In this document: positions 1 through 64,000 of the stretch, piece by piece | Numbering within the stretch: position 1 is the stretch's first letter | How the letters are laid out: every line of letters starts with the position of its first letter | Assembly: GCF_001641085.1 (NCBI RefSeq) | Contig: NZ_LXIE01000045.1 | Span: 62,001 to 126,000, forward strand | DNA length: 64,000 bases | Reading direction: 5' to 3' | Source: Aequorivita soesokkakensis | Lineage (GTDB): Bacteria > Bacteroidota > Bacteroidia > Flavobacteriales > Flavobacteriaceae | Notes under the pieces: generated by a model | The model's database searches: none | What the model was told of the DNA's origin: nothing | The model's input: only the letters and a program-made list of their open reading frames with translations | Made by a program: the position numbers and the translations under genes

Positions 1-499
1 TTCCCTCCATTATATTGAAATATTTTGCTCCACTATTTGAAGCATCCGGATAAAAGCCCAAATGCATGCTCAATTGCAGCAAAAAGTGAATATGAAAATT
101 AGCTATTTCAGTATGCCTATCAAGCCATTGGATTGAATGTTCCAAAAAGATGTAAAGTTCTGTATTTGCTTCTTCCTCACGGATGCAGTTTTTCAACATT
201 TCTGACAAAAACATAACCAAGCCAGATTTTACAATATCTGTGTGCAAGGTTTGATTAGGCTGAAAAATTTTTGCTTCCTTAATATATTCCAGCGTGCCTT
301 TGTTTTTGTGGTCCGCAATTAGTTCCAAATGTGTTAGCGGCTGAAAATAGGATGCTTTCAGCTTGCCTTTTTTCGATTTGAGTATATTGCGCAACAAATA
401 GCTTTTTACCCCTGAAACTTCTGTAAAACAAGAAACTATAAGATCTGCTTCGGAATATTTTATGGCTGAAAAAACAATGGCTTTGGTGGCGACAACCAT
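1..499 (-). CDS. recO: DNA repair protein RecO (partial, N-terminal part)
   Basis: The reading frame begins MVVATKAIVFSAIKYSEADL and continues off the left edge, giving about 166 of the roughly 240 residues usual for RecO. The opening matches the RecO OB-fold domain, with its typical run of a basic short strand, a YSEADLIV segment and the LLRNIL turn. RecO anneals single strands and helps load RecA onto SSB-coated DNA with RecR. Its ATG overlaps the TGA stop of porZ as TGATG, so translation of the two is probably coupled. The C-terminal helical and zinc-binding part cannot be seen here. Confidence 0.9.
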   Translation of the reverse strand, partial: MVVATKAIVFSAIKYSEADLIVSCFTEVSGVKSYLLRNILKSKKGKLKASYFQPLTHLELIADHKNKGTLEYIKEAKIFQPNQTLHTDIVKSGLVMFLSEMLKNCIREEEANTELYIFLEHSIQWLDRHTEIANFHIHFLLQLSMHLGFYPDASNSGAKYFNIMEG

Positions 500-2811
500 C
501 AGCGGATAATCATTATTTTTGAGACTTTGGTCTCAACATTGTCCTCCGTGGTTACGAGCACCAAATAAACTCCAGAACGAACTTTGTATTTTCCAAAAGC
601 GGTGGTGTCCCATAATACGCTTCCTCCTTCTGAGGTTTCCTCAAAAACAAGGTTGCCTGTTATATCGGTGATTTTCACATTGGCTTGAGCGGTAAGTCCG
701 TCAATAGTAACATTGCCATTAAATCCAGGACGCACCGGATTGGGAAAAGCGTGAACGTTTTCAAGATTATCACTTGGTGCTGTAGCAGTTCCTTTATAAG
801 CAACCAGACCTTGCGTTGTAGCGAAATAAACAACCCCAGTAAAAGGATCAATCGCTATATCTTGTACATTATTGGTGGGCAATGGTGAATTATCCTTTGT
901 AAATCTAAGTAAGGTTTCCTGCCCGTTTGGAGACAAATAGAAAACCCCGGAGGTAGCGGTGGAAATCCATTTATTGTTAGACCCATCTACTTCAATGTCT
1001 GTAATAGATTGCTCAAAGAGAAGCTCTTGTGCCACCCCATTTTCAAGAATTATAATTGCTTGTGCTTCTGGCACCGTTCCATCTTCAAAAATACTTCCAG
1101 GACTATATAAAACCCGGAGTCCCTTAAGTGTGCCTATCCACAATCTGTTCTGACTGTCAAATGCCAATGCCCTTACACTTGAGGAAGGTAAGTTACCGTT
1201 ACCTGAATCTTCCCCTATTTTATTAAACTTATTGGTAGTTGCGTTATAACCTATCACTCCATTTTTATAAGTTCCGAAGAAAATATAATTTTCTCGGCTC
1301 AAGGCTAACTTGGTCAAAGCCAAATCACTTGCTGGATTGAAAAGTACTGAAACATCTGTTTTTTGAAATTGTCCGTTTGGAGTCAATTTAATAAGCCCTT
1401 CATCTATCTTACTTTGCACAAACCAAAGGTTTCCTTGATTGTCAAATTCAGATCCATAAATCCTAACCCCAGCATCATCACTTCCAATTATTACTCTTTC
1501 CAAAGGACTGTTGGAATCGTCATACAAGATTGTTGGCACATCATCTACAATTTTTAGCAATCCCCCTTGAAAGGAACTCATATATACCTCATTAGGTGCT
1601 TGTGGATTTATTGTTGCTTTTAATAAATCTGTTGGTTCGCCACCAACGCTGGCATTTAAATCTTCGTATGAAATATTTGACCAAAGCGTATCTTTTAAAT
1701 GGCTAACACCATATCTACTCAAAACGCCATCTGGAAAAAATGGATTAAAATCACGATCCACTTCGCCAAAAGTCACCCATAATTGGCCCGGTGTAGCATC
1801 AAGTGCAAAAGATTTGTTTCTGATAGGCCCGTTCGGCAAAACCTGTGTTGCTTGCATGGTTCCAAAAGGAACAATTAAAAGTCCGTCCTCTGCCGTACCT
1901 ATATAAAAATTATTTCCAAATCCGTACCCAGAAAGCAGGTTTAAATCAAAACCGAGAACATTGTTTACCGCTGCCTGTTGTACAAAACCTTCTGAATAAG
2001 CGTAAATGGAATTCTTTGTGGTAATGGTCAATAGACCATCCGCCAACCTAAATTTGAGCACTTCAGTACTAAAAGTATTTACAGGATTTGTAGCTCCTTG
2101 AGGCGTAAAACGTAAAATGGTATTAGACCTATTTGAAGCATAGAGTTCATTTCCTAATTTTTCAGCAGCCCTAAATCCGCCATTTATGATTGTTGTCCAG
2201 TTTTGGTAATCAATCAAATTATCATCGGCTACAAGTGCCCTTCGCATTCCATTTGCAGCACTGGCTGCAAAAATATAAGGTTCCTGCACTACGGTTTGCA
2301 CAATTTCTATCTGGCTTCCCCCATCGCCAATAAAATAGGTGTCGCCAAATTCCAATCTTTCAAGGTTATATACAGAAATTCCGTATTGGGTAGCAATGTA
2401 AATTTTTCCGTTGTATTCGTTGAAATTGTTTATTCGTTTTCTATCCGGCGGAATAGTTTGCTTCTCTAAAATATCTACAACTTTCAGCACATTTTCTTCG
2501 CCGTCCTTTACTATTTCAATTAATCCATTTTCATAGCCAATTATTAAAAGTCCGTATTCTTCGCTATAATGAATTGTTGTAATAAAATCGCCCGAAAGGC
2601 CATTTACGGTTGATAATGTTTTTATTTCCTGGGTGGAAAGGTCATAGGTAAATACAGCATTTTCTGCCCCAACAAATACCTTGTTATCTCCTTGCGAAAT
2701 ATCTTTTATGGAAACATAGGAAAAATGCCCCGTCCAGCGATCTTCAAAATTCTGGGCAATTGCCAGAAAAGGAAATAATAATAAAAGGAAAGCAATGGCC
2801 CACCGTTTCAT
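499..2811 (-). CDS. porZ: Type IX secretion system protein PorZ (two-component regulator propeller protein)
   Basis: This is a 770-residue exported protein. I place the start at the ATG followed by KRWAIAFLLLLFPFLAIAQ, a clean signal peptide; an upstream in-frame ATG at 2838 would add nine polar residues before it. Repeated short motifs such as GVIGYNATTNKF, LWIGTLKGLRVL and VVYFATTQGLVAY show tandem beta-propeller (Reg_prop) blades across about residues 25-680. The last ~80 residues (FPNPVRPG ... GVYLVLVTTEDN ... KIMIIR) form a type A T9SS C-terminal sorting domain. This architecture and length match PorZ, the surface protein that delivers anionic LPS to the T9SS sortase attachment complex in Porphyromonas. 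It is upstream of and overlapping recO. The function is by family homology; the blades and sorting domain are seen directly. Confidence 0.85.
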   Translation of the reverse strand: MKRWAIAFLLLLFPFLAIAQNFEDRWTGHFSYVSIKDISQGDNKVFVGAENAVFTYDLSTQEIKTLSTVNGLSGDFITTIHYSEEYGLLIIGYENGLIEIVKDGEENVLKVVDILEKQTIPPDRKRINNFNEYNGKIYIATQYGISVYNLERLEFGDTYFIGDGGSQIEIVQTVVQEPYIFAASAANGMRRALVADDNLIDYQNWTTIINGGFRAAEKLGNELYASNRSNTILRFTPQGATNPVNTFSTEVLKFRLADGLLTITTKNSIYAYSEGFVQQAAVNNVLGFDLNLLSGYGFGNNFYIGTAEDGLLIVPFGTMQATQVLPNGPIRNKSFALDATPGQLWVTFGEVDRDFNPFFPDGVLSRYGVSHLKDTLWSNISYEDLNASVGGEPTDLLKATINPQAPNEVYMSSFQGGLLKIVDDVPTILYDDSNSPLERVIIGSDDAGVRIYGSEFDNQGNLWFVQSKIDEGLIKLTPNGQFQKTDVSVLFNPASDLALTKLALSRENYIFFGTYKNGVIGYNATTNKFNKIGEDSGNGNLPSSSVRALAFDSQNRLWIGTLKGLRVLYSPGSIFEDGTVPEAQAIIILENGVAQELLFEQSITDIEVDGSNNKWISTATSGVFYLSPNGQETLLRFTKDNSPLPTNNVQDIAIDPFTGVVYFATTQGLVAYKGTATAPSDNLENVHAFPNPVRPGFNGNVTIDGLTAQANVKITDITGNLVFEETSEGGSVLWDTTAFGKYKVRSGVYLVLVTTEDNVETKVSKIMIIR

Positions 2812-2870
2812 AGAAAAACTGGTTTTGTTTATTAACACGCTAAAATAGTATTTATTGCGGTATATAAATG

Positions 2871-2923
2871 AAAAAGCCTTTCCACATCTTTTTTATTGTA
2901 CAGAGATACTGGGAAAGGCTTTT
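2871..2923 (-). terminator. Intrinsic terminator downstream of gdhA
   Basis: A 12-bp perfect stem (arms 2871-2883 and 2912-2923) is separated by a long 28-nt loop. Read on the minus strand it ends in a run of five T. It lies between the gdhA stop and the porZ start, so it should separate the two transcripts. The long loop makes it weaker than the other terminators in the window. Confidence 0.55.
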
Positions 2924-2947
2924 GCCTTATTTTAAATTTAGAAGTAA

Positions 2948-4291
2948 TTATACTACTCCTTGAGCCAGCATTGCTTCGGCTACTTTTACGAAACCAGCAA
3001 TGTTTGCACCTTTTACGTAATCTACATATCCATCTCCATCCTTTCCATACTGAACACAAGCCGCGTGAATGTCATTCATAATACCGTGAAGTTTTTCATC
3101 AACCTCAGCAGCAGTCCAGCTTAAGCGCAATGAGTTTTGGGACATTTCCAAACCAGAAGTTGCAACCCCGCCAGCGTTTGATGCTTTTCCTGGAGAAAAC
3201 AAAATCTTAGCTTTTTGGAATTCGGTAATTGCTTCTGGCGTACAAGGCATGTTTGCGCCTTCGCCTACACAAATACATCCGTTACTTAAAAGCATTTTAG
3301 CTTCTTCGCCGTTCAATTCGTTTTGGGTTGCACAAGGAAGAGCGATATCACATTTCACTTCCCAAGGGCGTTTTCCTTCCACATATTTTGCTCCGGTATA
3401 TTTTTTAGTGTATTCTGAAATTCGGCCACGTTTCTCGTTTTTCAATTCCATAACGAACGCAAGCTTTTCTTCATTGATGCCTTCTGAATCATAAATATAT
3501 CCAGCAGAATCTGAAAAAGTAACTACTTTTCCTCCAAATTCCATTGCTTTTTCAGCAGCGTACTGGGCAACGTTACCTGAACCTGAAACAACTACTGTTT
3601 TTCCTTTAAAGCTTTCGCCTTTGGTTGCAAGCATGTTTTTTGCGAAGTAAACGTTTCCATATCCTGTAGCTTCCGGACGAATAAGCGATCCGCCATAAGA
3701 GCGGCCTTTGCCTGTTAGCACGCCCGTAAATTCATTCTGAATTCGTTTGTATTGGCCAAACATATAACCAACTTCACGACCACCAACACCTATATCGCCA
3801 GCTGGAACGTCCGTATCTGGACCAATGTGTTTGCAAAGTTCCGTCATAAAGCTTTGGCAAAAACGCATTACTTCATTATCGCTCTTTCCTTTTGGGTCAA
3901 AGTTAGAGCCTCCTTTACCACCGCCCATTGGAAGTGTGGTCAAGCTATTTTTAAAAGTTTGTTCAAACCCTAAAAACTTAAGAATACTAAGGTTTACGGA
4001 AGGGTGAAAACGCAAGCCACCTTTATACGGCCCAATAGCTGAATTAAACTGAATCCTGTACCCTTTGTTTACCTGTATTTCACCTTTATCATCAGTCCAA
4101 GGCACACGGAAAAGGATAGTGCGCTCTGGCTCTACCATGCGTTCCAACAGTTTTTTGTTGGCGTATTTTTCGTTCTCTTCAATAAAAGGAATTACGGTTT
4201 CAGCAACTTCGGTTACTGCCTGTAGAAATTCAGGTTCGTTTGGATTGAGTTTTTCAACTTCAGAAATGAAATCTTTTATACTTTGCTTCAT
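2948..4291 (-). CDS. gdhA: NADP-type glutamate dehydrogenase
   Basis: This 447-residue protein has the normal length of the hexameric class I glutamate dehydrogenases, which make glutamate from 2-oxoglutarate, ammonium and NAD(P)H in the cytoplasm. The substrate motifs GPYKGGLRFHPSV (residues 87-99) and PMGGGKGGSNFDPKG (121-135) carry the glutamate-binding and catalytic lysines. PAGDIGVGGREVGYM follows, and VSGSGNVAQYAAEKA is the Rossmann dinucleotide loop. The hexameric bacterial type usually prefers NADPH, but cofactor choice is inferred. It is divergent from the THC0290_0291 gene at 4549 across a 257-bp AT-rich intergenic region. Confidence 0.97.
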   Translation of the reverse strand: MKQSIKDFISEVEKLNPNEPEFLQAVTEVAETVIPFIEENEKYANKKLLERMVEPERTILFRVPWTDDKGEIQVNKGYRIQFNSAIGPYKGGLRFHPSVNLSILKFLGFEQTFKNSLTTLPMGGGKGGSNFDPKGKSDNEVMRFCQSFMTELCKHIGPDTDVPAGDIGVGGREVGYMFGQYKRIQNEFTGVLTGKGRSYGGSLIRPEATGYGNVYFAKNMLATKGESFKGKTVVVSGSGNVAQYAAEKAMEFGGKVVTFSDSAGYIYDSEGINEEKLAFVMELKNEKRGRISEYTKKYTGAKYVEGKRPWEVKCDIALPCATQNELNGEEAKMLLSNGCICVGEGANMPCTPEAITEFQKAKILFSPGKASNAGGVATSGLEMSQNSLRLSWTAAEVDEKLHGIMNDIHAACVQYGKDGDGYVDYVKGANIAGFVKVAEAMLAQGVV

Positions 4292-4511
4292 TGTTTAAAT
4301 TTTTATTTTACTTTTAGCGAATTCCGTTGGTATCTGTTTGTTACAATGTTTATAATTAAGCAATTTTCAATCAAATTTGACAAAAAAGAAACATTAAATA
4401 AGCATTTACATATGGAAGGCACAAATATAAGCGTTATGATAAAAACTGTGCGTCAATTTTTTACAAATTAGCTAAATAGCATTATTAATTTCACTGTTAA
4501 ACATGTTTTTA

Positions 4512-4519
4512 TATATTTG
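4512..4519 (+). promoter_or_regulatory. Putative Bacteroidota -7 box for the THC0290_0291 gene
   Basis: TATATTTG matches the Bacteroidota sigma factor -7 consensus TAnnTTTG and lies 30 bp before the chosen ATG. No clear TTTG -33 element is visible at the usual spacing. The remaining 4292-4511 intergenic DNA is AT-rich and shows nothing else I can name. Confidence 0.5.
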
Positions 4520-4548
4520 TTGTGTCTCAATCTAAACCCATATTTATA

Positions 4549-5349
4549 ATGAATACCAGATTTTTGTTATTGGTATTTTTCTTGTTGGTTTTTGCAAAAC
4601 AAGAAGCTTACAGTCAATTTGGCTTTTCTCACGAGGTGGGTTTAATCACCGGACCCGTAGTTTTCTACTCAGATTTTGGCCAGCGTAACAATTTTGAAAC
4701 CAATGCAAAAAACACTGGTTTTGGAATAGGTCTGATCCATTACCTTAACTTTTCCTACCGCGCAGATTGTAATTGCTACACTCGCGATAAATATTTCAAT
4801 GACCACTTTAAGGTTCGTAATGAGATAGATTACCACAAAACCAATTTGGAACATTTTGGACGTTGGGTAGATCCAGACCAAACTTCATTATTTGCAGATC
4901 AACTTCGCGCTATGAGCGGTTCGGTTTCAGTTTTTGAAATTGGTTCACAGCTTGAATATTTTCCGTTGAGTATCCGTGATTTTGCTGCGGGTGCCTATAA
5001 AATTGCGCCATTTATAAGTGTTGGCGTTCACTATGTTAATTTTGACCCAGAAGTAAAATCGTCTTTTGGCCCATTGAACAGTCCCGTTTCTACGCCAGAT
5101 AAATATTATAATGCCTTTCAGCAGGATCCGGCATCCACTTGGGGTGTTGTAGCCAGCGTTGGTATTCGTTATAAATTATCACCTTTAAGTGACTTAATGC
5201 TTGATAGCCGTTGGGAACATTATTTTTCTGATTGGGTGGACGGTCTTAATCCAAGCTTGGAAAACAACGGTACGAGAGCCGTTCCCGAGAACAAGGCCAA
5301 TGAATGGATTTATTGGTTGAACATTGGATATATTTATTATATAGATTAA
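4549..5349 (+). CDS. THC0290_0291 family outer-membrane-type protein
   Basis: This is a 266-residue protein with a signal peptide (MNTRFLLLVFFLLVFAKQEA, cleavage near YSQ). I chose the ATG at 4549 because it begins the signal peptide and sits behind a -7 box; the upstream GTG-frame extension is polar. The mature part alternates hydrophobic and polar residues and ends in aromatic-rich strands (WIYWLNIGYIYYID), as in an outer-membrane beta-barrel. The family is restricted to Bacteroidota and often lies beside gdhA. Its members are frequently mis-labelled glutamate dehydrogenase, but no dehydrogenase motif is present. It is divergent from gdhA. Molecular function is unknown. Confidence 0.75.
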   Translation: MNTRFLLLVFFLLVFAKQEAYSQFGFSHEVGLITGPVVFYSDFGQRNNFETNAKNTGFGIGLIHYLNFSYRADCNCYTRDKYFNDHFKVRNEIDYHKTNLEHFGRWVDPDQTSLFADQLRAMSGSVSVFEIGSQLEYFPLSIRDFAAGAYKIAPFISVGVHYVNFDPEVKSSFGPLNSPVSTPDKYYNAFQQDPASTWGVVASVGIRYKLSPLSDLMLDSRWEHYFSDWVDGLNPSLENNGTRAVPENKANEWIYWLNIGYIYYID

Positions 5350-5365
5350 AGAATTTTATAACATA

Positions 5366-5403
5366 AAAAAAGGGTTGGATTTCAAAAAAATCCAACCCTT
5401 TTT
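5366..5403. terminator. Bidirectional terminator between convergent genes
   Basis: A near-perfect stem of about 16 bp (AAAAAGGGTTGGATTT paired with AAATCCAACCCTTTTT) with a loop of about 5 nt is flanked by A and T runs. It can stop both the plus-strand THC0290_0291 gene and the minus-strand trans-sulfuration gene. Confidence 0.9.
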
Positions 5404-5424
5404 CTTTTATAGTAAGTAATTTAA

Positions 5425-6567
5425 TTAACCAATCGCCTGCTTCAAATCTGCAATCAAATCATCCACATCTTCAATTCCCACAGAAAGACGAATTAACGAA
5501 TCTACAATCCCGGTTTTCTCACGTTCCTCTTTTGGAATGCTGGCGTGTGTCATGCTCGCTGGATGTCCCGCAAGACTTTCAACACCGCCCAAGCTTTCTG
5601 CCAGGGTGAAGATTTTCAGGTTTTCAACTATTTTAATGGCTTCATTGTAGTTATTCCCTTTGGCTACAAAAGAAATCATTCCTCCAAAATCCTTCATTTG
5701 TTCTTTTGCAATTGCATGGTTTGGATGGCTTTCAAAACCAGGCCAATATACTTTCTCAATTTTTGGATGTTTAGCCAAATATTCAGCAACCGCTTTTCCG
5801 TTTTCGCAATGGCGCTGCATACGTATGTGAAGCGTTTTCAAACCACGTAAAACCAAAAAACAATCCTGTGGCCCACAAATGGCACCACTGGCGTTTTGGA
5901 TGAAATATAACTTTTCTGCAAGCATTTTGTCTTTTACTACCAACGCTCCCATAACCACATCGCTATGGCCGCCAAGGTATTTTGTGGCGCTGTGCATTAA
6001 AATATCTGCACCCATTTCCAACGGTTGTTGCAAATATGGCGTTGCAAACGTATTGTCAACTGCAAGTAGAACTTTATGCTTTTTAGCTATTGAAGCTGCC
6101 TTTTTAATGTCAATAATATTCATCATTGGGTTGGTTGGTGTTTCCACCCAAATGAGTTTGGTTTTATCATTTACATATTCTTCAATTTTATCGGCGTTTT
6201 CCATTCCGATGAAATGGAACTTGATACCAAAACCTTCAAAAATTTTGGTGAATAAACGGTAGGTTCCGCCATAGAGATCGTTGGTTGAAATTACCTCATC
6301 GCCAGGTTTTAAAAGCTTCATTACCGCATCAATTGCTGCGAGACCACTTCCGAAAGCTAATCCGAACTCGCCATTTTCAATACTTGCAAAAGCGCGTTCC
6401 AAAGTAGCACGCGTCGGGTTTCCGCTTCGCGAATATTGAAATCCTTTGTGTCCACCGGGCGTTGTTTGTGAATAAGTTGAGGTTTGATAAATGGGAGGCA
6501 TCACCGAACCATAAGCTGGATCTACATTATGCTGACCGCCGTGTATTGTTTTTGTGTTGAATTTCAT
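5425..6567 (-). CDS. metB: Cystathionine gamma-synthase or gamma-lyase (Cys/Met metabolism PLP enzyme)
   Basis: This 380-residue PLP enzyme belongs to the MetB/MetC/CGL family. The start is set at the ATG opening MKFNTKTIHGG, which matches the family N terminus; an upstream ATG at 6609 adds only 14 residues. YSRSGNPTRATLE (residues 45-57) is the phosphate-binding segment contributed across the dimer, and SATKYLGGHSD (193-203) carries the PLP lysine at about residue 196. The family makes cystathionine from an O-acyl-homoserine plus cysteine, or cleaves cystathionine. Sequence alone does not separate synthase from lyase, so the symbol is provisional. It is monocistronic, with a bidirectional terminator downstream. 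Confidence 0.85.
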   Translation of the reverse strand: MKFNTKTIHGGQHNVDPAYGSVMPPIYQTSTYSQTTPGGHKGFQYSRSGNPTRATLERAFASIENGEFGLAFGSGLAAIDAVMKLLKPGDEVISTNDLYGGTYRLFTKIFEGFGIKFHFIGMENADKIEEYVNDKTKLIWVETPTNPMMNIIDIKKAASIAKKHKVLLAVDNTFATPYLQQPLEMGADILMHSATKYLGGHSDVVMGALVVKDKMLAEKLYFIQNASGAICGPQDCFLVLRGLKTLHIRMQRHCENGKAVAEYLAKHPKIEKVYWPGFESHPNHAIAKEQMKDFGGMISFVAKGNNYNEAIKIVENLKIFTLAESLGGVESLAGHPASMTHASIPKEEREKTGIVDSLIRLSVGIEDVDDLIADLKQAIG

Positions 6568-6636
6568 AAGAAAAAGGTGTTTTTTTAAAGTAAGGATCCC
6601 AAACGCCAAAACTATATTTCAGGTTTTAATATAACT

Positions 6637-6670
6637 TTTGCAATAGCTGATTTTAAAGTTATTACTTTTG
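6637..6670 (+). promoter_or_regulatory. Putative promoter of the DUF4163/DUF3298 lipoprotein gene
   Basis: TTTG at 6637-6640 and TACTTTTG at 6663-6670 fit the Bacteroidota -33/-7 elements with a 22-bp spacer. An 8-bp inverted repeat (ATAGCAAA at 6672-6679, TTTGCTAT at 6693-6700) lies just downstream, where the transcript would start. Confidence 0.6.
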
Positions 6671-6726
6671 AATAGCAAATGTAAGAGTTTCGTTTGCTAT
6701 AGCTAACCATCTATTCCTTTTAATAT

Positions 6727-7485
6727 ATGAACAACAAAATTTCGGTCGTGGCTTTGATTGCGCTCATAACAGTGGGCTGCAACCAAGAAAAAAATATTGA
6801 ATTTTCTTCAGAAAGTTTCACCGAAAAGGAGCTTTCCATTTGTAAAAACAGCAAGTGTCCCGAAGTTACCATCAATTATGTGGAAGTTTTTGGCGATGAT
6901 GAAGTTTCCGAAAAAATAAATAAAAAAATTAAAAATTTTATCTTCACTTCACTTTTAATGGGCGAAGACACTATCCCAACCGCAAAAAGCATTCAAGAAG
7001 CTGCAACTGGTTTTATTGAAGTTTACAATGCCGATAAAGCACAATTTCCAGATATGGCTGGGGAGTATTTTGCGGAAATTTCGGTGAATGAAATTTTCAC
7101 TTCAAAAGAGCATCTCTGTTTTGAAATGCGCCAATACCTTTTCACAGGAGGCGCGCACGGTTATGGCACAACTTCATTTTTGAACATTGACCCAAAAACG
7201 GGGGAAGAACTTACTTCAAAAGAGCTTTTTAAAAACAAGGAAGATTTTACAGCTTTCGCAGAAAAGAAATTTCGTGGACAGCAAAAAATAGCAAAAGACC
7301 AATCCATTAACGAAAACGGTTTCTGGTTTGAAAATGATGAATTCTACCTTCCCGAAAGTGTCGGTTTCACGCAGGATAGCCTTATTTTCGTTTACAACCA
7401 ATACGATATTGCAAGTTATGCAGACGGCCCCATAGAATTAAAAATAGCGATGAAAGAAGCAGAGCCTTTCCTCAGTATTGATTAA
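6727..7485 (+). CDS. DUF4163/DUF3298 domain lipoprotein
   Basis: This is a 252-residue lipoprotein. The N terminus MNNKISVVALIALITVGCNQ is a type II signal peptide with the lipid-modified cysteine at about residue 18. The middle (VTINYVEVFGDDEVSEKINKKI, split here across two segments) resembles DUF4163. The later part, with FTGGAHGYGTTSFLNID and the TGEELTSKELF turn, is the DUF3298 signature also found in RsiV-type proteins and in peptidoglycan-binding envelope proteins. It heads a run with the ArsC-like and EamA genes (9-bp gap, then a 4-bp overlap). The exact role is unknown; an envelope location is well supported. Confidence 0.8.
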   Translation: MNNKISVVALIALITVGCNQEKNIEFSSESFTEKELSICKNSKCPEVTINYVEVFGDDEVSEKINKKIKNFIFTSLLMGEDTIPTAKSIQEAATGFIEVYNADKAQFPDMAGEYFAEISVNEIFTSKEHLCFEMRQYLFTGGAHGYGTTSFLNIDPKTGEELTSKELFKNKEDFTAFAEKKFRGQQKIAKDQSINENGFWFENDEFYLPESVGFTQDSLIFVYNQYDIASYADGPIELKIAMKEAEPFLSID

Positions 7486-7494
7486 TTTTGAACT

Positions 7495-7851
7495 ATGCAA
7501 AAAGTATATTATTTATCAAGTTGTGATACCTGCAAACGTGTGATGGACGAGATTGAAATCCCTTCATCGTTCATAAAACAGGACATAAAAGTACAGGGAA
7601 TTACCGAAGAAGAATTAGACGAACTGTTCAACCTTACGGATAGCTACGAAGATCTCTTCAGCCGAAGGGCGAAGCTATACCAAGAGCGAAATTTAAAAGA
7701 TGAAAATCTTTTGGAAGAAGATTATAAAGGACTCATTTTGGAGCATTACACTTTTTTGAAGCGTCCCGTAATTGTAAATAATGACAAAATTTTTATAGGA
7801 AGCAGCCCCAAAACCGTTGCCGCAGCTAAAAAATCCATTCATAACAATTGA
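7495..7851 (+). CDS. ArsC/Spx-family thioredoxin-fold protein
   Basis: This 118-residue protein has the ArsC-family fold. SSCDTCKRVMDEI near the N terminus carries a CxxC pair (Cys9 and Cys12), and FLKRPVIVNNDKIFIGSSP near residue 90 is the conserved C-terminal proline-rich turn of ArsC, Spx and YffB proteins. The middle has the typical LFNLTDSYEDLFSRR segment. Members include arsenate reductases and many uncharacterised glutathione- or thioredoxin-linked proteins. With no ars genes nearby I do not call it arsenate reductase. Its stop overlaps the TTG start of the next gene. Confidence 0.8.
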   Translation: MQKVYYLSSCDTCKRVMDEIEIPSSFIKQDIKVQGITEEELDELFNLTDSYEDLFSRRAKLYQERNLKDENLLEEDYKGLILEHYTFLKRPVIVNNDKIFIGSSPKTVAAAKKSIHNN

Positions 7852-8750
7852 CCAACCAACGCATTTTTGCGCTTTTGGCAGCAACCACTGCAAGTACAAT
7901 TTATGGTATAAACCATACCATTGCCAAAGGATTGATGCCAGATGTAATCCAACCATTTGGCTTTATTTTATTGCGGGTTTCTGGAGCAGCATTGATCTTT
8001 TGGATTATAAGTTTCTTCCTTCCTCCAGAAAAAATTGAACGTCGCGATTGGTTTCGGTTTGTAATCTGCGCTTTCTTCGGAATGGCTCTGAATATGCTTG
8101 CTTTTTTTAAAGGGTTGAGTCTTTCCACGCCAATAAATAGTTCGGTTATAATTACACTTTCGCCAGTTTTACTATTGGTACTTTCCGCTTTTATTTTAAG
8201 GGAACGGATAACTTGGATAAAAAGTCTCGGAATCTTTTTAGGACTTGGAGGCGCATTGGTTTTAATACTTTTTGGTTTAAAAGAACAACCTAATGCACCC
8301 AACATTCCACTGGGAAACCTACTATTTATAATAAACGCGAGTTCCTATTCTGTCTATTTAATTTTAGTAAAACCTTTGGTTTCAAAATACAGTTCCATCT
8401 CTTTGATGAAGTTTCTTTTCCTTTTTGCGTTCTTAATAAATCTGCCAATCGGAATTTCAGAATTTACCGAAGTGTCTTGGGCCAGCCTTGCATTTGATGA
8501 TATTTGGAAAATGGTCTTTGTAGTCGTCTGCACCACGTTTATGACCTATATGTTGAATATTTATGCGCTGAAACAACTAAGCCCATCTACCCTTGGTGCA
8601 TTTATTTATTTACAACCTGTAATAGCTGTACTTTTCGCAGTAATAGTTGGCGCAGATAGCTTAACCGCTTTAAGAATTGGTGCGGCGGTTTTAATATTTT
8701 TAGGGGTTTATCTTTCTACAATTAAGCGTGCAAGGAAATTTAGAGATTAA
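7848..8750 (+). CDS. EamA/DMT-family permease
   Basis: This 300-residue protein has about ten hydrophobic segments in two EamA repeats (roughly residues 5-140 and 150-295), the organisation of drug/metabolite transporters of the inner membrane. Motifs such as LNMLAFFKGLSLSTPINSSV and ALKQLSPSTLGAFIYLQPV mark the two halves. The start is a TTG overlapping the previous stop as TTGA, which suggests translational coupling; no ATG is available before the first membrane span. The substrate cannot be told. Its stop shares the tetranucleotide TTAA with the convergent thioesterase gene. Confidence 0.88.
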   Translation: MTNQRIFALLAATTASTIYGINHTIAKGLMPDVIQPFGFILLRVSGAALIFWIISFFLPPEKIERRDWFRFVICAFFGMALNMLAFFKGLSLSTPINSSVIITLSPVLLLVLSAFILRERITWIKSLGIFLGLGGALVLILFGLKEQPNAPNIPLGNLLFIINASSYSVYLILVKPLVSKYSSISLMKFLFLFAFLINLPIGISEFTEVSWASLAFDDIWKMVFVVVCTTFMTYMLNIYALKQLSPSTLGAFIYLQPVIAVLFAVIVGADSLTALRIGAAVLIFLGVYLSTIKRARKFRD

Positions 8751-9220
8751 AGATCCTTCGGACGTTGACTGTATTTTCGGGTATTCTCTTTGGTAAGAAT
8801 CCTGAAATCATCTGTTTTTTCCAAGGAATCCATTTTCTCCCAAAATTTCTTGGGAAGCTCAACCAGCTTTCTTTCAGACAGGTCAATCCACGCGCCCATC
8901 ATTTCACAGCGGGCACAGTTTTTTCCCTTTTCATCATAAAAATTGTGGAGAAATTCAAAATACATCCCATCTTCCGAAAGACCTTTTAATTGCAACGAAA
9001 CCGTAACGGGTTGCCCAGGAAAAAACTCACTGAAGTAGTACATATGCTCATAAAATGCCACGGGACCCAAATTATATTCGGCCAAATGCCGCTGGTCCAT
9101 GCCGTTCTCTAGCATAAAGCTCATTCGGGTGTGGCTCATGTAATCTATATAGGCACTATTTCGTAAATGCCGGTTTGCATCTACATCGCTCCAGCGTATT
9201 TCAAATTGTTTTGTGTACAT
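8747..9220 (-). CDS. Acyl-CoA thioesterase, 4HBT hotdog family
   Basis: This 157-residue single hotdog domain protein starts at the ATG opening MYTKQFEIRWSDVDANRHLR; the upstream ATG at 9262 would add 14 residues with no family support. WSDVDANRHLRNSAYIDYM is the family signature, with the catalytic aspartate and the helix contacting CoA. Members hydrolyse acyl-CoA or acyl-ACP thioesters in the cytoplasm; the chain-length preference is unknown. It converges on the EamA gene with a 4-bp overlap of the stop codons. Confidence 0.85.
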   Translation of the reverse strand: MYTKQFEIRWSDVDANRHLRNSAYIDYMSHTRMSFMLENGMDQRHLAEYNLGPVAFYEHMYYFSEFFPGQPVTVSLQLKGLSEDGMYFEFLHNFYDEKGKNCARCEMMGAWIDLSERKLVELPKKFWEKMDSLEKTDDFRILTKENTRKYSQRPKDL

Positions 9221-9306
9221 CTTCAAATTTTTATACAAATTTAAGCTACTTTTGTTATGCAAGCATAGTAAATATGTTTAGTTTCTGTTAAAACTTTTCT
9301 GTACAA

Positions 9307-10272
9307 ATGCCTCTGATAAAAAACCATTACAAACCTTCTTTTCCTTTTAAAAACGGACACTTTTCAACGATTTATTCCGCTAAACTTCGGCCATCGCCTC
9401 ATTTGATTCAACAACGCGAGCGCCTGCAATTGCCCGATGGCGATTTTATGGACATCGATTGGTCTTTTGCGGAAAAGTCTTTGCACAAAGTTGCAATACT
9501 GCTTCACGGTCTTGAAGGAAATGCCCAACGAACCTATATGAAAGGGCAAGCAAAAATCCTAAACCAAAACGGTTGGGACGCAGCGGCGGTAAACTTTCGC
9601 GGTTGCAGTGGCGAAGCAAATCTTTCCTATCAATCCTACAACGCAGGTAAAACCGATGATTTGGAAGCGGTGGTCAATTCTATTCTGAAAAAAGATAAAT
9701 ACAGTGAAATAGCGCTCGTAGGTTTCAGTCTGGGTGGAAATCTACTTTTGAAATATTTAGGCGAACGCGAATCTTTTCCAAAGGAAATAAAAAAAGCCGT
9801 CGCCATTTCAACCCCTTTAAGTTTAAAAGGTTCTTTGGAATCCTTGAACCAATTTTACAATTGGGTTTACAGAAACTCTTTTTTAATAAATCTTCGGAAA
9901 AAATACAAAACCAAAATGAAGGATTTCCCAGAAAAAATGACGGCTTCCGATTATAAAAAAATTACTTCACTGCTTGAATTTGACAATATTTATACCGCGC
10001 CAGCCCACGGTTTTAAGGATGCTTTGGATTATTATGAAAAGAACAGCAGCCTACAGTTTCTCCCTAATATTCAAATTCCCGTTTATATTTTAAATTCAGC
10101 AAACGACAGTTTTCTTTCTTCGGAATGTTATCCAACGGAATTGGCTTCAAAAATGAAAAACCTTCATCTCGAAATCCCAAAATACGGCGGGCACGTAGGT
10201 TTTCACCAAACCAATAAATTGTATTACAGTGAAATCAGAAGTTTGGATTTTTTAAACGACAATTCGTTATAA
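9307..10272 (+). CDS. YheT-family alpha/beta hydrolase
   Basis: This 321-residue protein belongs to the AB-hydrolase family typified by YheT and eukaryotic ABHD1/3. ILLHGLEGNAQRTYMKG is the oxyanion-hole region, NFRGCSGE and LVGFSLGGN (nucleophile Ser) follow, NSANDSFLSS carries the acid and YGGHVGFH the catalytic histidine. A cytoplasmic or membrane-associated esterase or lipase activity is expected; the substrate is unknown. It stands alone on the plus strand between a minus-strand thioesterase and the yicC operon. Confidence 0.88.
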   Translation: MPLIKNHYKPSFPFKNGHFSTIYSAKLRPSPHLIQQRERLQLPDGDFMDIDWSFAEKSLHKVAILLHGLEGNAQRTYMKGQAKILNQNGWDAAAVNFRGCSGEANLSYQSYNAGKTDDLEAVVNSILKKDKYSEIALVGFSLGGNLLLKYLGERESFPKEIKKAVAISTPLSLKGSLESLNQFYNWVYRNSFLINLRKKYKTKMKDFPEKMTASDYKKITSLLEFDNIYTAPAHGFKDALDYYEKNSSLQFLPNIQIPVYILNSANDSFLSSECYPTELASKMKNLHLEIPKYGGHVGFHQTNKLYYSEIRSLDFLNDNSL

Positions 10273-10303
10273 TTCTGAATTCAGAATTAAGAATTCAGAA
10301 TTA
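10272..10303. repeat. Short GAATTC-containing inverted repeats
   Basis: Two adjoining palindromic units of the form AATTCTGAATTCAGAATT and GAATTCAGAATT fill the gap between the hydrolase stop and the yicC promoter box. They may be a foldback or intergenic repeat of the kind common in AT-rich Flavobacteria. Confidence 0.5.
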
Positions 10304-10305
10304 AT

Positions 10306-10313
10306 TACCTTTG
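10306..10313 (+). promoter_or_regulatory. Putative -7 box of the yicC-gmk operon
   Basis: TACCTTTG fits TAnnTTTG and lies 21 bp before the yicC ATG. No -33 element is recognisable because the GAATTC repeats occupy that place. Confidence 0.45.
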
Positions 10314-10333
10314 CCCTTCAATAAAACAGGAAT

Positions 10334-11191
10334 ATGATCCAATCCATGACGGGCTACGGCAAAGAAGTTGTTCAGTTGCCATCGAAAACCATTACCATTG
10401 AAATCAAATCGTTAAACAGCAAAGGGCTTGACCTGAACACACGTGTGCCTTCTGCCTATCGTGAAAAGGAACTTGAAATTCGCGATTTGCTTGCAAAATC
10501 ATTGCAAAGAGGAAAAGTTGATTTTTCGCTTTACATTGAAGTTACGGGCGAAGAAGTTACAACCCAGCTTAACGAAAGCGTTGTAAAACAATATATGAAA
10601 CAGCTTTCAAATGTGGTAAATGGCGACCCCGTAGAGCTTTTAAAAATGGCGGTGCGCATGCCAGATGCCTTGAAAACCGAACGGGAGGAAATTGACGAAA
10701 CGGAGTATGCAGCAATTTTAAAAGGAATAGACCAAGGCTTGGAAGCCATCAATAAATACAGAACCGACGAAGGTTTGGTACTGGAAAATGACTTTTTGGA
10801 ACGCTCCAAAACCATTTCAAAATTGCTGGATGATGTTATTGCTTTAGATCCCGAAAGGATTGATGGCGTAAAGGAAAGACTTCGCAAAGCAGTGGCAGAT
10901 TTAAAGGAAAAGGTTGACGAAAACCGTTTTGAGCAGGAATTGATTTATTACCTCGAAAAATACGACATCACCGAAGAAAAGGTTCGTCTTAAAAATCATT
11001 TGGATTATTTTGAACAATCGCTGAATTCACACGATTCAAACGGAAAAAAATTGGGTTTCATCACACAGGAAATTGGTCGTGAAATCAACACCATTGGCAG
11101 CAAGGCAAACTATGCGCCAATGCAGCAAGTAGTGGTGCAAATGAAGGACGAGCTTGAAAAAATTAAGGAACAAGCTTTAAACGTTTTATAG
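10334..11191 (+). CDS. yicC: YicC/YloC-family endoribonuclease
   Basis: This 285-residue protein has the usual YicC length. The N-terminal MIQSMTGYGK and SLNSKGLDLNTRVP are the YicC_N signature, and the C-terminal DUF1732 part has DITEEKVRLKNHLDYF and GREINTIGSKANY. The family has been shown to be an endoribonuclease (YicC in E. coli, YloC in B. subtilis) affecting small RNA and mRNA turnover. The stop TAG is directly followed by the gmk ATG with no spacer, a gene pair conserved in many bacteria. Confidence 0.95.
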   Translation: MIQSMTGYGKEVVQLPSKTITIEIKSLNSKGLDLNTRVPSAYREKELEIRDLLAKSLQRGKVDFSLYIEVTGEEVTTQLNESVVKQYMKQLSNVVNGDPVELLKMAVRMPDALKTEREEIDETEYAAILKGIDQGLEAINKYRTDEGLVLENDFLERSKTISKLLDDVIALDPERIDGVKERLRKAVADLKEKVDENRFEQELIYYLEKYDITEEKVRLKNHLDYFEQSLNSHDSNGKKLGFITQEIGREINTIGSKANYAPMQQVVVQMKDELEKIKEQALNVL

Positions 11192-11815
11192 ATGGAAGGA
11201 GGAAAATTAATAGTATTCTCGGCACCTTCCGGAAGTGGAAAAACTACCATCGTACAGCATTTACTTAAACAGGAAGACTTGAATCTTGAATTTTCGGTTT
11301 CCTGTACTTCGCGTGAAGCCCGGGGCGATGAAAAACACGGCGAGAATTACTATTTCATTTCATTGAAAGAATTTAAGCAGCACATTAAAAATGATGATTT
11401 TTTGGAGTGGGAAGAAGTGTATCGCGACAATTTTTACGGCACTTTGAAAAGTGAAGTGGAACGTATATGGAGCCACGGAAAAAACGTGATTTTTGATATT
11501 GACGTTGCCGGCGGACTTCGGATTAAAAAGAAATTTCCGGAGAAAACATTGGCAGTCTTCGTAAAACCACCAAGCATCGACGAGCTAAAAATTCGACTTA
11601 AAAAGCGTAAAACCGAAAGCGACGAGCGCATCAATATGCGCATTGCAAAAGCTTCGGTAGAATTGGCAACAGCACCACAGTTCGATAAAATTATTAAAAA
11701 CTACGATTTGAAAATTGCGCTGAACGAAGCGCACGATTTGGTTGAAGGTTTTATAAATTCCAAAGAAGAAAATCCCAAGTCCCATCCCGAAGTTTCGGGA
11801 CCAAATCCCAAATAA
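11192..11815 (+). CDS. gmk: Guanylate kinase
   Basis: This 207-residue enzyme phosphorylates GMP to GDP in the cytoplasm. The P-loop is FSAPSGSGKTT (residues about 9-19), and SCTSREARGDEKHGENYYF is the GMP-binding segment. The body ends at about residue 188. The last ~19 residues (KEENPKSHPEVSGPNPK) are an extra proline-rich tail encoded partly by a DNA palindrome at 11785-11800, so the C terminus looks like recently captured intergenic DNA. It follows yicC without spacing. Confidence 0.95.
   Translation: MEGGKLIVFSAPSGSGKTTIVQHLLKQEDLNLEFSVSCTSREARGDEKHGENYYFISLKEFKQHIKNDDFLEWEEVYRDNFYGTLKSEVERIWSHGKNVIFDIDVAGGLRIKKKFPEKTLAVFVKPPSIDELKIRLKKRKTESDERINMRIAKASVELATAPQFDKIIKNYDLKIALNEAHDLVEGFINSKEENPKSHPEVSGPNPK
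11785..11800. repeat. 16-bp palindrome inside the gmk 3' end
   Basis: TCCCGAA-GT-TTCGGGA is a perfect 7-bp inverted repeat within the last codons of gmk. It has no T run, so it is not a classical terminator. It looks like a short dispersed palindrome that was read through. Confidence 0.6.
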
Positions 11816-11885
11816 GTTTCAAAATAAAAAAATTCCAAAAGTTTTATATTTAAACCTCTAAACTTCATAACCCATCGACTCATCG

Positions 11886-12467
11886 ACTAAAAAGATAGGA
11901 CTCTACTTTGGCACTTTCAACCCAATTCACGTTGGCCATTTGATTATTGCCAACCACATGGTGGAATTCAGCGATTTGGATGAAGTTTGGTTTGTGGTTA
12001 CGCCACACAATCCACATAAAAAGAAAAAAACGCTTTTGGAAGACCACCACCGTTTGGCGATGGTTCGGATTGCAGTTGAAGAGTATCCAAATTTGAAGAC
12101 GAGCAATGTGGAATTTGACTTGCCGCAGCCCAATTATACCGTGAATACCTTGGCTTATTTGGAAGAAAAATATCCCAAAAAGAATTTCTGTTTGATTATG
12201 GGGGAAGACAATTTGAAAAGTTTTCCGAAGTGGAAAAATTATGAGGTTATTTTAGAACGTTATTCAATCTACATATATCCAAGAATTTCCGAAGGAATTG
12301 TGGAAACACAATTTGACAATCACGAAAAGATAAAAAAGGTTGACGCCCCCATTATTGAACTTTCTTCAACATTTATTCGTAAAGGAATAAAATCTGGTAA
12401 AAATATTCGTCCTATGCTTTCAGCAGAGGTTTGGAAGTATTTGGATGAGATGAATTTCTACAAATAA
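11886..12467 (+). CDS. nadD: Nicotinate-nucleotide adenylyltransferase, start codon not canonical
   Basis: The frame encodes KKIGLYFGTFNPIHVGHL followed by IIANHMVEFS, the nucleotidyltransferase signature GxFxPxHxGH. Later come TPHNPHKKKKTLL, the adenylyl-binding IMGEDNLKSFPKW and the ISSTFIR-type motif (LSSTFIRKGI). The enzyme makes deamido-NAD from nicotinate mononucleotide and ATP. Related proteins begin MKKIGLYFG, but here the codon in that place (11886-11888) reads ACT. The upstream in-frame stop is TAA at 11868, and no ATG, GTG or TTG lies between it and the active site. The first available start, TTG at 11940, would delete HxGH. A duplicated 8-mer CATCGACT (11873-11888) immediately precedes the coding motif. 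I give 11886 only because it aligns with the family start. Confidence 0.85.
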   Translation, partial: TKKIGLYFGTFNPIHVGHLIIANHMVEFSDLDEVWFVVTPHNPHKKKKTLLEDHHRLAMVRIAVEEYPNLKTSNVEFDLPQPNYTVNTLAYLEEKYPKKNFCLIMGEDNLKSFPKWKNYEVILERYSIYIYPRISEGIVETQFDNHEKIKKVDAPIIELSSTFIRKGIKSGKNIRPMLSAEVWKYLDEMNFYK

Positions 12468-12501
12468 AAAACCGCCCACCAAATTAACACTTGGGGAGCG
12501 G
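12466..12501 (-). terminator. Minus-strand intrinsic terminator with no annotated upstream gene
   Basis: Arms at 12472-12482 and 12491-12501 form an 11-bp stem with one mismatch and a G-U pair on the minus strand, followed by six T (plus-strand A at 12466-12471). On the plus strand the hairpin is followed by CCTCAACT, so it cannot stop nadD in the usual way. The 12502-12654 DNA that would be transcribed toward it holds no recognisable gene. Confidence 0.6.
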
Positions 12502-12654
12502 CCTCAACTAAATAACCAACCAAAATCATTGAAACTTCTTTCTGAAGCGAAAAATCAATTTCAATAATCAAAAGCAATAACGCACAGAAAGAATGAAAGA
12601 TTGCCCAACCATTCTTAAGCAACTGTTAAATGTTTCTGTACGGTAAGAATTGCT

Positions 12655-12662
12655 TACTTTTG
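12655..12662 (+). promoter_or_regulatory. Putative -7 box of gpsA
   Basis: TACTTTTG fits TAnnTTTG, 18 bp upstream of the gpsA ATG. No convincing -33 element is seen. Confidence 0.5.
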
Positions 12663-12680
12663 AATTAAGAAATAAAATCA

Positions 12681-13685
12681 ATGTCAGAAAAACCGAAATT
12701 TGCAGTCTTTGGCGGCGGAAGCTGGGCCACGGCAATTGTAAAAATGCTTTGCGAAAACCTGGACGAAGTTGGTTGGTATATGCGCAGCAAATCTTCCGTG
12801 GATTTTATAAAAAAACACAGCCACAACCCCAATTATCTAAGTTCTGTAGAATTCAATTTAAAGCAATTAAAGCTCAGCAATGATATAAATGAAACCGTTT
12901 CTAATGCGGATTGTCTTATTTTTGTGATTCCTTCGGCATTTCTTCATCAAGAACTTGAGAAATTGACGGTTTCCTTGGAAGACAAAATTGTTTTTTCAGC
13001 CATTAAAGGAATTGTTCCAGAAACCAGCTTGATTGTCGGTGACCATTTTAATACGCATTACAAAGTTCCTTTCAATAATATTGGCGTTATTTCTGGCCCC
13101 TGCCATGCGGAGGAAGTAGCCTTGGAAAGGCTTTCCTACCTAACAATCGCTAGCGCTGATGATGAAAAAGCAAAAATGGTGGCCAATGTTTTGAGTAGCG
13201 ATTACATAAAATGCACCACCAGTGATGATGTTCTGGGAACCGAATATGCTGCGATGCTTAAAAATATTTACGCGGTTGCAGCAGGAATTGCGCACGGACT
13301 TGGTTATGGCGACAATTTTCAAAGTGTGCTGATGAGCAACGCCATCCGCGAAATGAAAAAATATGTGAAAAAGGTTCACAAAATGAAGCGTGACATCAAT
13401 GATTCTGCTTATTTGGGAGATTTATTGGTTACGGGTTATTCGGTTTTTAGCCGAAACCGTTTATTCGGAACAATGATTGGTAAAGGCTATACCGTAAAAA
13501 GTGCCCAATTGGAAATGAGTATGATTGCCGAAGGTTATTACGCTACCAAAAGCGCCTACAATCTCAACCAGCAAAAGGGAAAGAAAAAAGCCAAAACACC
13601 AATAATTGATAGTGTTTACGAAATTCTTTACGAAAATAAAGACCCAAAGAAAATCTTTAAAAAGTTAACGGAAAAGTTAGATTAG
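12681..13685 (+). CDS. gpsA: Glycerol-3-phosphate dehydrogenase [NAD(P)+]
   Basis: This 334-residue cytoplasmic enzyme reduces dihydroxyacetone phosphate to sn-glycerol-3-phosphate for phospholipid synthesis. FGGGSWATAIVKML near the N terminus is the dinucleotide-binding loop. SAIKGIVPETSLIV and ISGPCHAEEVALE are family signatures, the catalytic lysine lies in EYAAMLKNIYAVAAGIA, and LFGTMIGKGYTV is the C-terminal substrate segment. It appears monocistronic, with a promoter box before it and a strong terminator after it. Confidence 0.96.
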   Translation: MSEKPKFAVFGGGSWATAIVKMLCENLDEVGWYMRSKSSVDFIKKHSHNPNYLSSVEFNLKQLKLSNDINETVSNADCLIFVIPSAFLHQELEKLTVSLEDKIVFSAIKGIVPETSLIVGDHFNTHYKVPFNNIGVISGPCHAEEVALERLSYLTIASADDEKAKMVANVLSSDYIKCTTSDDVLGTEYAAMLKNIYAVAAGIAHGLGYGDNFQSVLMSNAIREMKKYVKKVHKMKRDINDSAYLGDLLVTGYSVFSRNRLFGTMIGKGYTVKSAQLEMSMIAEGYYATKSAYNLNQQKGKKKAKTPIIDSVYEILYENKDPKKIFKKLTEKLD

Positions 13686-13720
13686 AAAAAAGCCCCGTCA
13701 TAAATAACGGGGCTTTTTTT
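13686..13720. terminator. Bidirectional terminator between gpsA and the prolyl oligopeptidase gene
   Basis: A 13-bp stem (AAAAAAGCCCCGT with ACGGGGCTTTTTT) and an 8-nt loop are flanked by A and T runs on the two sides. It lies between two convergent stop codons. Confidence 0.95.
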
Positions 13721-13725
13721 AGTCT

Positions 13726-15870
13726 CTAAATTTTTACAGGCAATTTCTTAAAACCCATATTGAAAAGCGTAAACCCAAAAATATCGGCATATTGCTCGAT
13801 TGTTTTGCTTACTGGGGTTCCAGCACCGTGGCCGGCATCGGTTTCTATTCGGATTAAAACTGGGTTGTTTCCAATTTGCTTCGCCTGAAGTTCAGCAGCA
13901 AATTTAAAACTGTGAGCCGGCACTACCCTATCGTCGTGATCGCCAGTGGTAATCAAAGTTGCGGGATATGTAACACTTTCCTTCACATTGTGCAATGGCG
14001 AATAGCCTTTTAAATATTCGAACATTTCTTTGCTGTCTTCCGCAGTTCCATAATCATAAGCCCAACCTGCGCCCGCTGTAAAAGTGTGATAACGCAGCAT
14101 ATCCAAAACCCCAACTGCGGGAAGAGCTACTTTCATTAAATCTGGCCTTTGCGTCATTGTTGCGCCAACTAACAAACCTCCGTTTGAACCTCCACGAATC
14201 GCGAGATAATCATGAGATGTGTAATTGTTATTTATCAAATATTCAGCAGCCGCAATAAAATCATCAAACACGTTTTGCTTTTTCATTTGCGTGCCGGCAT
14301 CGTGCCATTTTTTTCCGTATTCGCCGCCGCCGCGAAGGTTTGGTACTGCATAAATTCCGCCCTGCTCCATCCATACAGCGTTTGCAATACTAAAACCTGG
14401 TGTAAGACTAATATTAAATCCGCCATAACCGTATAGAATTGTTGGATTTTTACCGTCCATTTTCAATCCTTTTTTATGCGTAATAATCATCGGAATTTTT
14501 GTTCCATCCTTTGAAGGATAGAAAACCTGATGGCTTTCATAATTTTCTGGGCTGAAATCTATTTCAGGTTTGATAAACAATTCTGAATTACCGCTTGCAA
14601 TTTCATATTTGTAAATACTTCCGGGTGTTACATAATTTGTAAAGGAATAATAAAGTTCCTTTTCTTCTTTCTTCGTTCCAAAACCTCCTGCGGAACCTAC
14701 TCCGGGAAGTTTAATTTCACGGATGAGTTTTCCTGCATAATCATATTGCATCACTTTTGAAACGGCATCAACCATATAATTCGCAAAAATATAACCGCCA
14801 CCAGTGCTCGGCGAAAGTACATTTTCGGTTTCGGGAAGAAAATCCTTCCAGTTATTTGGGGTTGGATTGCTTGCGTCAACGGTTACAATTTTTTTATTTG
14901 GAGCATTCTTATTTGTAACGATATAAAGTTTGGAACCTACATTTTCAATTACATAGGTATCTGTATCAGTATTATCCAAAATGGTTATGAACTTGCTGTC
15001 TTTCTTTGTAAGATCTTTTATAAAAAGTTTATTCCCTGAAGTAGAAGTGCTTGCCCTAACAATTAAATAATTGTTGTCTTCGGTAACGCTTCCGTTAATA
15101 TAACGGTGCTTTTCTTCGGGCGTTGCTCCAAAAATCACTTTATCATCACTTTGCGGCGTTCCCATTTTATGGTAATATACTTTGTGTTGATCTGTTTTTG
15201 CTGATAGTTCGCTGCCCTCTGGCTTGTCATAACTGGAATAGTAAAATCCATCCTCTCCCAGCCACGAAAGACCACTGAATTTAATATCTTTTAAAGTATC
15301 GCCAACTAGCTTTTTTGTTTCGGTATTCATCACAAGTACTTTTCGCCAGTCACTACCGCCTTCGGAAATACTATAGGCAAGTTTACTGCCGTCTTTGGAA
15401 AAACTTGTTTCACCCAAAGAAATAGTGCCATCTTCCTTAAATGTGTTTGGGTCTAAAAAAACTTCGGCAGATTTTGGATCGCTTCCAGTTTTGTAGCGAT
15501 AAATAACATATTGGTTTTGCAACCCGTCATTTTTATAGAAATAGGTATAATTTCCTTCGTGAAAAGGAGCTCCCACTTTTTCATAATTCCAAAGATTGGA
15601 AAGACGTTTTTTCAAATCATCACGGAAAGGTATTTTTTCCAAATAACCAAAGGTTACTTTATTTTCAGCTTTTACCCAAGCTGCGGTTTCTTCGCTTCTA
15701 TCATCTTCCAACCAGCGATATGGGTCTTTCACTTCAACACCAAAATAGGTGTCCACTTTATCTGTTTTTTTGGTTTGCGGATAGGTCACTGGGATTACTT
15801 CATTTTTAGACTGTGCTTTACCACTAAACATAGAAAGCACCACGATTACGGAAACAATTGAAAATTTCAT
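13726..15870 (-). CDS. Prolyl oligopeptidase family serine peptidase (S9A), exported
   Basis: This 714-residue protein has a signal peptide ([20 protein letters not shown]). [18 protein letters not shown] is the S9 N-terminal signature, and residues about 80-430 form the seven-bladed propeller. The C-terminal hydrolase domain carries the nucleophile serine in [13 protein letters not shown] (about residue 561), the aspartate in [12 protein letters not shown] and the histidine in DAGHGAG. Family members cleave short peptides after proline in the periplasm in Bacteroidota. It is a single gene between terminators. The true peptide substrates are unknown. Confidence 0.93.
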
Positions 15871-15936
15871 GGAATTTAAATTTTTAGGAATTGTAAATGT
15901 AATGTTTTCCCATTAAAGAAAGTATTTGAAAAATAG

Positions 15937-15963
15937 AAAAAGGCTTCCTTTCGGAAGCCTTTT
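15937..15963. terminator. Terminator downstream of the DoxX-like gene
   Basis: An 11-bp perfect stem (AAAAGGCTTCC with GGAAGCCTTTT) with a TTTC tetraloop ends the minus-strand DoxX gene and lies ahead of the peptidase gene. Confidence 0.9.
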
Positions 15964-15985
15964 ATTTAATTAAAAACATTCAATT

Positions 15986-16366
15986 TCAATGAAATAGCGG
16001 TCTGTAAACTTTCCAATGTTTGTAAATTAGAATAGCATTTAAAACTATAACTACCATAGCCAAGATTAGACCGGGTGTATCCATAAATAAATGGAACAGA
16101 AATATATTCACAGAAATGGGCGCGAGCAAAATTAAAGCAAATGACACCCATTTGTTAATAACCAAAAGCAGCCCTATCAGTACTTCAAAAGTTCCCACTA
16201 CTTTTAGAATATAGCCTGTATTACTGAGTGAATCAATAAAAATTGCCGCATCTCCAGTATAGATATGCATTGGCATAAAGTTGAAATTAAGCAGCTTGCT
16301 CAGTCCAAAAAAGAGTAATCCTAAGCCTAAAATAATTCTCAGGATTTTAGTAAAAGTTGAATTCAT
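15986..16366 (-). CDS. DoxX-like four-helix membrane protein
   Basis: This 126-residue protein has four predicted membrane segments and the DoxX-type opening LRIILGLGLLFFGLSKLLNF. TGYILKVVGTFEVLIGLLLV is the second typical helix pair. DoxX-like proteins sit in the inner membrane and have been linked to redox or thiosulfate metabolism in other organisms, but no partner gene is beside this one. Function cannot be assigned from sequence. The 118 bp before asd is AT-rich without a clear signal. Confidence 0.75.
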   Translation of the reverse strand: MNSTFTKILRIILGLGLLFFGLSKLLNFNFMPMHIYTGDAAIFIDSLSNTGYILKVVGTFEVLIGLLLVINKWVSFALILLAPISVNIFLFHLFMDTPGLILAMVVIVLNAILIYKHWKVYRPLFH

Positions 16367-16484
16367 AGGCTTTACGTTTAAGGGTTAATCCTTAAAGATA
16401 ACGAAAAATAAAAAACGTACCTTTATTAAAAGTGCATTTTTTTAACAAATTTTTAAATCTTTTTTGTCTTTTCTTCTTAAAAAC

Positions 16485-17474
16485 CTAAAGCAGGTGGTTT
16501 TTTACCAAGTATTCCGCTATTTGAACGGCATTGGTAGCGGCGCCTTTACGGAGGTTATCGCTCACAATCCACATATTCAATGTATTGGGTTGCGTTTCAT
16601 CACGACGAATGCGCCCTACAAAAACATCATCTTTTTCGTGGGCGTAAATTGGCATTGGGTAGGTGTTGGTATCTGGATTGTCCTGAACGGTGATCCCTGA
16701 AGTTTCGTGTAGAATTCTGCGGATATCTCCCAATTCAAAATCATATTCAAACTGCACGTTTACCGCTTCACTATGGCCGCCGGCGGTAGGAATTCGAACA
16801 GCGGTTGCAGTTACTGAAAAAGTACGATCGTCCAATATTTTTTGGGGCTCCCGTGCCAATTTCATTTCTTCTTTGGTATATCCGTTTGCTTCAAAAACAT
16901 CGCAATGTGGCAATGCGTTTTTATGAATTGGGTAAGGGTAGGCCATTTCGCCTTTTATTCCAGCCATTTCATTCTCCATTTGCTGAACAGCTTTAAGGCC
17001 AGTTCCCGAAACAGATTGGTATGTGGAAACCACAACCCTTTTCATTTTATATTTCTTGTGAAGTGGCGCCAAAGCCATTACCAATTGAATGGTAGAACAA
17101 TTGGGGTTAGCTATTATTTTATCGTCTTTGGTCAACAAATGTGCGTTAATTTCGGGAACGATGAGTTTTTTACCGGGTTCCATTCTCCATGCGGAAGAAT
17201 TATCGATTACGGTAGTTCCAATAGCAGCAAATTTTGGGGCCCACTCCAAGGAAGTGTTTCCCCCAGCAGAAAAAATTGCGATGTTCGGTTTTGCGGCAAC
17301 GGCTTCTTCTAAACCTATTACTTTATGGTTTTTTCCCTTAAAGGAAATTTCCTTTCCAACAGATTTTTCCGAAGCTACCAAAAGCAGTTCGTCTATTGGG
17401 AAATTTCGTTCCTGCAACACTTTCAACATTACTTCGCCAACCATTCCGGTGGCACCGACCAAAGCTAATTTCAT
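16485..17474 (-). CDS. asd: Aspartate-semialdehyde dehydrogenase
   Basis: This 329-residue enzyme reduces aspartyl phosphate to aspartate semialdehyde, the branch point to lysine, diaminopimelate, methionine and threonine. I use the ATG opening MKLALVGATGMVGEVML, which is the NADP-binding start; an upstream ATG adds only MQKIRRK. The catalytic cysteine is in ANPNCSTIQLVMAL (about residue 126), and PTAGGHSEAVNVQF holds the catalytic histidine region. The length fits the bacterial family. It is on its own between the DoxX gene and mscL. Confidence 0.96.
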   Translation of the reverse strand: MKLALVGATGMVGEVMLKVLQERNFPIDELLLVASEKSVGKEISFKGKNHKVIGLEEAVAAKPNIAIFSAGGNTSLEWAPKFAAIGTTVIDNSSAWRMEPGKKLIVPEINAHLLTKDDKIIANPNCSTIQLVMALAPLHKKYKMKRVVVSTYQSVSGTGLKAVQQMENEMAGIKGEMAYPYPIHKNALPHCDVFEANGYTKEEMKLAREPQKILDDRTFSVTATAVRIPTAGGHSEAVNVQFEYDFELGDIRRILHETSGITVQDNPDTNTYPMPIYAHEKDDVFVGRIRRDETQPNTLNMWIVSDNLRKGAATNAVQIAEYLVKNHLL

Positions 17475-17534
17475 TTTTCGTCTAATTTTCTGCAAAAGTA
17501 GGTTATAGCAATTTATTTTTTCTGAATAAAAGCA

Positions 17535-17571
17535 AAAAAGAACCCTCCTTCGCGTAAAGCTTCGGAGGGTT
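17535..17571 (-). terminator. Terminator downstream of mscL
   Basis: Arms AACCCTCC (17541-17548) and GGAGGGTT (17564-17571) pair. On the minus strand the stem is followed by CTTTTTT, so it should stop mscL transcription before asd. Confidence 0.75.
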
Positions 17572-17607
17572 TAGGTTTAGAATACGTACTGCAGCGGTGG
17601 CTGTAAA

Positions 17608-18018
17608 TTATTTTTTTCTAAGTTCGTCACGAATTTCCATCAATAAATCTATTTCTGATGGGCCTGGAGGTGGTGCTGGAGCTTCTTCTTTTTTGGCTCT
17701 AACTTTTGCATAAGCTTTTACTATTAAAAACAATACAAAGCCAACAATCACCAAGTTTATCAAGGCATTGATCCAACGACCATACATAATTGCATTTTCT
17801 GGTTTGGCTACTTCTCCGTCTAGACCAATTACAGCAGGATCCAAGACATATTTTAGATCGGCAAAATCCATTCCGCCAGTAAAATGGCCAACGAGCGGCA
17901 TAATCATATCATTGGTAAATCCTGTAACAACAAGCCCCACGGCGCCTGCCAAAATTACAGCAACGGCAAGGTCTACCACATTGCCGGTCATAATAAAATC
18001 CCTAAATTCTTTTAACAT
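17608..18018 (-). CDS. mscL: Large-conductance mechanosensitive channel MscL
   Basis: This 136-residue protein matches the homopentameric MscL channel, the osmotic safety valve of the inner membrane. The N-terminal helix MLKEFRDFIMTGNVVDLAVA leads into TM1 (AVILAGAVGLVVTGF). A periplasmic loop follows, then TM2 (WINALINLVIVGFVLFLIV) and a charged C-terminal helical bundle segment (SEIDLLMEIRDELRKK). A proline-rich linker APAPPPGP precedes the bundle. It stands alone between alr and the terminator. Confidence 0.96.
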   Translation of the reverse strand: MLKEFRDFIMTGNVVDLAVAVILAGAVGLVVTGFTNDMIMPLVGHFTGGMDFADLKYVLDPAVIGLDGEVAKPENAIMYGRWINALINLVIVGFVLFLIVKAYAKVRAKKEEAPAPPPGPSEIDLLMEIRDELRKK

Positions 18019-18088
18019 GTTGATTGGTTTTTAGAAGTTAATAAACACTAATTTACTTAAAACTATTTATTTTTTTACCATCCACTGG

Positions 18089-19198
18089 TTAATTCCTACA
18101 AATAATCCGTTTTACTCTTTGTGAAACCGCTGTTATCAATTCATAGGAAATAGAATTTATTGCTGCCGATAATTCTTCAGCAGTTGTGGAAGGACCAAAA
18201 ATTATAGCTTCGTCACCTTCCTGGCAATCAATACTGGTTACATCTACCATTATCATATCCATACAAACGTTGCCGAGAATATGCGCCTTTTTTCCGTTTA
18301 TAGTTACCCAACCCTTGCCTTTTCCATAGGAACGCGGAATTCCATCAGCGTGGCCAATGGGAAGTGTTGCAGAAAGTGTAGCTTTTTCAGCTATAAACCC
18401 TCTATTGTAACCTACACTTTCGCCATTCTCAACTTTATGGATTTGCGATATAACAGTTTTTAAAGTGCCTACGGGTTTTAAATGTTTGTTTTCCTCTTTA
18501 TCATTTCCGAAGCCGTACAGGCCGATTCCCGTGCGGACCATATCAAAATGTGCTTCGGGGTAATTTATGATTCCTGAAGTATTTGCACAGTGAAGCAATG
18601 GCTTATAACCGATTTTGGAAATCAATTCTTCTGAAATTTTTCTGAAATTTTCAATCTGGCCAAGCGTGAAATCTTTCAGTTTTAAATCTTCGCTCGCAGC
18701 AAGATGCGAAAAAGCTGATTTCACTTTTACGCTTTGGGTTTTTGAAAGTGTTTCAGCAATAAAAGCAACATCACTTTCAACGAAACCCAAACGGTTCAAA
18801 CCCGTGTTGAATTTTAGATGGATTGGATAATTGGTCTGTTTTTTTTCTTCCGCAAAAGCGATAAATTCCTCCAACATTTTTCGGGAATAGATACTAGGCT
18901 CCAAACAGCGGTTCAATATTACTTCAAAATTAACGGGAAGCGGATGCAATACCAAAATTGGGGTTTCGATCTGTGAATTTCTGAGCGTTTCCCCTTCGTT
19001 GGCATAAGCAACTGCGAAATAATCAACGCCCAAATCAACCAATTCCTTTGCAATCACCACGGAATCGCTTCCGTAGGCAAAGGCTTTCACAACTGCCAAA
19101 ACTTTAGTGGCGGGCTTTAATTTTGAGGTAAGATACTTGTAATTATTGTCGAGCGCGTTAAGGTCAATCTCCAATAAGGTTTCGGTGGCTTTGGGCAT
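18089..19198 (-). CDS. alr: Alanine racemase
   Basis: This 369-residue PLP enzyme interconverts L- and D-alanine for peptidoglycan. The PLP lysine is Lys38 in AVVKAFAYGSD, where most family members read VVKADAYGHG. The second catalytic base is Tyr264 in SVGYNRGF. The usual GYADG motif here reads IGHADGIPRS, with His283 replacing a tyrosine that is not the catalytic one. NVCMDMIMVDV is the conserved cysteine-containing strand. The gene begins one base after the tdk stop, so the two are almost certainly cotranscribed. Confidence 0.94.
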   Translation of the reverse strand: MPKATETLLEIDLNALDNNYKYLTSKLKPATKVLAVVKAFAYGSDSVVIAKELVDLGVDYFAVAYANEGETLRNSQIETPILVLHPLPVNFEVILNRCLEPSIYSRKMLEEFIAFAEEKKQTNYPIHLKFNTGLNRLGFVESDVAFIAETLSKTQSVKVKSAFSHLAASEDLKLKDFTLGQIENFRKISEELISKIGYKPLLHCANTSGIINYPEAHFDMVRTGIGLYGFGNDKEENKHLKPVGTLKTVISQIHKVENGESVGYNRGFIAEKATLSATLPIGHADGIPRSYGKGKGWVTINGKKAHILGNVCMDMIMVDVTSIDCQEGDEAIIFGPSTTAEELSAAINSISYELITAVSQRVKRIICRN

Positions 19199-19199
19199 A

Positions 19200-19859
19200 T
19201 TATGCTTGTTTTCCAGTTTTTTCGGAAGCTTTGTTTTCGCTTAAATTTTCGGCATCTTTTACCTCCAGTTTCACTACTTTATCGCGAAGCTGTGCTTTAT
19301 AAAATGCAGCGCGGCTCAACGGTTCATATTCCTCAGTCTCGCCCAACAAAACAAGGGCTTCGCTTTTCGCTTTTCGGTAACTGTAGTTGGCAAGATTTCC
19401 GGTGCGGGTACAAACGGCGTGGACTTTGGTGACATATTCTGCAGTAGCCATTAACGCAGGCATTGGGCCAAAAGGGTTGCCTTTGTAATCCATATCCAAA
19501 CCTGCAACAATTACCCGAACCCCGCGATTGGCAAGGTCATTACAAACTTTTACTATTTCGTCATCAAAAAATTGGGCCTCATCAATGCCAACCACATCAC
19601 AGTTATCAGCCAAAATTGGGATGTTTGCCGCAGCCGGAACGGGCGTTGAGCGAATTTGGTTGCTATCGTGGCTGGTTACGGCGTCTTCAGCATAACGCGT
19701 ATCGATTGAAGGGGTGAAAATCTCAACTTTTTGACGTGCAAATTTGGCGCGTTTCAGCCGTCGGATAAGCTCTTCGGTCTTTCCTGAAAACATAGAACCG
19801 GAGATTACTTCAATCCAGCCAAATTGTTCTTTCTGATTTACTGTATTTTCAAGAAACAT
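19200..19859 (-). CDS. tdk: Thymidine kinase (type II)
   Basis: This 219-residue enzyme phosphorylates thymidine in the salvage pathway. [15 protein letters not shown] is the P-loop, [14 protein letters not shown] the Walker B with the catalytic glutamate, and [13 protein letters not shown] the lid region. The family usually binds a structural zinc with four cysteines in two CxxC-like pairs. Here the first reads VCTRTGN and the second [11 protein letters not shown], so at most one zinc ligand remains. The C terminus is a lysine- and glutamate-rich tail. It is the first gene of a tdk-alr unit. Confidence 0.94.
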
Positions 19860-19974
19860 AGTTTAAATTTACGCGAAACATTGCCCATTAATTAACTTTC
19901 CAAACGATTGTTCAACTTGAAGATTGCTTGAAACCATCATTAATTGCAGGATTTAAACAAGAAAACAAAAATAG

Positions 19975-20005
19975 TTGACGTTTACATAAAGGATGCGTAA
20001 ATTTA
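19975..20005 (+). promoter_or_regulatory. Putative promoter of the 263-residue unknown gene
   Basis: TTG at 19975-19977 and TAAATTTA at 19998-20005 are separated by 20 bp, close to the Bacteroidota pattern TTG-N17-23-TAnnTTTG with one mismatch. The ATG lies 38 bp further on. Confidence 0.4.
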
Positions 20006-20043
20006 TAAAAACAAAATAGAAATTCGGTTTAATTTAAAAAGAT

Positions 20044-20835
20044 ATGAAGAAGAAACTCCGCGAGCAACTTACAGTGCTGGCAAAGCAATTAATTGAAGAA
20101 GAAAAAACGTTTAAAACCGCTTCCGTTAAGGGATTGGTGGGCGAACTCTATGAAAAGTTGACAGTGCTCGAATATCTTGAAAATCAACTGGAAGACAATG
20201 CTGAAAAACCAATTGCAGCGGCTTTAGACTCTAAAAGTTTCCGTGAGGAAAATTGGTTTACCGAGCCCGAGCCTGTGCCGCAGCCCGAACACAAGGAAGA
20301 TCTTATTGAACCTTTGATGGAAAAAATTAAAGATATCGTTGCACAAATGCCGGAGGAAAGCGAGCGCATTGATGAATTGTTGGATGAATTGCTTCCTAAA
20401 AACCAAGAAACCGCTTCCGTTGAAGCGCCGCAAAAAGCTGAAGTAAAATTCACGAAAAACGATTTAGAGGAATTTGCTTCAAACTATCAGCAAATGCCCG
20501 AGTTTGAACGAAAAACTATGGAGCTTTTTCCAAAATCCGTTGAAGGAACCCAAGCCAGTAAAACAATGACCGAGTCACGGGCAAAATCGTTGAATGATAC
20601 TATTAACAAAGGTTTGAACATAGGCCTAAACGACCGTTTAGCTTTTATAAAACATCTTTTTGAAGGACAGGCCGAAGACTATACCCGCGTGCTTTCACAG
20701 ATAAATACCATGGAAAATTTTGAGGAAGCCCAAAGCTTTATAAAAGGCAAGGTGAAACCAGATTACAATTATTGGCTCAACAAAGAAGAATATTCAGAAC
20801 GATTTATGAATATTATTGAAAAGAGTTTTAATTAA
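20044..20835 (+). CDS. Conserved-looking hypothetical protein, helical, cytoplasmic
   Basis: I do not recognise this 263-residue protein. It has no signal peptide or membrane segment. Residues about 1-60 are charged and helical (MKKKLREQLTVLAKQLIEEE). Residues about 70-150 are acidic and low in complexity, rich in E, P and K, probably disordered. The C-terminal ~90 residues (LNDTINKGLNIGLNDRLAFI ... FIKGKVKPDYNYW) look like a compact helical domain. It is followed by the DoxX gene after 12 bp and by rsmI, so it probably shares their transcript. The order of a helix, acidic linker and folded end would suit an adaptor or assembly factor, but that is speculation. Confidence 0.75.
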   Translation: MKKKLREQLTVLAKQLIEEEKTFKTASVKGLVGELYEKLTVLEYLENQLEDNAEKPIAAALDSKSFREENWFTEPEPVPQPEHKEDLIEPLMEKIKDIVAQMPEESERIDELLDELLPKNQETASVEAPQKAEVKFTKNDLEEFASNYQQMPEFERKTMELFPKSVEGTQASKTMTESRAKSLNDTINKGLNIGLNDRLAFIKHLFEGQAEDYTRVLSQINTMENFEEAQSFIKGKVKPDYNYWLNKEEYSERFMNIIEKSFN

Positions 20836-20847
20836 ATTCCACATTTT

Positions 20848-21204
20848 ATGACAGCCCAAAAAACCATCTACTGGATAGCCACAGGGCTGCTCAGCGCTTT
20901 GTTTTTGTACTCCGCATTTATGTATTTAACAGATACGGCGGTAATTGAAGGTTATTATCAGGATTACCAATATCCATCCTATTTAGTAATACCAATGGCA
21001 CTTGCAAAAATTTTGGCAATCGTTTTCATCCTTTTACGAAAACCGAAATGGGTCATGGAATGGGCCTATGCTGGATTATTTTTTGATATGGTCTTGGCTA
21101 GTTTTGTTCACTACCGCGTTGATGATCCAGGTATAACGCTTCCTTTACTTGGAATTCTATTTTTGTTAATTTCTTATTTCTTCGGAAAAACGGTACGTCC
21201 ATAA
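20848..21204 (+). CDS. DoxX-like membrane protein (DoxX_2 type)
   Basis: This 118-residue protein has four hydrophobic helices. IYWIATGLLSALFLYSAFMY is the first, and YPSYLVIPMALAKILAIVFI carries the conserved YPxYL...KxL pattern of the DoxX_2 subfamily. The inner-membrane function is unknown. It is separated from rsmI by 3 bp and from the upstream unknown gene by 12 bp. It is not closely similar to the DoxX protein at 15986. Confidence 0.8.
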   Translation: MTAQKTIYWIATGLLSALFLYSAFMYLTDTAVIEGYYQDYQYPSYLVIPMALAKILAIVFILLRKPKWVMEWAYAGLFFDMVLASFVHYRVDDPGITLPLLGILFLLISYFFGKTVRP

Positions 21205-21207
21205 ATT

Positions 21208-21885
21208 ATGACGGGAAAACTTTACTTGGTCCCCACGCCCATTGGCAATCTAAAAGATATGACCTTTCGCGCTATTGAAGTGTTGAAGGAAGTAGATTTA
21301 ATTCTCGCTGAAGATACCCGAAATAGTGGAAAACTGCTGAAGCATTTTGAAATAGGCACCCAAATGCATTCCCACCACATGCACAACGAGCACAAAACCG
21401 TGGAGGGTATTGTAAAACGAATTCAAAATGGTGAAAATATTGCCTTGATAAGCGATGCCGGAACCCCGGCAATTAGCGATCCCGGATTTTTACTTACGCG
21501 TGCCTGTGTGGAAGTTGGTATAGAAGTGGATTGCCTTCCCGGCGCCACCGCTTTTGTGCCAGCGCTTGTAAATAGTGGGTTTCCGAATGACAAATTTGTT
21601 TTTGAAGGTTTTCTTCCCGTAAAAAAAGGAAGGCAAACCCGACTCGAACTTTTGGCCGAAGAAACCCGAACCATTATTTTTTACGAATCGCCCCACAAGC
21701 TGCTGAAAACACTTGCTCAATTTGTGGAATATTTTGGCGCTGACAGACAAGTTTCCGTTTCACGAGAATTGACAAAACTGCACGAAGAAACCGTTCGTGG
21801 TTCTGCTGAAGAAGTTTTAAAGCATTTTGAAAACAAGCCACCTAAAGGAGAAATTGTAATTGTTGTGAAAGGAAAAGTTGATTAA
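21208..21885 (+). CDS. rsmI: 16S rRNA (cytidine-1402-2'-O)-methyltransferase
   Basis: This 225-residue SAM-dependent enzyme methylates C1402 of 16S rRNA. LYLVPTPIGNLKDMTFRAIE at the N terminus, LAEDTRNSGKLLKHF, and SDAGTPAISDPGFLL are the RsmI signatures of the tetrapyrrole-methylase fold, and FLPVKKGRQTRL is the RNA-contact segment. The length is slightly below the proteobacterial form because the C-terminal extension is absent, as is usual in Bacteroidota. The stop shares TTAA with the convergent CMD-family gene. Confidence 0.95.
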   Translation: MTGKLYLVPTPIGNLKDMTFRAIEVLKEVDLILAEDTRNSGKLLKHFEIGTQMHSHHMHNEHKTVEGIVKRIQNGENIALISDAGTPAISDPGFLLTRACVEVGIEVDCLPGATAFVPALVNSGFPNDKFVFEGFLPVKKGRQTRLELLAEETRTIIFYESPHKLLKTLAQFVEYFGADRQVSVSRELTKLHEETVRGSAEEVLKHFENKPPKGEIVIVVKGKVD

Positions 21886-22472
21886 ACGTGCTTCCCTTTA
21901 TCCCACCCATGCTTCCCAAGATACTGCTCCCCGCTTTCCACAGCGCCCTCTTCAATAGAAGTTCCCATAGAATCGTTCCAACGGTTTAAATAGCCAAATA
22001 GCGAAATAACGCCGAGCATTTCCACAATTTCGCCTTCATTCCAATATTTGTAGAGTCTCTCTTTAATTTTATCATCAACAGTATTTGGTACTTGGCTCGC
22101 GGCCAATGAAAAATCGAGTGCAGCGCGTTCCGCTTCTGAAAATGCTGAATGGGTTCTATATTCCCAAATATTATCAAGCTGTTCCTGCTCTGCCCCGTAG
22201 CGTTCGGCAGCGCGGATGGCATGCGCTTGGCAATAGCGGCAACCCGTGGCATTGCTGCTCACCCAAGCAATCATACGTTTTAAAGCTGAAGTTACACGCC
22301 CCTCATTTGCCATTACGGCTTTATTCAAGTTTATAAAAGCTTTGCTGATTGCCGGACGGTGCTGCATGGTGAGCACGCTGTTTGGGCAAAAGCCAAGCGT
22401 TTCGTTGAAAAATTCTGCCAATTGTTTTGTTTCGGCATCGTGGTTTGGGGAAAGTGGGGTTACTAATGGCAT
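21882..22472 (-). CDS. Carboxymuconolactone decarboxylase / AhpD-like (peroxidase-related) protein
   Basis: This 196-residue all-helical protein has the CMD signature: VSSNATGCRYCQAHAIRAA carries the redox CxxC and the conserved histidine three residues later. NEGEIVEMLGVISLFGYLNR is the second typical helix. AhpD-like relatives act as peroxidases or reduce peroxiredoxin; some subfamily members are described only as peroxidase-related. The motif supports a thiol-disulfide activity, but partners are not encoded nearby. It is convergent with rsmI. Confidence 0.88.
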   Translation of the reverse strand: MPLVTPLSPNHDAETKQLAEFFNETLGFCPNSVLTMQHRPAISKAFINLNKAVMANEGRVTSALKRMIAWVSSNATGCRYCQAHAIRAAERYGAEQEQLDNIWEYRTHSAFSEAERAALDFSLAASQVPNTVDDKIKERLYKYWNEGEIVEMLGVISLFGYLNRWNDSMGTSIEEGAVESGEQYLGKHGWDKGKHV

Positions 22473-22611
22473 TTTTAACTATTTTTGAAATTCCAAAATA
22501 CAAAATAGAATTTGTAATTTTACAACTCTCCCCGTTATTTAATAATCACACCCAATCCGAATTTTGGAATTTTGGAATTTGTAATTTTGAACTTTGGAAT
22601 TTACAAAATAT

Positions 22612-24303
22612 ATGCGCTGGACCCTAAAACCAAAACCCGATCCCGAAAAAGTAAATTCACTTTCAAAAACCTTGAAAGTTGAACCAATACTTGCTTCACT
22701 TTTAATTCAGCGTGGTGTGGAAACTTTTGAGGAAGCTGAAAAATTTTTTCGGCCAAGTTTGGAAGATTTGCACGACCCCTTTTTAATGATGGATATGGGA
22801 AAAGCCGTATCCCGAATTGAAAAAGCAATTGAAAACGAAGAAAATATTTTGATCTACGGAGATTATGATGTGGACGGAACTACAAGCGTAGCGCTGCTTT
22901 CTTCCTATTTAAAAAGTTTTTATTTAAACATTTCAACCTACATTCCAGATAGGTATGATGAAGGCTACGGAGTTTCCTTTAAAGGAATTGATTATGCCGA
23001 GGACAATGGTTTTTCGCTGATTATCGCTTTGGATTGTGGCATAAAAGCCATCGACAAAGTTGCATATGCTTCCGAAAAAAATATCGATTTTATAATCTGT
23101 GATCACCACCGCCCAGGGAAGGAAATTCCAAAAGCTGTCGCGGTGCTGGATCCAAAAAGGGAAGATTGCGAATATCCGTACAAAGAACTCTGCGGTTGCG
23201 GCGTTGGCTTTAAATTGATTCAGGCTTTAGCCGAAAAAAGAGGATTACAGCTTGAGGATTTACTGCTTTATTTAGATTTGGTCGCCACCGCAATTGCTGC
23301 GGATATTGTACCAATAACTGGCGAAAACAGAATTCTTGCACATTACGGATTGAAAGTGATAAACAGCAATCCGCGAACGGGAATTCAGGCAATTTTGAAG
23401 CAAGTGAAAAAAGAAATCCTTACAATCACTGATGTGGTTTTTATCATTGCCCCGCGAATAAATGCCGCTGGACGGATGAAACACGGAAACCACGCTGTTA
23501 CTTTGCTTACTGAAAACGATTTTGAAAAAGCGGAAACCTACGCAGCTGAAATTGAAAGCTTCAACAGGGATCGCAGGGAAGCTGACAAACAAATTACCGA
23601 GGAAGCCCTTCAGCAAATTATTCAAAATAAGGAGGAAGAACGAAAAACCACAGTGGTTTATCAAGAAAACTGGCACAAAGGCGTTATCGGTATCGTGGCT
23701 TCCCGCTTGACGGAAACCTATTATCGTCCTACTTTGGTTTTTACAAAAAGTGGTGAGAAGCTTGCCGCTTCCGCGCGTTCCGTAAAAGGATTTGATGTTT
23801 ATAATGCATTGGAAAGTTGTTCGGAACACATTGAGCAATTCGGCGGACATATGTATGCTGCGGGATTGACCTTGTTTGAAAAAGATTTTGAAAATTTCAA
23901 AAATGCATTTGAACGTGTGGTTTCCGAAACCATCGAGCCGCATTTGCTAACACCTGAAATAAAGATTGATGCTGAAATAGATTTGGAAGACATCACTCCA
24001 AAATTTTTCAGAATATTGAAACAATTTGCACCCTTCGGCCCAGGAAATATGACTCCAACATTTATGACCCAAAACCTAAAAGACACTGGCTGGGGAAAAT
24101 GTGTGGGCGAAGATAAAACGCATCTCCGCGTTGTAGTGAAACAGGGGAATTCAAATCAATTTACGGGAATAGGTTTTGGGCTGGCTGAAAAAAGCGATAT
24201 CGCCTGCAACGGAAAACCCTTTAAAGCGGCTTATTGCATTGATGAAAATGAATGGCAGGGAAATGTGAGTTTACAGCTTCGCTTAAAAGATATTTTGGAA
24301 TAA
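22612..24303 (+). CDS. recJ: Single-stranded-DNA-specific exonuclease RecJ
   Basis: This 563-residue enzyme degrades single-stranded DNA 5'-to-3' in recombination and repair. I use the ATG opening MRWTLKPKPD, which matches the family; an earlier ATG adds six residues. The DHH-family motifs are ILIYGDYDVDGTTSVALL, ALDCGIK, CDHHRPGKE and APRINAAGRMKHG. DHHA1 residues lie in RSVKGFDVYNAL and QFGGHMYAAGL, and the OB-like C-terminal part includes APFGPGNMTPTF. An AT-rich repeat of TTTGGAATTT-like words precedes the start. Confidence 0.95.
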   Translation: MRWTLKPKPDPEKVNSLSKTLKVEPILASLLIQRGVETFEEAEKFFRPSLEDLHDPFLMMDMGKAVSRIEKAIENEENILIYGDYDVDGTTSVALLSSYLKSFYLNISTYIPDRYDEGYGVSFKGIDYAEDNGFSLIIALDCGIKAIDKVAYASEKNIDFIICDHHRPGKEIPKAVAVLDPKREDCEYPYKELCGCGVGFKLIQALAEKRGLQLEDLLLYLDLVATAIAADIVPITGENRILAHYGLKVINSNPRTGIQAILKQVKKEILTITDVVFIIAPRINAAGRMKHGNHAVTLLTENDFEKAETYAAEIESFNRDRREADKQITEEALQQIIQNKEEERKTTVVYQENWHKGVIGIVASRLTETYYRPTLVFTKSGEKLAASARSVKGFDVYNALESCSEHIEQFGGHMYAAGLTLFEKDFENFKNAFERVVSETIEPHLLTPEIKIDAEIDLEDITPKFFRILKQFAPFGPGNMTPTFMTQNLKDTGWGKCVGEDKTHLRVVVKQGNSNQFTGIGFGLAEKSDIACNGKPFKAAYCIDENEWQGNVSLQLRLKDILE

Positions 24304-24309
24304 ATGACA

Positions 24310-24329
24310 GGTCGAGCGCAGTCGAGACC
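24310..24329. repeat. Dispersed 20-bp palindromic repeat, copy 1
   Basis: GGTCGAGCGCAGTCGAGACC lies 6 bp after the recJ stop. It matches copy 2 at 51420-51439 at 18 of 20 positions. The two differences (positions 4 and 17) are compensating, so the outer arms stay complementary. Confidence 0.75.
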
Positions 24330-24333
24330 TCTC

Positions 24334-25095
24334 TTAAGAAGTTTGAAATGTTTTCATCTCAAAGGTTTCCCCATCAAAAACACCGTAGGTATAATGGTTA
24401 ATCCAATCGCCAAGATTATAATAGGTGGAATTTTCGCCTACCTTAATTTCCATCGGCAAATGGCGGTGCCCGAAAACAAAGTAATCAAAATGCTTGCTTT
24501 CCAGTTTTCGTTTTGAGTATTGCGCAAGCCATTCTTTTTCCTCGCCCAAAAATTCTTTGTCCTCATCGCCGGAAATCAACTTGTTTTTTACTGAAAGGTG
24601 CTGTGCCACACGCACCCCAATATCCGGATGCAACCATCGAAAAAGCCATTTTGAAAACGGATTGGTAAAAACTTTCTTCATCCGCTTGTACCCTTTGTCG
24701 CCCGGCCCTTTACCATCGCCGTGGCCAATAAAAAAATGCTTGTTGTTGAAAACAAATTCCTTTGGGTCGTGATAAACCGGAATGTTCAATTCCTTTTCAA
24801 AATAATCGTGCATCCACAAATCGTGGTTGCCCACAAAAAAGTGGATTTGAATGCCATTGTCGCGAAGTTCTGCAAGTTTGCCCAAAGTTCGCACAAAGCC
24901 TTTCGGCACCACGGTTCTGTATTCAAACCAAAAATCAAAAAGGTCGCCGAGGAGAAAAATCACTTCGGCATCGTACTTAATGCTGTCCAGCCATTTCACA
25001 AAAATCTTTTCGCGCGGCAAGCTTTCCGCCTGTGTGGGCGCGCCAAGGTGGTTATCGCTAGAAAAGTATATTTTTTTGCCCTGTGGGATTTGCAT
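24334..25095 (-). CDS. lpxH: UDP-2,3-diacylglucosamine diphosphatase LpxH-type
   Basis: This 253-residue metallophosphoesterase makes lipid X from UDP-2,3-diacylglucosamine at the cytoplasmic face of the inner membrane. The metal-binding motifs are in the usual order: IYFSSDNHLGAP, FLLGDLFDFWFEY, FFVGNHDLWMHDYF, FFIGHGDGKGPGD and FDYFVFGHRHLP. I prefer the second ATG (MQIPQGKKIYF); the first adds two residues. It converges on recJ with the short palindromic repeat between them. Confidence 0.92.
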   Translation of the reverse strand: MQIPQGKKIYFSSDNHLGAPTQAESLPREKIFVKWLDSIKYDAEVIFLLGDLFDFWFEYRTVVPKGFVRTLGKLAELRDNGIQIHFFVGNHDLWMHDYFEKELNIPVYHDPKEFVFNNKHFFIGHGDGKGPGDKGYKRMKKVFTNPFSKWLFRWLHPDIGVRVAQHLSVKNKLISGDEDKEFLGEEKEWLAQYSKRKLESKHFDYFVFGHRHLPMEIKVGENSTYYNLGDWINHYTYGVFDGETFEMKTFQTS

Positions 25096-25121
25096 ATTCA
25101 AAGATAGGAAACTGTTTCGGT

Positions 25122-25571
25122 TTAATTATCTCCAGCAAACCACTCTGCATAGCTGCTATCGGTTTCCTGTAGCCGTAAGGAGTGAAGCATTATATTTTTA
25201 GGAAGACGTTTTTTTATTTTTTCAGAAAAATCAATCACCATCATTTCGCTGGTGGGCTGGTAATCCACGAGCAATACACTGTGCCCACGATCGCTCAATT
25301 CCTTTGCCAATTCAACGTGGGGCGTGTTCTTGTTGAAAACCGTGGCGTGGTCAAAAACATCCACAATTTCTTCTTTTACAATTTTTTTTAGGTCGCCAAA
25401 ATCGATTACCATCCCAAATTTCACGTTGTCGATATCTTCAATGGGCGTGCCGATAACGGTTACCGAAAGCTTATAACTGTGGCCGTGTACATTTCTGCAT
25501 TTGCCGTCGTAGCCGTAAAGCGCGTGTCCGGTTTCAAAAGAAAAAATCTTGGTAATGCGTATCTGCTCCAT
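25122..25571 (-). CDS. queD: 6-carboxy-5,6,7,8-tetrahydropterin synthase (QueD/PTPS family)
   Basis: This 149-residue protein belongs to the QueD/6-pyruvoyl-tetrahydropterin synthase family of the queuosine pathway. FSFETGHALYGY carries the first zinc histidine, GKCRNVHGHSYKLSV the catalytic cysteine and the other two zinc histidines, and FDHATVFNKNTP the catalytic Asp-His pair. It makes 6-carboxytetrahydropterin from dihydroneopterin triphosphate in the cytoplasm. It lies upstream of lpxH on the same strand, with a 26-bp gap. Confidence 0.92.
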   Translation of the reverse strand: MEQIRITKIFSFETGHALYGYDGKCRNVHGHSYKLSVTVIGTPIEDIDNVKFGMVIDFGDLKKIVKEEIVDVFDHATVFNKNTPHVELAKELSDRGHSVLLVDYQPTSEMMVIDFSEKIKKRLPKNIMLHSLRLQETDSSYAEWFAGDN

Positions 25572-25643
25572 TGTATAAAGTTGGGCAACAAAGATACAAT
25601 TTTATACGCCCACGTTTTAAAATATGGCTTTTGAAAAAAGCAG

Positions 25644-25709
25644 ACGTTGTTTTCTCTAAAACCGCACGTGGTTTTGTTTAAAAGTACACGTGGTTTCTTC
25701 CTAAAGAAG
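25644..25709. repeat. Three 22-bp tandem repeats upstream of the 2OG-Fe(II) oxygenase gene
   Basis: Units begin at 25644, 25666 and 25688, exactly 22 bp apart. Each starts ACGT[T/G]GTTT, has a pyrimidine-rich centre and then TAAA. The units differ at several positions, so this is not a recent slippage product. A period of two helical turns places the same bases on one face of the DNA, as expected of an array of regulator sites. They end 43 bp before the -7 box at 25753. Confidence 0.75.
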
Positions 25710-25752
25710 CTTATCTTTTTAACTTATGAAAAAAACCAATCGATTTCTGCAC

Positions 25753-25760
25753 TATATTTG
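25753..25760 (+). promoter_or_regulatory. Putative -7 box of the 2OG-Fe(II) oxygenase gene
   Basis: TATATTTG is a perfect fit to TAnnTTTG, 24 bp before the chosen ATG at 25785. It rules against the long ORF start at 25647, which would lie upstream of the promoter. Confidence 0.6.
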
Positions 25761-25784
25761 CCCACTTTTTTAAAGAATCCAAAA

Positions 25785-26420
25785 ATGACCGAAGAACTTT
25801 TTGAGCAACTGGAATTTGTTGAAAATCCGTTGTTTGAAACTATTATTGACGACTTGCTGCAGCAGCAATACAGTATTGTAAACGACTTTTTTTCTTCGGA
25901 AGAAGTGGAAGTTTTGCGCAATTCGCTGCTTGCAAAATACGAAGCGGATCGTTTTAAAAAATCAGCTATCGGCAATCGTACCAATGAAGAAATTGACAAA
26001 GCCATTCGCGGTGATTTTATTCTTTGGATGGATGAAAAGAATGCCAATGAAGCTGAAAATGTTTTCTTCAGAAAAATAAATGAGTTGGTGGATTACCTAA
26101 ACAAAACCTGCTTTTTAGGAATTCTTCAAAAAGAATTTCACTATGCAGTATATCCAACTGGAACTTTTTACAAGCGGCATTTAGACACGTTTCAAAACGA
26201 TGATCGAAGAAAATTGTCTATTGTTTGTTATTTAAACGAAGATAATTGGCTGCGCGAAAATGGCGGTGAGCTTACCATTTATACCGAAAAAGAAGATCTG
26301 GATATTTTACCACTTCCGGGTCGCGTGGTTATTTTTGAAAGCCAAGTTTTGGAACACGAAGTGAAAGTAGTAAAGGCTTCGGAACGTATGAGTATTACCG
26401 GTTGGCTAAAAACACGTTAA
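25785..26420 (+). CDS. 2OG-Fe(II) oxygenase (prolyl 4-hydroxylase-like)
   Basis: This 211-residue protein has the double-stranded beta-helix motifs of the P4Hc family: YKRHLDTF supplies the HxD iron pair, VLEHEVKVV the distal histidine, and ERMSITGW the arginine that binds 2-oxoglutarate. GGELTIYT is the strand between them. The start at 25785 opens MTEELFEQLEF and follows a promoter box; the in-frame upstream extension lies across the 22-bp repeats. Members hydroxylate proteins or peptides; the target is unknown. The ORF is single, with a MATE gene convergent beyond. Confidence 0.88.
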   Translation: MTEELFEQLEFVENPLFETIIDDLLQQQYSIVNDFFSSEEVEVLRNSLLAKYEADRFKKSAIGNRTNEEIDKAIRGDFILWMDEKNANEAENVFFRKINELVDYLNKTCFLGILQKEFHYAVYPTGTFYKRHLDTFQNDDRRKLSIVCYLNEDNWLRENGGELTIYTEKEDLDILPLPGRVVIFESQVLEHEVKVVKASERMSITGWLKTR

Positions 26421-26431
26421 TGTAAAATATG

Positions 26432-26530
26432 CTACTTTTTCTTGATTTTTTGATATACCACAACGGCAATAACCAAAATTGCCAATATTAAAAAAAGGCC
26501 GGGGCCGCCGAGAAATTCTAACCAATCCAT
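26432..26530 (-). CDS. 32-residue single-span membrane microprotein
   Basis: This short frame reads MDWLEFLGGPGLFLILAILV then IAVVVYQKIKKK. It has an acidic N terminus, one hydrophobic span of about 17 residues and a tail of lysines, the layout of a small inner-membrane protein. Four 7-bp repeats (TACTCAA on this strand) end two bases before its ATG. It lies between the oxygenase gene (plus) and the MATE gene (minus, upstream). Comparable short single-span proteins are often conserved in Flavobacteriia, but I cannot confirm this one. It is too short for usual gene callers. Confidence 0.6.
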   Translation of the reverse strand: MDWLEFLGGPGLFLILAILVIAVVVYQKIKKK

Positions 26531-26532
26531 AG

Positions 26533-26560
26533 TTGAGTATTGAGTATTGAGTATTGAGTA
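26533..26560. repeat. Heptamer tandem repeat, four copies
   Basis: TTGAGTA is repeated exactly four times (28 bp) between the MATE stop codon and the start of the 32-residue protein. Changes in copy number would move the microprotein start relative to its upstream signals, or change its leader. Confidence 0.9.
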
Positions 26561-26567
26561 AATATAT

Positions 26568-27902
26568 TTAATTTCCGATTAGCGGAATGTATTTTCTTCG
26601 GAATTTAATAAGCAACGCAACCGCCCGATAAGCAACCCAAACAATAAGCGCCGCCCAAATTCCAATCAAGCCCCAGTGCATATATTTTGAAAAATATAGC
26701 ACGGGGATGAACCCAAAAACAGTGGCACCTAAAAGTACATTTCGCAAATAGCCCATTTCGCCCAAACCTTTAAAAATGGAATCTAAAGTGAAAGCCAAAG
26801 CATTAAATGGCAAACAAATGAGAACCATAAAAAACATTCCGTAAAAAATGGAAAGCACCTTTTCATCTTTGTTGAAAAGGAAACCGAGCGGTTCATAAAG
26901 CAGCAGTCCAATTAAAACCAGCATTGCGGCGACGCCTAAATTATAAAGGTTTACTTTTTTGGTGAGTTTCCAAAGCGAGCTATAATTGCGTTCACCCAAG
27001 AGTTTTCCGCCAAGAATATTTCCGGCAGCGCCGTAGCCGTCAATAAAAAAAGCGGTGAAAATCCAAATATTAAATGCAATGGTGTGTGCGGCAATATATT
27101 CTTTTCCCAAATCAGCAGCTTCGCGGGTTGCAAGAATTAAAGCCGTGTTTAAAGCAACCGAACGCAAAAAGAGATTGAAACTCATGTTTACCAATCGTTT
27201 TATTTCGGGATGCAACGGGAATTTCAATTTTAAGGAAATTTCGGTTTTTTTCAAAAGGAAAATCAAAGCCATAATCGCCATTACCGCCTGTGAAACAAGG
27301 CTCGCCCAAGCTGCGCCTTTTATTCCCATCGGCAAAATATAGCCTTCAATTCCATAAACCAAAGCAAAGTCGAGCCCAATGTTTAATGCAGCGCCAATAG
27401 TTGCAATAATCATAGGCCAAAACGTATTTTGAAGTCCGCGAAATAGTCCAAAAACCGCAAAAGTGAAGAGCGTAAGCGGAAAACCCCAAACGCGAATGTT
27501 GTAATAATCTATGCTGAAAGTGAGAATCAGACCTTCCGCATTCAGCAATTTGAAGATTTCTTCCACAAAAAAATAGGTGGAAAAAAGTACGATTATGCTC
27601 AATGCGATATTGAAATAGATTGCCTGCGCCGGAAAATTATTCAAATCCTTCAGCTTGCCAGCTCCCAAATTTTGTGAAACAATTGCTGAAATAGCGCTTC
27701 GGGTTTGTCCCAAAATCCAAATTAAAGCAGAAAGAAAGGAACCCACAATCCCAACGGCGGCTAGTGATTCAATTCCAAATTCTTTTATATTTCCAACAAC
27801 TGCCGCATCGGTAGCAGAAAGCACAGGCTCTGCAATTCCGGAAATTATAGCAGGAATGGCGAGTTGCTGGATTCGTTTGAATGAGATGTCGGTTTGCAGC
27901 AT
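26568..27902 (-). CDS. MATE-family multidrug/sodium antiporter (DinF-like)
   Basis: This 444-residue protein has about 12 membrane segments in two homologous bundles. The N-terminal ISFKRIQQLAIPAIISGIAE and the QTRSAISAIVSQNLGAGK loop are typical of the DinF branch of the MATE family, as is FGLFRGLQNTFWPMI. Such exporters use a proton or sodium gradient to expel cationic compounds or nucleoside-like damage products. The substrate cannot be told. The microprotein lies directly downstream. Confidence 0.9.
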   Translation of the reverse strand: MLQTDISFKRIQQLAIPAIISGIAEPVLSATDAAVVGNIKEFGIESLAAVGIVGSFLSALIWILGQTRSAISAIVSQNLGAGKLKDLNNFPAQAIYFNIALSIIVLFSTYFFVEEIFKLLNAEGLILTFSIDYYNIRVWGFPLTLFTFAVFGLFRGLQNTFWPMIIATIGAALNIGLDFALVYGIEGYILPMGIKGAAWASLVSQAVMAIMALIFLLKKTEISLKLKFPLHPEIKRLVNMSFNLFLRSVALNTALILATREAADLGKEYIAAHTIAFNIWIFTAFFIDGYGAAGNILGGKLLGERNYSSLWKLTKKVNLYNLGVAAMLVLIGLLLYEPLGFLFNKDEKVLSIFYGMFFMVLICLPFNALAFTLDSIFKGLGEMGYLRNVLLGATVFGFIPVLYFSKYMHWGLIGIWAALIVWVAYRAVALLIKFRRKYIPLIGN

Positions 27903-28015
27903 TTTAGAAAAAACAAAACTACGGAAAAGCCAAAATTCAATGGTTTGGTTTCTCTTTAAATCTTTAAAATTTATTTGAAATGTTAAAGAAGTGTGGATTG
28001 AATGATTTTAAAAGT

Positions 28016-28023
28016 TAATTTTG
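28016..28023 (+). promoter_or_regulatory. Putative -7 box of the Usp gene
   Basis: TAATTTTG fits TAnnTTTG, 28 bp before the ATG. A TTG at 27998-28000 is only 15 bp away, shorter than usual. Confidence 0.45.
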
Positions 28024-28051
28024 CATTCAATTAAAGAAGAAGTTTCGCACT

Positions 28052-28846
28052 ATGAAAAATATTTTGGTTCCCATTGGGTCTTCAGAAAATTCGGCAAGCA
28101 ACCTGCAGTATGCCATTGATTTGGCTAAAGAAGTAAATGCAAATGTATATGTAGTTTCAGTTTTTCAGGAACTTTCAAAGGTGGGTGGCCTTTCAAAAGT
28201 CAATACCATTTTAAAGGAAGAATCTGAAAATCGTTTGGACGAAGTGCTTTCGCTAGTAGATATGAAAGGTGTACAAGTAATTGCGCACCCAATAAAAGGT
28301 GAAGTGCTGGAAGGCATTGGCCGTATAAGCAAACAAGTGCCGATAGATTTAATGGTGCTTGCCCCAAGAAGCAATTCCATTAAAGAAGAAGTTTACCTCG
28401 GAAAAACTTCGGGCAAATTATTAAAACAGACAAATATTCCAATTTTGGTTGTTCCCGAAGGAGCTAAATTTCAGCCACCGAAAACCATGTTAATGGCTTT
28501 CAAAAACGGAACTTTTGAACACGATTATTTATTGGAAGCTGTACGGAAGTTTAAGCAAATTTTTGGCACCGAAGTTCATATACTTCACGTTGAAACCCCA
28601 GAAACCACAGAAGAAATGAAGGAAGTGACTGAAAATTTAAAATCATTGCAAACTTCCTATACACAGGTGGAAGCTGCTACTACATTTCAAGCGGTTATTG
28701 AATATTTCCAGCATTTTAACCCAGACATGCTTTGCGTGATTAGAAGAAAAAGAGGCTTCTTCAAAAAGCTTTGGGAAAAGAACGAGATTCATAAAAGAGA
28801 GTTTCACACCAGCAAACCTTTATTGGTTTTGCCAGTTCAGGAATAA
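28052..28846 (+). CDS. Tandem universal stress protein (Usp)
   Basis: This 264-residue cytoplasmic protein has two Usp-like halves. The first (about residues 1-145) opens MKNILVPIGSSENSASNLQY and has the nucleotide-site segment GKTSGKLLKQTNIPILVVP. The second (about 150-264) is degenerate at its nucleotide loop but ends TSKPLLVLPVQE, as Usp domains do. Tandem Usp proteins are common in Flavobacteria and are usually induced by starvation or oxygen stress. It is a single gene with its own -7 box and terminator. Confidence 0.9.
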   Translation: MKNILVPIGSSENSASNLQYAIDLAKEVNANVYVVSVFQELSKVGGLSKVNTILKEESENRLDEVLSLVDMKGVQVIAHPIKGEVLEGIGRISKQVPIDLMVLAPRSNSIKEEVYLGKTSGKLLKQTNIPILVVPEGAKFQPPKTMLMAFKNGTFEHDYLLEAVRKFKQIFGTEVHILHVETPETTEEMKEVTENLKSLQTSYTQVEAATTFQAVIEYFQHFNPDMLCVIRRKRGFFKKLWEKNEIHKREFHTSKPLLVLPVQE

Positions 28847-28849
28847 AAC

Positions 28850-28879
28850 AAAAAACCACCGAAAAACGGTGGTTTTTTT
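28850..28879. terminator. Bidirectional terminator between Usp and tRNA-Ala
   Basis: A 12-bp perfect stem (AAAAAACCACCG with CGGTGGTTTTTT) with a short A loop is flanked by A and T runs. It ends the Usp transcript on the plus strand and begins one base after the tRNA 3' end on the minus strand. Confidence 0.95.
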
Positions 28880-28954
<75 letters not shown>

Positions 28955-29035
28955 CCTTTATGTTCCATAGCTCACAGAGCGCAGGAACATTTGCTGATTA
29001 GGTTGCCAAAAATAGTAAATTTTTCCATATAAGCT

Positions 29036-29875
29036 TCATTTTAAAAACTCAATTGTTCTTTCTACAACAGTTTTTAATTGATTGGGCAAAGCAGCTTCCT
29101 CCCAAGGATGTTTAGCGTTAAAAACATGGTCTGCCCCAGGAATGATTAACAATTCACTTTTTGGATTCCAAGAATGGATTGCCTTTGCCTCTTTTACAGA
29201 AACTGTTGGGTCATCACTTCCATGAATAACGAGTAGAGGGATAGTTAAATTTTTAACTGCCCTACTGATGGTCAATCGTTTTTCATTATTCTTAAAATCT
29301 TCATAGAACTGAAAATTATTGGGCATCATTTGTTTGGTGCGGCTATTTTCAACATAAGCAACACCTGTTTCTTTCCACATTTCAAACTCAGTTGTGCCTT
29401 CCTGAAACCGTGCTTTAAAATCGCTTACGCTGGCCCAAGCAGCAACTTTGCTTATTCGTGTATCTTCTTCGGCTTTAATTAAGACAATTCCGCCACCGCG
29501 ACTGTGGCCAATCAAGGAAATGGTTGAAATTTTCTTTGGAAAGTTTTCGTTTCTGCTTTCAATTTCCTTTAAAACCCTATCTAAATCATCCAGCTCCAAA
29601 CTGAAATTATTTTCAGCAAAAGCTTCCAAATCTGGGAAATCTATGGGGTCTTCCATCGTGCCCCCGTTGTGTGAAAAATTGAATTTTAAAAAACAGAAAT
29701 CTTTTTCTGCAAAAGCTTCCGCTACCAAATGCCACGCGCCCCAATCCTTATAACCTTTATATCCATGACAGAAAATTACGATTGGCTGTGGTTTTTCCGT
29801 CTCAGTATAATAAACATCGTAAAGAATTGGTTTTTTGTCTTTTGAATGGATAATCCTGTTTTTTTTAAAAATCAT
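29036..29875 (-). CDS. Alpha/beta hydrolase of the prolyl-oligopeptidase/dienelactone-hydrolase type
   Basis: This 279-residue protein has the core alpha/beta hydrolase fold. VIFCHGYKGYKDWGAW is the oxyanion region, SLIGHSRGGGIVL carries the nucleophile serine (about residue 122), IHGSDDPTVSV the acid and GADHVFN the histidine. No signal peptide is present. The ATG overlaps the AddB stop by one base (TAATG), which implies translational coupling. The substrate is unknown. Confidence 0.87.
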   Translation of the reverse strand: MIFKKNRIIHSKDKKPILYDVYYTETEKPQPIVIFCHGYKGYKDWGAWHLVAEAFAEKDFCFLKFNFSHNGGTMEDPIDFPDLEAFAENNFSLELDDLDRVLKEIESRNENFPKKISTISLIGHSRGGGIVLIKAEEDTRISKVAAWASVSDFKARFQEGTTEFEMWKETGVAYVENSRTKQMMPNNFQFYEDFKNNEKRLTISRAVKNLTIPLLVIHGSDDPTVSVKEAKAIHSWNPKSELLIIPGADHVFNAKHPWEEAALPNQLKTVVERTIEFLK

Positions 29876-32601
29876 TATGCTATTTCTTTTTCAATGAAAG
29901 GAATGCTGGGATCGCAAATTTCCAAAATTATTTTTTTAAGTTCTGCCGTGAAATTTTCCAATGTTTCTGATGTAATTTGCTGCTCCCTTTTACTGTATGC
30001 TGAAGTTTTTGTTCCAAATTTTAAAAATCCACTGCTCAGATTTTTGAACGAAATAATTCCCGCTTCGGCGTTATCTATCGGTATTTCTTTGTTCATCATC
30101 AGTGCATAGGCCAATATTTGGAATGCTTTGCTGTATTTATAATCTTGGGTCAAAGCTTCCCATTCAATTATTTCAACATCACCCTGATTAACCAATCCGG
30201 TTTTGTAATCAATTATTCTAACTTGGCCGTTGTATTCATCCACCCTATCCACTTTTCCGTGGATTTTTACAGGAAAATCAAGCTCAGGAATTGGAATTTC
30301 TAACGTAAGATCTGTTTCAATTTTACTAATTTTTATAGTGTTTCCAGCTTCAACTTCAACAATTTCGCGGTCGATGAAGTTTGAAATATAGCGCTTTGTA
30401 ACTTCAAAAACGATTAGGTTTTTTCCTTTTGTAAATGTTCCTCCTTTAAAGGTTTTTTTGAATTCAGAAGTCACCTGTTCGTGAATTCTATCTTTCATTT
30501 CCGAAAGCTTTTCAATTGAAAGAAATGAACCTTCCAACGGCTTGTAAAAAGTCTCTAAAGTATCGTGAACAATGGTTCCAAGGGTATTTGCCGCAACGGT
30601 TTCCTCTACTTCCTCAAAATCGTTCAATCTCAAAATTTTCTGAAAATAGAAATCCAACGGATTGCGGATGTAACTTGTCAATGTCGAAGGCGAAAAGCCT
30701 TTTTCGGCAATCTCCCGAAGCCGCTGAACAACCGCTTCAGATTTCTTTATTTGCTTTAAAGCTCGTGATTTTATTTGGACTTTTGGCGAAAGGATGCGTT
30801 TTTCAACAGTGTGATTTGGATGTTTTTCAATTTCTAATTGCCTTATAAAACGACTTTTTTCGCCTGTATTAATACCTTCGGAATGATTGTTATAAAGCAA
30901 GGTTATGCTTTTTGCGCGGTGCAATAATCTATAGAAGTGGTAGGTATAAATTGCATCTTTTTCAGTGTAAAGCGGCAGATTAAATTGCTGTTTTAAATCA
31001 TAAGTTATAAACGAAGCATTCGACTTTCCAGAGGGAAATATCCCTTCATTTACAGAGGTGATAATTACGTTTTCAAAATCCAGTACTCGCGTTTCCAAAA
31101 CTCCCATAATTTGGAGACCTTTATATGCATCCCCTTCAAAATCCAGTGATGCGGAAGCTGCCAATTCAGAGAATATTGTGAGGGTTGATTTAACCGATTT
31201 TAGGTAGGGATATTTTTCATTAAGCGCCTCAATCTTACTGAAAATAAGTGTTAGTTGATGGAGCACAACCTGCTCAATTGAAGCAGTTTTCTTTTTTCTC
31301 TGAAGTTCTGCAAGGATTTGTAAAGCTGTTTTTACAACAGTTTTACTATCGTTTTTCCAATCCTGAAAAAGAAGTTGAAACATTCCATTATCCTCCATTT
31401 TTGAAAACTCAAAAAGGTTGTTTGGGGCAATATGAGTGATGTTCTCTTTTGCCAATTTTTCAGCAATAGTATGTGCCTGAGGCAATAAATCATTTCCTAA
31501 AGGATGATTTAATATTGAAAGGATATCTTTATAATACAGGGTTTCAGCATTGCGAAGATGAATACCGAAAAGCAATTCAAAAAAAACAACCGCTGGGAAG
31601 TTCTTTAAGTAAACACCCATTGTGATATTCACATTTTTTAAATTGTAAGGAAGTGAATATAGCAAAGGTACGAGCAGATTTTCATCTCCCAACACAATAG
31701 CGGTTTTGTTGATTTCTTCTTCCGAAAGTTGTGAAAGCAATTCGCCTACATATTTTGCTTGCCCAACATTTTTTTGGACCTCAACAAATTGAAAATGTTT
31801 GGGTTTCTCAAAATTGTCTGCAATAAACTTAGGTTCCTTATTTTTAAAATAATTCCATTCCTTTATATATTTTCTTATGAAATGTGAAGCACTATGTTTA
31901 GCATCCTGAAAAAAAGATTGGTCTGTATCCCAGTAAACCGCTGTGTTTCCAGTTTCCAGTAATTCTTGGATAATGTGTTGTTCCGCAGTATTTAAAGCGT
32001 TAAACCCAATAAAAATATGCGTTTTGTTTCCGTTTGTATGAATGTAATGTTCAAGATTGGAAATAGCTTCACGATAAACCATTCCTTGATAGCCTATATT
32101 TTCATTTAGTAAAATAGATTGGATGTTTTCATAAAAAGAGGGAAGGCTTTCCCAAAAGCGTAAGTAATTAAGAATTAGCTCAGTTTGCTCATCCTGTACT
32201 CCCCATCTTTCCAGCGTTTTAATGTTAGCCAAATAACTAAAGAATGGTTTTGGCTCAACCAAATAGCGGTCTATTTCGTTAAAATCATTTAACAGGGTGG
32301 TTGCCCAAGTGGAAAAAGTTTCAAAATCGTCTTTTTCATCAATGCTATTAATTCTTGAATATGCTTCATAACTTTTGAATAGTAGCTCCGTATTGTCCAC
32401 TATTGAAAGATTGGAAAGTTCTTCAACAAATTCCTCTATGCTGACAATTCGTGGTGCAAAATGAGTTTTTGAAGATTCCCTTTTTAACTCATTCATCAAA
32501 AAACCCCCGGCTCTTTTACTGGGAAGAATGAAGGTTATTTCGGAAATATCTGAATACTTTTTTTGTATTTCGGCCAGAGTTTCTTGAAGGAATGTTACCA
32601 T
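29875..32601 (-). CDS. AddB-like PD-(D/E)XK nuclease with inactive helicase domain
   Basis: This 908-residue protein matches the AddB arm of the AddAB double-strand-break exonuclease. Residues about 1-620 have the AddB helicase-like fold (ITFILPSKRAGGFLMNEL) but no Walker A motif. The C-terminal nuclease has GTIVHDTLETFY, VKIHGKVDRVDEYNGQ and VRIIDYKTG (DxK catalytic core). AddB of Bacillus carries an iron-sulfur cluster held by four cysteines around the nuclease. This protein has only one cysteine (in LEICDPSIPF), and the usual CPxxFYF site reads RNPLDFYF. It lies 73 bp after the OmpA gene and is coupled to a hydrolase gene; the AddA partner is 2.8 kb upstream. Confidence 0.88.
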   Translation of the reverse strand: MVTFLQETLAEIQKKYSDISEITFILPSKRAGGFLMNELKRESSKTHFAPRIVSIEEFVEELSNLSIVDNTELLFKSYEAYSRINSIDEKDDFETFSTWATTLLNDFNEIDRYLVEPKPFFSYLANIKTLERWGVQDEQTELILNYLRFWESLPSFYENIQSILLNENIGYQGMVYREAISNLEHYIHTNGNKTHIFIGFNALNTAEQHIIQELLETGNTAVYWDTDQSFFQDAKHSASHFIRKYIKEWNYFKNKEPKFIADNFEKPKHFQFVEVQKNVGQAKYVGELLSQLSEEEINKTAIVLGDENLLVPLLYSLPYNLKNVNITMGVYLKNFPAVVFFELLFGIHLRNAETLYYKDILSILNHPLGNDLLPQAHTIAEKLAKENITHIAPNNLFEFSKMEDNGMFQLLFQDWKNDSKTVVKTALQILAELQRKKKTASIEQVVLHQLTLIFSKIEALNEKYPYLKSVKSTLTIFSELAASASLDFEGDAYKGLQIMGVLETRVLDFENVIITSVNEGIFPSGKSNASFITYDLKQQFNLPLYTEKDAIYTYHFYRLLHRAKSITLLYNNHSEGINTGEKSRFIRQLEIEKHPNHTVEKRILSPKVQIKSRALKQIKKSEAVVQRLREIAEKGFSPSTLTSYIRNPLDFYFQKILRLNDFEEVEETVAANTLGTIVHDTLETFYKPLEGSFLSIEKLSEMKDRIHEQVTSEFKKTFKGGTFTKGKNLIVFEVTKRYISNFIDREIVEVEAGNTIKISKIETDLTLEIPIPELDFPVKIHGKVDRVDEYNGQVRIIDYKTGLVNQGDVEIIEWEALTQDYKYSKAFQILAYALMMNKEIPIDNAEAGIISFKNLSSGFLKFGTKTSAYSKREQQITSETLENFTAELKKIILEICDPSIPFIEKEIA

Positions 32602-32614
32602 AGCCTAAAAATAA

Positions 32615-32643
32615 GAAACGCCTCCGATTTTCGGAGGCGTTTC
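32615..32643 (-). terminator. Terminator downstream of the OmpA-family gene
   Basis: A stem of GAAACGCCTCCGA with TCGGAGGCGTTTC and a short T loop ends the OmpA transcript ahead of addB. The T stretch on the minus strand is interrupted (TTTCTTATTTTT), so some read-through into addB is possible. Confidence 0.8.
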
Positions 32644-32674
32644 AAAATTATTTATTTAAAACTTTCGTTTGAAA

Positions 32675-34057
32675 TTATTTCTTTAAAGAAATTTCAACAC
32701 GACGGTTTTGTTGTCTTCCTGCTTTAGTAGCATTGGTTGCAATTGGTCTTGATTCACCGTAACCAACTGAAGTCAATCTGTTACCATCCATACCGATAGT
32801 TGTCAAGTAATCTTTTACTGAAGCAGCTCTATCGTTAGATAGTTTTTGGTTAAGTGCATCACTACCTTGGCTATCTGTGTGACCTTCAATTTCAAATCTC
32901 GCGTTTGGATATTCTTTCATAATATCAGCGATGTTTTGAAGCACAGCATAAGACTCTTTACGGATAGTAGATTTACCTAAGTCAAACAAGATAGTTTTAG
33001 AGTAATCATTCAATTGCTTGATGATTTCTACAGAAACTTCTGGACAACCTTTGTTAGCTACAGTACCAGCAACATCTGGACACTGATCGTCTTTGTCAAG
33101 AACGCCATCACCGTCTCTGTCTTGGTAAGGACAACCGTTGTTAGCTTTTGGACCAGCTTCATTAGGACAAGCATCATCTTTATCAGCGATACCATCACCG
33201 TCAGCATCAGGACATCCGTTAAGTGCAGCTAAACCAGCAACAGTAGGACATTCATCCTGTGGATCAGCAATACCGTCACCGTCAGTATCAGGACAACCGT
33301 TAAATTCAGCTAGACCTGGAGTGTTAGGACAAGCGTCGTTTCTATCTTCGATCCCATCACCGTCAGTATCAGGACAACCGTTGAATTCAGCTAGACCTGG
33401 AGTTTCTGGACATTCGTCATCTTTGTCATAAATTCCATCACCATCAGTATCTTTTCCACCAAATTGGAATACGATACCAGCAGAGTGCTGGAAGTGAGTG
33501 ATACCGTAAGTATCCTCAAATGAGCGCTTATAAGTTGACTGAAGGTTAAGTGCTAAATAGTCGTTAAACCAAAATTTAACACCAGCAAGTGCGTTAGCAG
33601 TACCAAACCCGATATCATCTACCCAAGTATAACCACCACCAACACCAATAGATGGGTCAAACCAGCTACTTCCTAGTGCTTTTTTGAAACTGTATTTAAT
33701 TTCACCATCAGCTCCATAGTAGCTAAGGTCATCTACAGCAACATCACCTAGTTTATCAATACGGTTGATTGAACCTGCAGCAGTAAATACAAAACCACTA
33801 CCAATATATCTACTGATAGCTAGTCTTGAAACCGAAGGAAGGATGTTCCAGTGGTCGTTCGCATTAAAATACTCATCAAAAATATCCCCTCTGATAGAAG
33901 CTGGGACACGTCCTTCTTCGCTAGTTCCGGTTGGATAAACGTCAACAGCGTTTGCACCAACCTCAATAGCCCAAGGATTGTTTTCGTCTTGCGCGTTCGC
34001 TACTCCTATTCCTAAGAAAAGAATGGCAGCAACTAATAATCTGTTAAGATGTTTCAT
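32675..34057 (-). CDS. OmpA-family outer membrane protein with thrombospondin type 3 repeats
   Basis: This 460-residue protein has a signal peptide ([20 protein letters not shown], cleavage after ANA). Residues about 20-200 form an eight-stranded-type barrel ending IVFQFGG. Residues about 203-345 hold five calcium-binding TSP3 repeats of the form DTDGDGI-x-D-xxDxCPxTxG. Residues about 350-455 form the peptidoglycan-binding OmpA domain ([20 protein letters not shown] with NRRVEI at the end). It is a highly expressed type of gene with a consensus promoter. The repeats give strong internal DNA repetition at 33080-33450. Confidence 0.95.
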
Positions 34058-34092
34058 ATTCGATTGTTTAATTTTTAAGTGTTAATTAAGAG

Positions 34093-34122
34093 CAAAAGTA
34101 AGTTGTTAAATTTTATAAACAA
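34093..34122 (-). promoter_or_regulatory. Consensus Bacteroidota promoter of the OmpA gene
   Basis: On the minus strand TTG (34120-34122, within TTTTG) and TACTTTTG (34093-34100) are separated by 19 bp, matching TTG-N17-23-TAnnTTTG exactly. The ATG lies 35 bp downstream. Confidence 0.8.
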
Positions 34123-34179
34123 AAGCAAATCTAATAAAATTTTCCTAAAGTCGTTGCTATTGATACGTAAATAAAGGTT

Positions 34180-35379
34180 TTACTGGTCAATAACCCCTAA
34201 TTTTTTTCCAATCTTAATAAAGGCTTTTATCGCTTTGTCCAAATGCTCTGTAGTATGTGCTGCTGAAAGCTGTACACGGATTCTTGCTTTTCCTTTTGGC
34301 ACTACAGGAAAGAAGAATCCAATTACATATATTCCTTCTTCCAATAACATATCAGCCATTTGTTGGGAAAGTTTGGCATCGTACAACATTACAGGCACAA
34401 TTGCAGAATCACCATCTATAATATCAAAACCCGCTTCTTTCATCCCTTTTTTAAAATAAGCAGTATTTTCTGCAAGTTTGTCACGTAGTGAAGTGTCCTC
34501 AGAAAGCATTTCGAACACCTTAATAGATGCACCAACAATTGCCGGCGCCAAAGAGTTTGAAAACAAATAAGGTCGCGAGCGCTGGCGAAGCATTTCAATA
34601 ATTTCTTTTTTTCCTGTGGTATAACCACCCATTGCGCCGCCCAAAGCTTTTCCAAGTGTTCCGGTAATAATGTCAATTCTGCCCATTACACCTTTTTCTT
34701 CCAAAGTTCCTCTTCCGGTATCACCAATGAAACCAGCAGCATGACATTCATCAATCATTACCATAGCGTCATATTTATCTGCTAAATCACAGATTTTATC
34801 AAGTGGAGCTACTAAACCGTCCATTGAGAATACACCGTCCGTAACTATAATTTTAAACCTTGCCCCTTTTTCATTTGCGGCAATAAGTTGTTTTTCCAAA
34901 TCTTCCATATTGCTATTTTCATAGCGATAGCGTGCCGCTTTACACAAACGAACTCCGTCTATGATGGAAGCGTGGTTCAAAGAATCAGAAATAATTGCAT
35001 CCTCTTCTCCCAAAAGTGGTTCAAAAACACCGCCATTAGCGTCAAAAGCTGCTGCATATAATATGGTGTCTTCTGTTTCATAAAAATCTGCGATTTTTTG
35101 CTCCAGTTTTTTATGAATATCCTGCGTACCGCAAATAAATCGGACAGACGACATTCCAAAACCATGGGTGTCCATTGCGTCTTTTGCAGCCTGAATTATT
35201 TCTTTGTTTGAAGAAAGGCCCAAATAATTGTTTGCACAAAAATTTATAACAGTTTCACCTGTGGAGATAGTAATTTCCGCATCTTGGGGCGAAGTGATAA
35301 TTCGCTCTTTTTTATAAAGCCCGTTATCCTTTATTTCCTCTAATTCATTCTGTAAGTGTTCCTTTATTTTTCCGTACAT
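34180..35379 (-). CDS. kbl: Glycine C-acetyltransferase (2-amino-3-ketobutyrate CoA ligase)
   Basis: This 399-residue alpha-oxoamine synthase PLP enzyme condenses glycine with acetyl-CoA, or cleaves 2-amino-3-oxobutyrate in threonine degradation. [16 protein letters not shown] is the N-terminal signature, [11 protein letters not shown] the substrate loop, [17 protein letters not shown] the PLP aspartate and histidine, and [17 protein letters not shown] carries the PLP lysine (about residue 244). No tdh is adjacent. It begins 27 bp after the AddA-like gene and may share its transcript. Confidence 0.95.
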
Positions 35380-35406
35380 AATTGTGCTTTATTTTAAACT
35401 TCAAAA

Positions 35407-38400
35407 TTAAACTTTATTTATCACTATTTCATCCTCATTGCTATAGATAAGCATTTTTTCCGAAACTATAAAACCCATATCCTGCAACGCATTTACATAA
35501 TCAATTAATTGGTCGTTGTGGTAAATTTTGGGGCTACCCGTTTTATAATCAATTATGGTTGAGACGTTTTCAGAATTAATATTTATTCTATCAGGCCTCA
35601 AAACCAAACCGTCCTTCGTGATTATGCTTCGTTCATTATAAACTTTATCAGTTCCATCAAATAACTTTTTTAAATCGGGATGTTGCACGATTTGATGAAT
35701 GGTATTCGTCAAAATATCAAATTCCTCTTTCGGAACAATCGCCCGCTCTTCCAATTCCATCAAAACACGTTCTGCATCGGCTTCCGAATAAATCTTGGCC
35801 ATAGTGTCGTGAAGCAGATTTCCCGCAGTAATGGCCGCAACGGTTTCCGTCTCCAGAAACATTTCTTCGGAAGCAACTATTTTCAAACCGTGTGTTTTGG
35901 GATTGCTGGAAAGATATTTCGGCTCCATTTGCGAAACGACATGTTTTTCCTTTGAAATTTTTTCTGAATTTTTTCCGAATTCATAAACCATTTGATCGGC
36001 GTTCCACAAACCTTTCTGTTTCAAAAACTCCATAAAAAGATGGTTGTATGTTGAAGGAATTCCATCTTTTGGTTCAGTGGGCATTTCTGCAAAAACAAAC
36101 AGCTTTTCAACTGCGCGCGTTAATGTAACATACAACAAGTTAATAGTGTCCAATTCCAACTGGCTTCGATGCTCATTGTACATTTGTTCACCAATTTCGC
36201 TATAATTTGCAACTTCAGATTTGTAATTTATTTGTGCTTCCTTAAAACTGAAATCCTCGTTTTCTAGCGGATACCAAAGCTTGTCATATTTTCCATCGTA
36301 CAATTGCATATCGGCAAACGGAAAAATAACCACCGGAAATTCCAGTCCTTTTGCTTTGTGAATGGTCATTAACTGCACCGCATTCGTACCCTCGCTGGCG
36401 GGAATGGAAGCATTTTCTTTTTTCGTTTCCCAATGATCCAAAAATGAAATTTTATCGGCTTGCGGCTGCTGTTCAAATTCATAAACCAAATCCATAAAAC
36501 CGAAAAGATATGCATCCGCAGCTTCAGCGATTTTGAATTTTTCAATACAATATTCAAAAGCTTCATAAAGCGAAACCGTGCGCATTTCCGCAAAGGAAAA
36601 ATCAACGCCGTATTCCCTTAAATTTTCTGAAAATCTTTCTTCTGAAATATTTAAAAATTTGGTAAAAAAAGTATGTTTTTCTTCAGAAATATTAAGCTGA
36701 TCGTACAACAAATCCAACAATTGTATTTTGGCTTCGTCGTTGTTTGGATACAGACAAACTTGCAAAGAAAATACGAGAATTTGAACCAAATTTGAAGATT
36801 GCAAAAGCAAGGTTTCCGAAGAGATTACAGGCACGCCCTGCTCCATCAAAAAGGCGCCAAGGGCAATTCCATCCGCCTTTTTTCGGGTTAAAATACAAAT
36901 ATCACTTTCTGAAAAACCCTTGTTTTTTACATCGCGAATAGTCTCTAAAACCAAATTTGAATAGGTTTCCTCTTTTTCGGCTTTGTTCTGCTTTTCAATG
37001 AATTCAAATTTCACATAGCCGCCTTCCTTTGCATTCAGCTTTTGTTTGTTCCCGTCCTCATATAGTTTTCCGTGATCTACGTTTGCAAAATAAGATGAAA
37101 TCTTTGTGAAAAATTCATTGTTGAATTTTACAATTTCTGCACAACTTCGAAAGTTGGTATCTAAAGGAAATACCTCCTTTTCGCGTTGGAATGGATTGTA
37201 ATTTCCGTACAAATCCATAAACTGTTCGGGCAGACCGCCACGCCAACGATAAATGGATTGTTTGGCATCGCCTACCAACAACAGACTCCCGGAGGTTGGC
37301 TCTAATTGTTGCGAAAGTGCATTATCGATAAGCGGAATTAAATTTTCCCACTGCAATTTTGAAGTATCCTGAAATTCATCAATAAAAAAATGTCGATATT
37401 TTTCGCCCAAACGCTCGTATATAAAAGGTGCCGGTTGGTTTTTTATTTCCTTATTTATAAGCGAATTGAATTCTGAAATCGGCAACACATTTTTTTCTTC
37501 TTTAATAGTTTCAATTTCGTGATTTACCAAATTGATTACTGAGAGCGGAGTTATGTTTTTCAGCATATTTTCAATTAAGAACAATTGAAAAACCAACTCT
37601 TTTGTTTGCTGAAAATTTGCAATAAAATTTGGGGTCAGCTCATCAATTATAGCTCCAATTTCCGCTGAAACCCTACCAGGATATAATGGTTTCTCTCCCA
37701 TAGTTTCCTGCCATTTTGTGCCAAAATTCAAATCATATCTTCCTGCTTCAAGATTTTGAAAATGTTTCGGCAAATAACTACCGCTGAAATCGTCAAACTG
37801 CAAACCACTTTCGGCAATAAGTTGAAGCGTTTCCGAAGCAATCGTTTCAATTTCCTCGGAAAGAATCTTCTTTTTTTGAAGTAATTGCTTTTTGAATTCC
37901 AGAAAATCTTCCAAAGATTTTTGCTTCAAAATTGAAACGTGGTCCGAATCGTTTTCATTGTAAAGCAATTTTGCAGCATTGGCAATGTCACGGGAAATAT
38001 CCCACGATTTATCGTCGTCCGTTTTTTCCAATGCAAAATCGAGTAATACTTTTGTAATTTCCCTGTTTTCTCCGGCTTTGCTCAATAATAAATCCACTGC
38101 CTCGGCCAAAAGTTCATTTGTTTCCAGCGTAACCTCAAAATTGGTTGCAAGTTTTAAATCGCGCGCAAACGTTCGTATTAAACGATGGTTGAACCTATCA
38201 ATGGTTTCTACACTGAAAGCTGCGTAATTATGAAGAAGGTTCTTTAGGATTTTTCGGGATTGGGTTTGAATTTCACTTAAATTTTTCCCTGTTTCTTCTG
38301 CAATTTTCAGCATCATTGGCAGTGGCTCTAAAACGCTTTTTTCTTCACCGAAATTCACCAAAGTTTCCACAATACGCTGCTTCATTTCAGCGACAGCTTT

Positions 38401-38565
38401 ATTGGTGAATGTGATTGCCAAAAGGTGTTTAAAGTAATCTTCGCTTTTTGAAGAAAGAATTTGTTTCAAATATTCTTTTACGAGCGTAAAAGTTTTTCCG
38501 CTTCCGGCCGCGGCATCGTAAATTGAAAAGGAGAACTGTTTTTCCAAGGAAATATCATTTTGCAC
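35407..38565 (-). CDS. addA: AddA-like UvrD/Rep helicase-nuclease (RecB family)
   Basis: This 1052-residue protein is the helicase-nuclease subunit of an AddAB-type recombination enzyme. The SF1 motifs appear in order: YDAAAGSGKTFTLVKEYL (Walker A), LLAITFTNKAVAEMK, FFIDEFQDTSKLQWE (II), LVGDAKQSIYRWRGG (III), LDTNFRSC (IV), LMTIHKAKGLEFPVVIF (V) and LLYVTLTRAVEKLFV (VI). The C terminus has a PD-(D/E)XK nuclease with GNLLHDTMAKIY, RPDRINI and IDYKTGSPK. It is divergent from sodA and is followed by kbl. Confidence 0.92.
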   Translation of the reverse strand: MQNDISLEKQFSFSIYDAAAGSGKTFTLVKEYLKQILSSKSEDYFKHLLAITFTNKAVAEMKQRIVETLVNFGEEKSVLEPLPMMLKIAEETGKNLSEIQTQSRKILKNLLHNYAAFSVETIDRFNHRLIRTFARDLKLATNFEVTLETNELLAEAVDLLLSKAGENREITKVLLDFALEKTDDDKSWDISRDIANAAKLLYNENDSDHVSILKQKSLEDFLEFKKQLLQKKKILSEEIETIASETLQLIAESGLQFDDFSGSYLPKHFQNLEAGRYDLNFGTKWQETMGEKPLYPGRVSAEIGAIIDELTPNFIANFQQTKELVFQLFLIENMLKNITPLSVINLVNHEIETIKEEKNVLPISEFNSLINKEIKNQPAPFIYERLGEKYRHFFIDEFQDTSKLQWENLIPLIDNALSQQLEPTSGSLLLVGDAKQSIYRWRGGLPEQFMDLYGNYNPFQREKEVFPLDTNFRSCAEIVKFNNEFFTKISSYFANVDHGKLYEDGNKQKLNAKEGGYVKFEFIEKQNKAEKEETYSNLVLETIRDVKNKGFSESDICILTRKKADGIALGAFLMEQGVPVISSETLLLQSSNLVQILVFSLQVCLYPNNDEAKIQLLDLLYDQLNISEEKHTFFTKFLNISEERFSENLREYGVDFSFAEMRTVSLYEAFEYCIEKFKIAEAADAYLFGFMDLVYEFEQQPQADKISFLDHWETKKENASIPASEGTNAVQLMTIHKAKGLEFPVVIFPFADMQLYDGKYDKLWYPLENEDFSFKEAQINYKSEVANYSEIGEQMYNEHRSQLELDTINLLYVTLTRAVEKLFVFAEMPTEPKDGIPSTYNHLFMEFLKQKGLWNADQMVYEFGKNSEKISKEKHVVSQMEPKYLSSNPKTHGLKIVASEEMFLETETVAAITAGNLLHDTMAKIYSEADAERVLMELEERAIVPKEEFDILTNTIHQIVQHPDLKKLFDGTDKVYNERSIITKDGLVLRPDRININSENVSTIIDYKTGSPKIYHNDQLIDYVNALQDMGFIVSEKMLIYSNEDEIVINKV

Positions 38566-38659
38566 TAAAATACTGCTTTTATGGCTTTGGAATCAAAATA
38601 AATTATAACTGAATAGAAATCTTATAAAATCTATAACACTTTAAAGAGGTGAGAATGTC

Positions 38660-38667
38660 TAAATTTG
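38660..38667 (+). promoter_or_regulatory. Putative -7 box of sodA
   Basis: TAAATTTG fits TAnnTTTG, 38 bp before the sodA ATG. No -33 element is obvious. Confidence 0.5.
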
Positions 38668-38705
38668 AGTGAATTTAGTAATAACCAATAAAAAACGATA
38701 TAATT

Positions 38706-39314
38706 ATGTCTTTCGAATTACCAAAATTACCGTATGCATTTGATGCTTTGGAACCGAACATCGACGCAAAAACGATGGAAATACACCACGACAAGCACCA
38801 CCAAGGTTATACCAACAATTTGAACGATGCCATTAAAGGCACCGACATGGAAGGTAAAACCATTGAAAATATTCTGACCAATCTTGATATGGAAAATAAA
38901 GCCGTCCGTAATAATGGTGGCGGATTTTATAACCACAGCCTTTTTTGGAAAGTAATGTCTCCAAATGGCGGCGGAAAACCTTCGGGTGAACTTGCAGAAG
39001 CTATTAATAGTGCCTTTGGAAGTTTTGAGGATTTTAAAGAAAAATTTTCCACCGCTGCTAAAACGCAGTTTGGCTCTGGTTGGGCTTGGCTTTGCGTACA
39101 CAAAGGTGGAAAAGTTGAAATTTGTGCCACGCCAAACCAAGATAATCCATTGATGCCAAAAGTTGGTTGCGGTGGAACTCCAATTTTAGGATTGGATGTT
39201 TGGGAGCACGCATATTATTTGAAATATCAAAACAAACGCCCCGATTATGTTGGTGCATTTTGGAATGTAATTAACTGGGAAGAAGTTTCTGCTAATTACG
39301 CAAAGAACAAATAA
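38706..39314 (+). CDS. sodA: Superoxide dismutase [Mn/Fe]
   Basis: This 202-residue enzyme dismutates superoxide in the cytoplasm. The metal ligands are His27 ([11 protein letters not shown]), His77 (FYNHSLFW), Asp164 and His168 ([15 protein letters not shown]). The active-site glutamine is in PNQDNPLM (residue 145) and glycines precede His77, the manganese-type arrangement; Fe or cambialistic use cannot be excluded. No signal peptide is present. It is monocistronic with its own -7 box and terminator. Confidence 0.96.
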
Positions 39315-39341
39315 GGTTTAAATCAGATAACTGAAATTATG

Positions 39342-39376
39342 AATCCGCAGGTATAACTATGCCTGCGGATTTTTTA
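39342..39376 (+). terminator. Intrinsic terminator of sodA
   Basis: Arms AATCCGCAGG and CCTGCGGATT pair perfectly over 10 bp with a 10-nt loop, followed by a T run. It separates sodA from the gene-free repeat region. Confidence 0.93.
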
Positions 39377-39490
39377 TGCAAAAAAATCAAGTGGGAGAGA
39401 GGAAAATGAAAGGAAAAACTACTCGCAATAAAATTCAGAAAAGAAAATTTATAATTCCGAAGGTTTTCCACCCCGTTCAGATTTGGGCAT

Positions 39491-39566
39491 AAAAAAAGGT
39501 AAACTAGCGTTTACCTTTTTTTGCCCCAAATCTACCATGAACTTAACCTACTTATGCTAATGGTAT
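39491..39566 (-). ncRNA. Predicted 76-nt small RNA, copy A
   Basis: On the minus strand a TATATTTG -7 box (plus 39570-39577) is followed by a hairpin with arms TACCAT (39560-39565) and ATGGTA (39533-39538). Its 21-nt loop contains TAAGTAGGTTAAGT. It ends in a terminator with a perfect 14-bp stem (39491-39504 with 39509-39522, loop GCTA) and T7. An outer stem of TTTGGGGC-type arms encloses the terminator. A very similar molecule of the same length is predicted 391 bp away. No homologous RNA family is recognised from memory. Expression is inferred, not shown. Confidence 0.6.
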
Positions 39567-39569
39567 GTT

Positions 39570-39577
39570 CAAATATA
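39570..39577 (-). promoter_or_regulatory. Putative -7 box of sRNA copy A
   Basis: The minus strand reads TATATTTG, and the same eight bases stand at the same place before copy B. A TTTTG lies about 15 bp upstream, shorter than the usual spacing. Confidence 0.55.
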
Positions 39578-39800
39578 TACCAATAAAGTATTCAAAATTA
39601 TGGTTTTAGATGAATTGCTTATTTTCTCGTTGAAAAACATATTTTATTGTTTTTCAGTCAAAAAATCATTCTTTAATTCCAAATTTTAACATTTAAAATA
39701 TTAGAGTTTATTTGAAGAAGATTTGTTATAAAATTTCTTCATTGAGCTCGAGTCACCCCTGAGAGATTCGTAATTTTAAAAAAGGCAGGCTTTCGTAAAG
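39578..39800. other. AT-rich spacer between the two sRNA repeats, with a third partial copy
   Basis: This spacer has no ORF of note. At 39778-39795 an 18-base stretch (AAAAAAGGCAGGCTTTCG) is identical to 39882-39899 of copy B and then diverges, so it looks like the remnant of a third terminator arm. The rest of 39578-39777 shows no recognisable signal. Confidence 0.6.
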
Positions 39801-39967
39801 GGAAAAACAAAACGGCTCGCAATAAAATTCTAAATAGATTATAGATGTTCCCAAGGCTCGCCACCCCAAATTTGGGGCATGAAAAAAGGCAGGCTTTCGC
39901 CTACCTTTTTTGCCCCAAATCTTACCATAGACCTAACCTACTTACGCCTTATGGTAAGCTCAAATAT
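39801..39967. repeat. Intergenic sRNA repeat, copy B (167 bp)
   Basis: This is the second copy of the unit described at 39412. It preserves the promoter box, both hairpin arms, the loop sequence, the terminator and the conserved CTCGCAATAAAATTC block at its distal end. The two copies differ in many single bases, so duplication is old. Confidence 0.85.
39882..39957 (-). ncRNA. Predicted 76-nt small RNA, copy B
   Basis: The minus strand has TTACCAT (39951-39957) pairing with ATGGTAA (39922-39928) around a loop with GTAAGTAGGTTAGGT. A terminator of GGTAGGC-GAAA-GCCTGCC and T6 follows (39882-39911). Its stem differs from copy A at several positions but still pairs. On the minus strand the one change is a G-U wobble, whereas the plus strand would have a C-A mismatch; this supports minus-strand transcription. 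The outer ATTTGGGGCA/TGCCCCAAAT arms pair perfectly. Confidence 0.6.
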
Positions 39968-39968
39968 A
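39961..39968 (-). promoter_or_regulatory. Putative -7 box of sRNA copy B
   Basis: The minus strand reads TATATTTG four bases before the first hairpin arm, exactly as in copy A. The 99 bp from 39969 to the PurF-type stop at 40068 shows no further signal. Confidence 0.55.
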
Positions 39969-40067
39969 ATTTAAGTTTATACACTAATATAGTGTTAATC
40001 AACAATTTCGATTAAGTGGATTGGGTTTCCGATAAACGGTAAAGGCTGTGTTAAAATTTAAAGACTT

Positions 40068-41966
40068 TTAATAAGCACGTTCTGGATTGCCTTCATAAAA
40101 ATTGATGTAGGCCCTGTTCACAACCCTGTTTCCGCCTGCTGTTGGGTAGTTTCCGGTGAAATACCAATCGCCAAGATTTTTAGGGCATGCTTTGTGAAGA
40201 TCATCAACAGATTGAAAGATAATTTTCACCTTTGCGTTTATGTTTTCGTTGCTTATTATTTCAGAAATTTTATCTGAAATCTCTTCATCAGTAAAAGGAG
40301 CATAAAGCTTTTTAACATGATTAATTACCGAAACATCTTCCATTGTAACTTGCTCCTTACATTTATGGTAGATCTCTTCAACAATTCCATAGGTTCCGCG
40401 ATCTTTATGAAGTTCCAAAGCTGCTTGAAAAGCCACTAAATGCTCTAAACGCGCCATATCAATTCCATAGCAATCCGGATAACGAATTTGAGGGGCTGAA
40501 GAAACTACAACAATCTGTTTTGGATGAAGCCTATCCAGCATTTTCAATATACTCTTTTTCAAAGTAGTTCCGCGAACGATGCTATCGTCAATAATAACCA
40601 AATTGTCATCTGGTTTTACAACGCCGTATGTAACGTCATAAACGTGTGCTACCAGATCATCTCGACTACTATCGTCTGTAATAAACGTTCTAAGTTTTAC
40701 GTCTTTTATTGCAATTTTCTCCGTGCGGATTTTATGCGCTTGTATTTGCTGAAGTCTTTCGGGAGTCAAGCTTTCCTTTTCTTTCAGGATTGCCTCATTT
40801 TTCTGTTTGTTGAGCTCGTCTTGAGCCGCTTCCAGCATTCCGTAAAAAGAAGTTTCGGCAGTATTCGGTATAAAAGAGAAAACTGAATTTTCCGTATCAA
40901 AATCGATTGCCTTTAAAATTTTCGGCATTATCAATTTTCCGAGCATTTTTCGCTCTTGATAGATTTCCGCATCACTTCCGCGGGAAAAATAAATTCTTTC
41001 AAAAGAACAGGATCTTCGCTCTAAAGGAGCAAGTATTTCCGAAAGTTTCTTGCTCCCGTCTTTCTTTATAATAAGGGCATGTCCAGGATCTAATTCTTTC
41101 ACTTCCTCAAAAGGAACGTTGAAAACGGTTTGGATTGCAGGTCTTTCCGAAGCAACCACAATCACCTCATCATCTTGATAAAAATATGCGGGACGAATTC
41201 CTGCCGGATCTCGCAACACAAATGAGTCTCCGTGGCCCAAAAGACCGGCCATGGCGTAACCTCCGTCCCAATTTGCGGCAGATTTCCGAAGTATTTTCGC
41301 CAAATTAAGGTGTTCTGCAATAAAGGGTGATGCCTCTTGTTTGGTCATTCCTTTTGCCTTTGCCTTTTTATAGAGTTTTCGAACCGCATCATCTAAAAAA
41401 TGGCCAATTTTTTCCATAACCGTTACGGTATCGGCCTTCTCTTTAGGGTGCATTCCGAGTTTTATGAGGTTGTCAAAAAGCTCGTTGGTATTGGTCATAT
41501 TGAAATTCCCCGCAATTATAAGATTACGGTGCATCCAATTGTTTTGACGCAGAAAAGGATGGACGTTTTCAACGCTATTTATTCCGAAAGTACCGTAACG
41601 AACATGACCGAGGAATAATTCACCTATATATGGAATGTTTTTTTTCTGTGCTGCAACATCGTCTTTATATTCTGGATGCTGAGAAAATTCAAGATTTATA
41701 CGTTCGTTTATTTGTGCAAAAATATCCTGAATAGGTTGCGCGGCATTGGAGCGAACACGACTTATATAGCGCTCTCCTGGATTTACGTCCAATTTAATGC
41801 TGGCAAAACCGGCACCGTCCTGTCCACGGTTGTGCTGTTTCTCCATCATTAAATACATTTTGTTTACACCGTAAAAAGCGGTTCCGTATTTTTCCTTGTA
41901 ATATTCCAAGGGCTTCAACAGTCTTACCAGTGCAATTCCACATTCGTGTTTTAACGCGTCGCTCAT
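40068..41966 (-). CDS. Long-form amidophosphoribosyltransferase-like protein (PurF family)
   Basis: This 632-residue protein has a class II glutamine amidotransferase domain followed by a phosphoribosyltransferase domain. The nucleophile cysteine is Cys9 in KHECGIALVRL, so eight residues must be removed, as the propeptide is in Bacillus PurF. KQHNRGQDGAGFASI and HVRYGTFG are glutaminase signatures. LVIIDDSIVRGTT is the PRPP-binding motif (about residue 460). It is over 100 residues longer than ordinary PurF. Bacteroidota often carry both forms, so whether this one makes phosphoribosylamine is unproven. A terminator precedes it. Confidence 0.85.
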   Translation of the reverse strand: MSDALKHECGIALVRLLKPLEYYKEKYGTAFYGVNKMYLMMEKQHNRGQDGAGFASIKLDVNPGERYISRVRSNAAQPIQDIFAQINERINLEFSQHPEYKDDVAAQKKNIPYIGELFLGHVRYGTFGINSVENVHPFLRQNNWMHRNLIIAGNFNMTNTNELFDNLIKLGMHPKEKADTVTVMEKIGHFLDDAVRKLYKKAKAKGMTKQEASPFIAEHLNLAKILRKSAANWDGGYAMAGLLGHGDSFVLRDPAGIRPAYFYQDDEVIVVASERPAIQTVFNVPFEEVKELDPGHALIIKKDGSKKLSEILAPLERRSCSFERIYFSRGSDAEIYQERKMLGKLIMPKILKAIDFDTENSVFSFIPNTAETSFYGMLEAAQDELNKQKNEAILKEKESLTPERLQQIQAHKIRTEKIAIKDVKLRTFITDDSSRDDLVAHVYDVTYGVVKPDDNLVIIDDSIVRGTTLKKSILKMLDRLHPKQIVVVSSAPQIRYPDCYGIDMARLEHLVAFQAALELHKDRGTYGIVEEIYHKCKEQVTMEDVSVINHVKKLYAPFTDEEISDKISEIISNENINAKVKIIFQSVDDLHKACPKNLGDWYFTGNYPTAGGNRVVNRAYINFYEGNPERAY

Positions 41967-41993
41967 ATTTTTTCTGAAACTATATAAATGTAC

Positions 41994-42019
41994 AAAAAAC
42001 GCCCTGAAATTTCAGGGCG
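41994..42019 (-). terminator. Terminator downstream of the PfkB-family gene
   Basis: CGCCCTGAAATTTCAGGGCG (42000-42019) is a perfect 20-bp palindrome, and on the minus strand it is followed by TTTTTT. It separates the kinase transcript from the PurF-type gene. Confidence 0.92.
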
Positions 42020-42024
42020 CGTAT

Positions 42025-42948
42025 TTAGGTTAATTTGATGTCAAATTGTGTCAAGCTTTTAAATTGCTGTAAGCGCTGATGCACTTCGCTATTTGAAAGT
42101 TTGAGTAATCTTTCGGGGCCAAATTTTTCTACGCAAAATGAAGCCAGGGCCGAACCATTTATAATGGCATTCTTCATATTATTATAACTGTAATCTCCCG
42201 TTTTTGCCAGATAGCCGGTAAACCCTCCTGCAAAAGTATCGCCAGCTCCAGTTGGATCAAAAACTTCTTCCAGCGGAAGTGCGGGTGCAAAGAAAACATC
42301 ATCATCACTAAAAAGCAATGCGCCATGCTCTCCTTTCTTTATAACCACATATTTTGGACCCATTTCCATAATTTTATGAGCAGCTTTCACTAATGAATAT
42401 TCGCCAGAAAGCTGTCTTGCTTCTTCGTCATTTATTGTGATTACATCAACTTTAGCAATCACGCTCATTAACTCTTCCAAAGCACTGTCCATCCAAAAAT
42501 TCATAGTATCCAAAACAATCAATTTTGGCGAATCCATCTGTTCAATTACGCTCAGTTGGACGAGCGGATGTAGATTTCCTAACATAACCACTTCGGCATC
42601 GCGATAATTTTCGGGAACTTTCGGATTGAAATCTGCAAGCACATTCAAATCGGTTATCAAAGTGTCGCGGGTATTCATATCGTTATGATATTTTCCGCTC
42701 CAAAAGAAGGTTTTTCCATCTTCAACAACCTCAAGTCCGGAAATATCCATCCCTTTTTCTTCAAGCATTTTAAGATCATCCTTTGGAAAATCACCCCCAA
42801 CAATTGAAACTATAGCGCCATCCACATTAAATTGTGAAGCTGCCAAACCAATGAAGGTTGCGGCACCACCAAGAATTTTATCGGTTTTTCCGAAAGGAGT
42901 TTCAATAGCATCAAAGGCAACGGTGCCAACAATTACGAGTTTGCTCAT
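42025..42948 (-). CDS. PfkB-family carbohydrate or nucleoside kinase
   Basis: This 307-residue ribokinase-fold protein opens with MSKLVIVGTVAFDAIETPFG and has the second signature DPTGAGDTFAGGFTGYLA near residue 240, where the aspartate of GAGD is the catalytic base. TINDEEARQLSG is the family helix after the central sheet. The substrate (sugar, adenosine or another nucleoside) cannot be read from the motifs. It stands in a group with a PurF-type enzyme, RNase H and purN, which suggests nucleotide metabolism. Confidence 0.85.
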   Translation of the reverse strand: MSKLVIVGTVAFDAIETPFGKTDKILGGAATFIGLAASQFNVDGAIVSIVGGDFPKDDLKMLEEKGMDISGLEVVEDGKTFFWSGKYHNDMNTRDTLITDLNVLADFNPKVPENYRDAEVVMLGNLHPLVQLSVIEQMDSPKLIVLDTMNFWMDSALEELMSVIAKVDVITINDEEARQLSGEYSLVKAAHKIMEMGPKYVVIKKGEHGALLFSDDDVFFAPALPLEEVFDPTGAGDTFAGGFTGYLAKTGDYSYNNMKNAIINGSALASFCVEKFGPERLLKLSNSEVHQRLQQFKSLTQFDIKLT

Positions 42949-43037
42949 AAAGGGTTTTTAAAGAGGGTGCAAATTTAATCAAATTAATTATAATGGAATT
43001 GTCTTTTAACAGCTTTAAAAAAATATTGTTGAGCGTT

Positions 43038-43670
43038 TTATTTCCGCCCAAAATCCGCAGGAATTTCACCCCAGGCTTTTGTTTCCCACTTTGCGATTTT
43101 TGTTTCGTATTTATTAGTCTTTAGCCAGTTCTCGGCGCGAGCAACCAATTCAAAAAGCGTTTTGTTTTTTGCAGATTGCTTTAGTTTTGTGTTGCATTTT
43201 TTCTTTTTCACCCAACCCATTGCAATTCGTGAATCACTGTAAATAATGCGGTCGCTGTTGTTTTTTTTCAGAAATGCCAAGCCGTGTACAAGCGCCAAAA
43301 ACTCCCCAATATTATTAGTTCCCTGCTGAAAAGGACCTTGGTGAAATAATTGTTTGTGCGTTTGCGTGTCCACCCCGCGATATTCCATTTTTCCGGGGTT
43401 GCCGCTGGAAGCTGCATCAACAGCAATGGAATACAGATTTGGCTCGCCAATTTTTTGAAGTTGTTCTTTGGAAAGTGTTTTTTTTACAGTTTTCCCTTTA
43501 TAATCTGCATATTCTTTATTGTAAGCTTCTTTAGCTTCGTCAAAAGTTTCGAAGCTTTTGTATTGTGCACCTTTTACTCCGTCTATAGAGCGTTTGCATT
43601 CCTTCCAACTGTCAAAAATTCCAGCAGGATTTCCGAACCAAACCACGTAAAATTTTTGCTTTTTAGACAT
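43038..43670 (-). CDS. rnhA: Ribonuclease H with N-terminal viroplasmin-like domain
   Basis: This 210-residue protein has an N-terminal hybrid-binding domain (about residues 5-52; FYVVWFGNPAGIFDSWKECK and YKSFETFDEAKEAYN), as in caulimovirus viroplasmin and eukaryotic RNase H1. The RNase H domain follows from about residue 78: AVDAASSGNPGKMEYRG, NNIGEFLALVHGL and IIYSDSRIAMGWVK supply the acidic catalytic residues. It removes RNA from RNA-DNA hybrids. The two-domain form is usual in Bacteroidota. Confidence 0.92.
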   Translation of the reverse strand: MSKKQKFYVVWFGNPAGIFDSWKECKRSIDGVKGAQYKSFETFDEAKEAYNKEYADYKGKTVKKTLSKEQLQKIGEPNLYSIAVDAASSGNPGKMEYRGVDTQTHKQLFHQGPFQQGTNNIGEFLALVHGLAFLKKNNSDRIIYSDSRIAMGWVKKKKCNTKLKQSAKNKTLFELVARAENWLKTNKYETKIAKWETKAWGEIPADFGRK

Positions 43671-43710
43671 TTCGAAATAATTTCAAATACCAGTAAAGTT
43701 TTAAGTCATT

Positions 43711-44268
43711 TTAATTTAATTCTTGTTCAAGATATTTTTCCATCTTCATTAATCCTATACTTAATTCATTCGTTTTTATTTCGTTGAATTTATCCCATTC
43801 TTTCTCAAAAAGTGCATAATATAATTCTTCATATTTTGTAATACTATCAGTATTTATGCTTTCAATGTTTTGTTTATTTAAAGAAGTTATTTTCAATTCC
43901 ATTTTTCTCCGATATAATTCACACAGGTCAAAACGAGCTTGTGCAATTCTTAAAATAAGTGAATCATTTTTATTTGTTATGAATGATTCTTTAGGCATAA
44001 AAATAGTTGTCGAGCGATGAGTTATTTTTTTAGAAATATCATGAACAGATATAATTCCGACTGTCACAGCAACATTATCCATTTGAATTTTTTCAGGTTC
44101 GTAATTAAAGTCGCTAAATTTTAACTTCTTTTCAGAACTCCAAACTATGGAATTATTTAGGACTCTAAATTCTTGATAATTGTTATAAAGACGCTTTAAA
44201 TCCTTTCTATATACTAATGAACAAACTAAAACCGAAAATAATATTATGATAAATATTTTCTTTTTCAT
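43711..44268 (-). CDS. Membrane-anchored protein resembling a degenerate DUF922 domain
   Basis: This 185-residue protein begins MKKKIFIIILFSVLVCSLVY, a signal anchor. I chose the second ATG because the first three codons are not needed. The body has IVWSSEKKLKFSDF, a VAVTVGIISVHD strand and the helix LRIAQARFDLCELYRRKMEL. That order recalls DUF922-type proteins, whose helix normally reads HEQxHFDxxEL. Here the two histidines are missing, so a metal-dependent activity is unlikely. It is more AT-rich than its neighbours and splits rnhA from purN. The family assignment is by pattern only. Confidence 0.5.
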   Translation of the reverse strand: MKKKIFIIILFSVLVCSLVYRKDLKRLYNNYQEFRVLNNSIVWSSEKKLKFSDFNYEPEKIQMDNVAVTVGIISVHDISKKITHRSTTIFMPKESFITNKNDSLILRIAQARFDLCELYRRKMELKITSLNKQNIESINTDSITKYEELYYALFEKEWDKFNEIKTNELSIGLMKMEKYLEQELN

Positions 44269-44302
44269 ACAGTTCAAAATTATCTAAATCATTTTAAGAT
44301 TA

Positions 44303-44872
44303 TCAGATTAATAATACCTCTTCAATTATCTTAGGAAACCATTCGTGTTCCAATTTATGGATTTTTTCAGCGACGGTTTCAGCCGTTTCAGTTTTTGAAA
44401 GCTTCACCTTTTTTTGTGAAATAATGGCACCCTCATCATAATTTTCATTCACATAATGAATGGTTATTCCAGTTTCAGCTTCGTTATTTTCCACAACCGC
44501 TTGGTGAACAAAATTTCCATACATACCTTTTCCGCCATATTTTGGCAGCAAAGCTGGATGAACATTTATCACTTTATTTGGAAATTCTTTCAAGATAATT
44601 TCAGGAAATTTTAATAGAAAACCCGCTAAGACAATAAGATCTGGCTGCATTTTCTTTAAAGTTTTCAAAATACCTTCCTCAGAAAACAATTCATCTTTTG
44701 TGAAAGAATCTGCTTTAACTTTAAGTTTTTCAGCACGTTCCAAAACTTTGGCATCTTTCTTGTTTGAAAGCACTCGAACGACCTCGGCAAATTGGGTTCG
44801 TTGAAAGTATTTAATAATGTTCTCGGCATTGGTACCGCTACCCGACGCAAAAATTACAATCCGCTTCTTCAT
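44303..44872 (-). CDS. purN: Phosphoribosylglycinamide formyltransferase (folate-dependent)
   Basis: This 189-residue enzyme transfers the formyl group in the third step of purine synthesis. The start MKKRIVIFASGSGTNAENII is the PRPP-ribose-binding opening, and an upstream ATG is 27 codons away with no family match. LIVLAGFLLKFPEIIL and NVHPALLPKYGGKGMYG carry the catalytic asparagine and histidine, and GITIHYVNENYDEGAII the catalytic aspartate. It lies at the head of the minus-strand group, divergent from acpP. Confidence 0.95.
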   Translation of the reverse strand: MKKRIVIFASGSGTNAENIIKYFQRTQFAEVVRVLSNKKDAKVLERAEKLKVKADSFTKDELFSEEGILKTLKKMQPDLIVLAGFLLKFPEIILKEFPNKVINVHPALLPKYGGKGMYGNFVHQAVVENNEAETGITIHYVNENYDEGAIISQKKVKLSKTETAETVAEKIHKLEHEWFPKIIEEVLLI

Positions 44873-45054
44873 TCCCGTTTCCAAAAGTTTTTCCAGAAGT
44901 AATAAATTAAAATAAATAACAAAAGTAAGGTAATAGGGTTTTACTTCGCCCAAAATTGTTTAAATTGGTTTTCCCAATTTTGTTCAAATGTGAAAATTCA
45001 AAATTATCAAATCCACATTTTTAACATTAAATGGTGTTTTCAATTAAAATATTT

Positions 45055-45062
45055 TATTTTTG
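45055..45062 (+). promoter_or_regulatory. Putative -7 box of the acpP-fabF operon
   Basis: TATTTTTG fits TAnnTTTG, 32 bp before the acpP ATG, in a 222-bp AT-rich gap divergent from purN. A -33 TTG is not clear. Nothing else stands out in the gap. Confidence 0.5.
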
Positions 45063-45094
45063 CCACTTATAATTAAATTTAAAAATCAAGAATT

Positions 45095-45328
45095 ATGTCA
45101 GACATTGCATCACGAGTAAAAGCGATTATCGTAGACAAATTAGGTGTAGACGAAAACGAAGTTGTAAACGAAGCCAGCTTCACTAACGACTTAGGAGCAG
45201 ACTCCCTAGATACGGTAGAGCTTATTATGGAATTTGAAAAAGAATTTGATATCCAGATTCCAGACGACCAAGCTGAAAACATTGCCACTGTTGGTCAAGC
45301 AATTTCCTATATAGAAGCAGCAAAATAA
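45095..45328 (+). CDS. acpP: Acyl carrier protein
   Basis: This 77-residue acidic four-helix protein carries growing fatty acyl chains. Ser37 in [13 protein letters not shown] is the phosphopantetheine attachment site. The length and the [20 protein letters not shown] helix are typical. It is followed by fabF after 10 bp and then rnc, the widely conserved acpP-fabF-rnc order. Confidence 0.98.
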
Positions 45329-45338
45329 CAATTCTTCT

Positions 45339-46592
45339 ATGGAATTAAAGCGAGTTGTAGTTACTGGCCTTGGTGCCCTTACCCCTATTGGCAACAATAT
45401 TCAAGAATATTGGAACGCCCTTGTAAGCGGGAAAAGTGGCTGTGCGCCTATAACATATTTTGATACTGAAAAGTTCAAAACAAAATTCGCTTGCGAATTG
45501 AAGAATTTCAACGCAGAAGATCATTTTGACAGGAAAGAAGCCCGAAAACTTGACCGTTTTGCCCAATATGCCCTTGTATCTTCCGATGAAGCGATACAAG
45601 ATGCCGGAATAAACCTCGATGAGGTTGACAAATTCCGCGTTGGTGTAATTTGGGGAGCCGGAATTGGTGGGTTGGAAACTTTTCAAGATGAAGTAATAAA
45701 CTTTGCAGAAGGGGATGGAACACCACGTTTCAACCCCTTCTTTATTCCAAAAATGATTGCGGACATTGCGCCCGGAAACATTTCCATAAAACACGGTTTT
45801 ATGGGACCCAACTACACTACTGTTTCTGCCTGCGCTTCTGCTGCCAATGCAATGATAGATGCACTCAACTATATACGTTTGGGGCATTGTGATATTATTG
45901 TGACTGGCGGAAGTGAAGCTGCTGTTACCAAAGCAGGAATGGGTGGTTTCAACGCAATGCACGCTTTATCAACCCGTAACGATAGTCCTGAAACGGCATC
46001 ACGTCCTTTTGACGCGACCCGCGATGGTTTTGTTTTGGGGGAAGGAGCCGGTGCCTTGATCCTTGAGGAATACGAACACGCAAAAAAACGTGGCGCAAAA
46101 ATTTATGCTGAAGTTGTGGGCGGCGGTATGAGCAGTGATGCTTACCATATGACGGCACCCCATCCAGACGGTATTGGTGTGGAACGCGTTATGCTGAACA
46201 CCCTGCGCGATGCCAATATGAGTCCGAATGAAGTGGATGCCATAAACACCCATGGAACCTCAACCCCACTTGGCGACGTTGCCGAATTGAAAGCTATTGT
46301 AAATGTTTTTGGCGAACACGCTAAAGACATCAATATCAATTCAACAAAATCTATGACCGGACACCTTTTGGGAGCTGCCGGCGCTATTGAAGCAATTGCC
46401 TCTATTTTGGCAATGAAACACGGGATTGTTCCACCTACCATAAACCATACTACGGTAGATGAAAATATAGATCCTTCCTTAAACCTTACTCTTAATAAAG
46501 CTCAAAAACGTGACATAAAAGTGGCGATGAGCAATACTTTTGGGTTTGGCGGGCACAATGCTTGTGTGCTCTTTAAAAAACTTGATGCCTAA
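45339..46592 (+). CDS. fabF: 3-oxoacyl-ACP synthase II
   Basis: This 417-residue ketosynthase elongates acyl-ACP with malonyl-ACP. Cys165 in TVSACASAANAM is the nucleophile. The histidines lie in INTHGTSTPLGD (about 305) and MTGHLLGAAG (about 342), and NTFGFGGHNACVLFKK is the C-terminal glycine loop. It is in the acpP operon and lies 8 bp before rnc. Confidence 0.98.
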   Translation: MELKRVVVTGLGALTPIGNNIQEYWNALVSGKSGCAPITYFDTEKFKTKFACELKNFNAEDHFDRKEARKLDRFAQYALVSSDEAIQDAGINLDEVDKFRVGVIWGAGIGGLETFQDEVINFAEGDGTPRFNPFFIPKMIADIAPGNISIKHGFMGPNYTTVSACASAANAMIDALNYIRLGHCDIIVTGGSEAAVTKAGMGGFNAMHALSTRNDSPETASRPFDATRDGFVLGEGAGALILEEYEHAKKRGAKIYAEVVGGGMSSDAYHMTAPHPDGIGVERVMLNTLRDANMSPNEVDAINTHGTSTPLGDVAELKAIVNVFGEHAKDININSTKSMTGHLLGAAGAIEAIASILAMKHGIVPPTINHTTVDENIDPSLNLTLNKAQKRDIKVAMSNTFGFGGHNACVLFKKLDA

Positions 46593-46600
46593 AACAATTA

Positions 46601-47344
46601 ATGGCTTCCATTAAAAACATATTTTCTTCCCGTTCAGACAAAAACGGGGAATTTTCCAATTCCCTAAAAAAAATATTGGGGTTTAAACCCAAAGACCTTT
46701 CCATTTACGAAACCGCTTTCACACATCGTTCCACCAACGAAAAAAACACCAGCGGCCAACCGCAAAATTATGAACGGCTCGAATTTTTGGGCGATGCCAT
46801 GCTGGGAGCCGTTATTGCGGCACATCTATTTAAAAAAGTACCTGGAGGCAACGAAGGTTATTTAACAAAAATGCGGAGCAAAGTGGTAAGTCGCGAACAT
46901 TTGAACGAACTGGGCCGTGATTTGAACCTCATCAAATTTTTAAAAACTACTATTCCAACGCAACAATTCAGCGGTAATATTTACGGAAACGTTTTTGAAG
47001 CCTTGGTCGGGGCTATTTATCTGGACCGCGGATTTAAATACTGCGAAAAATTCATTCAAAAGAGAGTTATAAAACCATATGTTGACATCAAAAAATTGGA
47101 AGGAAAAGTAATTAGCTACAAAAGTCTTTTCATTGAATGGTGCCAAAAAAACAAAAAGCAATTCAACTTTGAAGTTTATGAAGACAATGGCAAAGACGAA
47201 TTGAAACATTTCGCCGTTCGCCTAAAACTTGAAGACGAAATAGTAACAAAAGCCCGCGCAACTTCAAAAAAGAAAGCAGAGGAACGCGCTGCGAAAAGAG
47301 CTTTTTACAAGCTTCAGATTAAGGTAGATTCGGAAAAACCTTAA
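46601..47344 (+). CDS. rnc: Ribonuclease III
   Basis: This 247-residue endonuclease cuts double-stranded RNA in rRNA maturation. YERLEFLGDAMLGAV is the RNase III signature with the catalytic acidic residues, and VFEALVGAIYLDRGF carries the second acidic cluster. The C-terminal double-strand-binding domain runs from about residue 165, ending TSKKKAEERAAKRAFYKL. It is the third gene of the acpP-fabF-rnc unit. Confidence 0.96.
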   Translation: MASIKNIFSSRSDKNGEFSNSLKKILGFKPKDLSIYETAFTHRSTNEKNTSGQPQNYERLEFLGDAMLGAVIAAHLFKKVPGGNEGYLTKMRSKVVSREHLNELGRDLNLIKFLKTTIPTQQFSGNIYGNVFEALVGAIYLDRGFKYCEKFIQKRVIKPYVDIKKLEGKVISYKSLFIEWCQKNKKQFNFEVYEDNGKDELKHFAVRLKLEDEIVTKARATSKKKAEERAAKRAFYKLQIKVDSEKP

Positions 47345-47417
47345 AAAGCAGAAGTTATTTTTCTGTCAAATTTAACGTTAGCAACCAAGTTGTTTCGTTA
47401 ATCCCTTTAAAGTTGCC

Positions 47418-47425
47418 TATTTTTG
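47418..47425 (+). promoter_or_regulatory. Putative -7 box of the IPExxxVDY-pyk operon
   Basis: TATTTTTG fits TAnnTTTG in the 149-bp gap after rnc, about 68 bp before the next ATG. The distance implies a leader of about 60 nt with no obvious structure. Confidence 0.45.
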
Positions 47426-47493
47426 TGTAATAACATTCGGAAGCACGAACAATAGCTTCCATAGAATCTATAGAATCAACAGCATCAAAAAAT

Positions 47494-47985
47494 ATGGCAA
47501 ATCACAAATTAATATTTGATGAAGATTTTGAAGAGCCTTATACGCTCATTGCCATTCATTGCAGTGAAGAAGCCTATAAAATGGCTTTTTTGATGAATCA
47601 ACATCTCAGTCTAAAATTAAAAAGAAAACAGACTGATCTCGATTTTTCAACCGAAGGATTACTCATTACTTTTCCGCTGTATAATTTTGAGGACGTGCAC
47701 AAGTACACCCACTTTTATTTGGTAGCCAACAAATGTAAATCGGTTGAAGCGAGTTTACAGAGTTCCGGCGGCTTGTTTGCTGAAATGGTCTCCGAAAAAT
47801 CCACGGTTCATTACCTGCTTCCCGAATTCAAAAAAGTAGATTATTTTCTGAAAATTTATTCAGATTTTGAAACAGTTCCGCTTCGAAGAATTCTTTCACA
47901 AATAAATGAGATAAAACAAGTCATTTCTGCATATACGCTAGAAATGGACACAATAAAGTCAAAGAACAATTTAATTTTCGATTAA
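47494..47985 (+). CDS. IPExxxVDY family protein
   Basis: This 163-residue cytoplasmic protein has the defining motif near residue 111 as LPEFKKVDYFLKI. The N-terminal part repeats acidic and aromatic residues (FDEDFEEPYTLIAIHC). The family is known only as a conserved protein of Bacteroidota next to pyruvate kinase; no enzymatic motif is visible. The stop is immediately followed by the pyk ATG, so the two are translated from one message. Confidence 0.85.
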   Translation: MANHKLIFDEDFEEPYTLIAIHCSEEAYKMAFLMNQHLSLKLKRKQTDLDFSTEGLLITFPLYNFEDVHKYTHFYLVANKCKSVEASLQSSGGLFAEMVSEKSTVHYLLPEFKKVDYFLKIYSDFETVPLRRILSQINEIKQVISAYTLEMDTIKSKNNLIFD

Positions 47986-49416
47986 ATGTCAAACCAAAAA
48001 AGAACAAAAATAGTCGCCACCCTTGGCCCTGCAACTTCCAGCAAAGAAATCTTGAAACATATGATTTTGGAAGGCGTAGATGTTTTTAGGGTGAATTTTT
48101 CCCATGCAGACTATGCAACTGTAAAAAAAACTATTAAAACCATTAGAAACCTTTCCGAAGAACTTGACACGCACGTAGCCATTTTGGGCGATCTGCAGGG
48201 ACCAAAACTTCGGGTTGGGGTTATGAAGGAAGAAGTTATAGTGCAACCGGGCGATGAACTTTCCTTTGTAACTGGGGCAGAATTTGAAGGCACCAAGAAG
48301 AAGGTGTATATGAACTATAACAATTTTCCAAAAGATGTGAACCCCGGCGAACGCGTTCTTTTGGATGACGGCAAACTTATTTTTGAAGTGCTTGAAACCA
48401 ATAAAAAAGATGAAGTGAAAGTTATGGTAATTCAAGGCGGGCCCCTTCGTTCCAAAAAAGGAGTGAACCTGCCAAACACCAAAATTTCACTTCCGGCACT
48501 TACCGCAAAAGATAAAGAAGATGCTGTTTTTGCCATTCAGCAAAAAGTAGATTGGCTCGCACTATCCTTTGTGCGCCACGCTGAAGATTTAAAGGAACTA
48601 CAGGCGTTAATTGAAGCACATTCAGAATATAAAATTCCTATCATCGCTAAAATTGAAAAACCCGAGGCGGTCGAAAATATTGACAGAATCATTGCATATT
48701 GTGATGGCTTGATGGTGGCCCGTGGCGATTTGGGAGTAGAAGTTCCCGCAGAGGAAGTTCCGTTGATTCAAAAAGAATTGGTACTTACCGCAAAGCGTGC
48801 CCGAATTCCAGTAATCATCGCCACCCAAATGATGGAGACGATGATAACTTCACTAACGCCAACCCGCGCCGAAGTGAATGACGTTGCAAACTCCGTAATG
48901 GACGGTGCTGATGCGGTGATGCTTTCCGGGGAAACTTCCGTGGGAAATTATCCCGTAGCGGTTATAAAAACAATGGCAAAAATCCTTAAAAGTGTAGAAA
49001 ATTCTGAATTGATCCGAGTTCCACAAGAGCCGCCACAGATTAAAACCAACCGTTACGTTACCAAATCCATCTGTTATCACGCAGCACATATGGCAAATGA
49101 AATTGAAGCACAAGCTATATGCACGTTGACCAATAGTGGTTACACCGCTTTCCAAATTTCGGCTTGGCGGCCGTCAGCTTTTATTTTGGCATTTACCAGC
49201 AACAAACGCATTCTCGCCCGTTTGAATTTATTATGGGGCGTAAAAGCATTTTATTACGACAAATACGTAAGTACAGATGAAACTGTGGATGATGTAAATA
49301 GAATTGCCTGTGAAAAAGGCTTCGTGCACAAAGGCGATTATTTAATCAATCTTGCGGCAATGCCAATTGTGGATAAAGGCATGGTAAATACGTTGCGGGT
49401 TACGCAGGTGAAATAA
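47986..49416 (+). CDS. pyk: Pyruvate kinase
   Basis: This 476-residue glycolytic enzyme makes ATP and pyruvate from phosphoenolpyruvate. Key segments are KIVATLGPATSSKEIL, FSHADYATVKKTI, IAKIEKPEAVENIDRI (catalytic lysine), MVARGDLGVEVP and IIATQMMETMI. The extra C-terminal PEP-utilising domain seen in Bacillus is absent. It ends exactly where the convergent SH3 lipoprotein gene ends (49416/49417). Confidence 0.96.
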   Translation: MSNQKRTKIVATLGPATSSKEILKHMILEGVDVFRVNFSHADYATVKKTIKTIRNLSEELDTHVAILGDLQGPKLRVGVMKEEVIVQPGDELSFVTGAEFEGTKKKVYMNYNNFPKDVNPGERVLLDDGKLIFEVLETNKKDEVKVMVIQGGPLRSKKGVNLPNTKISLPALTAKDKEDAVFAIQQKVDWLALSFVRHAEDLKELQALIEAHSEYKIPIIAKIEKPEAVENIDRIIAYCDGLMVARGDLGVEVPAEEVPLIQKELVLTAKRARIPVIIATQMMETMITSLTPTRAEVNDVANSVMDGADAVMLSGETSVGNYPVAVIKTMAKILKSVENSELIRVPQEPPQIKTNRYVTKSICYHAAHMANEIEAQAICTLTNSGYTAFQISAWRPSAFILAFTSNKRILARLNLLWGVKAFYYDKYVSTDETVDDVNRIACEKGFVHKGDYLINLAAMPIVDKGMVNTLRVTQVK

Positions 49417-50178
49417 TTAGTCAGCTACTTCGGTCTTTTCAAGTTTCATTCCATCCGCTTCCTTGGTAATAGTAACCGTATATCCAAAACCAGTTGTTTT
49501 GTAGTTATAAACTATTTTCTGAAGTTCGTTGCTATTTCGTGAAACCTGTAGCTCGCTGATAAAATCGGTTTTCTTTTTCTCGTTGTTTTGTTGCGTTTCG
49601 TTATTGGAGCCCTTAGGATTTGGAAACGCAAACGATTTCGGAATTGCAAAAAGTTGTTGGGCCGTAAAAAATGCTTCGTGCCATTTATCTGTTGGCAGAA
49701 TCAAAGTTTCAGTTTTGGTGGGCTTGCTTGCTGTGCCGCCCGTTGCTTCGGAATAATTCACCTTTGGAAAATCCTTTTTTAATTCCTCAGCATAGTTTTT
49801 TGCGGCAGTATCTTCTTCAGGTGGATAAAACTTTGACAGAAAACCATTAAAGGCGAAACCCTTTTTATTATTGTATTCAACCTCATCCATCGCGCCATCA
49901 ATTCCACCCACGTTCATCGTGGTTTTTCCTTCGGCATTCAAAATTTTCACTTTCGTGCCCAAAGGCATCACGGCAAGTTTTGCACTTTGCAAGTTTGGAA
50001 ATTCACGTAAAGTCAACCCACTAACGGCAGTAACATACATAGCATCCGGCGCAGTTTCCGCAGGAATGGAATCTGTTACAACGGTTTGGGTTTCTTCGTT
50101 GGTTTTGGCGTCATTTTTACAGGAAAAAAGAAAAGTGAAACCTGCAAGGGCAAGGATGGAAAAAGCTACGGTCTTCAT
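49417..50178 (-). CDS. SH3-like domain lipoprotein
   Basis: This 253-residue protein begins MKTVAFSILALAGFTFLFSC, a lipoprotein signal with the lipid cysteine at residue 20. Residues about 45-115 form a bacterial SH3-like domain (YVTAVSGLTLREFPNLQSAK, LGTKVKIL, KKGFAFNGFLSKF). The rest is low in complexity and has no motif I know. The role is probably in cell-wall or outer-membrane binding. Its stop codon abuts the pyk stop. Confidence 0.8.
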   Translation of the reverse strand: MKTVAFSILALAGFTFLFSCKNDAKTNEETQTVVTDSIPAETAPDAMYVTAVSGLTLREFPNLQSAKLAVMPLGTKVKILNAEGKTTMNVGGIDGAMDEVEYNNKKGFAFNGFLSKFYPPEEDTAAKNYAEELKKDFPKVNYSEATGGTASKPTKTETLILPTDKWHEAFFTAQQLFAIPKSFAFPNPKGSNNETQQNNEKKKTDFISELQVSRNSNELQKIVYNYKTTGFGYTVTITKEADGMKLEKTEVAD

Positions 50179-50240
50179 AAATCTGGAGTTTTAAATTAGT
50201 TTAAAGATACGTAGCTTTCTATCATATTTAAAATTTTTAC

Positions 50241-50288
50241 AATCTTCCTCCCCCTTTTTCAGGAGGAGGTGCCGAAGACGGAGGAGGC
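50241..50288. repeat. CCTCC/GGAGG-rich intergenic element
   Basis: TCCTCCCCCTTTTTCAGGAGGA and the following GACGGAGGAGG give two overlapping GGAGG/CCTCC foldbacks before the dinB stop. It resembles short dispersed intergenic elements of Flavobacteria, but only one copy lies in this window. Confidence 0.35.
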
Positions 50289-51392
50289 TTAAAATTCAAG
50301 TTTCAATTGCACGTCTATTGATTCCTTCGGAACCTCCTTTTTCTTTGGGGTTTCGTTGTTTAGGTGTGAAATTGAAATTCCCAACAACCGTACCGATTCC
50401 TTCATCTTTTCCTGAAATAACAATTCTTTAACTACATCCAAAATCAATTCCTTGGAAGCGATAAACAGCGGAAGTGTTTTGCTGCGGGTTTGCAGTGTAA
50501 AATCGCGATATTTAATTTTCAGCGTAACAGTTTTTCCCGCCAGTTTTTTGCTCTTTAACCTGTTTTCAACTTCTGCTGCGATTTCCTCAAGCCGTTCCAT
50601 CATAAAAATTTCAGAAGAAATATTTTCAGAAAAAGTATGCTCTGCTGCCAACGATTTCTGCGTTCGCGAAGGCTTTACTTTGCTATTGTGGATGCCACGG
50701 ACCACCTTGTAATAAAAACCACCGCTCTTTCCGAAGTGTTCCTCTAAAAATTCAAGCGATTTACTTTTCAAATCCTTTCCCGTAAAAATGCCCAAACGGT
50801 ACATTTTCTCTTTTGTAACCTTCCCAACGCCATAAAATTTCTTTACATCCAGCGTTTCCAAAAAAGGAACCACTTCCTCGGGACCGATAGTTTTTTGTCC
50901 GTTAGGCTTATTAATATCGCTGGCAATTTTGGCCACAAATTTATTCACCGAAATCCCTGCGGAAGCGTTCAACCCTGTCTTTTCTTTTATCTTTTTCCGA
51001 ATCTCGGTCGCAATCAGCGTGGCGCTGGGATTGCCTTTTTTGTTTTCGGTAACGTCCAAATAAGCTTCGTCCAGCGAAAGTGGCTCCACCAAATCTGTAT
51101 ATTCAAAAAATATTTTCCGAATCTGTTTTGAAACCTCTTTATAACGGTCAAAATTGGTTCGCACAAAAATAAGTTCGGGGCAAAGTTTTCTTGCCATTGC
51201 GCCACTCATCGCACTGCGAACGCCAAACTTCCGAGCTTCATAACTCGCCGCGCTCACGACGCCACGGGCTGAGCTACCGCCCACGGCAATCGGCTTTCCG
51301 CGAAGATCGGGATTGTCCAACTGCTCCACGGACGCATAAAAAGCGTCCATATCTACGTGAATTATTTTGCGGATGGGCATTTCGTCCTGCAT
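50289..51392 (-). CDS. dinB: DNA polymerase IV (Y family)
   Basis: This 367-residue polymerase copies damaged templates. HVDMDAFYASVEQLDNP carries the first catalytic aspartates, and SLDEAYLDVTE the second aspartate-glutamate pair. The thumb, with VKKFYGVGKVTKEKMYRLGI, and the little-finger domain are full length. No LexA-type operator is visible. It is divergent from the Rossmann-fold protein, with a short palindromic repeat between. Confidence 0.95.
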   Translation of the reverse strand: MQDEMPIRKIIHVDMDAFYASVEQLDNPDLRGKPIAVGGSSARGVVSAASYEARKFGVRSAMSGAMARKLCPELIFVRTNFDRYKEVSKQIRKIFFEYTDLVEPLSLDEAYLDVTENKKGNPSATLIATEIRKKIKEKTGLNASAGISVNKFVAKIASDINKPNGQKTIGPEEVVPFLETLDVKKFYGVGKVTKEKMYRLGIFTGKDLKSKSLEFLEEHFGKSGGFYYKVVRGIHNSKVKPSRTQKSLAAEHTFSENISSEIFMMERLEEIAAEVENRLKSKKLAGKTVTLKIKYRDFTLQTRSKTLPLFIASKELILDVVKELLFQEKMKESVRLLGISISHLNNETPKKKEVPKESIDVQLKLEF

Positions 51393-51419
51393 CTTACAAA
51401 TTTAATATCTTTAATGTCT

Positions 51420-51439
51420 GGTTGAGCGCAGTCGAAACC
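51420..51439. repeat. Dispersed 20-bp palindromic repeat, copy 2
   Basis: GGTTGAGCGCAGTCGAAACC matches copy 1 at 24310 except at positions 4 and 17. Both changes keep the terminal arms complementary (GGTT/AACC here, GGTC/GACC there). It lies between the divergent dinB and Rossmann genes. Confidence 0.75.
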
Positions 51440-51462
51440 TATTTTTAATGGAAACATATTCA

Positions 51463-52128
51463 ATGAAAAAAACAGCAATCATTTTAGGCGCTACGGGCTT
51501 AACGGGAAGTATCCTGCTTAAAAAACTTTTGAAAAACCCTTCTTTTGAAAAGATAAAACTCTTTTCGCGCAGCACTGCTGAAATGAATTCCCCAAAAATC
51601 GAGGAGCATTTGATAGGTATGTTCCAACTGGAAAAACATTCCGAAGCATTTAAAGCCGATGTGGTTTTCTGCTGCATTGGCACTACAAAATCCAAAACGC
51701 CTAATAAGGAAACCTATAAAAAGATTGATTACGGCATTCCCGTGACTGCCGCAAAGCTTGCAAAAAAGAACGGAATTAAAACTTTCATTGTAATTTCAGC
51801 AATGGGTGCGGACGAAAACAGTAGTATTTTTTATAACAAAACAAAAGGTGAAATGCAACGCGATGTTTTAAATCAGCATATTGAAAATACATACATCCTG
51901 CAACCTTCACTAATTGTTGGCGATCGTGAAGAAAACCGTTTTGGTGAAAAAATGGCAACCATTTTTATGAAGAGTTTCGGATTTTTGGTTCCGAAGAAAT
52001 ACAAAATGATAAAAGCTGAAACCATTGCTGAAGCAATGCTGGTTTTGGTGAAAAAAGAATTTCCAAAACAACAAATAACTTCCGATGAAATTAAACATAT
52101 AGCCCAAAATGCAGGAAATAGAACGTAA
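51463..52128 (+). CDS. Atypical SDR / NAD(P)-binding Rossmann protein
   Basis: This 221-residue protein opens MKKTAIILGATGLTGSILLK, the nucleotide-binding TGxxG form of atypical short-chain dehydrogenases. An earlier ATG at 51448 adds five residues. CCIGTTKSKTPNKETYKKID and VISAMGADENSSIFYNKTKG follow the HTATIP2/YbjT-like order. The function is unknown. It overlaps the next gene by 20 bp. Confidence 0.85.
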   Translation: MKKTAIILGATGLTGSILLKKLLKNPSFEKIKLFSRSTAEMNSPKIEEHLIGMFQLEKHSEAFKADVVFCCIGTTKSKTPNKETYKKIDYGIPVTAAKLAKKNGIKTFIVISAMGADENSSIFYNKTKGEMQRDVLNQHIENTYILQPSLIVGDREENRFGEKMATIFMKSFGFLVPKKYKMIKAETIAEAMLVLVKKEFPKQQITSDEIKHIAQNAGNRT

Positions 52129-52588
52129 ATTTTTGGTAACATCCGAAGTTTTTAAAAACGAAGCCCACAAACGAACACGTATTGTACAGGGGTTTTTAAA
52201 CACAAATCCCGAACGCACTGTGCGCATTCGCATTCAAGGAAATGATGGATTTTTGACCATTAAAGGGAAGTCCAATAAATCCGGTCTTTCGCGCTTTGAA
52301 TGGGAAAAACAAATTTCACAGGCAGAAGCTGAGGAGTTGCTACATCTCTGTGAACCGGGAATTATTGAAAAAACCCGTTATGAAATTTTCTTTGACGACC
52401 ATACTTTTGAAGTGGATGATTTTATGGGCGAAAACGAAGGTTTAATCATTGCCGAAATAGAACTTAATTCAGAAACCGAGCCCTTTTCAAAACCCGAATG
52501 GCTGGGAAAGGAAGTTACGGGTGATGTGAAATATTACAATTCAAATTTGAGTAAAAACCCTTTTAAAAACTGGAGAAATGAAAGCTAA
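52109..52588 (+). CDS. CYTH domain protein (triphosphate tunnel enzyme)
   Basis: This 159-residue protein opens MQEIERKFLVTSEVF with the ExExK motif of the CYTH superfamily. TVRIRIQGNDGFLTIKGK and EKTRYEIFFDDHTFEVDDF supply the tunnel's basic and acidic residues. Bacterial members of this length usually hydrolyse inorganic triphosphate; adenylate cyclase activity is a rarer alternative. It overlaps its neighbours (20 bp upstream, 11 bp downstream), implying a coupled operon. Confidence 0.88.
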   Translation: MQEIERKFLVTSEVFKNEAHKRTRIVQGFLNTNPERTVRIRIQGNDGFLTIKGKSNKSGLSRFEWEKQISQAEAEELLHLCEPGIIEKTRYEIFFDDHTFEVDDFMGENEGLIIAEIELNSETEPFSKPEWLGKEVTGDVKYYNSNLSKNPFKNWRNES

Positions 52589-53072
52589 ATTACTTGTTGC
52601 AATTATAGGAATTACACTTTATGGTTGTGAAACCAAAGTTGAAAAAGAATATATAACCGAACCATGCCCAGAGGAAGTTAAAATTCCAATGGCGCAATTG
52701 AAAAAGGAACTAAACGAGAAGGGTTTTCAAACTTTCGATTACGTTGACGACAAATCTGGTGATACTATTTTGATGCAACAATATTTTATTGCATTCCTGA
52801 AAAGTGGCCCAACCCGTTCGCAAACCAAGGAAGAAGCAGATAGTCTTCAAAAGTTACATTTAGCACACTTGGGCCGGATGTATGAAGAAGGTTTTGCAGA
52901 CATTTCAGGCCCGTTTGGCGATGATGGCGACATTCGAGGTATCACTATTTATAATGTTCCCACCCAAAAAATGGCGGACAGCTTAGCCAATATGGACCCA
53001 ATGGTAAAATCAGGAAGATTGGTGATTGAAATCCACCCGTGGTGGGCTGCCAAAGGATTTCCGTTACGGTAA
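52578..53072 (+). CDS. Lipoprotein with YCII-like domain
   Basis: This 164-residue protein begins MKAKLLVAIIGITLYGCETK with the lipid cysteine at residue 17. The C-terminal part (QQYFIAFLKSGPTRSQTKEE, HLAHLGRMYEEG and SGPFGDDGDIRGITIY) resembles the YCII dimeric alpha-beta barrel fold, which is usually a small cytoplasmic domain. An exported copy is unusual. Function is unknown. It converges on cutC with a 9-bp overlap. Confidence 0.75.
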   Translation: MKAKLLVAIIGITLYGCETKVEKEYITEPCPEEVKIPMAQLKKELNEKGFQTFDYVDDKSGDTILMQQYFIAFLKSGPTRSQTKEEADSLQKLHLAHLGRMYEEGFADISGPFGDDGDIRGITIYNVPTQKMADSLANMDPMVKSGRLVIEIHPWWAAKGFPLR

Positions 53073-53789
53073 AAGGGCTTTTATTTTTTGAATGGTTTCG
53101 GCATTTGAGGTCGCAATAATTCCTTCTTCAAAAAAAGAATCACTGTGCATTGAAACGATGGGCTTTTTTGAAAGAACTTGCTTTTTCGTTGTTGCCGAAA
53201 AGTGAATGCTTTTAAATCCAGCTTTCTTAAATTTCAAGGCATTTTCAATGTTAATCCCGCCTCCCGGCATAAGCTCTATTTTCCCCTTTGAAATATTTTG
53301 AAGTTCTTTTAAAAGAGAAATTCCTTCGATTGCAGTTGGTTTTTGACCCGAAGAAAGCAATCTGCTTACTTCTAAATCAATCAATTTTTGAAGTTCTTCA
53401 ATTGGGTTTTCAACCCAATCAAAAGCGCGGTGAAAAGTAAACTCCATATCTTCGGAAGCGGCAATTAATTCTTTTGTTTTTTCTAAATCGATTTTATTTT
53501 CCGAAGTCAAAATTCCGCTTACAATTCCTGCGCAACCTAACTTTTTGCAAAATGCAATATCGCGAAGCATTACATCAACTTCTTCTTTAGAATAAGTAAA
53601 ATTTCCACTTCGCGGGCGGATTAAAACGTGAGTGGGAATATTCAATTCCGAAACCACTTTTTCAATCAAGCCGTGACTTGGCGTGAGCCCGCCAACCGAA
53701 AGTTCGGTGCAAAGCTCTATTCGGTTTGCTCCAGCAATTTGGGCGGCTTGAGCACTTTCAAAACTGTTGGCGCAGATTTCTATAATCAT
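53064..53789 (-). CDS. cutC: CutC family protein
   Basis: This 241-residue TIM-barrel protein opens MIIEICANSFESAQAAQIAG and has RIELCTELSVGGLTPSHGLI, the CutC signatures; LIRPRSGNF and MPGGGINIENALKF follow. It was first tied to copper tolerance in E. coli, but that phenotype was later attributed to other genes, so the copper label is weak. It overlaps the hexosaminidase stop by 4 bp (ATGA) and is the third gene of the glycosidase operon. Confidence 0.9.
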   Translation of the reverse strand: MIIEICANSFESAQAAQIAGANRIELCTELSVGGLTPSHGLIEKVVSELNIPTHVLIRPRSGNFTYSKEEVDVMLRDIAFCKKLGCAGIVSGILTSENKIDLEKTKELIAASEDMEFTFHRAFDWVENPIEELQKLIDLEVSRLLSSGQKPTAIEGISLLKELQNISKGKIELMPGGGINIENALKFKKAGFKSIHFSATTKKQVLSKKPIVSMHSDSFFEEGIIATSNAETIQKIKALLP

Positions 53790-56089
53790 TCTATAATAAT
53801 TTCGTCAATAAATGTCCAGGCTTTGTTTCCAGCTCCTTGTTGGCCTTCGGGAATGATTCCATAATTTGGGATTATTAAAACAATCTTTGACCCATCGATC
53901 ATTTTTCCTGCAAGGATTGGTATTATAGGAATATATCCTTCAATAATATTTTCATTATTATCATCGGGGGAAAAAGTTGGAATCGATATCGTATCTGTAG
54001 TTCCGTCAACAAAGGGTCTTATCATTTTTATAATCTTTGGTGCGTGAATCCATTGTCCCGGCGCATTATAAAAACGAGTGGTTACGGAATTGATGTCTGT
54101 TGGAGTCCCAAAATCAATTGTAATTTCCAAATCATCTCCCCAAAAGCCCAGCCATTCCTTATCACCGTAACGTTTATCACTTCCTGAAATTCCATTAATC
54201 AAAGCTTCTTTTCCACCAGCGGCATACGCAGGATTTGGCGGAACGCTCAATGAAATTTTAGCTGTAATTCCTTTGTGATACATAATTTCTTCGAAAAAAT
54301 CGCGCCCCACTTTTTCGCCATTTTTAAAAACATTGGCTGAAATCTTCGAATTTTCTTCAATCAAAATCGGTTTTGAATAGGCTTTAGTTTCAGAATTATT
54401 TATAGAGTAGCGGATTTCCTTTCCCTTTGTTGGCGTTGTCAGCTCGTAAAAAACCTTGCCGTCCTCTTTCAAAATCTTGCCTTCAAGTTCGTATAAATGA
54501 TTGGCATAATTAATATTCAAAGAATCCAAACGCGGCATAAACGCTTCAACGCGAGTAACGAAATCTGGGTAATCCTTTTCCAAATTTTCTGAAGGACCGC
54601 TCCACGTAACTTCACTCATAGCAAGGATTCTTGGAAAAACCATATATTCAACTTGCTTTTCATTCGGAATGTACTCCGTCCACAGATTGGCCTGCGCACC
54701 GAGTATATATTTTGACTCCTCTGCATTTAATTCTTTAGAAATTGGATTGAAAGAATACACTTTTTTTAAGGGAACAAAACCTCCAATTGCCAAGGGCTCA
54801 TCTGGGTTATCGCTTTGATAATAATCAAAATAAGAATGTGAGGTTGGCGTCATGATCACGTCGTGTTTTTCTTTTGCAGCATCAATTCCGCCCTGCATCC
54901 CACGCCACGACATTACGGTTGCGTTTGGCGCTAGGCCGCCTTCCAAAATCTCATCCCAGCCTATTATTTTTTTCCCTTTGCTGTTTACAAATTTTTCTAT
55001 TCGCTGAATGAAATAACTCTGCAAACCGTGCTCATCTTTTAAATTTTTATCCTTTATCAATTTTTGGCAATGAGCACAATTCTTCCATTGTAATTTTGGG
55101 GCTTCATCGCCGCCGATGTGAATATATTCACTTGGAAATAAAGGAATAACTTCACTTAACACATTTTCCAAAAAAGTAAAAGTTTCTTCTTTCGGACAAA
55201 AAATATCTTCAAAAACACCCCAAGTTGTAGCAACGGGAATTTGTGTGCCTGTGCAGCCCAACTCAGGATAGGCACTGATTGCAGCCTGGGCGTGGCCAGG
55301 CATTTCAATTTCGGGAATTATGGTAACGTTGTGTTTTGCAGCAAAAGCTACTACTTCTTTTATGTCTTCTTGGGTGTAAAAACCGCCGTAACGCTTGCCG
55401 TCAAATTTTTGTGGGGTATCGTTATAATGGCCAATTAACGTTTCTTCCCGAAATGCGCCTTTTGCAGTAAGCTCGGGGTATTTTTTTATTTCAATGCGCC
55501 AACCCTGATCGTCTGTGAGATGCCAATGAAATGTATTCATTTTCAACAACGCGAGATTTGCTATATATTTTTTTACAAATTCAATATCGAAAAAATGCCG
55601 TGCACAATCCAAATGCATTCCTCGGTATTGAAATTTTGGGTAATCTGTAATCGTTAATTGTGGTATTGAAAATGATTGTTTTTTAGTTGGATTTTTTGTC
55701 TCAGCCTGGGGCGGAAGTAATTGCCGCAAGGTTTGAACCGCATAAAAAGCACCGCTCGCATCAGAAGCTTTTATTGTAATTTTTGAATTTGATATTTCTA
55801 AAATATAGCCTTCGGAAGGTTGGGACACATCTTTTTTGAAAATTAAATCTGCTTCTTTTTCCGAAGTTTTTTTAAGCTGAAATCCCGCTCCATTTTGAAG
55901 AAAATCATTTAAAAAATTTCCTGCAATTTCAAATTCTGGTTCAAAATAAAGGGTAATGTTTTCATCAATTTTGAAAGTTCCTTTTTTTAATTCCAAAGAC
56001 TGCGGTTTTGGAATCAGTGCAATTTGATCGCTCTGCGAAAACATTCCAGCGGACATTATAATTATGAATAAGAAAAGGATTTTTCGCAT
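53786..56089 (-). CDS. Beta-N-acetylhexosaminidase (GH20)
   Basis: This 767-residue exported enzyme has a signal peptide (MRKILFLFIIIMSAGMFSQS). Residues about 25-150 are the GH20b domain and about 150-500 the GH20 barrel, with Asp328-Glu329 in YIHIGGDEAPKLQW; the aspartate positions the acetamido group and the glutamate is the acid. The C terminus has a discoidin-like domain (WLGFWGDDLEITIDFG). It releases terminal GlcNAc or GalNAc in the periplasm or outside. It lies 2 bp after the beta-mannosidase. Confidence 0.94.
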   Translation of the reverse strand: MRKILFLFIIIMSAGMFSQSDQIALIPKPQSLELKKGTFKIDENITLYFEPEFEIAGNFLNDFLQNGAGFQLKKTSEKEADLIFKKDVSQPSEGYILEISNSKITIKASDASGAFYAVQTLRQLLPPQAETKNPTKKQSFSIPQLTITDYPKFQYRGMHLDCARHFFDIEFVKKYIANLALLKMNTFHWHLTDDQGWRIEIKKYPELTAKGAFREETLIGHYNDTPQKFDGKRYGGFYTQEDIKEVVAFAAKHNVTIIPEIEMPGHAQAAISAYPELGCTGTQIPVATTWGVFEDIFCPKEETFTFLENVLSEVIPLFPSEYIHIGGDEAPKLQWKNCAHCQKLIKDKNLKDEHGLQSYFIQRIEKFVNSKGKKIIGWDEILEGGLAPNATVMSWRGMQGGIDAAKEKHDVIMTPTSHSYFDYYQSDNPDEPLAIGGFVPLKKVYSFNPISKELNAEESKYILGAQANLWTEYIPNEKQVEYMVFPRILAMSEVTWSGPSENLEKDYPDFVTRVEAFMPRLDSLNINYANHLYELEGKILKEDGKVFYELTTPTKGKEIRYSINNSETKAYSKPILIEENSKISANVFKNGEKVGRDFFEEIMYHKGITAKISLSVPPNPAYAAGGKEALINGISGSDKRYGDKEWLGFWGDDLEITIDFGTPTDINSVTTRFYNAPGQWIHAPKIIKMIRPFVDGTTDTISIPTFSPDDNNENIIEGYIPIIPILAGKMIDGSKIVLIIPNYGIIPEGQQGAGNKAWTFIDEIIIE

Positions 56090-56091
56090 CG

Positions 56092-58575
56092 TTATTTTAT
56101 GAATTGATTTAAGGTTTTATATTCCAGTTTTGGCGGTGATTTGCTTTCGGTTGAAAAAAGAATTGTTTTAGGCTCATTCGGCAAAAGATCAAAATAATTA
56201 TCTTCAAAAGTTCCTTTTTCATTGGCAATTAAAAATACATTTTTCTGAAGTGTTTTGGAAGATAGCTTTAGTAAAAAACCACCTTTCGCCATTTCGATTT
56301 CGATTTGGGTTTCGCTTTCGCTCAGTTTCAAATCCTTCGGTTTTACAAAATAATGAAAGTATTCACTTTTACCGAAATTGATATTTAAAACATAAAATGC
56401 TTTGTCAAATTTCAAAGTTTTCAACGGAAGTGAAAATAGCACTTTACTTCTATTTTCAGCACTTTCAACCAAAAGCTGGTTTTCATAAATTATAGCTCCA
56501 TCAAAATCAATCAACTTTATTGAAAGCTTATCTGAAATCGTTTCAAAAGTATCATTCACTACAAAAATATGGAGAGAATCATTCTTTTCTTCCGTGGAGA
56601 TCAAAACGTTTTCAAAAGCCTTTTTTGCTTGATAATGCAAGGCTTTCCAATTGCCCAAATAATCTATACTAGACCACGAAACAGCGGGCCAGCAATCATT
56701 CAATTGCCAATAAAGCGTACCCATATTGTAGGGTTTTGCTCGGCGTTGGGCGTGGATTCCTTTTGTAATTCCATAGGCTTGCAAAAGTTGGCTCATGTAA
56801 ACATAATCTTCAGCATTTTTTGGAACGGGAAAATCTCGCGCCATATAATCATCAATAATTTTAAAGCCTCTTGAATGCTTTTGATGGTTTGCAAAAAACG
56901 GATCATTCAATAAAACAGAATCTCTTTTTGTGGCATATTTTAAAGTTTCAATACTTGGAAATGATTGGAAACCAAATTCGCTCATAAATCGTGGAACTTC
57001 CTCTTCAAAATGCTCAAAAGGATAGCCATCGTGCCAAACCCACCAATCGTGGGTATCCCCTTCAAATTGGTAGCGTTTGTCGCCTCGGCCATATTTTGGA
57101 GAGCTTTCCCAATAATTGATATTCGGACTTAAACTGTCCACCGCTCGCGGTAAAATATGGTTGAAAACAGCGTAATAATTTTTCCAGATTTCCTGCTTTT
57201 GTGCTTCGGTTTTACCGTCCTGCCAGCCCCACCGTTGCCAACCTTCGCTGTTTTCGTTATTGCCGCACCACAGCGCCAAACTTGGATGGCCGCGCAAACG
57301 TTTTATATTTATTATTGCTTCCTGCTTTACATTCTCTAAAAATGCGGCATCGCCGGGATACATGGCACATGCGAACATAAAATCCTGCCAAACTAAAACC
57401 CCTTTTTCATCACATAATTCGTAGAAATAATCATCTTCATAAATTCCACCGCCCCAAACGCGGAGCATATTCATATTTGCTGCCACCACATCATCAATCA
57501 ATCTTACATATTTTTCTTGATCAATTTGTGCTTCCAACATTTGTTGTGGAACATAGTTGGCGCCTTTCATATAAACTGGTTTTCCGTTCAGTTTGAAATA
57601 AAATGTTTCACCTTTGGAATCCTTTTCGGTGATTAATTCTATGGAGCGAACACCAAGTTTTTTTGAATAGGTTTCCAAAACATTTTTGTTGTGAATCAAT
57701 TCAACTTGAATGTTATAAAGAAATGGTTCTCCCAAATTATGCGTCCACCAAAGTTTTGGGTTTTTGATGTTGAAAGGTATTTGATATTCACTTTCACCCG
57801 CTTTGGTTTTAAAGTTTGAAGAAAAAGTTTCGGAAGTGTTTTTATTGGTAATTTTCAGCGTGATTTCTTCTTCTTTTTCCGTTTCAATTTCAAATTTTGC
57901 AACGATTTCAGCAAGTGAATCTGAAATGGATTTTGTTTCAAGAAAAACATCTTTTAGTCGCGCAACATTGTAATTTATTAATGAAATATTTTTCCAAATT
58001 CCGATGGTTTTAATTTTAGGCGCCCAGTCCCAACCGTATTGATATTGCGGCTTTCTGGTGAAAACACGACTTCCGCCGGGAAGCTCATAATTTAAATTTT
58101 CAGCTTCACTTTTTTCGATTGAATCTGGGCTTTTGAAAATTATCAAAATTTCGTTTTCTGATTTTAGAGCATCACTTACATCCACTTCCCAACCCCGAAA
58201 AGCGTTGTTCGCGAAAAGGATTAAACTGTCGTTCAAAAAAACTTCGGCATAGGTATTCAAACCTTCAAAATTCAAAAAATGTTTCGTTCTTTTTAAGATT
58301 TCTTCGGATACCGAAAATTGCTTTTTATACTGCCAATTTCTTTCCGAAATCCACTGAATGGAGTCTTCGTTATTTTTTAAAAAGGGGTCTGGAATTTCTC
58401 CCAATCGCAGCAAATCTGCTTGCACGGTTCCGGGAACTTCCGCAGTTTTCCAATCATTTTTTCCATCTTCAGAAAACTGCCAATCGCCATTCAACGAAAT
58501 AGTTTCATTTGGAACTTCTTCACAGGAAATAAAGGCGAAAACAAGTAAAAAAATGATGAAGTGAAATTTTCCCAT
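56092..58575 (-). CDS. Beta-mannosidase (GH2), lipoprotein
   Basis: This 827-residue enzyme begins MGKFHFIIFLLVFAFISC with the lipid cysteine at residue 18; the longer reading frame extends back past a terminator and is rejected. SLNGDWQFSEDGKNDWKTAE opens the GH2 sugar-binding domain. Glu441 in WCGNNENSEGW is the acid/base and Glu533 in FMSEFGFQSFP the nucleophile. It removes terminal beta-mannose, for example from the N-glycan core or from mannan. It is the first gene of a GH2-GH20-cutC operon. Confidence 0.93.
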   Translation of the reverse strand: MGKFHFIIFLLVFAFISCEEVPNETISLNGDWQFSEDGKNDWKTAEVPGTVQADLLRLGEIPDPFLKNNEDSIQWISERNWQYKKQFSVSEEILKRTKHFLNFEGLNTYAEVFLNDSLILFANNAFRGWEVDVSDALKSENEILIIFKSPDSIEKSEAENLNYELPGGSRVFTRKPQYQYGWDWAPKIKTIGIWKNISLINYNVARLKDVFLETKSISDSLAEIVAKFEIETEKEEEITLKITNKNTSETFSSNFKTKAGESEYQIPFNIKNPKLWWTHNLGEPFLYNIQVELIHNKNVLETYSKKLGVRSIELITEKDSKGETFYFKLNGKPVYMKGANYVPQQMLEAQIDQEKYVRLIDDVVAANMNMLRVWGGGIYEDDYFYELCDEKGVLVWQDFMFACAMYPGDAAFLENVKQEAIINIKRLRGHPSLALWCGNNENSEGWQRWGWQDGKTEAQKQEIWKNYYAVFNHILPRAVDSLSPNINYWESSPKYGRGDKRYQFEGDTHDWWVWHDGYPFEHFEEEVPRFMSEFGFQSFPSIETLKYATKRDSVLLNDPFFANHQKHSRGFKIIDDYMARDFPVPKNAEDYVYMSQLLQAYGITKGIHAQRRAKPYNMGTLYWQLNDCWPAVSWSSIDYLGNWKALHYQAKKAFENVLISTEEKNDSLHIFVVNDTFETISDKLSIKLIDFDGAIIYENQLLVESAENRSKVLFSLPLKTLKFDKAFYVLNINFGKSEYFHYFVKPKDLKLSESETQIEIEMAKGGFLLKLSSKTLQKNVFLIANEKGTFEDNYFDLLPNEPKTILFSTESKSPPKLEYKTLNQFIK

Positions 58576-58608
58576 TGCACTAAAATAGCTGTTTTCGAAA
58601 TAGGATAT

Positions 58609-58644
58609 AAAAAAATCTGCCCTGAAAAAATTCAAGACAGATTT
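58609..58644 (-). terminator. Terminator of the RND efflux operon
   Basis: The arms 58613-58626 and 58631-58644 give a 14-bp stem with two G-U pairs on the minus strand, a TTTT loop and then seven T. It separates the efflux operon from the beta-mannosidase operon. Confidence 0.92.
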
Positions 58645-58672
58645 ACAATCAACAATAAAAATTATGAAAAAA

Positions 58673-60067
58673 CTATCGCCAACCACCGCCCAAGGCTTCG
58701 TATAAATCTACGATGGCCTGAAGCTGGTTATTCTTTGTGTTTATAAGGTTTAAGCTTGAATTAAGCGCATTTTCCTGTGCGTTCAAAACTTCCAAATAGT
58801 TTGCAAAACCGTTGTCCAAAAGTTCTTCGGAATAGCCCGTCGCCAAATTATAAGCCTCAAATTCCTTTTGGTTTACCTCAATTTTTTCGGTTGCAGACTG
58901 ATAATTATAAAGCGCATCCGAAACTTCTTTACTGGCAGTGATAACAGCCAATCTAAAATCCAAATAGGCCTGTTCCTGATGTGCTTGTGAAACTTCATAC
59001 TGCGTGCGGATTTGACGTTTGTTGAAAATAGGTTGCGTCAACCCTCCAATAATAGTTGCAAATAGCGAATTGGCATTGAAAAGTTTATCAATCTCAATAT
59101 TCTGAAAACCTCCCGTCGCCGAAAGCGTCAATGAGGGATAGAAACTTGCGCGCGCAGCATTTGTAAGTTCAAAAGCATTCATCAAACTGTATTCTGCGGC
59201 CATAACATCGGGTCTATTTCTGAGCAATTGTGACGGAATTCCAGTTTTCAACGGTATTTCAATATCTTGATTTTCCAAGCTTCCACGGGTTATTTCGTGC
59301 GGAGCGCTTCCCAATAAAATAGACATTGTATTTTCCAACAGGCGGGCTTGGTTTTTTAAATCGATTAAAATTCCTTGAGCGGTATAAAGCTGCGCTTCCG
59401 TTTGTTTTACGCCTACTTCTGTAACATTTCCGGCCTCCTTTAAAGCTTGGGTTGTTTCCAAACCTTTGGAACGCGTCTCGATGGTTTCCTGGGTAACACG
59501 AATTTGTTCATCCAACGCCAACAATTGGTAATAAACCGAAGCAATATTGGCAATCAACCTACTTTTTACGGCTTGGTGTGCCGCAACAGTTTGAAGGTAT
59601 GAAGCTTGAAAAGCCCTTTCATTGCTACGAATTTTTCCCCAAATATCTGCTTCCCACGAAAGACTCGCGCTCAACTCGTATTGACTGATGGAAGAAATAT
59701 CGCCAAACTGGTTTTGGGCTGGCAATTCCTGATGGGTGTATTTTGCATTTCCACTCAAGGAAGGAAAATACCCCGCCTTGCCCTGTTTTACATACGCTTC
59801 GGCTATACGTATTTGCTGAAGCGCCACCCGAATGTCCATATTGTTTTTTAAGCCTTCTTCAATATAACCTTGTAGTGTCGGGTCTGTAAATAATTCCTTC
59901 CACGAAAGGGTTGCAATGCTCAACGTATCCTGCGGAAGGTTTTCGGTTCGGTAATTTGCTTCATTTACAACTTGTGGCCGTTCATAATCTTTTGCGGCAA
60001 AGCAGGAAACGAGTAGAAATGGCAAACTTGCCAATATCAAAATTTTATATATGCTATTCTTTTTCAT
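58673..60067 (-). CDS. RND efflux outer-membrane channel (NodT/OprM family)
   Basis: This 464-residue lipoprotein begins MKKNSIYKILILASLPFLLV with a lipobox at LLVSC. Two OEP repeats (about residues 60-250 and 270-460) form the trimeric channel; SGNAKYTHQE and LSASLSWEADIWGKIRS are the typical porin-arm segments. I choose the ATG at 60067; the longer frame starts with TTG. Its 5' end overlaps the RND gene by 14 bp. It exports compounds across the outer membrane with the two proteins upstream. Confidence 0.94.
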   Translation of the reverse strand: MKKNSIYKILILASLPFLLVSCFAAKDYERPQVVNEANYRTENLPQDTLSIATLSWKELFTDPTLQGYIEEGLKNNMDIRVALQQIRIAEAYVKQGKAGYFPSLSGNAKYTHQELPAQNQFGDISSISQYELSASLSWEADIWGKIRSNERAFQASYLQTVAAHQAVKSRLIANIASVYYQLLALDEQIRVTQETIETRSKGLETTQALKEAGNVTEVGVKQTEAQLYTAQGILIDLKNQARLLENTMSILLGSAPHEITRGSLENQDIEIPLKTGIPSQLLRNRPDVMAAEYSLMNAFELTNAARASFYPSLTLSATGGFQNIEIDKLFNANSLFATIIGGLTQPIFNKRQIRTQYEVSQAHQEQAYLDFRLAVITASKEVSDALYNYQSATEKIEVNQKEFEAYNLATGYSEELLDNGFANYLEVLNAQENALNSSLNLINTKNNQLQAIVDLYEALGGGWR

Positions 60068-63000
60068 GAGAAGTGTTTTCTTCAATAGTTTCTAATTTTT
60101 CAGTCGGTGCACCGGTAATTTTTTCTTGTAACCATTGGAAAAGGATGAACAAAATTGGTATAACGAAAACCCCGATAATTGTTCCGATAAGTAATCCTCC
60201 AACAGCTCCAGTCCCGATTGAACGGTTTCCTGCTGCGCCCACACCGTTGGAAAGCACCAACGGCATCAATCCTAAAATAAAAGCAAAGGAAGTCATCAAA
60301 ATTGGGCGTAATCGAGCTTCGGCGCCATCAATTGCGGCATCCAAAATAGATTCGCCGTGCTTTCTTCGCTGTAGCGCAAATTCAACAATTAGAATTGCAT
60401 TTTTCGCGAGCAGACCGATAAGCATTATGAGCGCAATCTGAAAATAGATATTATTTTGCAATCCCATAAATTGTGTTGAAATATAGGCTCCAAAAACCCC
60501 AACTGGCAATGAAAACAGAACCGAAAATGGCAATAAATAGCTTTCATATTGAGCTGCGAGCAAAAAGTAAACGAATACCAATGACAAAATGAAAATCATC
60601 GTTGTTTGGTTGCCTGCGCTTTTTTCTTCCAAGGTTAAACCTGAGTAAGCGATATCAAAATTGCTCGGTAGAGTTTTGCTCACGTCTTCAACAGCTGCAA
60701 TAACATCACCCGAGCTATAGCCCGGTGCTGGTGCAGCAGTAACTTTTGTGGAATTGAACAAATTGAAACGCGTAACCGATTGTGGCCCATAAACCCGTTT
60801 CAGCGTAACGAATTGGGTAATTGGTGTCATTTCACCACTGGCAGTGCGCACATAAATATTGTTCAAATCGCTTTCACTTGCCCTGTCTTCCGGCAATGCT
60901 TGAACATACACGCGATATTGTTTTCCGAATCGGGAAAAATCTGCTGCGAAAATACTTCCTATATATCCCTGCAAAGTATTGAAAATAGTTTGAACCGAAA
61001 CCCCCACTTCTTTTGCTAAAGGCACATTTAGCGTCATTTCATATTGCGGATAACGCGTGTTGAAGGATGATTGCGCATACTGAATTTCAGGTCGCTGACT
61101 CAATTTTGCAATAAACTCCTGATTGGTTTGATCCAAATCTGTAAAGCTTCCACCGGAGCGATCCAAAAGATTCACTTCGGCTCCAGCGGAGTTTCCGAAA
61201 CCGGGAATACTTGGTGGCGAGAAAAATATAATTTGCGCATCTGGGATTTGTGCGGCAATTCCGAAAAGTTGCCCCGTTATTGCTTGTACGGAAAGCGATT
61301 CATCTTTTCTGTCTTTCCAGTCGTCAAGCCTAATAAATCCAAGTCCGTAGTTGCTTCCCGCACCGCTGATCAAACTTCGTCCATCAATCACTGATGCACC
61401 TTGCACACCGGGAAGATTTTTAATTTTTGAATAAAGAATTTGGTTTACCTCGTGTGTTCTATCAATGGACGAACCTGCTGGAAGTTCTACGTTCATAAAG
61501 ATAATTCCACGGTCTTCATCGGGAACAAAGCCTGTTTTCAAAGTTGCGGATGACCACCAAATTCCCAAAACTGCCAAAAGCAGAATAATTCCCGTAATCC
61601 ATTTATGTCTGTATAGGAAATGGACAGATCTTCCATAACGGTTTACTGTAGCTTTAAAACCTCTGTTGAAACCATTAAAAAATTTCTGAATAAAACCTGG
61701 CTTTTTGCTGTTCTGTTTTTCATCATGACCTTTTAAGAAAAGTGCACTCAGCGCGGGTGTTAAAGTCAAAGCGTTAATTGCAGAAATAATAATTGCAACA
61801 ATAAGCGTAACTCCAAACTGCTCATAAAATACTCCCGTAGGGCCTTTTATAAAAGTTACGGGAATAAACACTGCAGACATCACCAAAGTAATGGAAACAA
61901 TAGCTCCGGAGATTTCGTGCATGGCTTTAAGCGATGCCTTTTTCGGACTTTTCTCTCCTTCGTCAATCTTTGAATGGACTGCCTCGACGACCACAATGGC
62001 ATCATCCACCACAATACCAATAGCCAATACCAAAGCGAAAAGCGTCAATAAGTTAATAGAATATCCAAATAAGTTCAAGAAGAAAAACGTCCCAATAATA
62101 GATACAGGAACCGCAATTGCAGGAATTAAAGTGGAACGAAAATCCTGTAAAAATATAAATACAACAAGGAAAACCAAGAGAAAAGCTTCAACCAAAGTGC
62201 TTACCACTTTTTCAATAGAAGCATTTAAGAAATTGTTCGTGTCATAAGGAATATAATAGGTAACTCCCTCTGGTAAATCACGCTCTACATTCTTTAATTC
62301 TTCTTTTATGGCATCAATAATTTCCTGTGCATTTGAACCTTTCGTTTGAAAAATACCCATATTTACCGCAGGATTTCCATTGGTAACAGATCCACCTGCA
62401 TAAGATTGTGCGCCAAGTTCTATTTTTGCGACATCGCTCAATCTTAAAAATTCGCCGTTGCCCAAAGCCTTAATTACAATATCACTGTATTGCTGCTCAG
62501 TTTTGTAACGGCCGGGATATTTAATGGTATATGAAAAGGCTTCGCCATTATTTTCACCCAAAGAACCTGCCGCGGCTTCCAAACTCTGTTCTTTTAAAGC
62601 TGCCACAACGTCTGAAGGCATCAAGCTATAGGCTGCAAGTTTTTGAGGATTTAGCCAAATGCGCATGGAGTAATCTTTTCCTCCAAATACACTCACGTCA
62701 CCAACCCCGTTTACCCTTTGTAATTCAGGAATTACGTTTATCTTTAAATAATTCTGAAGAAACGTATCATCATAATCTTTGTTGGTGCTGTAAAAGGAAA
62801 GAAACATCAACGCACTGGTTTGTTGTTTTGAAGTTGTAACCCCAGTTTGAATTACAGCTTGCGGCAACAATGAATTTGCACGTGCCACGCGGTTTTGAAC
62901 GTTTACAGCGGCAATGTCCGGATCTACATCCTGATCAAAAAACACGCTGATGGAAGCCGTTCCGTTGTTGGTGGCGGTAGAAGTTAGATAGGTCATTCCT

Positions 63001-63218
63001 TCCACTCCGTTTATTTGCTCTTCAAGCGGAATAATAACGCTTTCAAGAATGGTTTCGGCGTTCGCCCCTGGATACGTTGCATTCACCTGAATGGTCGGCG
63101 GGGCAATATCGGGGTATTGGGTAATGGGCAAATTGGAAAGCCCCAAAATTCCCAAAATCACAATAATTATTGAGATAACCGTAGAGAGTACGGGTCTGTC
63201 TATAAATGTTTTTAACAT
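60054..63218 (-). CDS. RND efflux pump, inner-membrane subunit (HAE-1/AcrB-like)
   Basis: This 1054-residue protein has 12 membrane segments and two large periplasmic loops. MLKTFIDRPVLSTVISIIIV is the usual start. LAIGIVVDDAIVVVEAVH carries the Asp-Asp proton relay of TM4, and LLAKNAILIVEFALQRRKHG the TM10 lysine. PFSVLFSLPVGVFGAY and the GNRSIGTGAVGGLLIGT end mark the HAE-1 branch. It uses the proton gradient to export drugs or bile-like compounds. The adaptor gene ends 20 bp before it. Confidence 0.95.
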   Translation of the reverse strand: MLKTFIDRPVLSTVISIIIVILGILGLSNLPITQYPDIAPPTIQVNATYPGANAETILESVIIPLEEQINGVEGMTYLTSTATNNGTASISVFFDQDVDPDIAAVNVQNRVARANSLLPQAVIQTGVTTSKQQTSALMFLSFYSTNKDYDDTFLQNYLKINVIPELQRVNGVGDVSVFGGKDYSMRIWLNPQKLAAYSLMPSDVVAALKEQSLEAAAGSLGENNGEAFSYTIKYPGRYKTEQQYSDIVIKALGNGEFLRLSDVAKIELGAQSYAGGSVTNGNPAVNMGIFQTKGSNAQEIIDAIKEELKNVERDLPEGVTYYIPYDTNNFLNASIEKVVSTLVEAFLLVFLVVFIFLQDFRSTLIPAIAVPVSIIGTFFFLNLFGYSINLLTLFALVLAIGIVVDDAIVVVEAVHSKIDEGEKSPKKASLKAMHEISGAIVSITLVMSAVFIPVTFIKGPTGVFYEQFGVTLIVAIIISAINALTLTPALSALFLKGHDEKQNSKKPGFIQKFFNGFNRGFKATVNRYGRSVHFLYRHKWITGIILLLAVLGIWWSSATLKTGFVPDEDRGIIFMNVELPAGSSIDRTHEVNQILYSKIKNLPGVQGASVIDGRSLISGAGSNYGLGFIRLDDWKDRKDESLSVQAITGQLFGIAAQIPDAQIIFFSPPSIPGFGNSAGAEVNLLDRSGGSFTDLDQTNQEFIAKLSQRPEIQYAQSSFNTRYPQYEMTLNVPLAKEVGVSVQTIFNTLQGYIGSIFAADFSRFGKQYRVYVQALPEDRASESDLNNIYVRTASGEMTPITQFVTLKRVYGPQSVTRFNLFNSTKVTAAPAPGYSSGDVIAAVEDVSKTLPSNFDIAYSGLTLEEKSAGNQTTMIFILSLVFVYFLLAAQYESYLLPFSVLFSLPVGVFGAYISTQFMGLQNNIYFQIALIMLIGLLAKNAILIVEFALQRRKHGESILDAAIDGAEARLRPILMTSFAFILGLMPLVLSNGVGAAGNRSIGTGAVGGLLIGTIIGVFVIPILFILFQWLQEKITGAPTEKLETIEENTSHEKE

Positions 63219-63238
63219 GATTGGTTTTTCTTAAACGG

Positions 63239-64000
63239 TTATCTGAAAACTTTTTCAATAGGTTTGGCAATGCTGTCAAAAGGCATTTCTTGTGGATTTA
63301 TTTTGGAATTTCCACGTAGTTTGTTTGCACCTTTTGCAACAATTTTATCGCCTTTCTGCAAGCCGGAAGCTACCACGTAAAGGTTTCCAACTTCTGCCGT
63401 TGTCTCAATTTTGGTTGAAGTGGCCATACCATCTTCACCAACTTTATAAACATAAATACTGCCTTGTTGCTCATAGGTAGCTTCCTGCGGAACAACTATA
63501 GCATCGGTATAAACTTTCGGAATTTTTATTTTTCCGCTGTTACCGTTTGTTAAAATTCTTGAAGGATTATTAAAAACAGCCCTGAAAGAAATAGAACCCG
63601 TATTCGCATTTACTTGTGAGTTAATAGTTTCAATGGTTCCTTCTTCTTCGTAAAGGCTTCCGTTTGCCAATAACAATTGCACTTTCGGAAGTTTTTTTAT
63701 TTTTTCTTCAATATCTTTTCCTTCTGCATTTTGAATAAAATCCAAATATTCCTTTTCATTCATTGAGAAATAAGCATACACTTTGCTAATGTCTGAAACA
63801 GTCGTCATAGGGACTTGTGATGATGGACTCACCAAAGCACCTTTCCGAAGATTGATGGAACCCACATAACCATCAACTGGGCTTTTTATGTTTCCGTAAT
63901 CTATATTTGCCGCAATGCTGTTATAGCCACTTTTTGCTTGTTGGAGTTTTGCTTTGGCAGTTTCAAGTTGCACATTGCTGATAATATTTTTTTCAACCAA
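63239..64000 (-). CDS. RND efflux periplasmic adaptor (partial, C-terminal part)
   Basis: The window holds the last 253 residues of a membrane-fusion protein; its start lies beyond 64000. The visible part has a coiled-coil hairpin end (NVQLETAKAKLQQAKSGYNS), the lipoyl half ANIDYGNIKSPVDGYVG, and the beta-barrel and membrane-proximal domains (TVSDISKVYAYFSMNEKEYL, IVVPQEATYEQQGSIYVYKV). It links the inner pump to the outer-membrane channel. It is the first gene of the operon in transcription order. Confidence 0.94.
   Translation of the reverse strand: MVEKNIISNVQLETAKAKLQQAKSGYNSIAANIDYGNIKSPVDGYVGSINLRKGALVSPSSQVPMTTVSDISKVYAYFSMNEKEYLDFIQNAEGKDIEEKIKKLPKVQLLLANGSLYEEEGTIETINSQVNANTGSISFRAVFNNPSRILTNGNSGKIKIPKVYTDAIVVPQEATYEQQGSIYVYKVGEDGMATSTKIETTAEVGNLYVVASGLQKGDKIVAKGANKLRGNSKINPQEMPFDSIAKPIEKVFR

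Follow-up and report, generated by a model that had tools for sequence, protein, structure and literature searches.

A candidate family of often repeated small RNAs between PurF-type and superoxide dismutase genes in the Flavobacteriaceae

Two repeated units in the gap between two convergent genes

The window analysed here is a stretch of 64,000 nucleotides from Aequorivita soesokkakensis (contig NZ_LXIE01000045.1, positions 62,001 to 126,000 of the forward strand). A superoxide dismutase gene and a PurF-type gene converge in this window on a gap of 753 bp (Table 1). It is the longest gap without an ATG-started ORF of at least 100 aa, the next longest being 498 bp (at the window edge) and 466 bp, and the original prediction had likewise singled it out as the only large gene-free one. 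The label sodA is taken over from that prediction, and the product scores under the NCBIfam cut-offs for both the Mn type and the Fe type of the enzyme. For the gene on the other side (below, purF), "PurF-type" is the safe name, since its product scores 125.7 bits against TIGR01134 (purF), under the cut-off of 350; no Pfam match was found for this protein at E <= 1e-10.

Within positions 39412-39968, the gap contains a pair of direct repeats, 76 nt long and diverged to 75% identity, with their starts 390 nt apart. On the minus strand, each repeat reads as the Bacteroidota-type promoter box TATATTTG, a TACCAT/ATGGTA hairpin (hairpin 1), a linker containing GATTTGGGGC and an intrinsic terminator. 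The array occurs once in the genome. The two units, named copy A and copy B, are those for which a duplicated small-RNA (sRNA) locus with this order of elements had been proposed, and both the units and their setting recur in relatives, as described below. Their ends are predicted, having been placed by a covariance model; the length of 76 nt originally given for both RNAs stands for copy A, and that of copy B becomes 77 nt.

Table 1. Genes and predicted features of the locus, numbered from the first nucleotide of the window
Feature	Position	Strand	Remarks
sodA (superoxide dismutase gene)	38706-39314	plus	iron/manganese superoxide dismutase by Pfam
Gap with both units	39315-40067		753 bp, between the PurF-type gene and the superoxide dismutase gene
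Terminator-like hairpin of the superoxide dismutase gene	39342-39371		followed by a T-run
Degraded post-terminator element after copy A	39415..39475	minus	from comparison with relatives
sRNA copy A	39492..39567	minus	predicted 76 nt; model R1 95.1 bits, E 2.6e-15
Copy A intrinsic terminator	39491..39522	minus	GGTAAAC/GTTTACC and T-run
Copy A linker GAUUUGGGGC	39523..39532	minus	single-stranded, unpaired in fold; identical in 19 genus copies
Copy A hairpin 1	39533..39565	minus	UACCAU-AGC-UAA-[GUAGG]-UUA-GUU-AUGGUA
Copy A -7 box TATATTTG	39570..39577	minus	
Copy A upstream half-site TTCATCTAAAA	39604..39614	minus	TCTAAAA starts 33 nt before the -7 box
Copy A second upstream half-site TTCAACGAGAAAA	39622..39634	minus	20 bp further out
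Repeated-terminator remnant 3' of copy B	39778..39795	minus	direct repeat, 100% identical to 39882-39899
Post-terminator element after copy B	39810..39867	minus	GGGGTGGCGAGC-N36-GCGAGCCGTTT
sRNA copy B	39882..39958	minus	predicted 77 nt; model R1 99.5 bits, E 3.4e-16
Copy B intrinsic terminator	39882..39911	minus	GGTAGGC/GCCTGCC
Copy B linker GAUUUGGGGC	39912..39921	minus	first base may close the copy B stem
Copy B hairpin 1	39921..39958	minus	outer stem CUUACCAUA/UAUGGUAAG
Copy B -7 box TATATTTG	39961..39968	minus	
PurF-type gene (purF)	40068-41966	minus	divergent 632-aa protein

The terminator of copy A has 14-nt arms with a complementarity of 100%. The predicted folds of 75 nt on the minus strand are more stable than those of shuffled sequences (z of -2.9 for copy A and -5.1 for copy B, the latter with a fold energy of -32 kcal/mol). 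The values for the plus strand are -2.7 and -2.6, and for copy A, with -2.9 against -2.7, the test therefore hardly separates the strands. Wobble pairs provide another indication of the strand. Among 24 distinct sequences from the genus, the pair at columns 12/28 is G-U in 23 and the pair at columns 56/71 is U-G in nine; neither would pair on the plus strand, which argues for a minus-strand RNA, as the original prediction had done from a G-U pair.

Homology between the repeats extends beyond the terminators into a post-terminator element of the form GGGGTGGCGAGC-N33..38-GCGAGCCGTTT, with fixed ends, a very variable middle and one to about three tandem units. The element is present in most genus loci among L004-L021, as well as in L042, L046, L057 and L058, and two genomes (G018 and G023) have two units in swapped order. 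Pairing between its two ends is conceivable, with G-A mismatches in tandem (GGCGAGC/GCGAGCC). This pair of ends was found nowhere else in 464 kb of the genome, and outside the genus it accompanies four of 321 copies (duplicate loci included). A CRISPR-like reading of these arrays was considered and rejected: several loci have their spacer-like segments duplicated along with the flanks, which tandem duplication suffices to explain. A separate observation concerns positions 39870-39880 and their equivalents in relatives, where the DNA immediately 3' of the T-run is often complementary to the linker (TGCCCCAAATCT). An exact complement of at least 7 nt lies within 25 nt in 40 of 287 copies, against 6.1 expected from shuffles, and these copies are largely from Aequorivita; an RNA that reads through the T-run would form a longer hairpin.

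Distribution, synteny and copy number

A DNA search matched 25 of 39 relatives at E <= 0.001. Matches were obtained in 19 of the 23 genomes of the same genus (G001-G023), one of which (G009) is marginal (8.9e-4) and is not the sRNA. The window's genome and 18 genomes of the same genus each have one copy A and one copy B, although in G014 these are on two contigs. With the R2 model, no convincing copy was detected in G001, G002, G007, G009 and G015 (no E better than 0.17), of which G007 is a genome of only 69% completeness. The other four are near-complete genomes without the array. In G001 and G015 (L248, L249), purF and sodA are adjacent, about 100 bp apart, and this clean absence between the flanking genes marks the array as a discrete unit. 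In G009 and G002 (L250, L251), the array is absent and no purF match was found within 1.5 kb of sodA.

The R1 covariance model was built from 24 distinct sequences, derived from 38 genus copies that had been excised by exact core strings. A search with this model, which is free of the exact core pattern, returned matches at E <= 0.01 in 241 of 299 family genomes, in 213 of the 249 of good quality and in 193 of 236 genera. At the same threshold, 58 of the 299 genomes have no match, 36 of them of good quality; loss, gaps or divergence of the copies may account for these. A pattern scan for the exact core detected at least 118 stretches, with Maribacter, Zobellia, Winogradskyella, Flagellimonas, Aquimarina, Kordia, Salinimicrobium and Flavobacterium among the matches listed.

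Searches of wider samples gave strong matches in the Flavobacteriaceae only. In a sample of the class (295 genomes, R1), these were the window's genome and five genomes of genus g142, and in a sample of the order (196 genomes, R2), 26 genomes matched at E <= 2.5e-10, all of them Flavobacteriaceae. A further 17 genomes of the order sample matched at E >= 9.6e-5, and the eight of these that belong to a single family (f11) looked suspicious, which is why ten weak matches from outside the Flavobacteriaceae, four of them from f11, were inspected. Each of the ten proved to be a terminator hairpin that lacks the core, and neither sodA, purF nor their two next neighbours occurs in any of the ten stretches, so these candidates were rejected as homologues. 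Spread by viruses was also considered and rejected; the exact A-type core CATAAGTAGGTTAAGTTYATGGTA, the form that was searched, was not found in viral contigs. The sRNA family is probably ancestral to the Flavobacteriaceae.

For a comparison of gene order, 157 loci with an exact core were taken (150 distinct once loci with an identical copy in common are merged). SodA is present in 123 of them and purF in 138; both genes are found in 109 loci, one in 43 and neither in five (L044, L065, L074, L100 and L127), and many of the stretches end before the neighbour gene. In every one of the 109 two-gene loci (105 distinct), all exact-core copies lie between the genes, co-directional with purF and facing sodA. 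Counting exact cores only, there is one copy in 31 loci, two in 37, three in 19, four in 12, five in eight and six in two. The counts per genome from R1 range from one to eight; among them are some terminator matches on the opposite strand, one of which is the third in the window's own genome (G000). The covariance-model search of Flavobacteriia that had been suggested along with the original prediction has in this way returned paired copies in a syntenic setting, with a terminator that covaries (see below). In loci from Maribacter-like genera (L060-L063, L146 and L153), the copies look position-specialised: the first ends in GGGGCAAAA, the middle ones in GGGGAAAA and the last in GGGACGAAAA, and the last copy also has a differing, TACCAGTAATTTAG-like promoter.

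Strong terminators that always lie between convergent genes, wherever both genes are present, could also represent a cis-acting bidirectional terminator or insulator rather than a trans-acting RNA. This reading is highly improbable. For termination alone, a fixed 30-nt hairpin, a promoter box and an upstream element in each copy would be superfluous, the superoxide dismutase gene already has a terminator-like hairpin of its own, and G001 and G015 manage without the array.

Conservation of hairpin, linker, terminator and promoter

In the alignment of the 24 genus sequences, all 528 pair cells hold standard pairs, and both sides have changed at six of the ten terminator pairs. Within hairpin 1, columns 11/29 are A-U in the 12 copy A sequences and G-C in the 12 copy B sequences. 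A family alignment was made from the best 150 of 182 matches from 87 loci, with the weakest 32 excluded; it comprises 138 distinct rows. In the 150 aligned copies, 97.5% of 3030 cells are paired, and the whole structure exceeds all 500 shuffles on each of five measures. The two helices contribute in different ways. In the terminator helix, both-side changes occur at all ten pairs and 99.3% of cells are paired. Among the distinct rows, hairpin 1 has five invariant pairs out of 12 and a both-side change in only two rows, at one pair, and its outermost pair fails in 54 rows. Given this difference in covariation, the terminator is kept as a structure and hairpin 1 mainly as a sequence.

Column counts over the 150 copies give CCAT-ARCATAAGTAGGTTAAGTTYATGG with few exceptions and a near-invariant hairpin 1, values that are inflated because many loci were fetched by the exact core pattern and the best 150 matches were aligned. 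The consensus of the core is the hairpin CCAUARCAUAAGUAGGUUAAGUUYAUGG followed by a linker that is mostly RGAUUUGGGGC. The 19 genus genomes with the array all share the same A core, from TACCATTAGC to GGGGCAAAAAAAG, although part of it was the search string; in the B core of the genus, a few hairpin bases vary. The expectation that pairing is kept while stems diverge was borne out for the terminator. The accompanying claim that the loop is conserved and the stem is not has to be revised: the "loop" TAAGTAGGTTA folds into a short stem-loop of its own (UAA-GUAGG-UUA), conservation in hairpin 1 is about equal for stem and loop, and it is the terminator stem that diverges and that carries nearly all of the covariation. 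A peptide gene was also considered and is disfavoured, because a one-base difference (GTAGATTT/GTAAGATTT) shifts any reading frame that starts at the core ATG, and this frame is not kept.

A TAnnTT[TCG][GA] box lies 4-8 nt ahead of the hairpin in 232 of 334 distinct copies, family-wide, and the remaining 102 have none that matches this pattern. In F. psychrophilum, the reported sigma-A consensus is TAnnTTTG (PMC9723704). In 117 of the 232 promoters, TC[TGC]A[AT]3 starts 33-37 nt before the box, against 5.1 expected from shuffles, a statistic that ignores the relatedness of the sequences. The 92 promoters aligned on TCTAA, to which the same qualification applies, reveal, some 20 bp farther from the box, a second half-site (TTT.AaC.AAaaaA...G...TT.aTCTAAAA). 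Copy A carries both half-sites; in copy B, as found in this genus, neither is visible. Two like half-sites that lie two helical turns apart suggest one activator, and the bipartite upstream element is probably a site for a shared activator.

Two features of multicopy trans-acting sRNAs are found across the family, namely an independent, predicted promoter box (232 of 334 copies) combined with a paired terminator (99.3% of cells), and a core conserved across species, for which the counts are inflated by exact-pattern fetching. As judged from sequence comparison, a family-wide and often repeated sRNA family is strongly supported, and the predicted RNA is very likely transcribed.

Relation to known RNAs and possible function

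At gathering scores, Rfam 15 has no match at the locus, and the only match in the window is a tRNA. A permissive scan of 801 bases gave 24 weak matches, all under their own cut-offs. These results agree with the original prediction, in which no known RNA family had been recognised, and no description of this RNA was recognised among the open-licence papers listed. The family is apparently uncatalogued and would be new to Rfam 15.

A parallel in layout is FopS/GibS (RF04319) of Bacteroides. Both families are from Bacteroidota, multicopy and short, with an intrinsic terminator, and copy A shares with FopS the motif UUCAUGGU..AGAUUU..GG next to the terminator and in the same order. FopS/GibS is described as multicopy, with bands of about 65 and 70 nt, which is a similar length; FopS is further described as having a single-stranded 5' part with an R1 seed, followed by the terminator, and as binding RbpB, an RRM protein (PMC11697453). 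The array could therefore be a diverged member of that family, and two sub-threshold RF04319 matches do fall on the array in one genome (G068). However, copy A reaches 22.8 bits (E 0.54), far under the gathering score of 56, and none of 41 Flavobacteriaceae genomes has a match over this cut-off. The best RF04319 match in the window's genome, which is also sub-cut-off, is off the array (C33, positions 10620-10692, minus strand; 32.8 bits, E 0.006). Where FopS is single-stranded, the present RNA has hairpin 1, and its copies are confined to one locus. The weak R1 matches outside the Flavobacteriaceae lack the core wherever they were inspected, and an RRM_1 protein (PF00076) resembling RbpB, the sRNA-binding protein that has been studied in Bacteroides, was found in none of ten genus genomes (the window's own and nine others), with a positive Bacteroides control. 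On these grounds, membership in FopS was rejected as very unlikely.

A second candidate relative is Rfp18 of Flavobacterium psychrophilum, which is reported to be needed for the precise expression of two metalloproteases, to be conserved beyond its species, to be strongly folded and to pair via its third stem-loop (PMC9723704). By description, it resembles the present RNA as a conserved, strongly folded flavobacterial sRNA, and Flavobacterium carries the sRNA family (L076, L097 and 17 genomes of g142, a genus that is probably Flavobacterium). The array could then be the same RNA seen family-wide, which would be compatible with either pairing in trans or a decoy function. Rfp18 is described with at least three stem-loops, whereas each copy here has two, so pairing through a third would need a two-copy transcript, which would have four. 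The identity of the two RNAs is a real possibility, although considered unlikely.

Several searches for mRNA partners were conducted. Pairing close to the start codons of susC-like mRNAs is a trait of FopS. In start regions of CarbopepD_reg_2 (PF13715) genes, which are probably of SusC/TonB type, the mean duplex value was -19.5 for copy A and -21.3 for copy B (28 starts from 39 matches; 30 loci were fetched, two without a start). The means for 50 control starts were only slightly weaker, at -18.9 and -20.3, and the strongest single pairs were controls. Across 410 start regions in 464 kb of the window's genome, the energy of the top 20 duplexes did not surpass that of shuffles in strength for any of five segments of the RNA; depending on the segment, 9 to 37 of 40 dinucleotide shuffles reached it. 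Since this sample is about 15% of one genome and the energy models are simple, a few true targets may yet exist. The linker complement GCCCCAAATCV occurs 165 times, compared with 63 for the reversed control (2.6-fold), in 48 of 60 genomes. Of 30 matches inspected, one is at a start, eight are sense within genes, 18 are antisense and three are intergenic; with 18 antisense inside genes, the excess probably reflects codon usage on the opposite strand. For the 10-mer CCTACTTATG, the genome shows no enrichment (six matches, one of which is copy A, against eight for the control).

The lack of an mRNA signal in these tests would also be in keeping with a protein-binding decoy, in which hairpin 1, with its GUAGG pentaloop, and the GAUUUGGGGC linker bind a protein that the copies titrate. 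CsrB and RsmZ titrate CsrA in this manner. The multiplication of copies (one to six per locus) is consistent with such a role, as is a hairpin 1 that is fixed on both sides of its stem, with five of 12 pairs invariant. A fixed hairpin would suit a protein ligand as well as it suits pairing. However, protein sites usually allow covariation of the stem, which in hairpin 1 is limited to two rows at one pair (n=138), and the candidate RRM_1 protein known from Bacteroidota was not found in ten of ten genus genomes. A decoy is thus a tentative and rather doubtful possibility.

The preferred reading is that of a trans-acting regulatory RNA whose core pairs with mRNAs and whose dose is set by copy number, and as a whole it is held with slightly better than even confidence. 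The array would consist of independent, terminator-ended genes for a non-coding regulatory RNA of about 75 nt. Each copy would have its own housekeeping-type TAnnTTTG promoter, many with a bipartite upstream element for an activator, and because the promoters are their own and the activator is shared, copy number would set the dose. The near-invariant core of hairpin and linker would pair with a set of mRNAs and change their translation or stability, and the terminator, which merely has to pair, would be free to drift. A near-invariant hairpin 1 is what one would expect of an RNA whose sequence is put to direct use. Action in trans is likely. Base-pairing is favoured over protein titration on precedent only, because the pairing tests were null. 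An analogy in working, from an unrelated organism, is provided by LhrC1-5 of Listeria monocytogenes, which are described as multicopy sRNAs under a shared regulator, LisR. LhrC pairs through UCCC, unlike the core found here, which is without that motif.

Judged by its conservation, the sRNA is probably a regulator of some importance. A more far-reaching proposal, that it is a core global riboregulator of the Flavobacteriaceae that works without the RRM chaperone of Bacteroides, through a protein or a conserved regulon in most genera, with its dose set by copy number, is speculative, with a chance well short of even. The presence of the array in about four-fifths of family genomes, its near-invariant core and its fixed address nevertheless make it a strong candidate for a core regulator. 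One short probe (to TAACCTACTTATG) and one deletion target would serve many genera, the natural absences within the genus (G001 and G015) offer comparison strains, and the covariance model could serve as the basis of an Rfam family.
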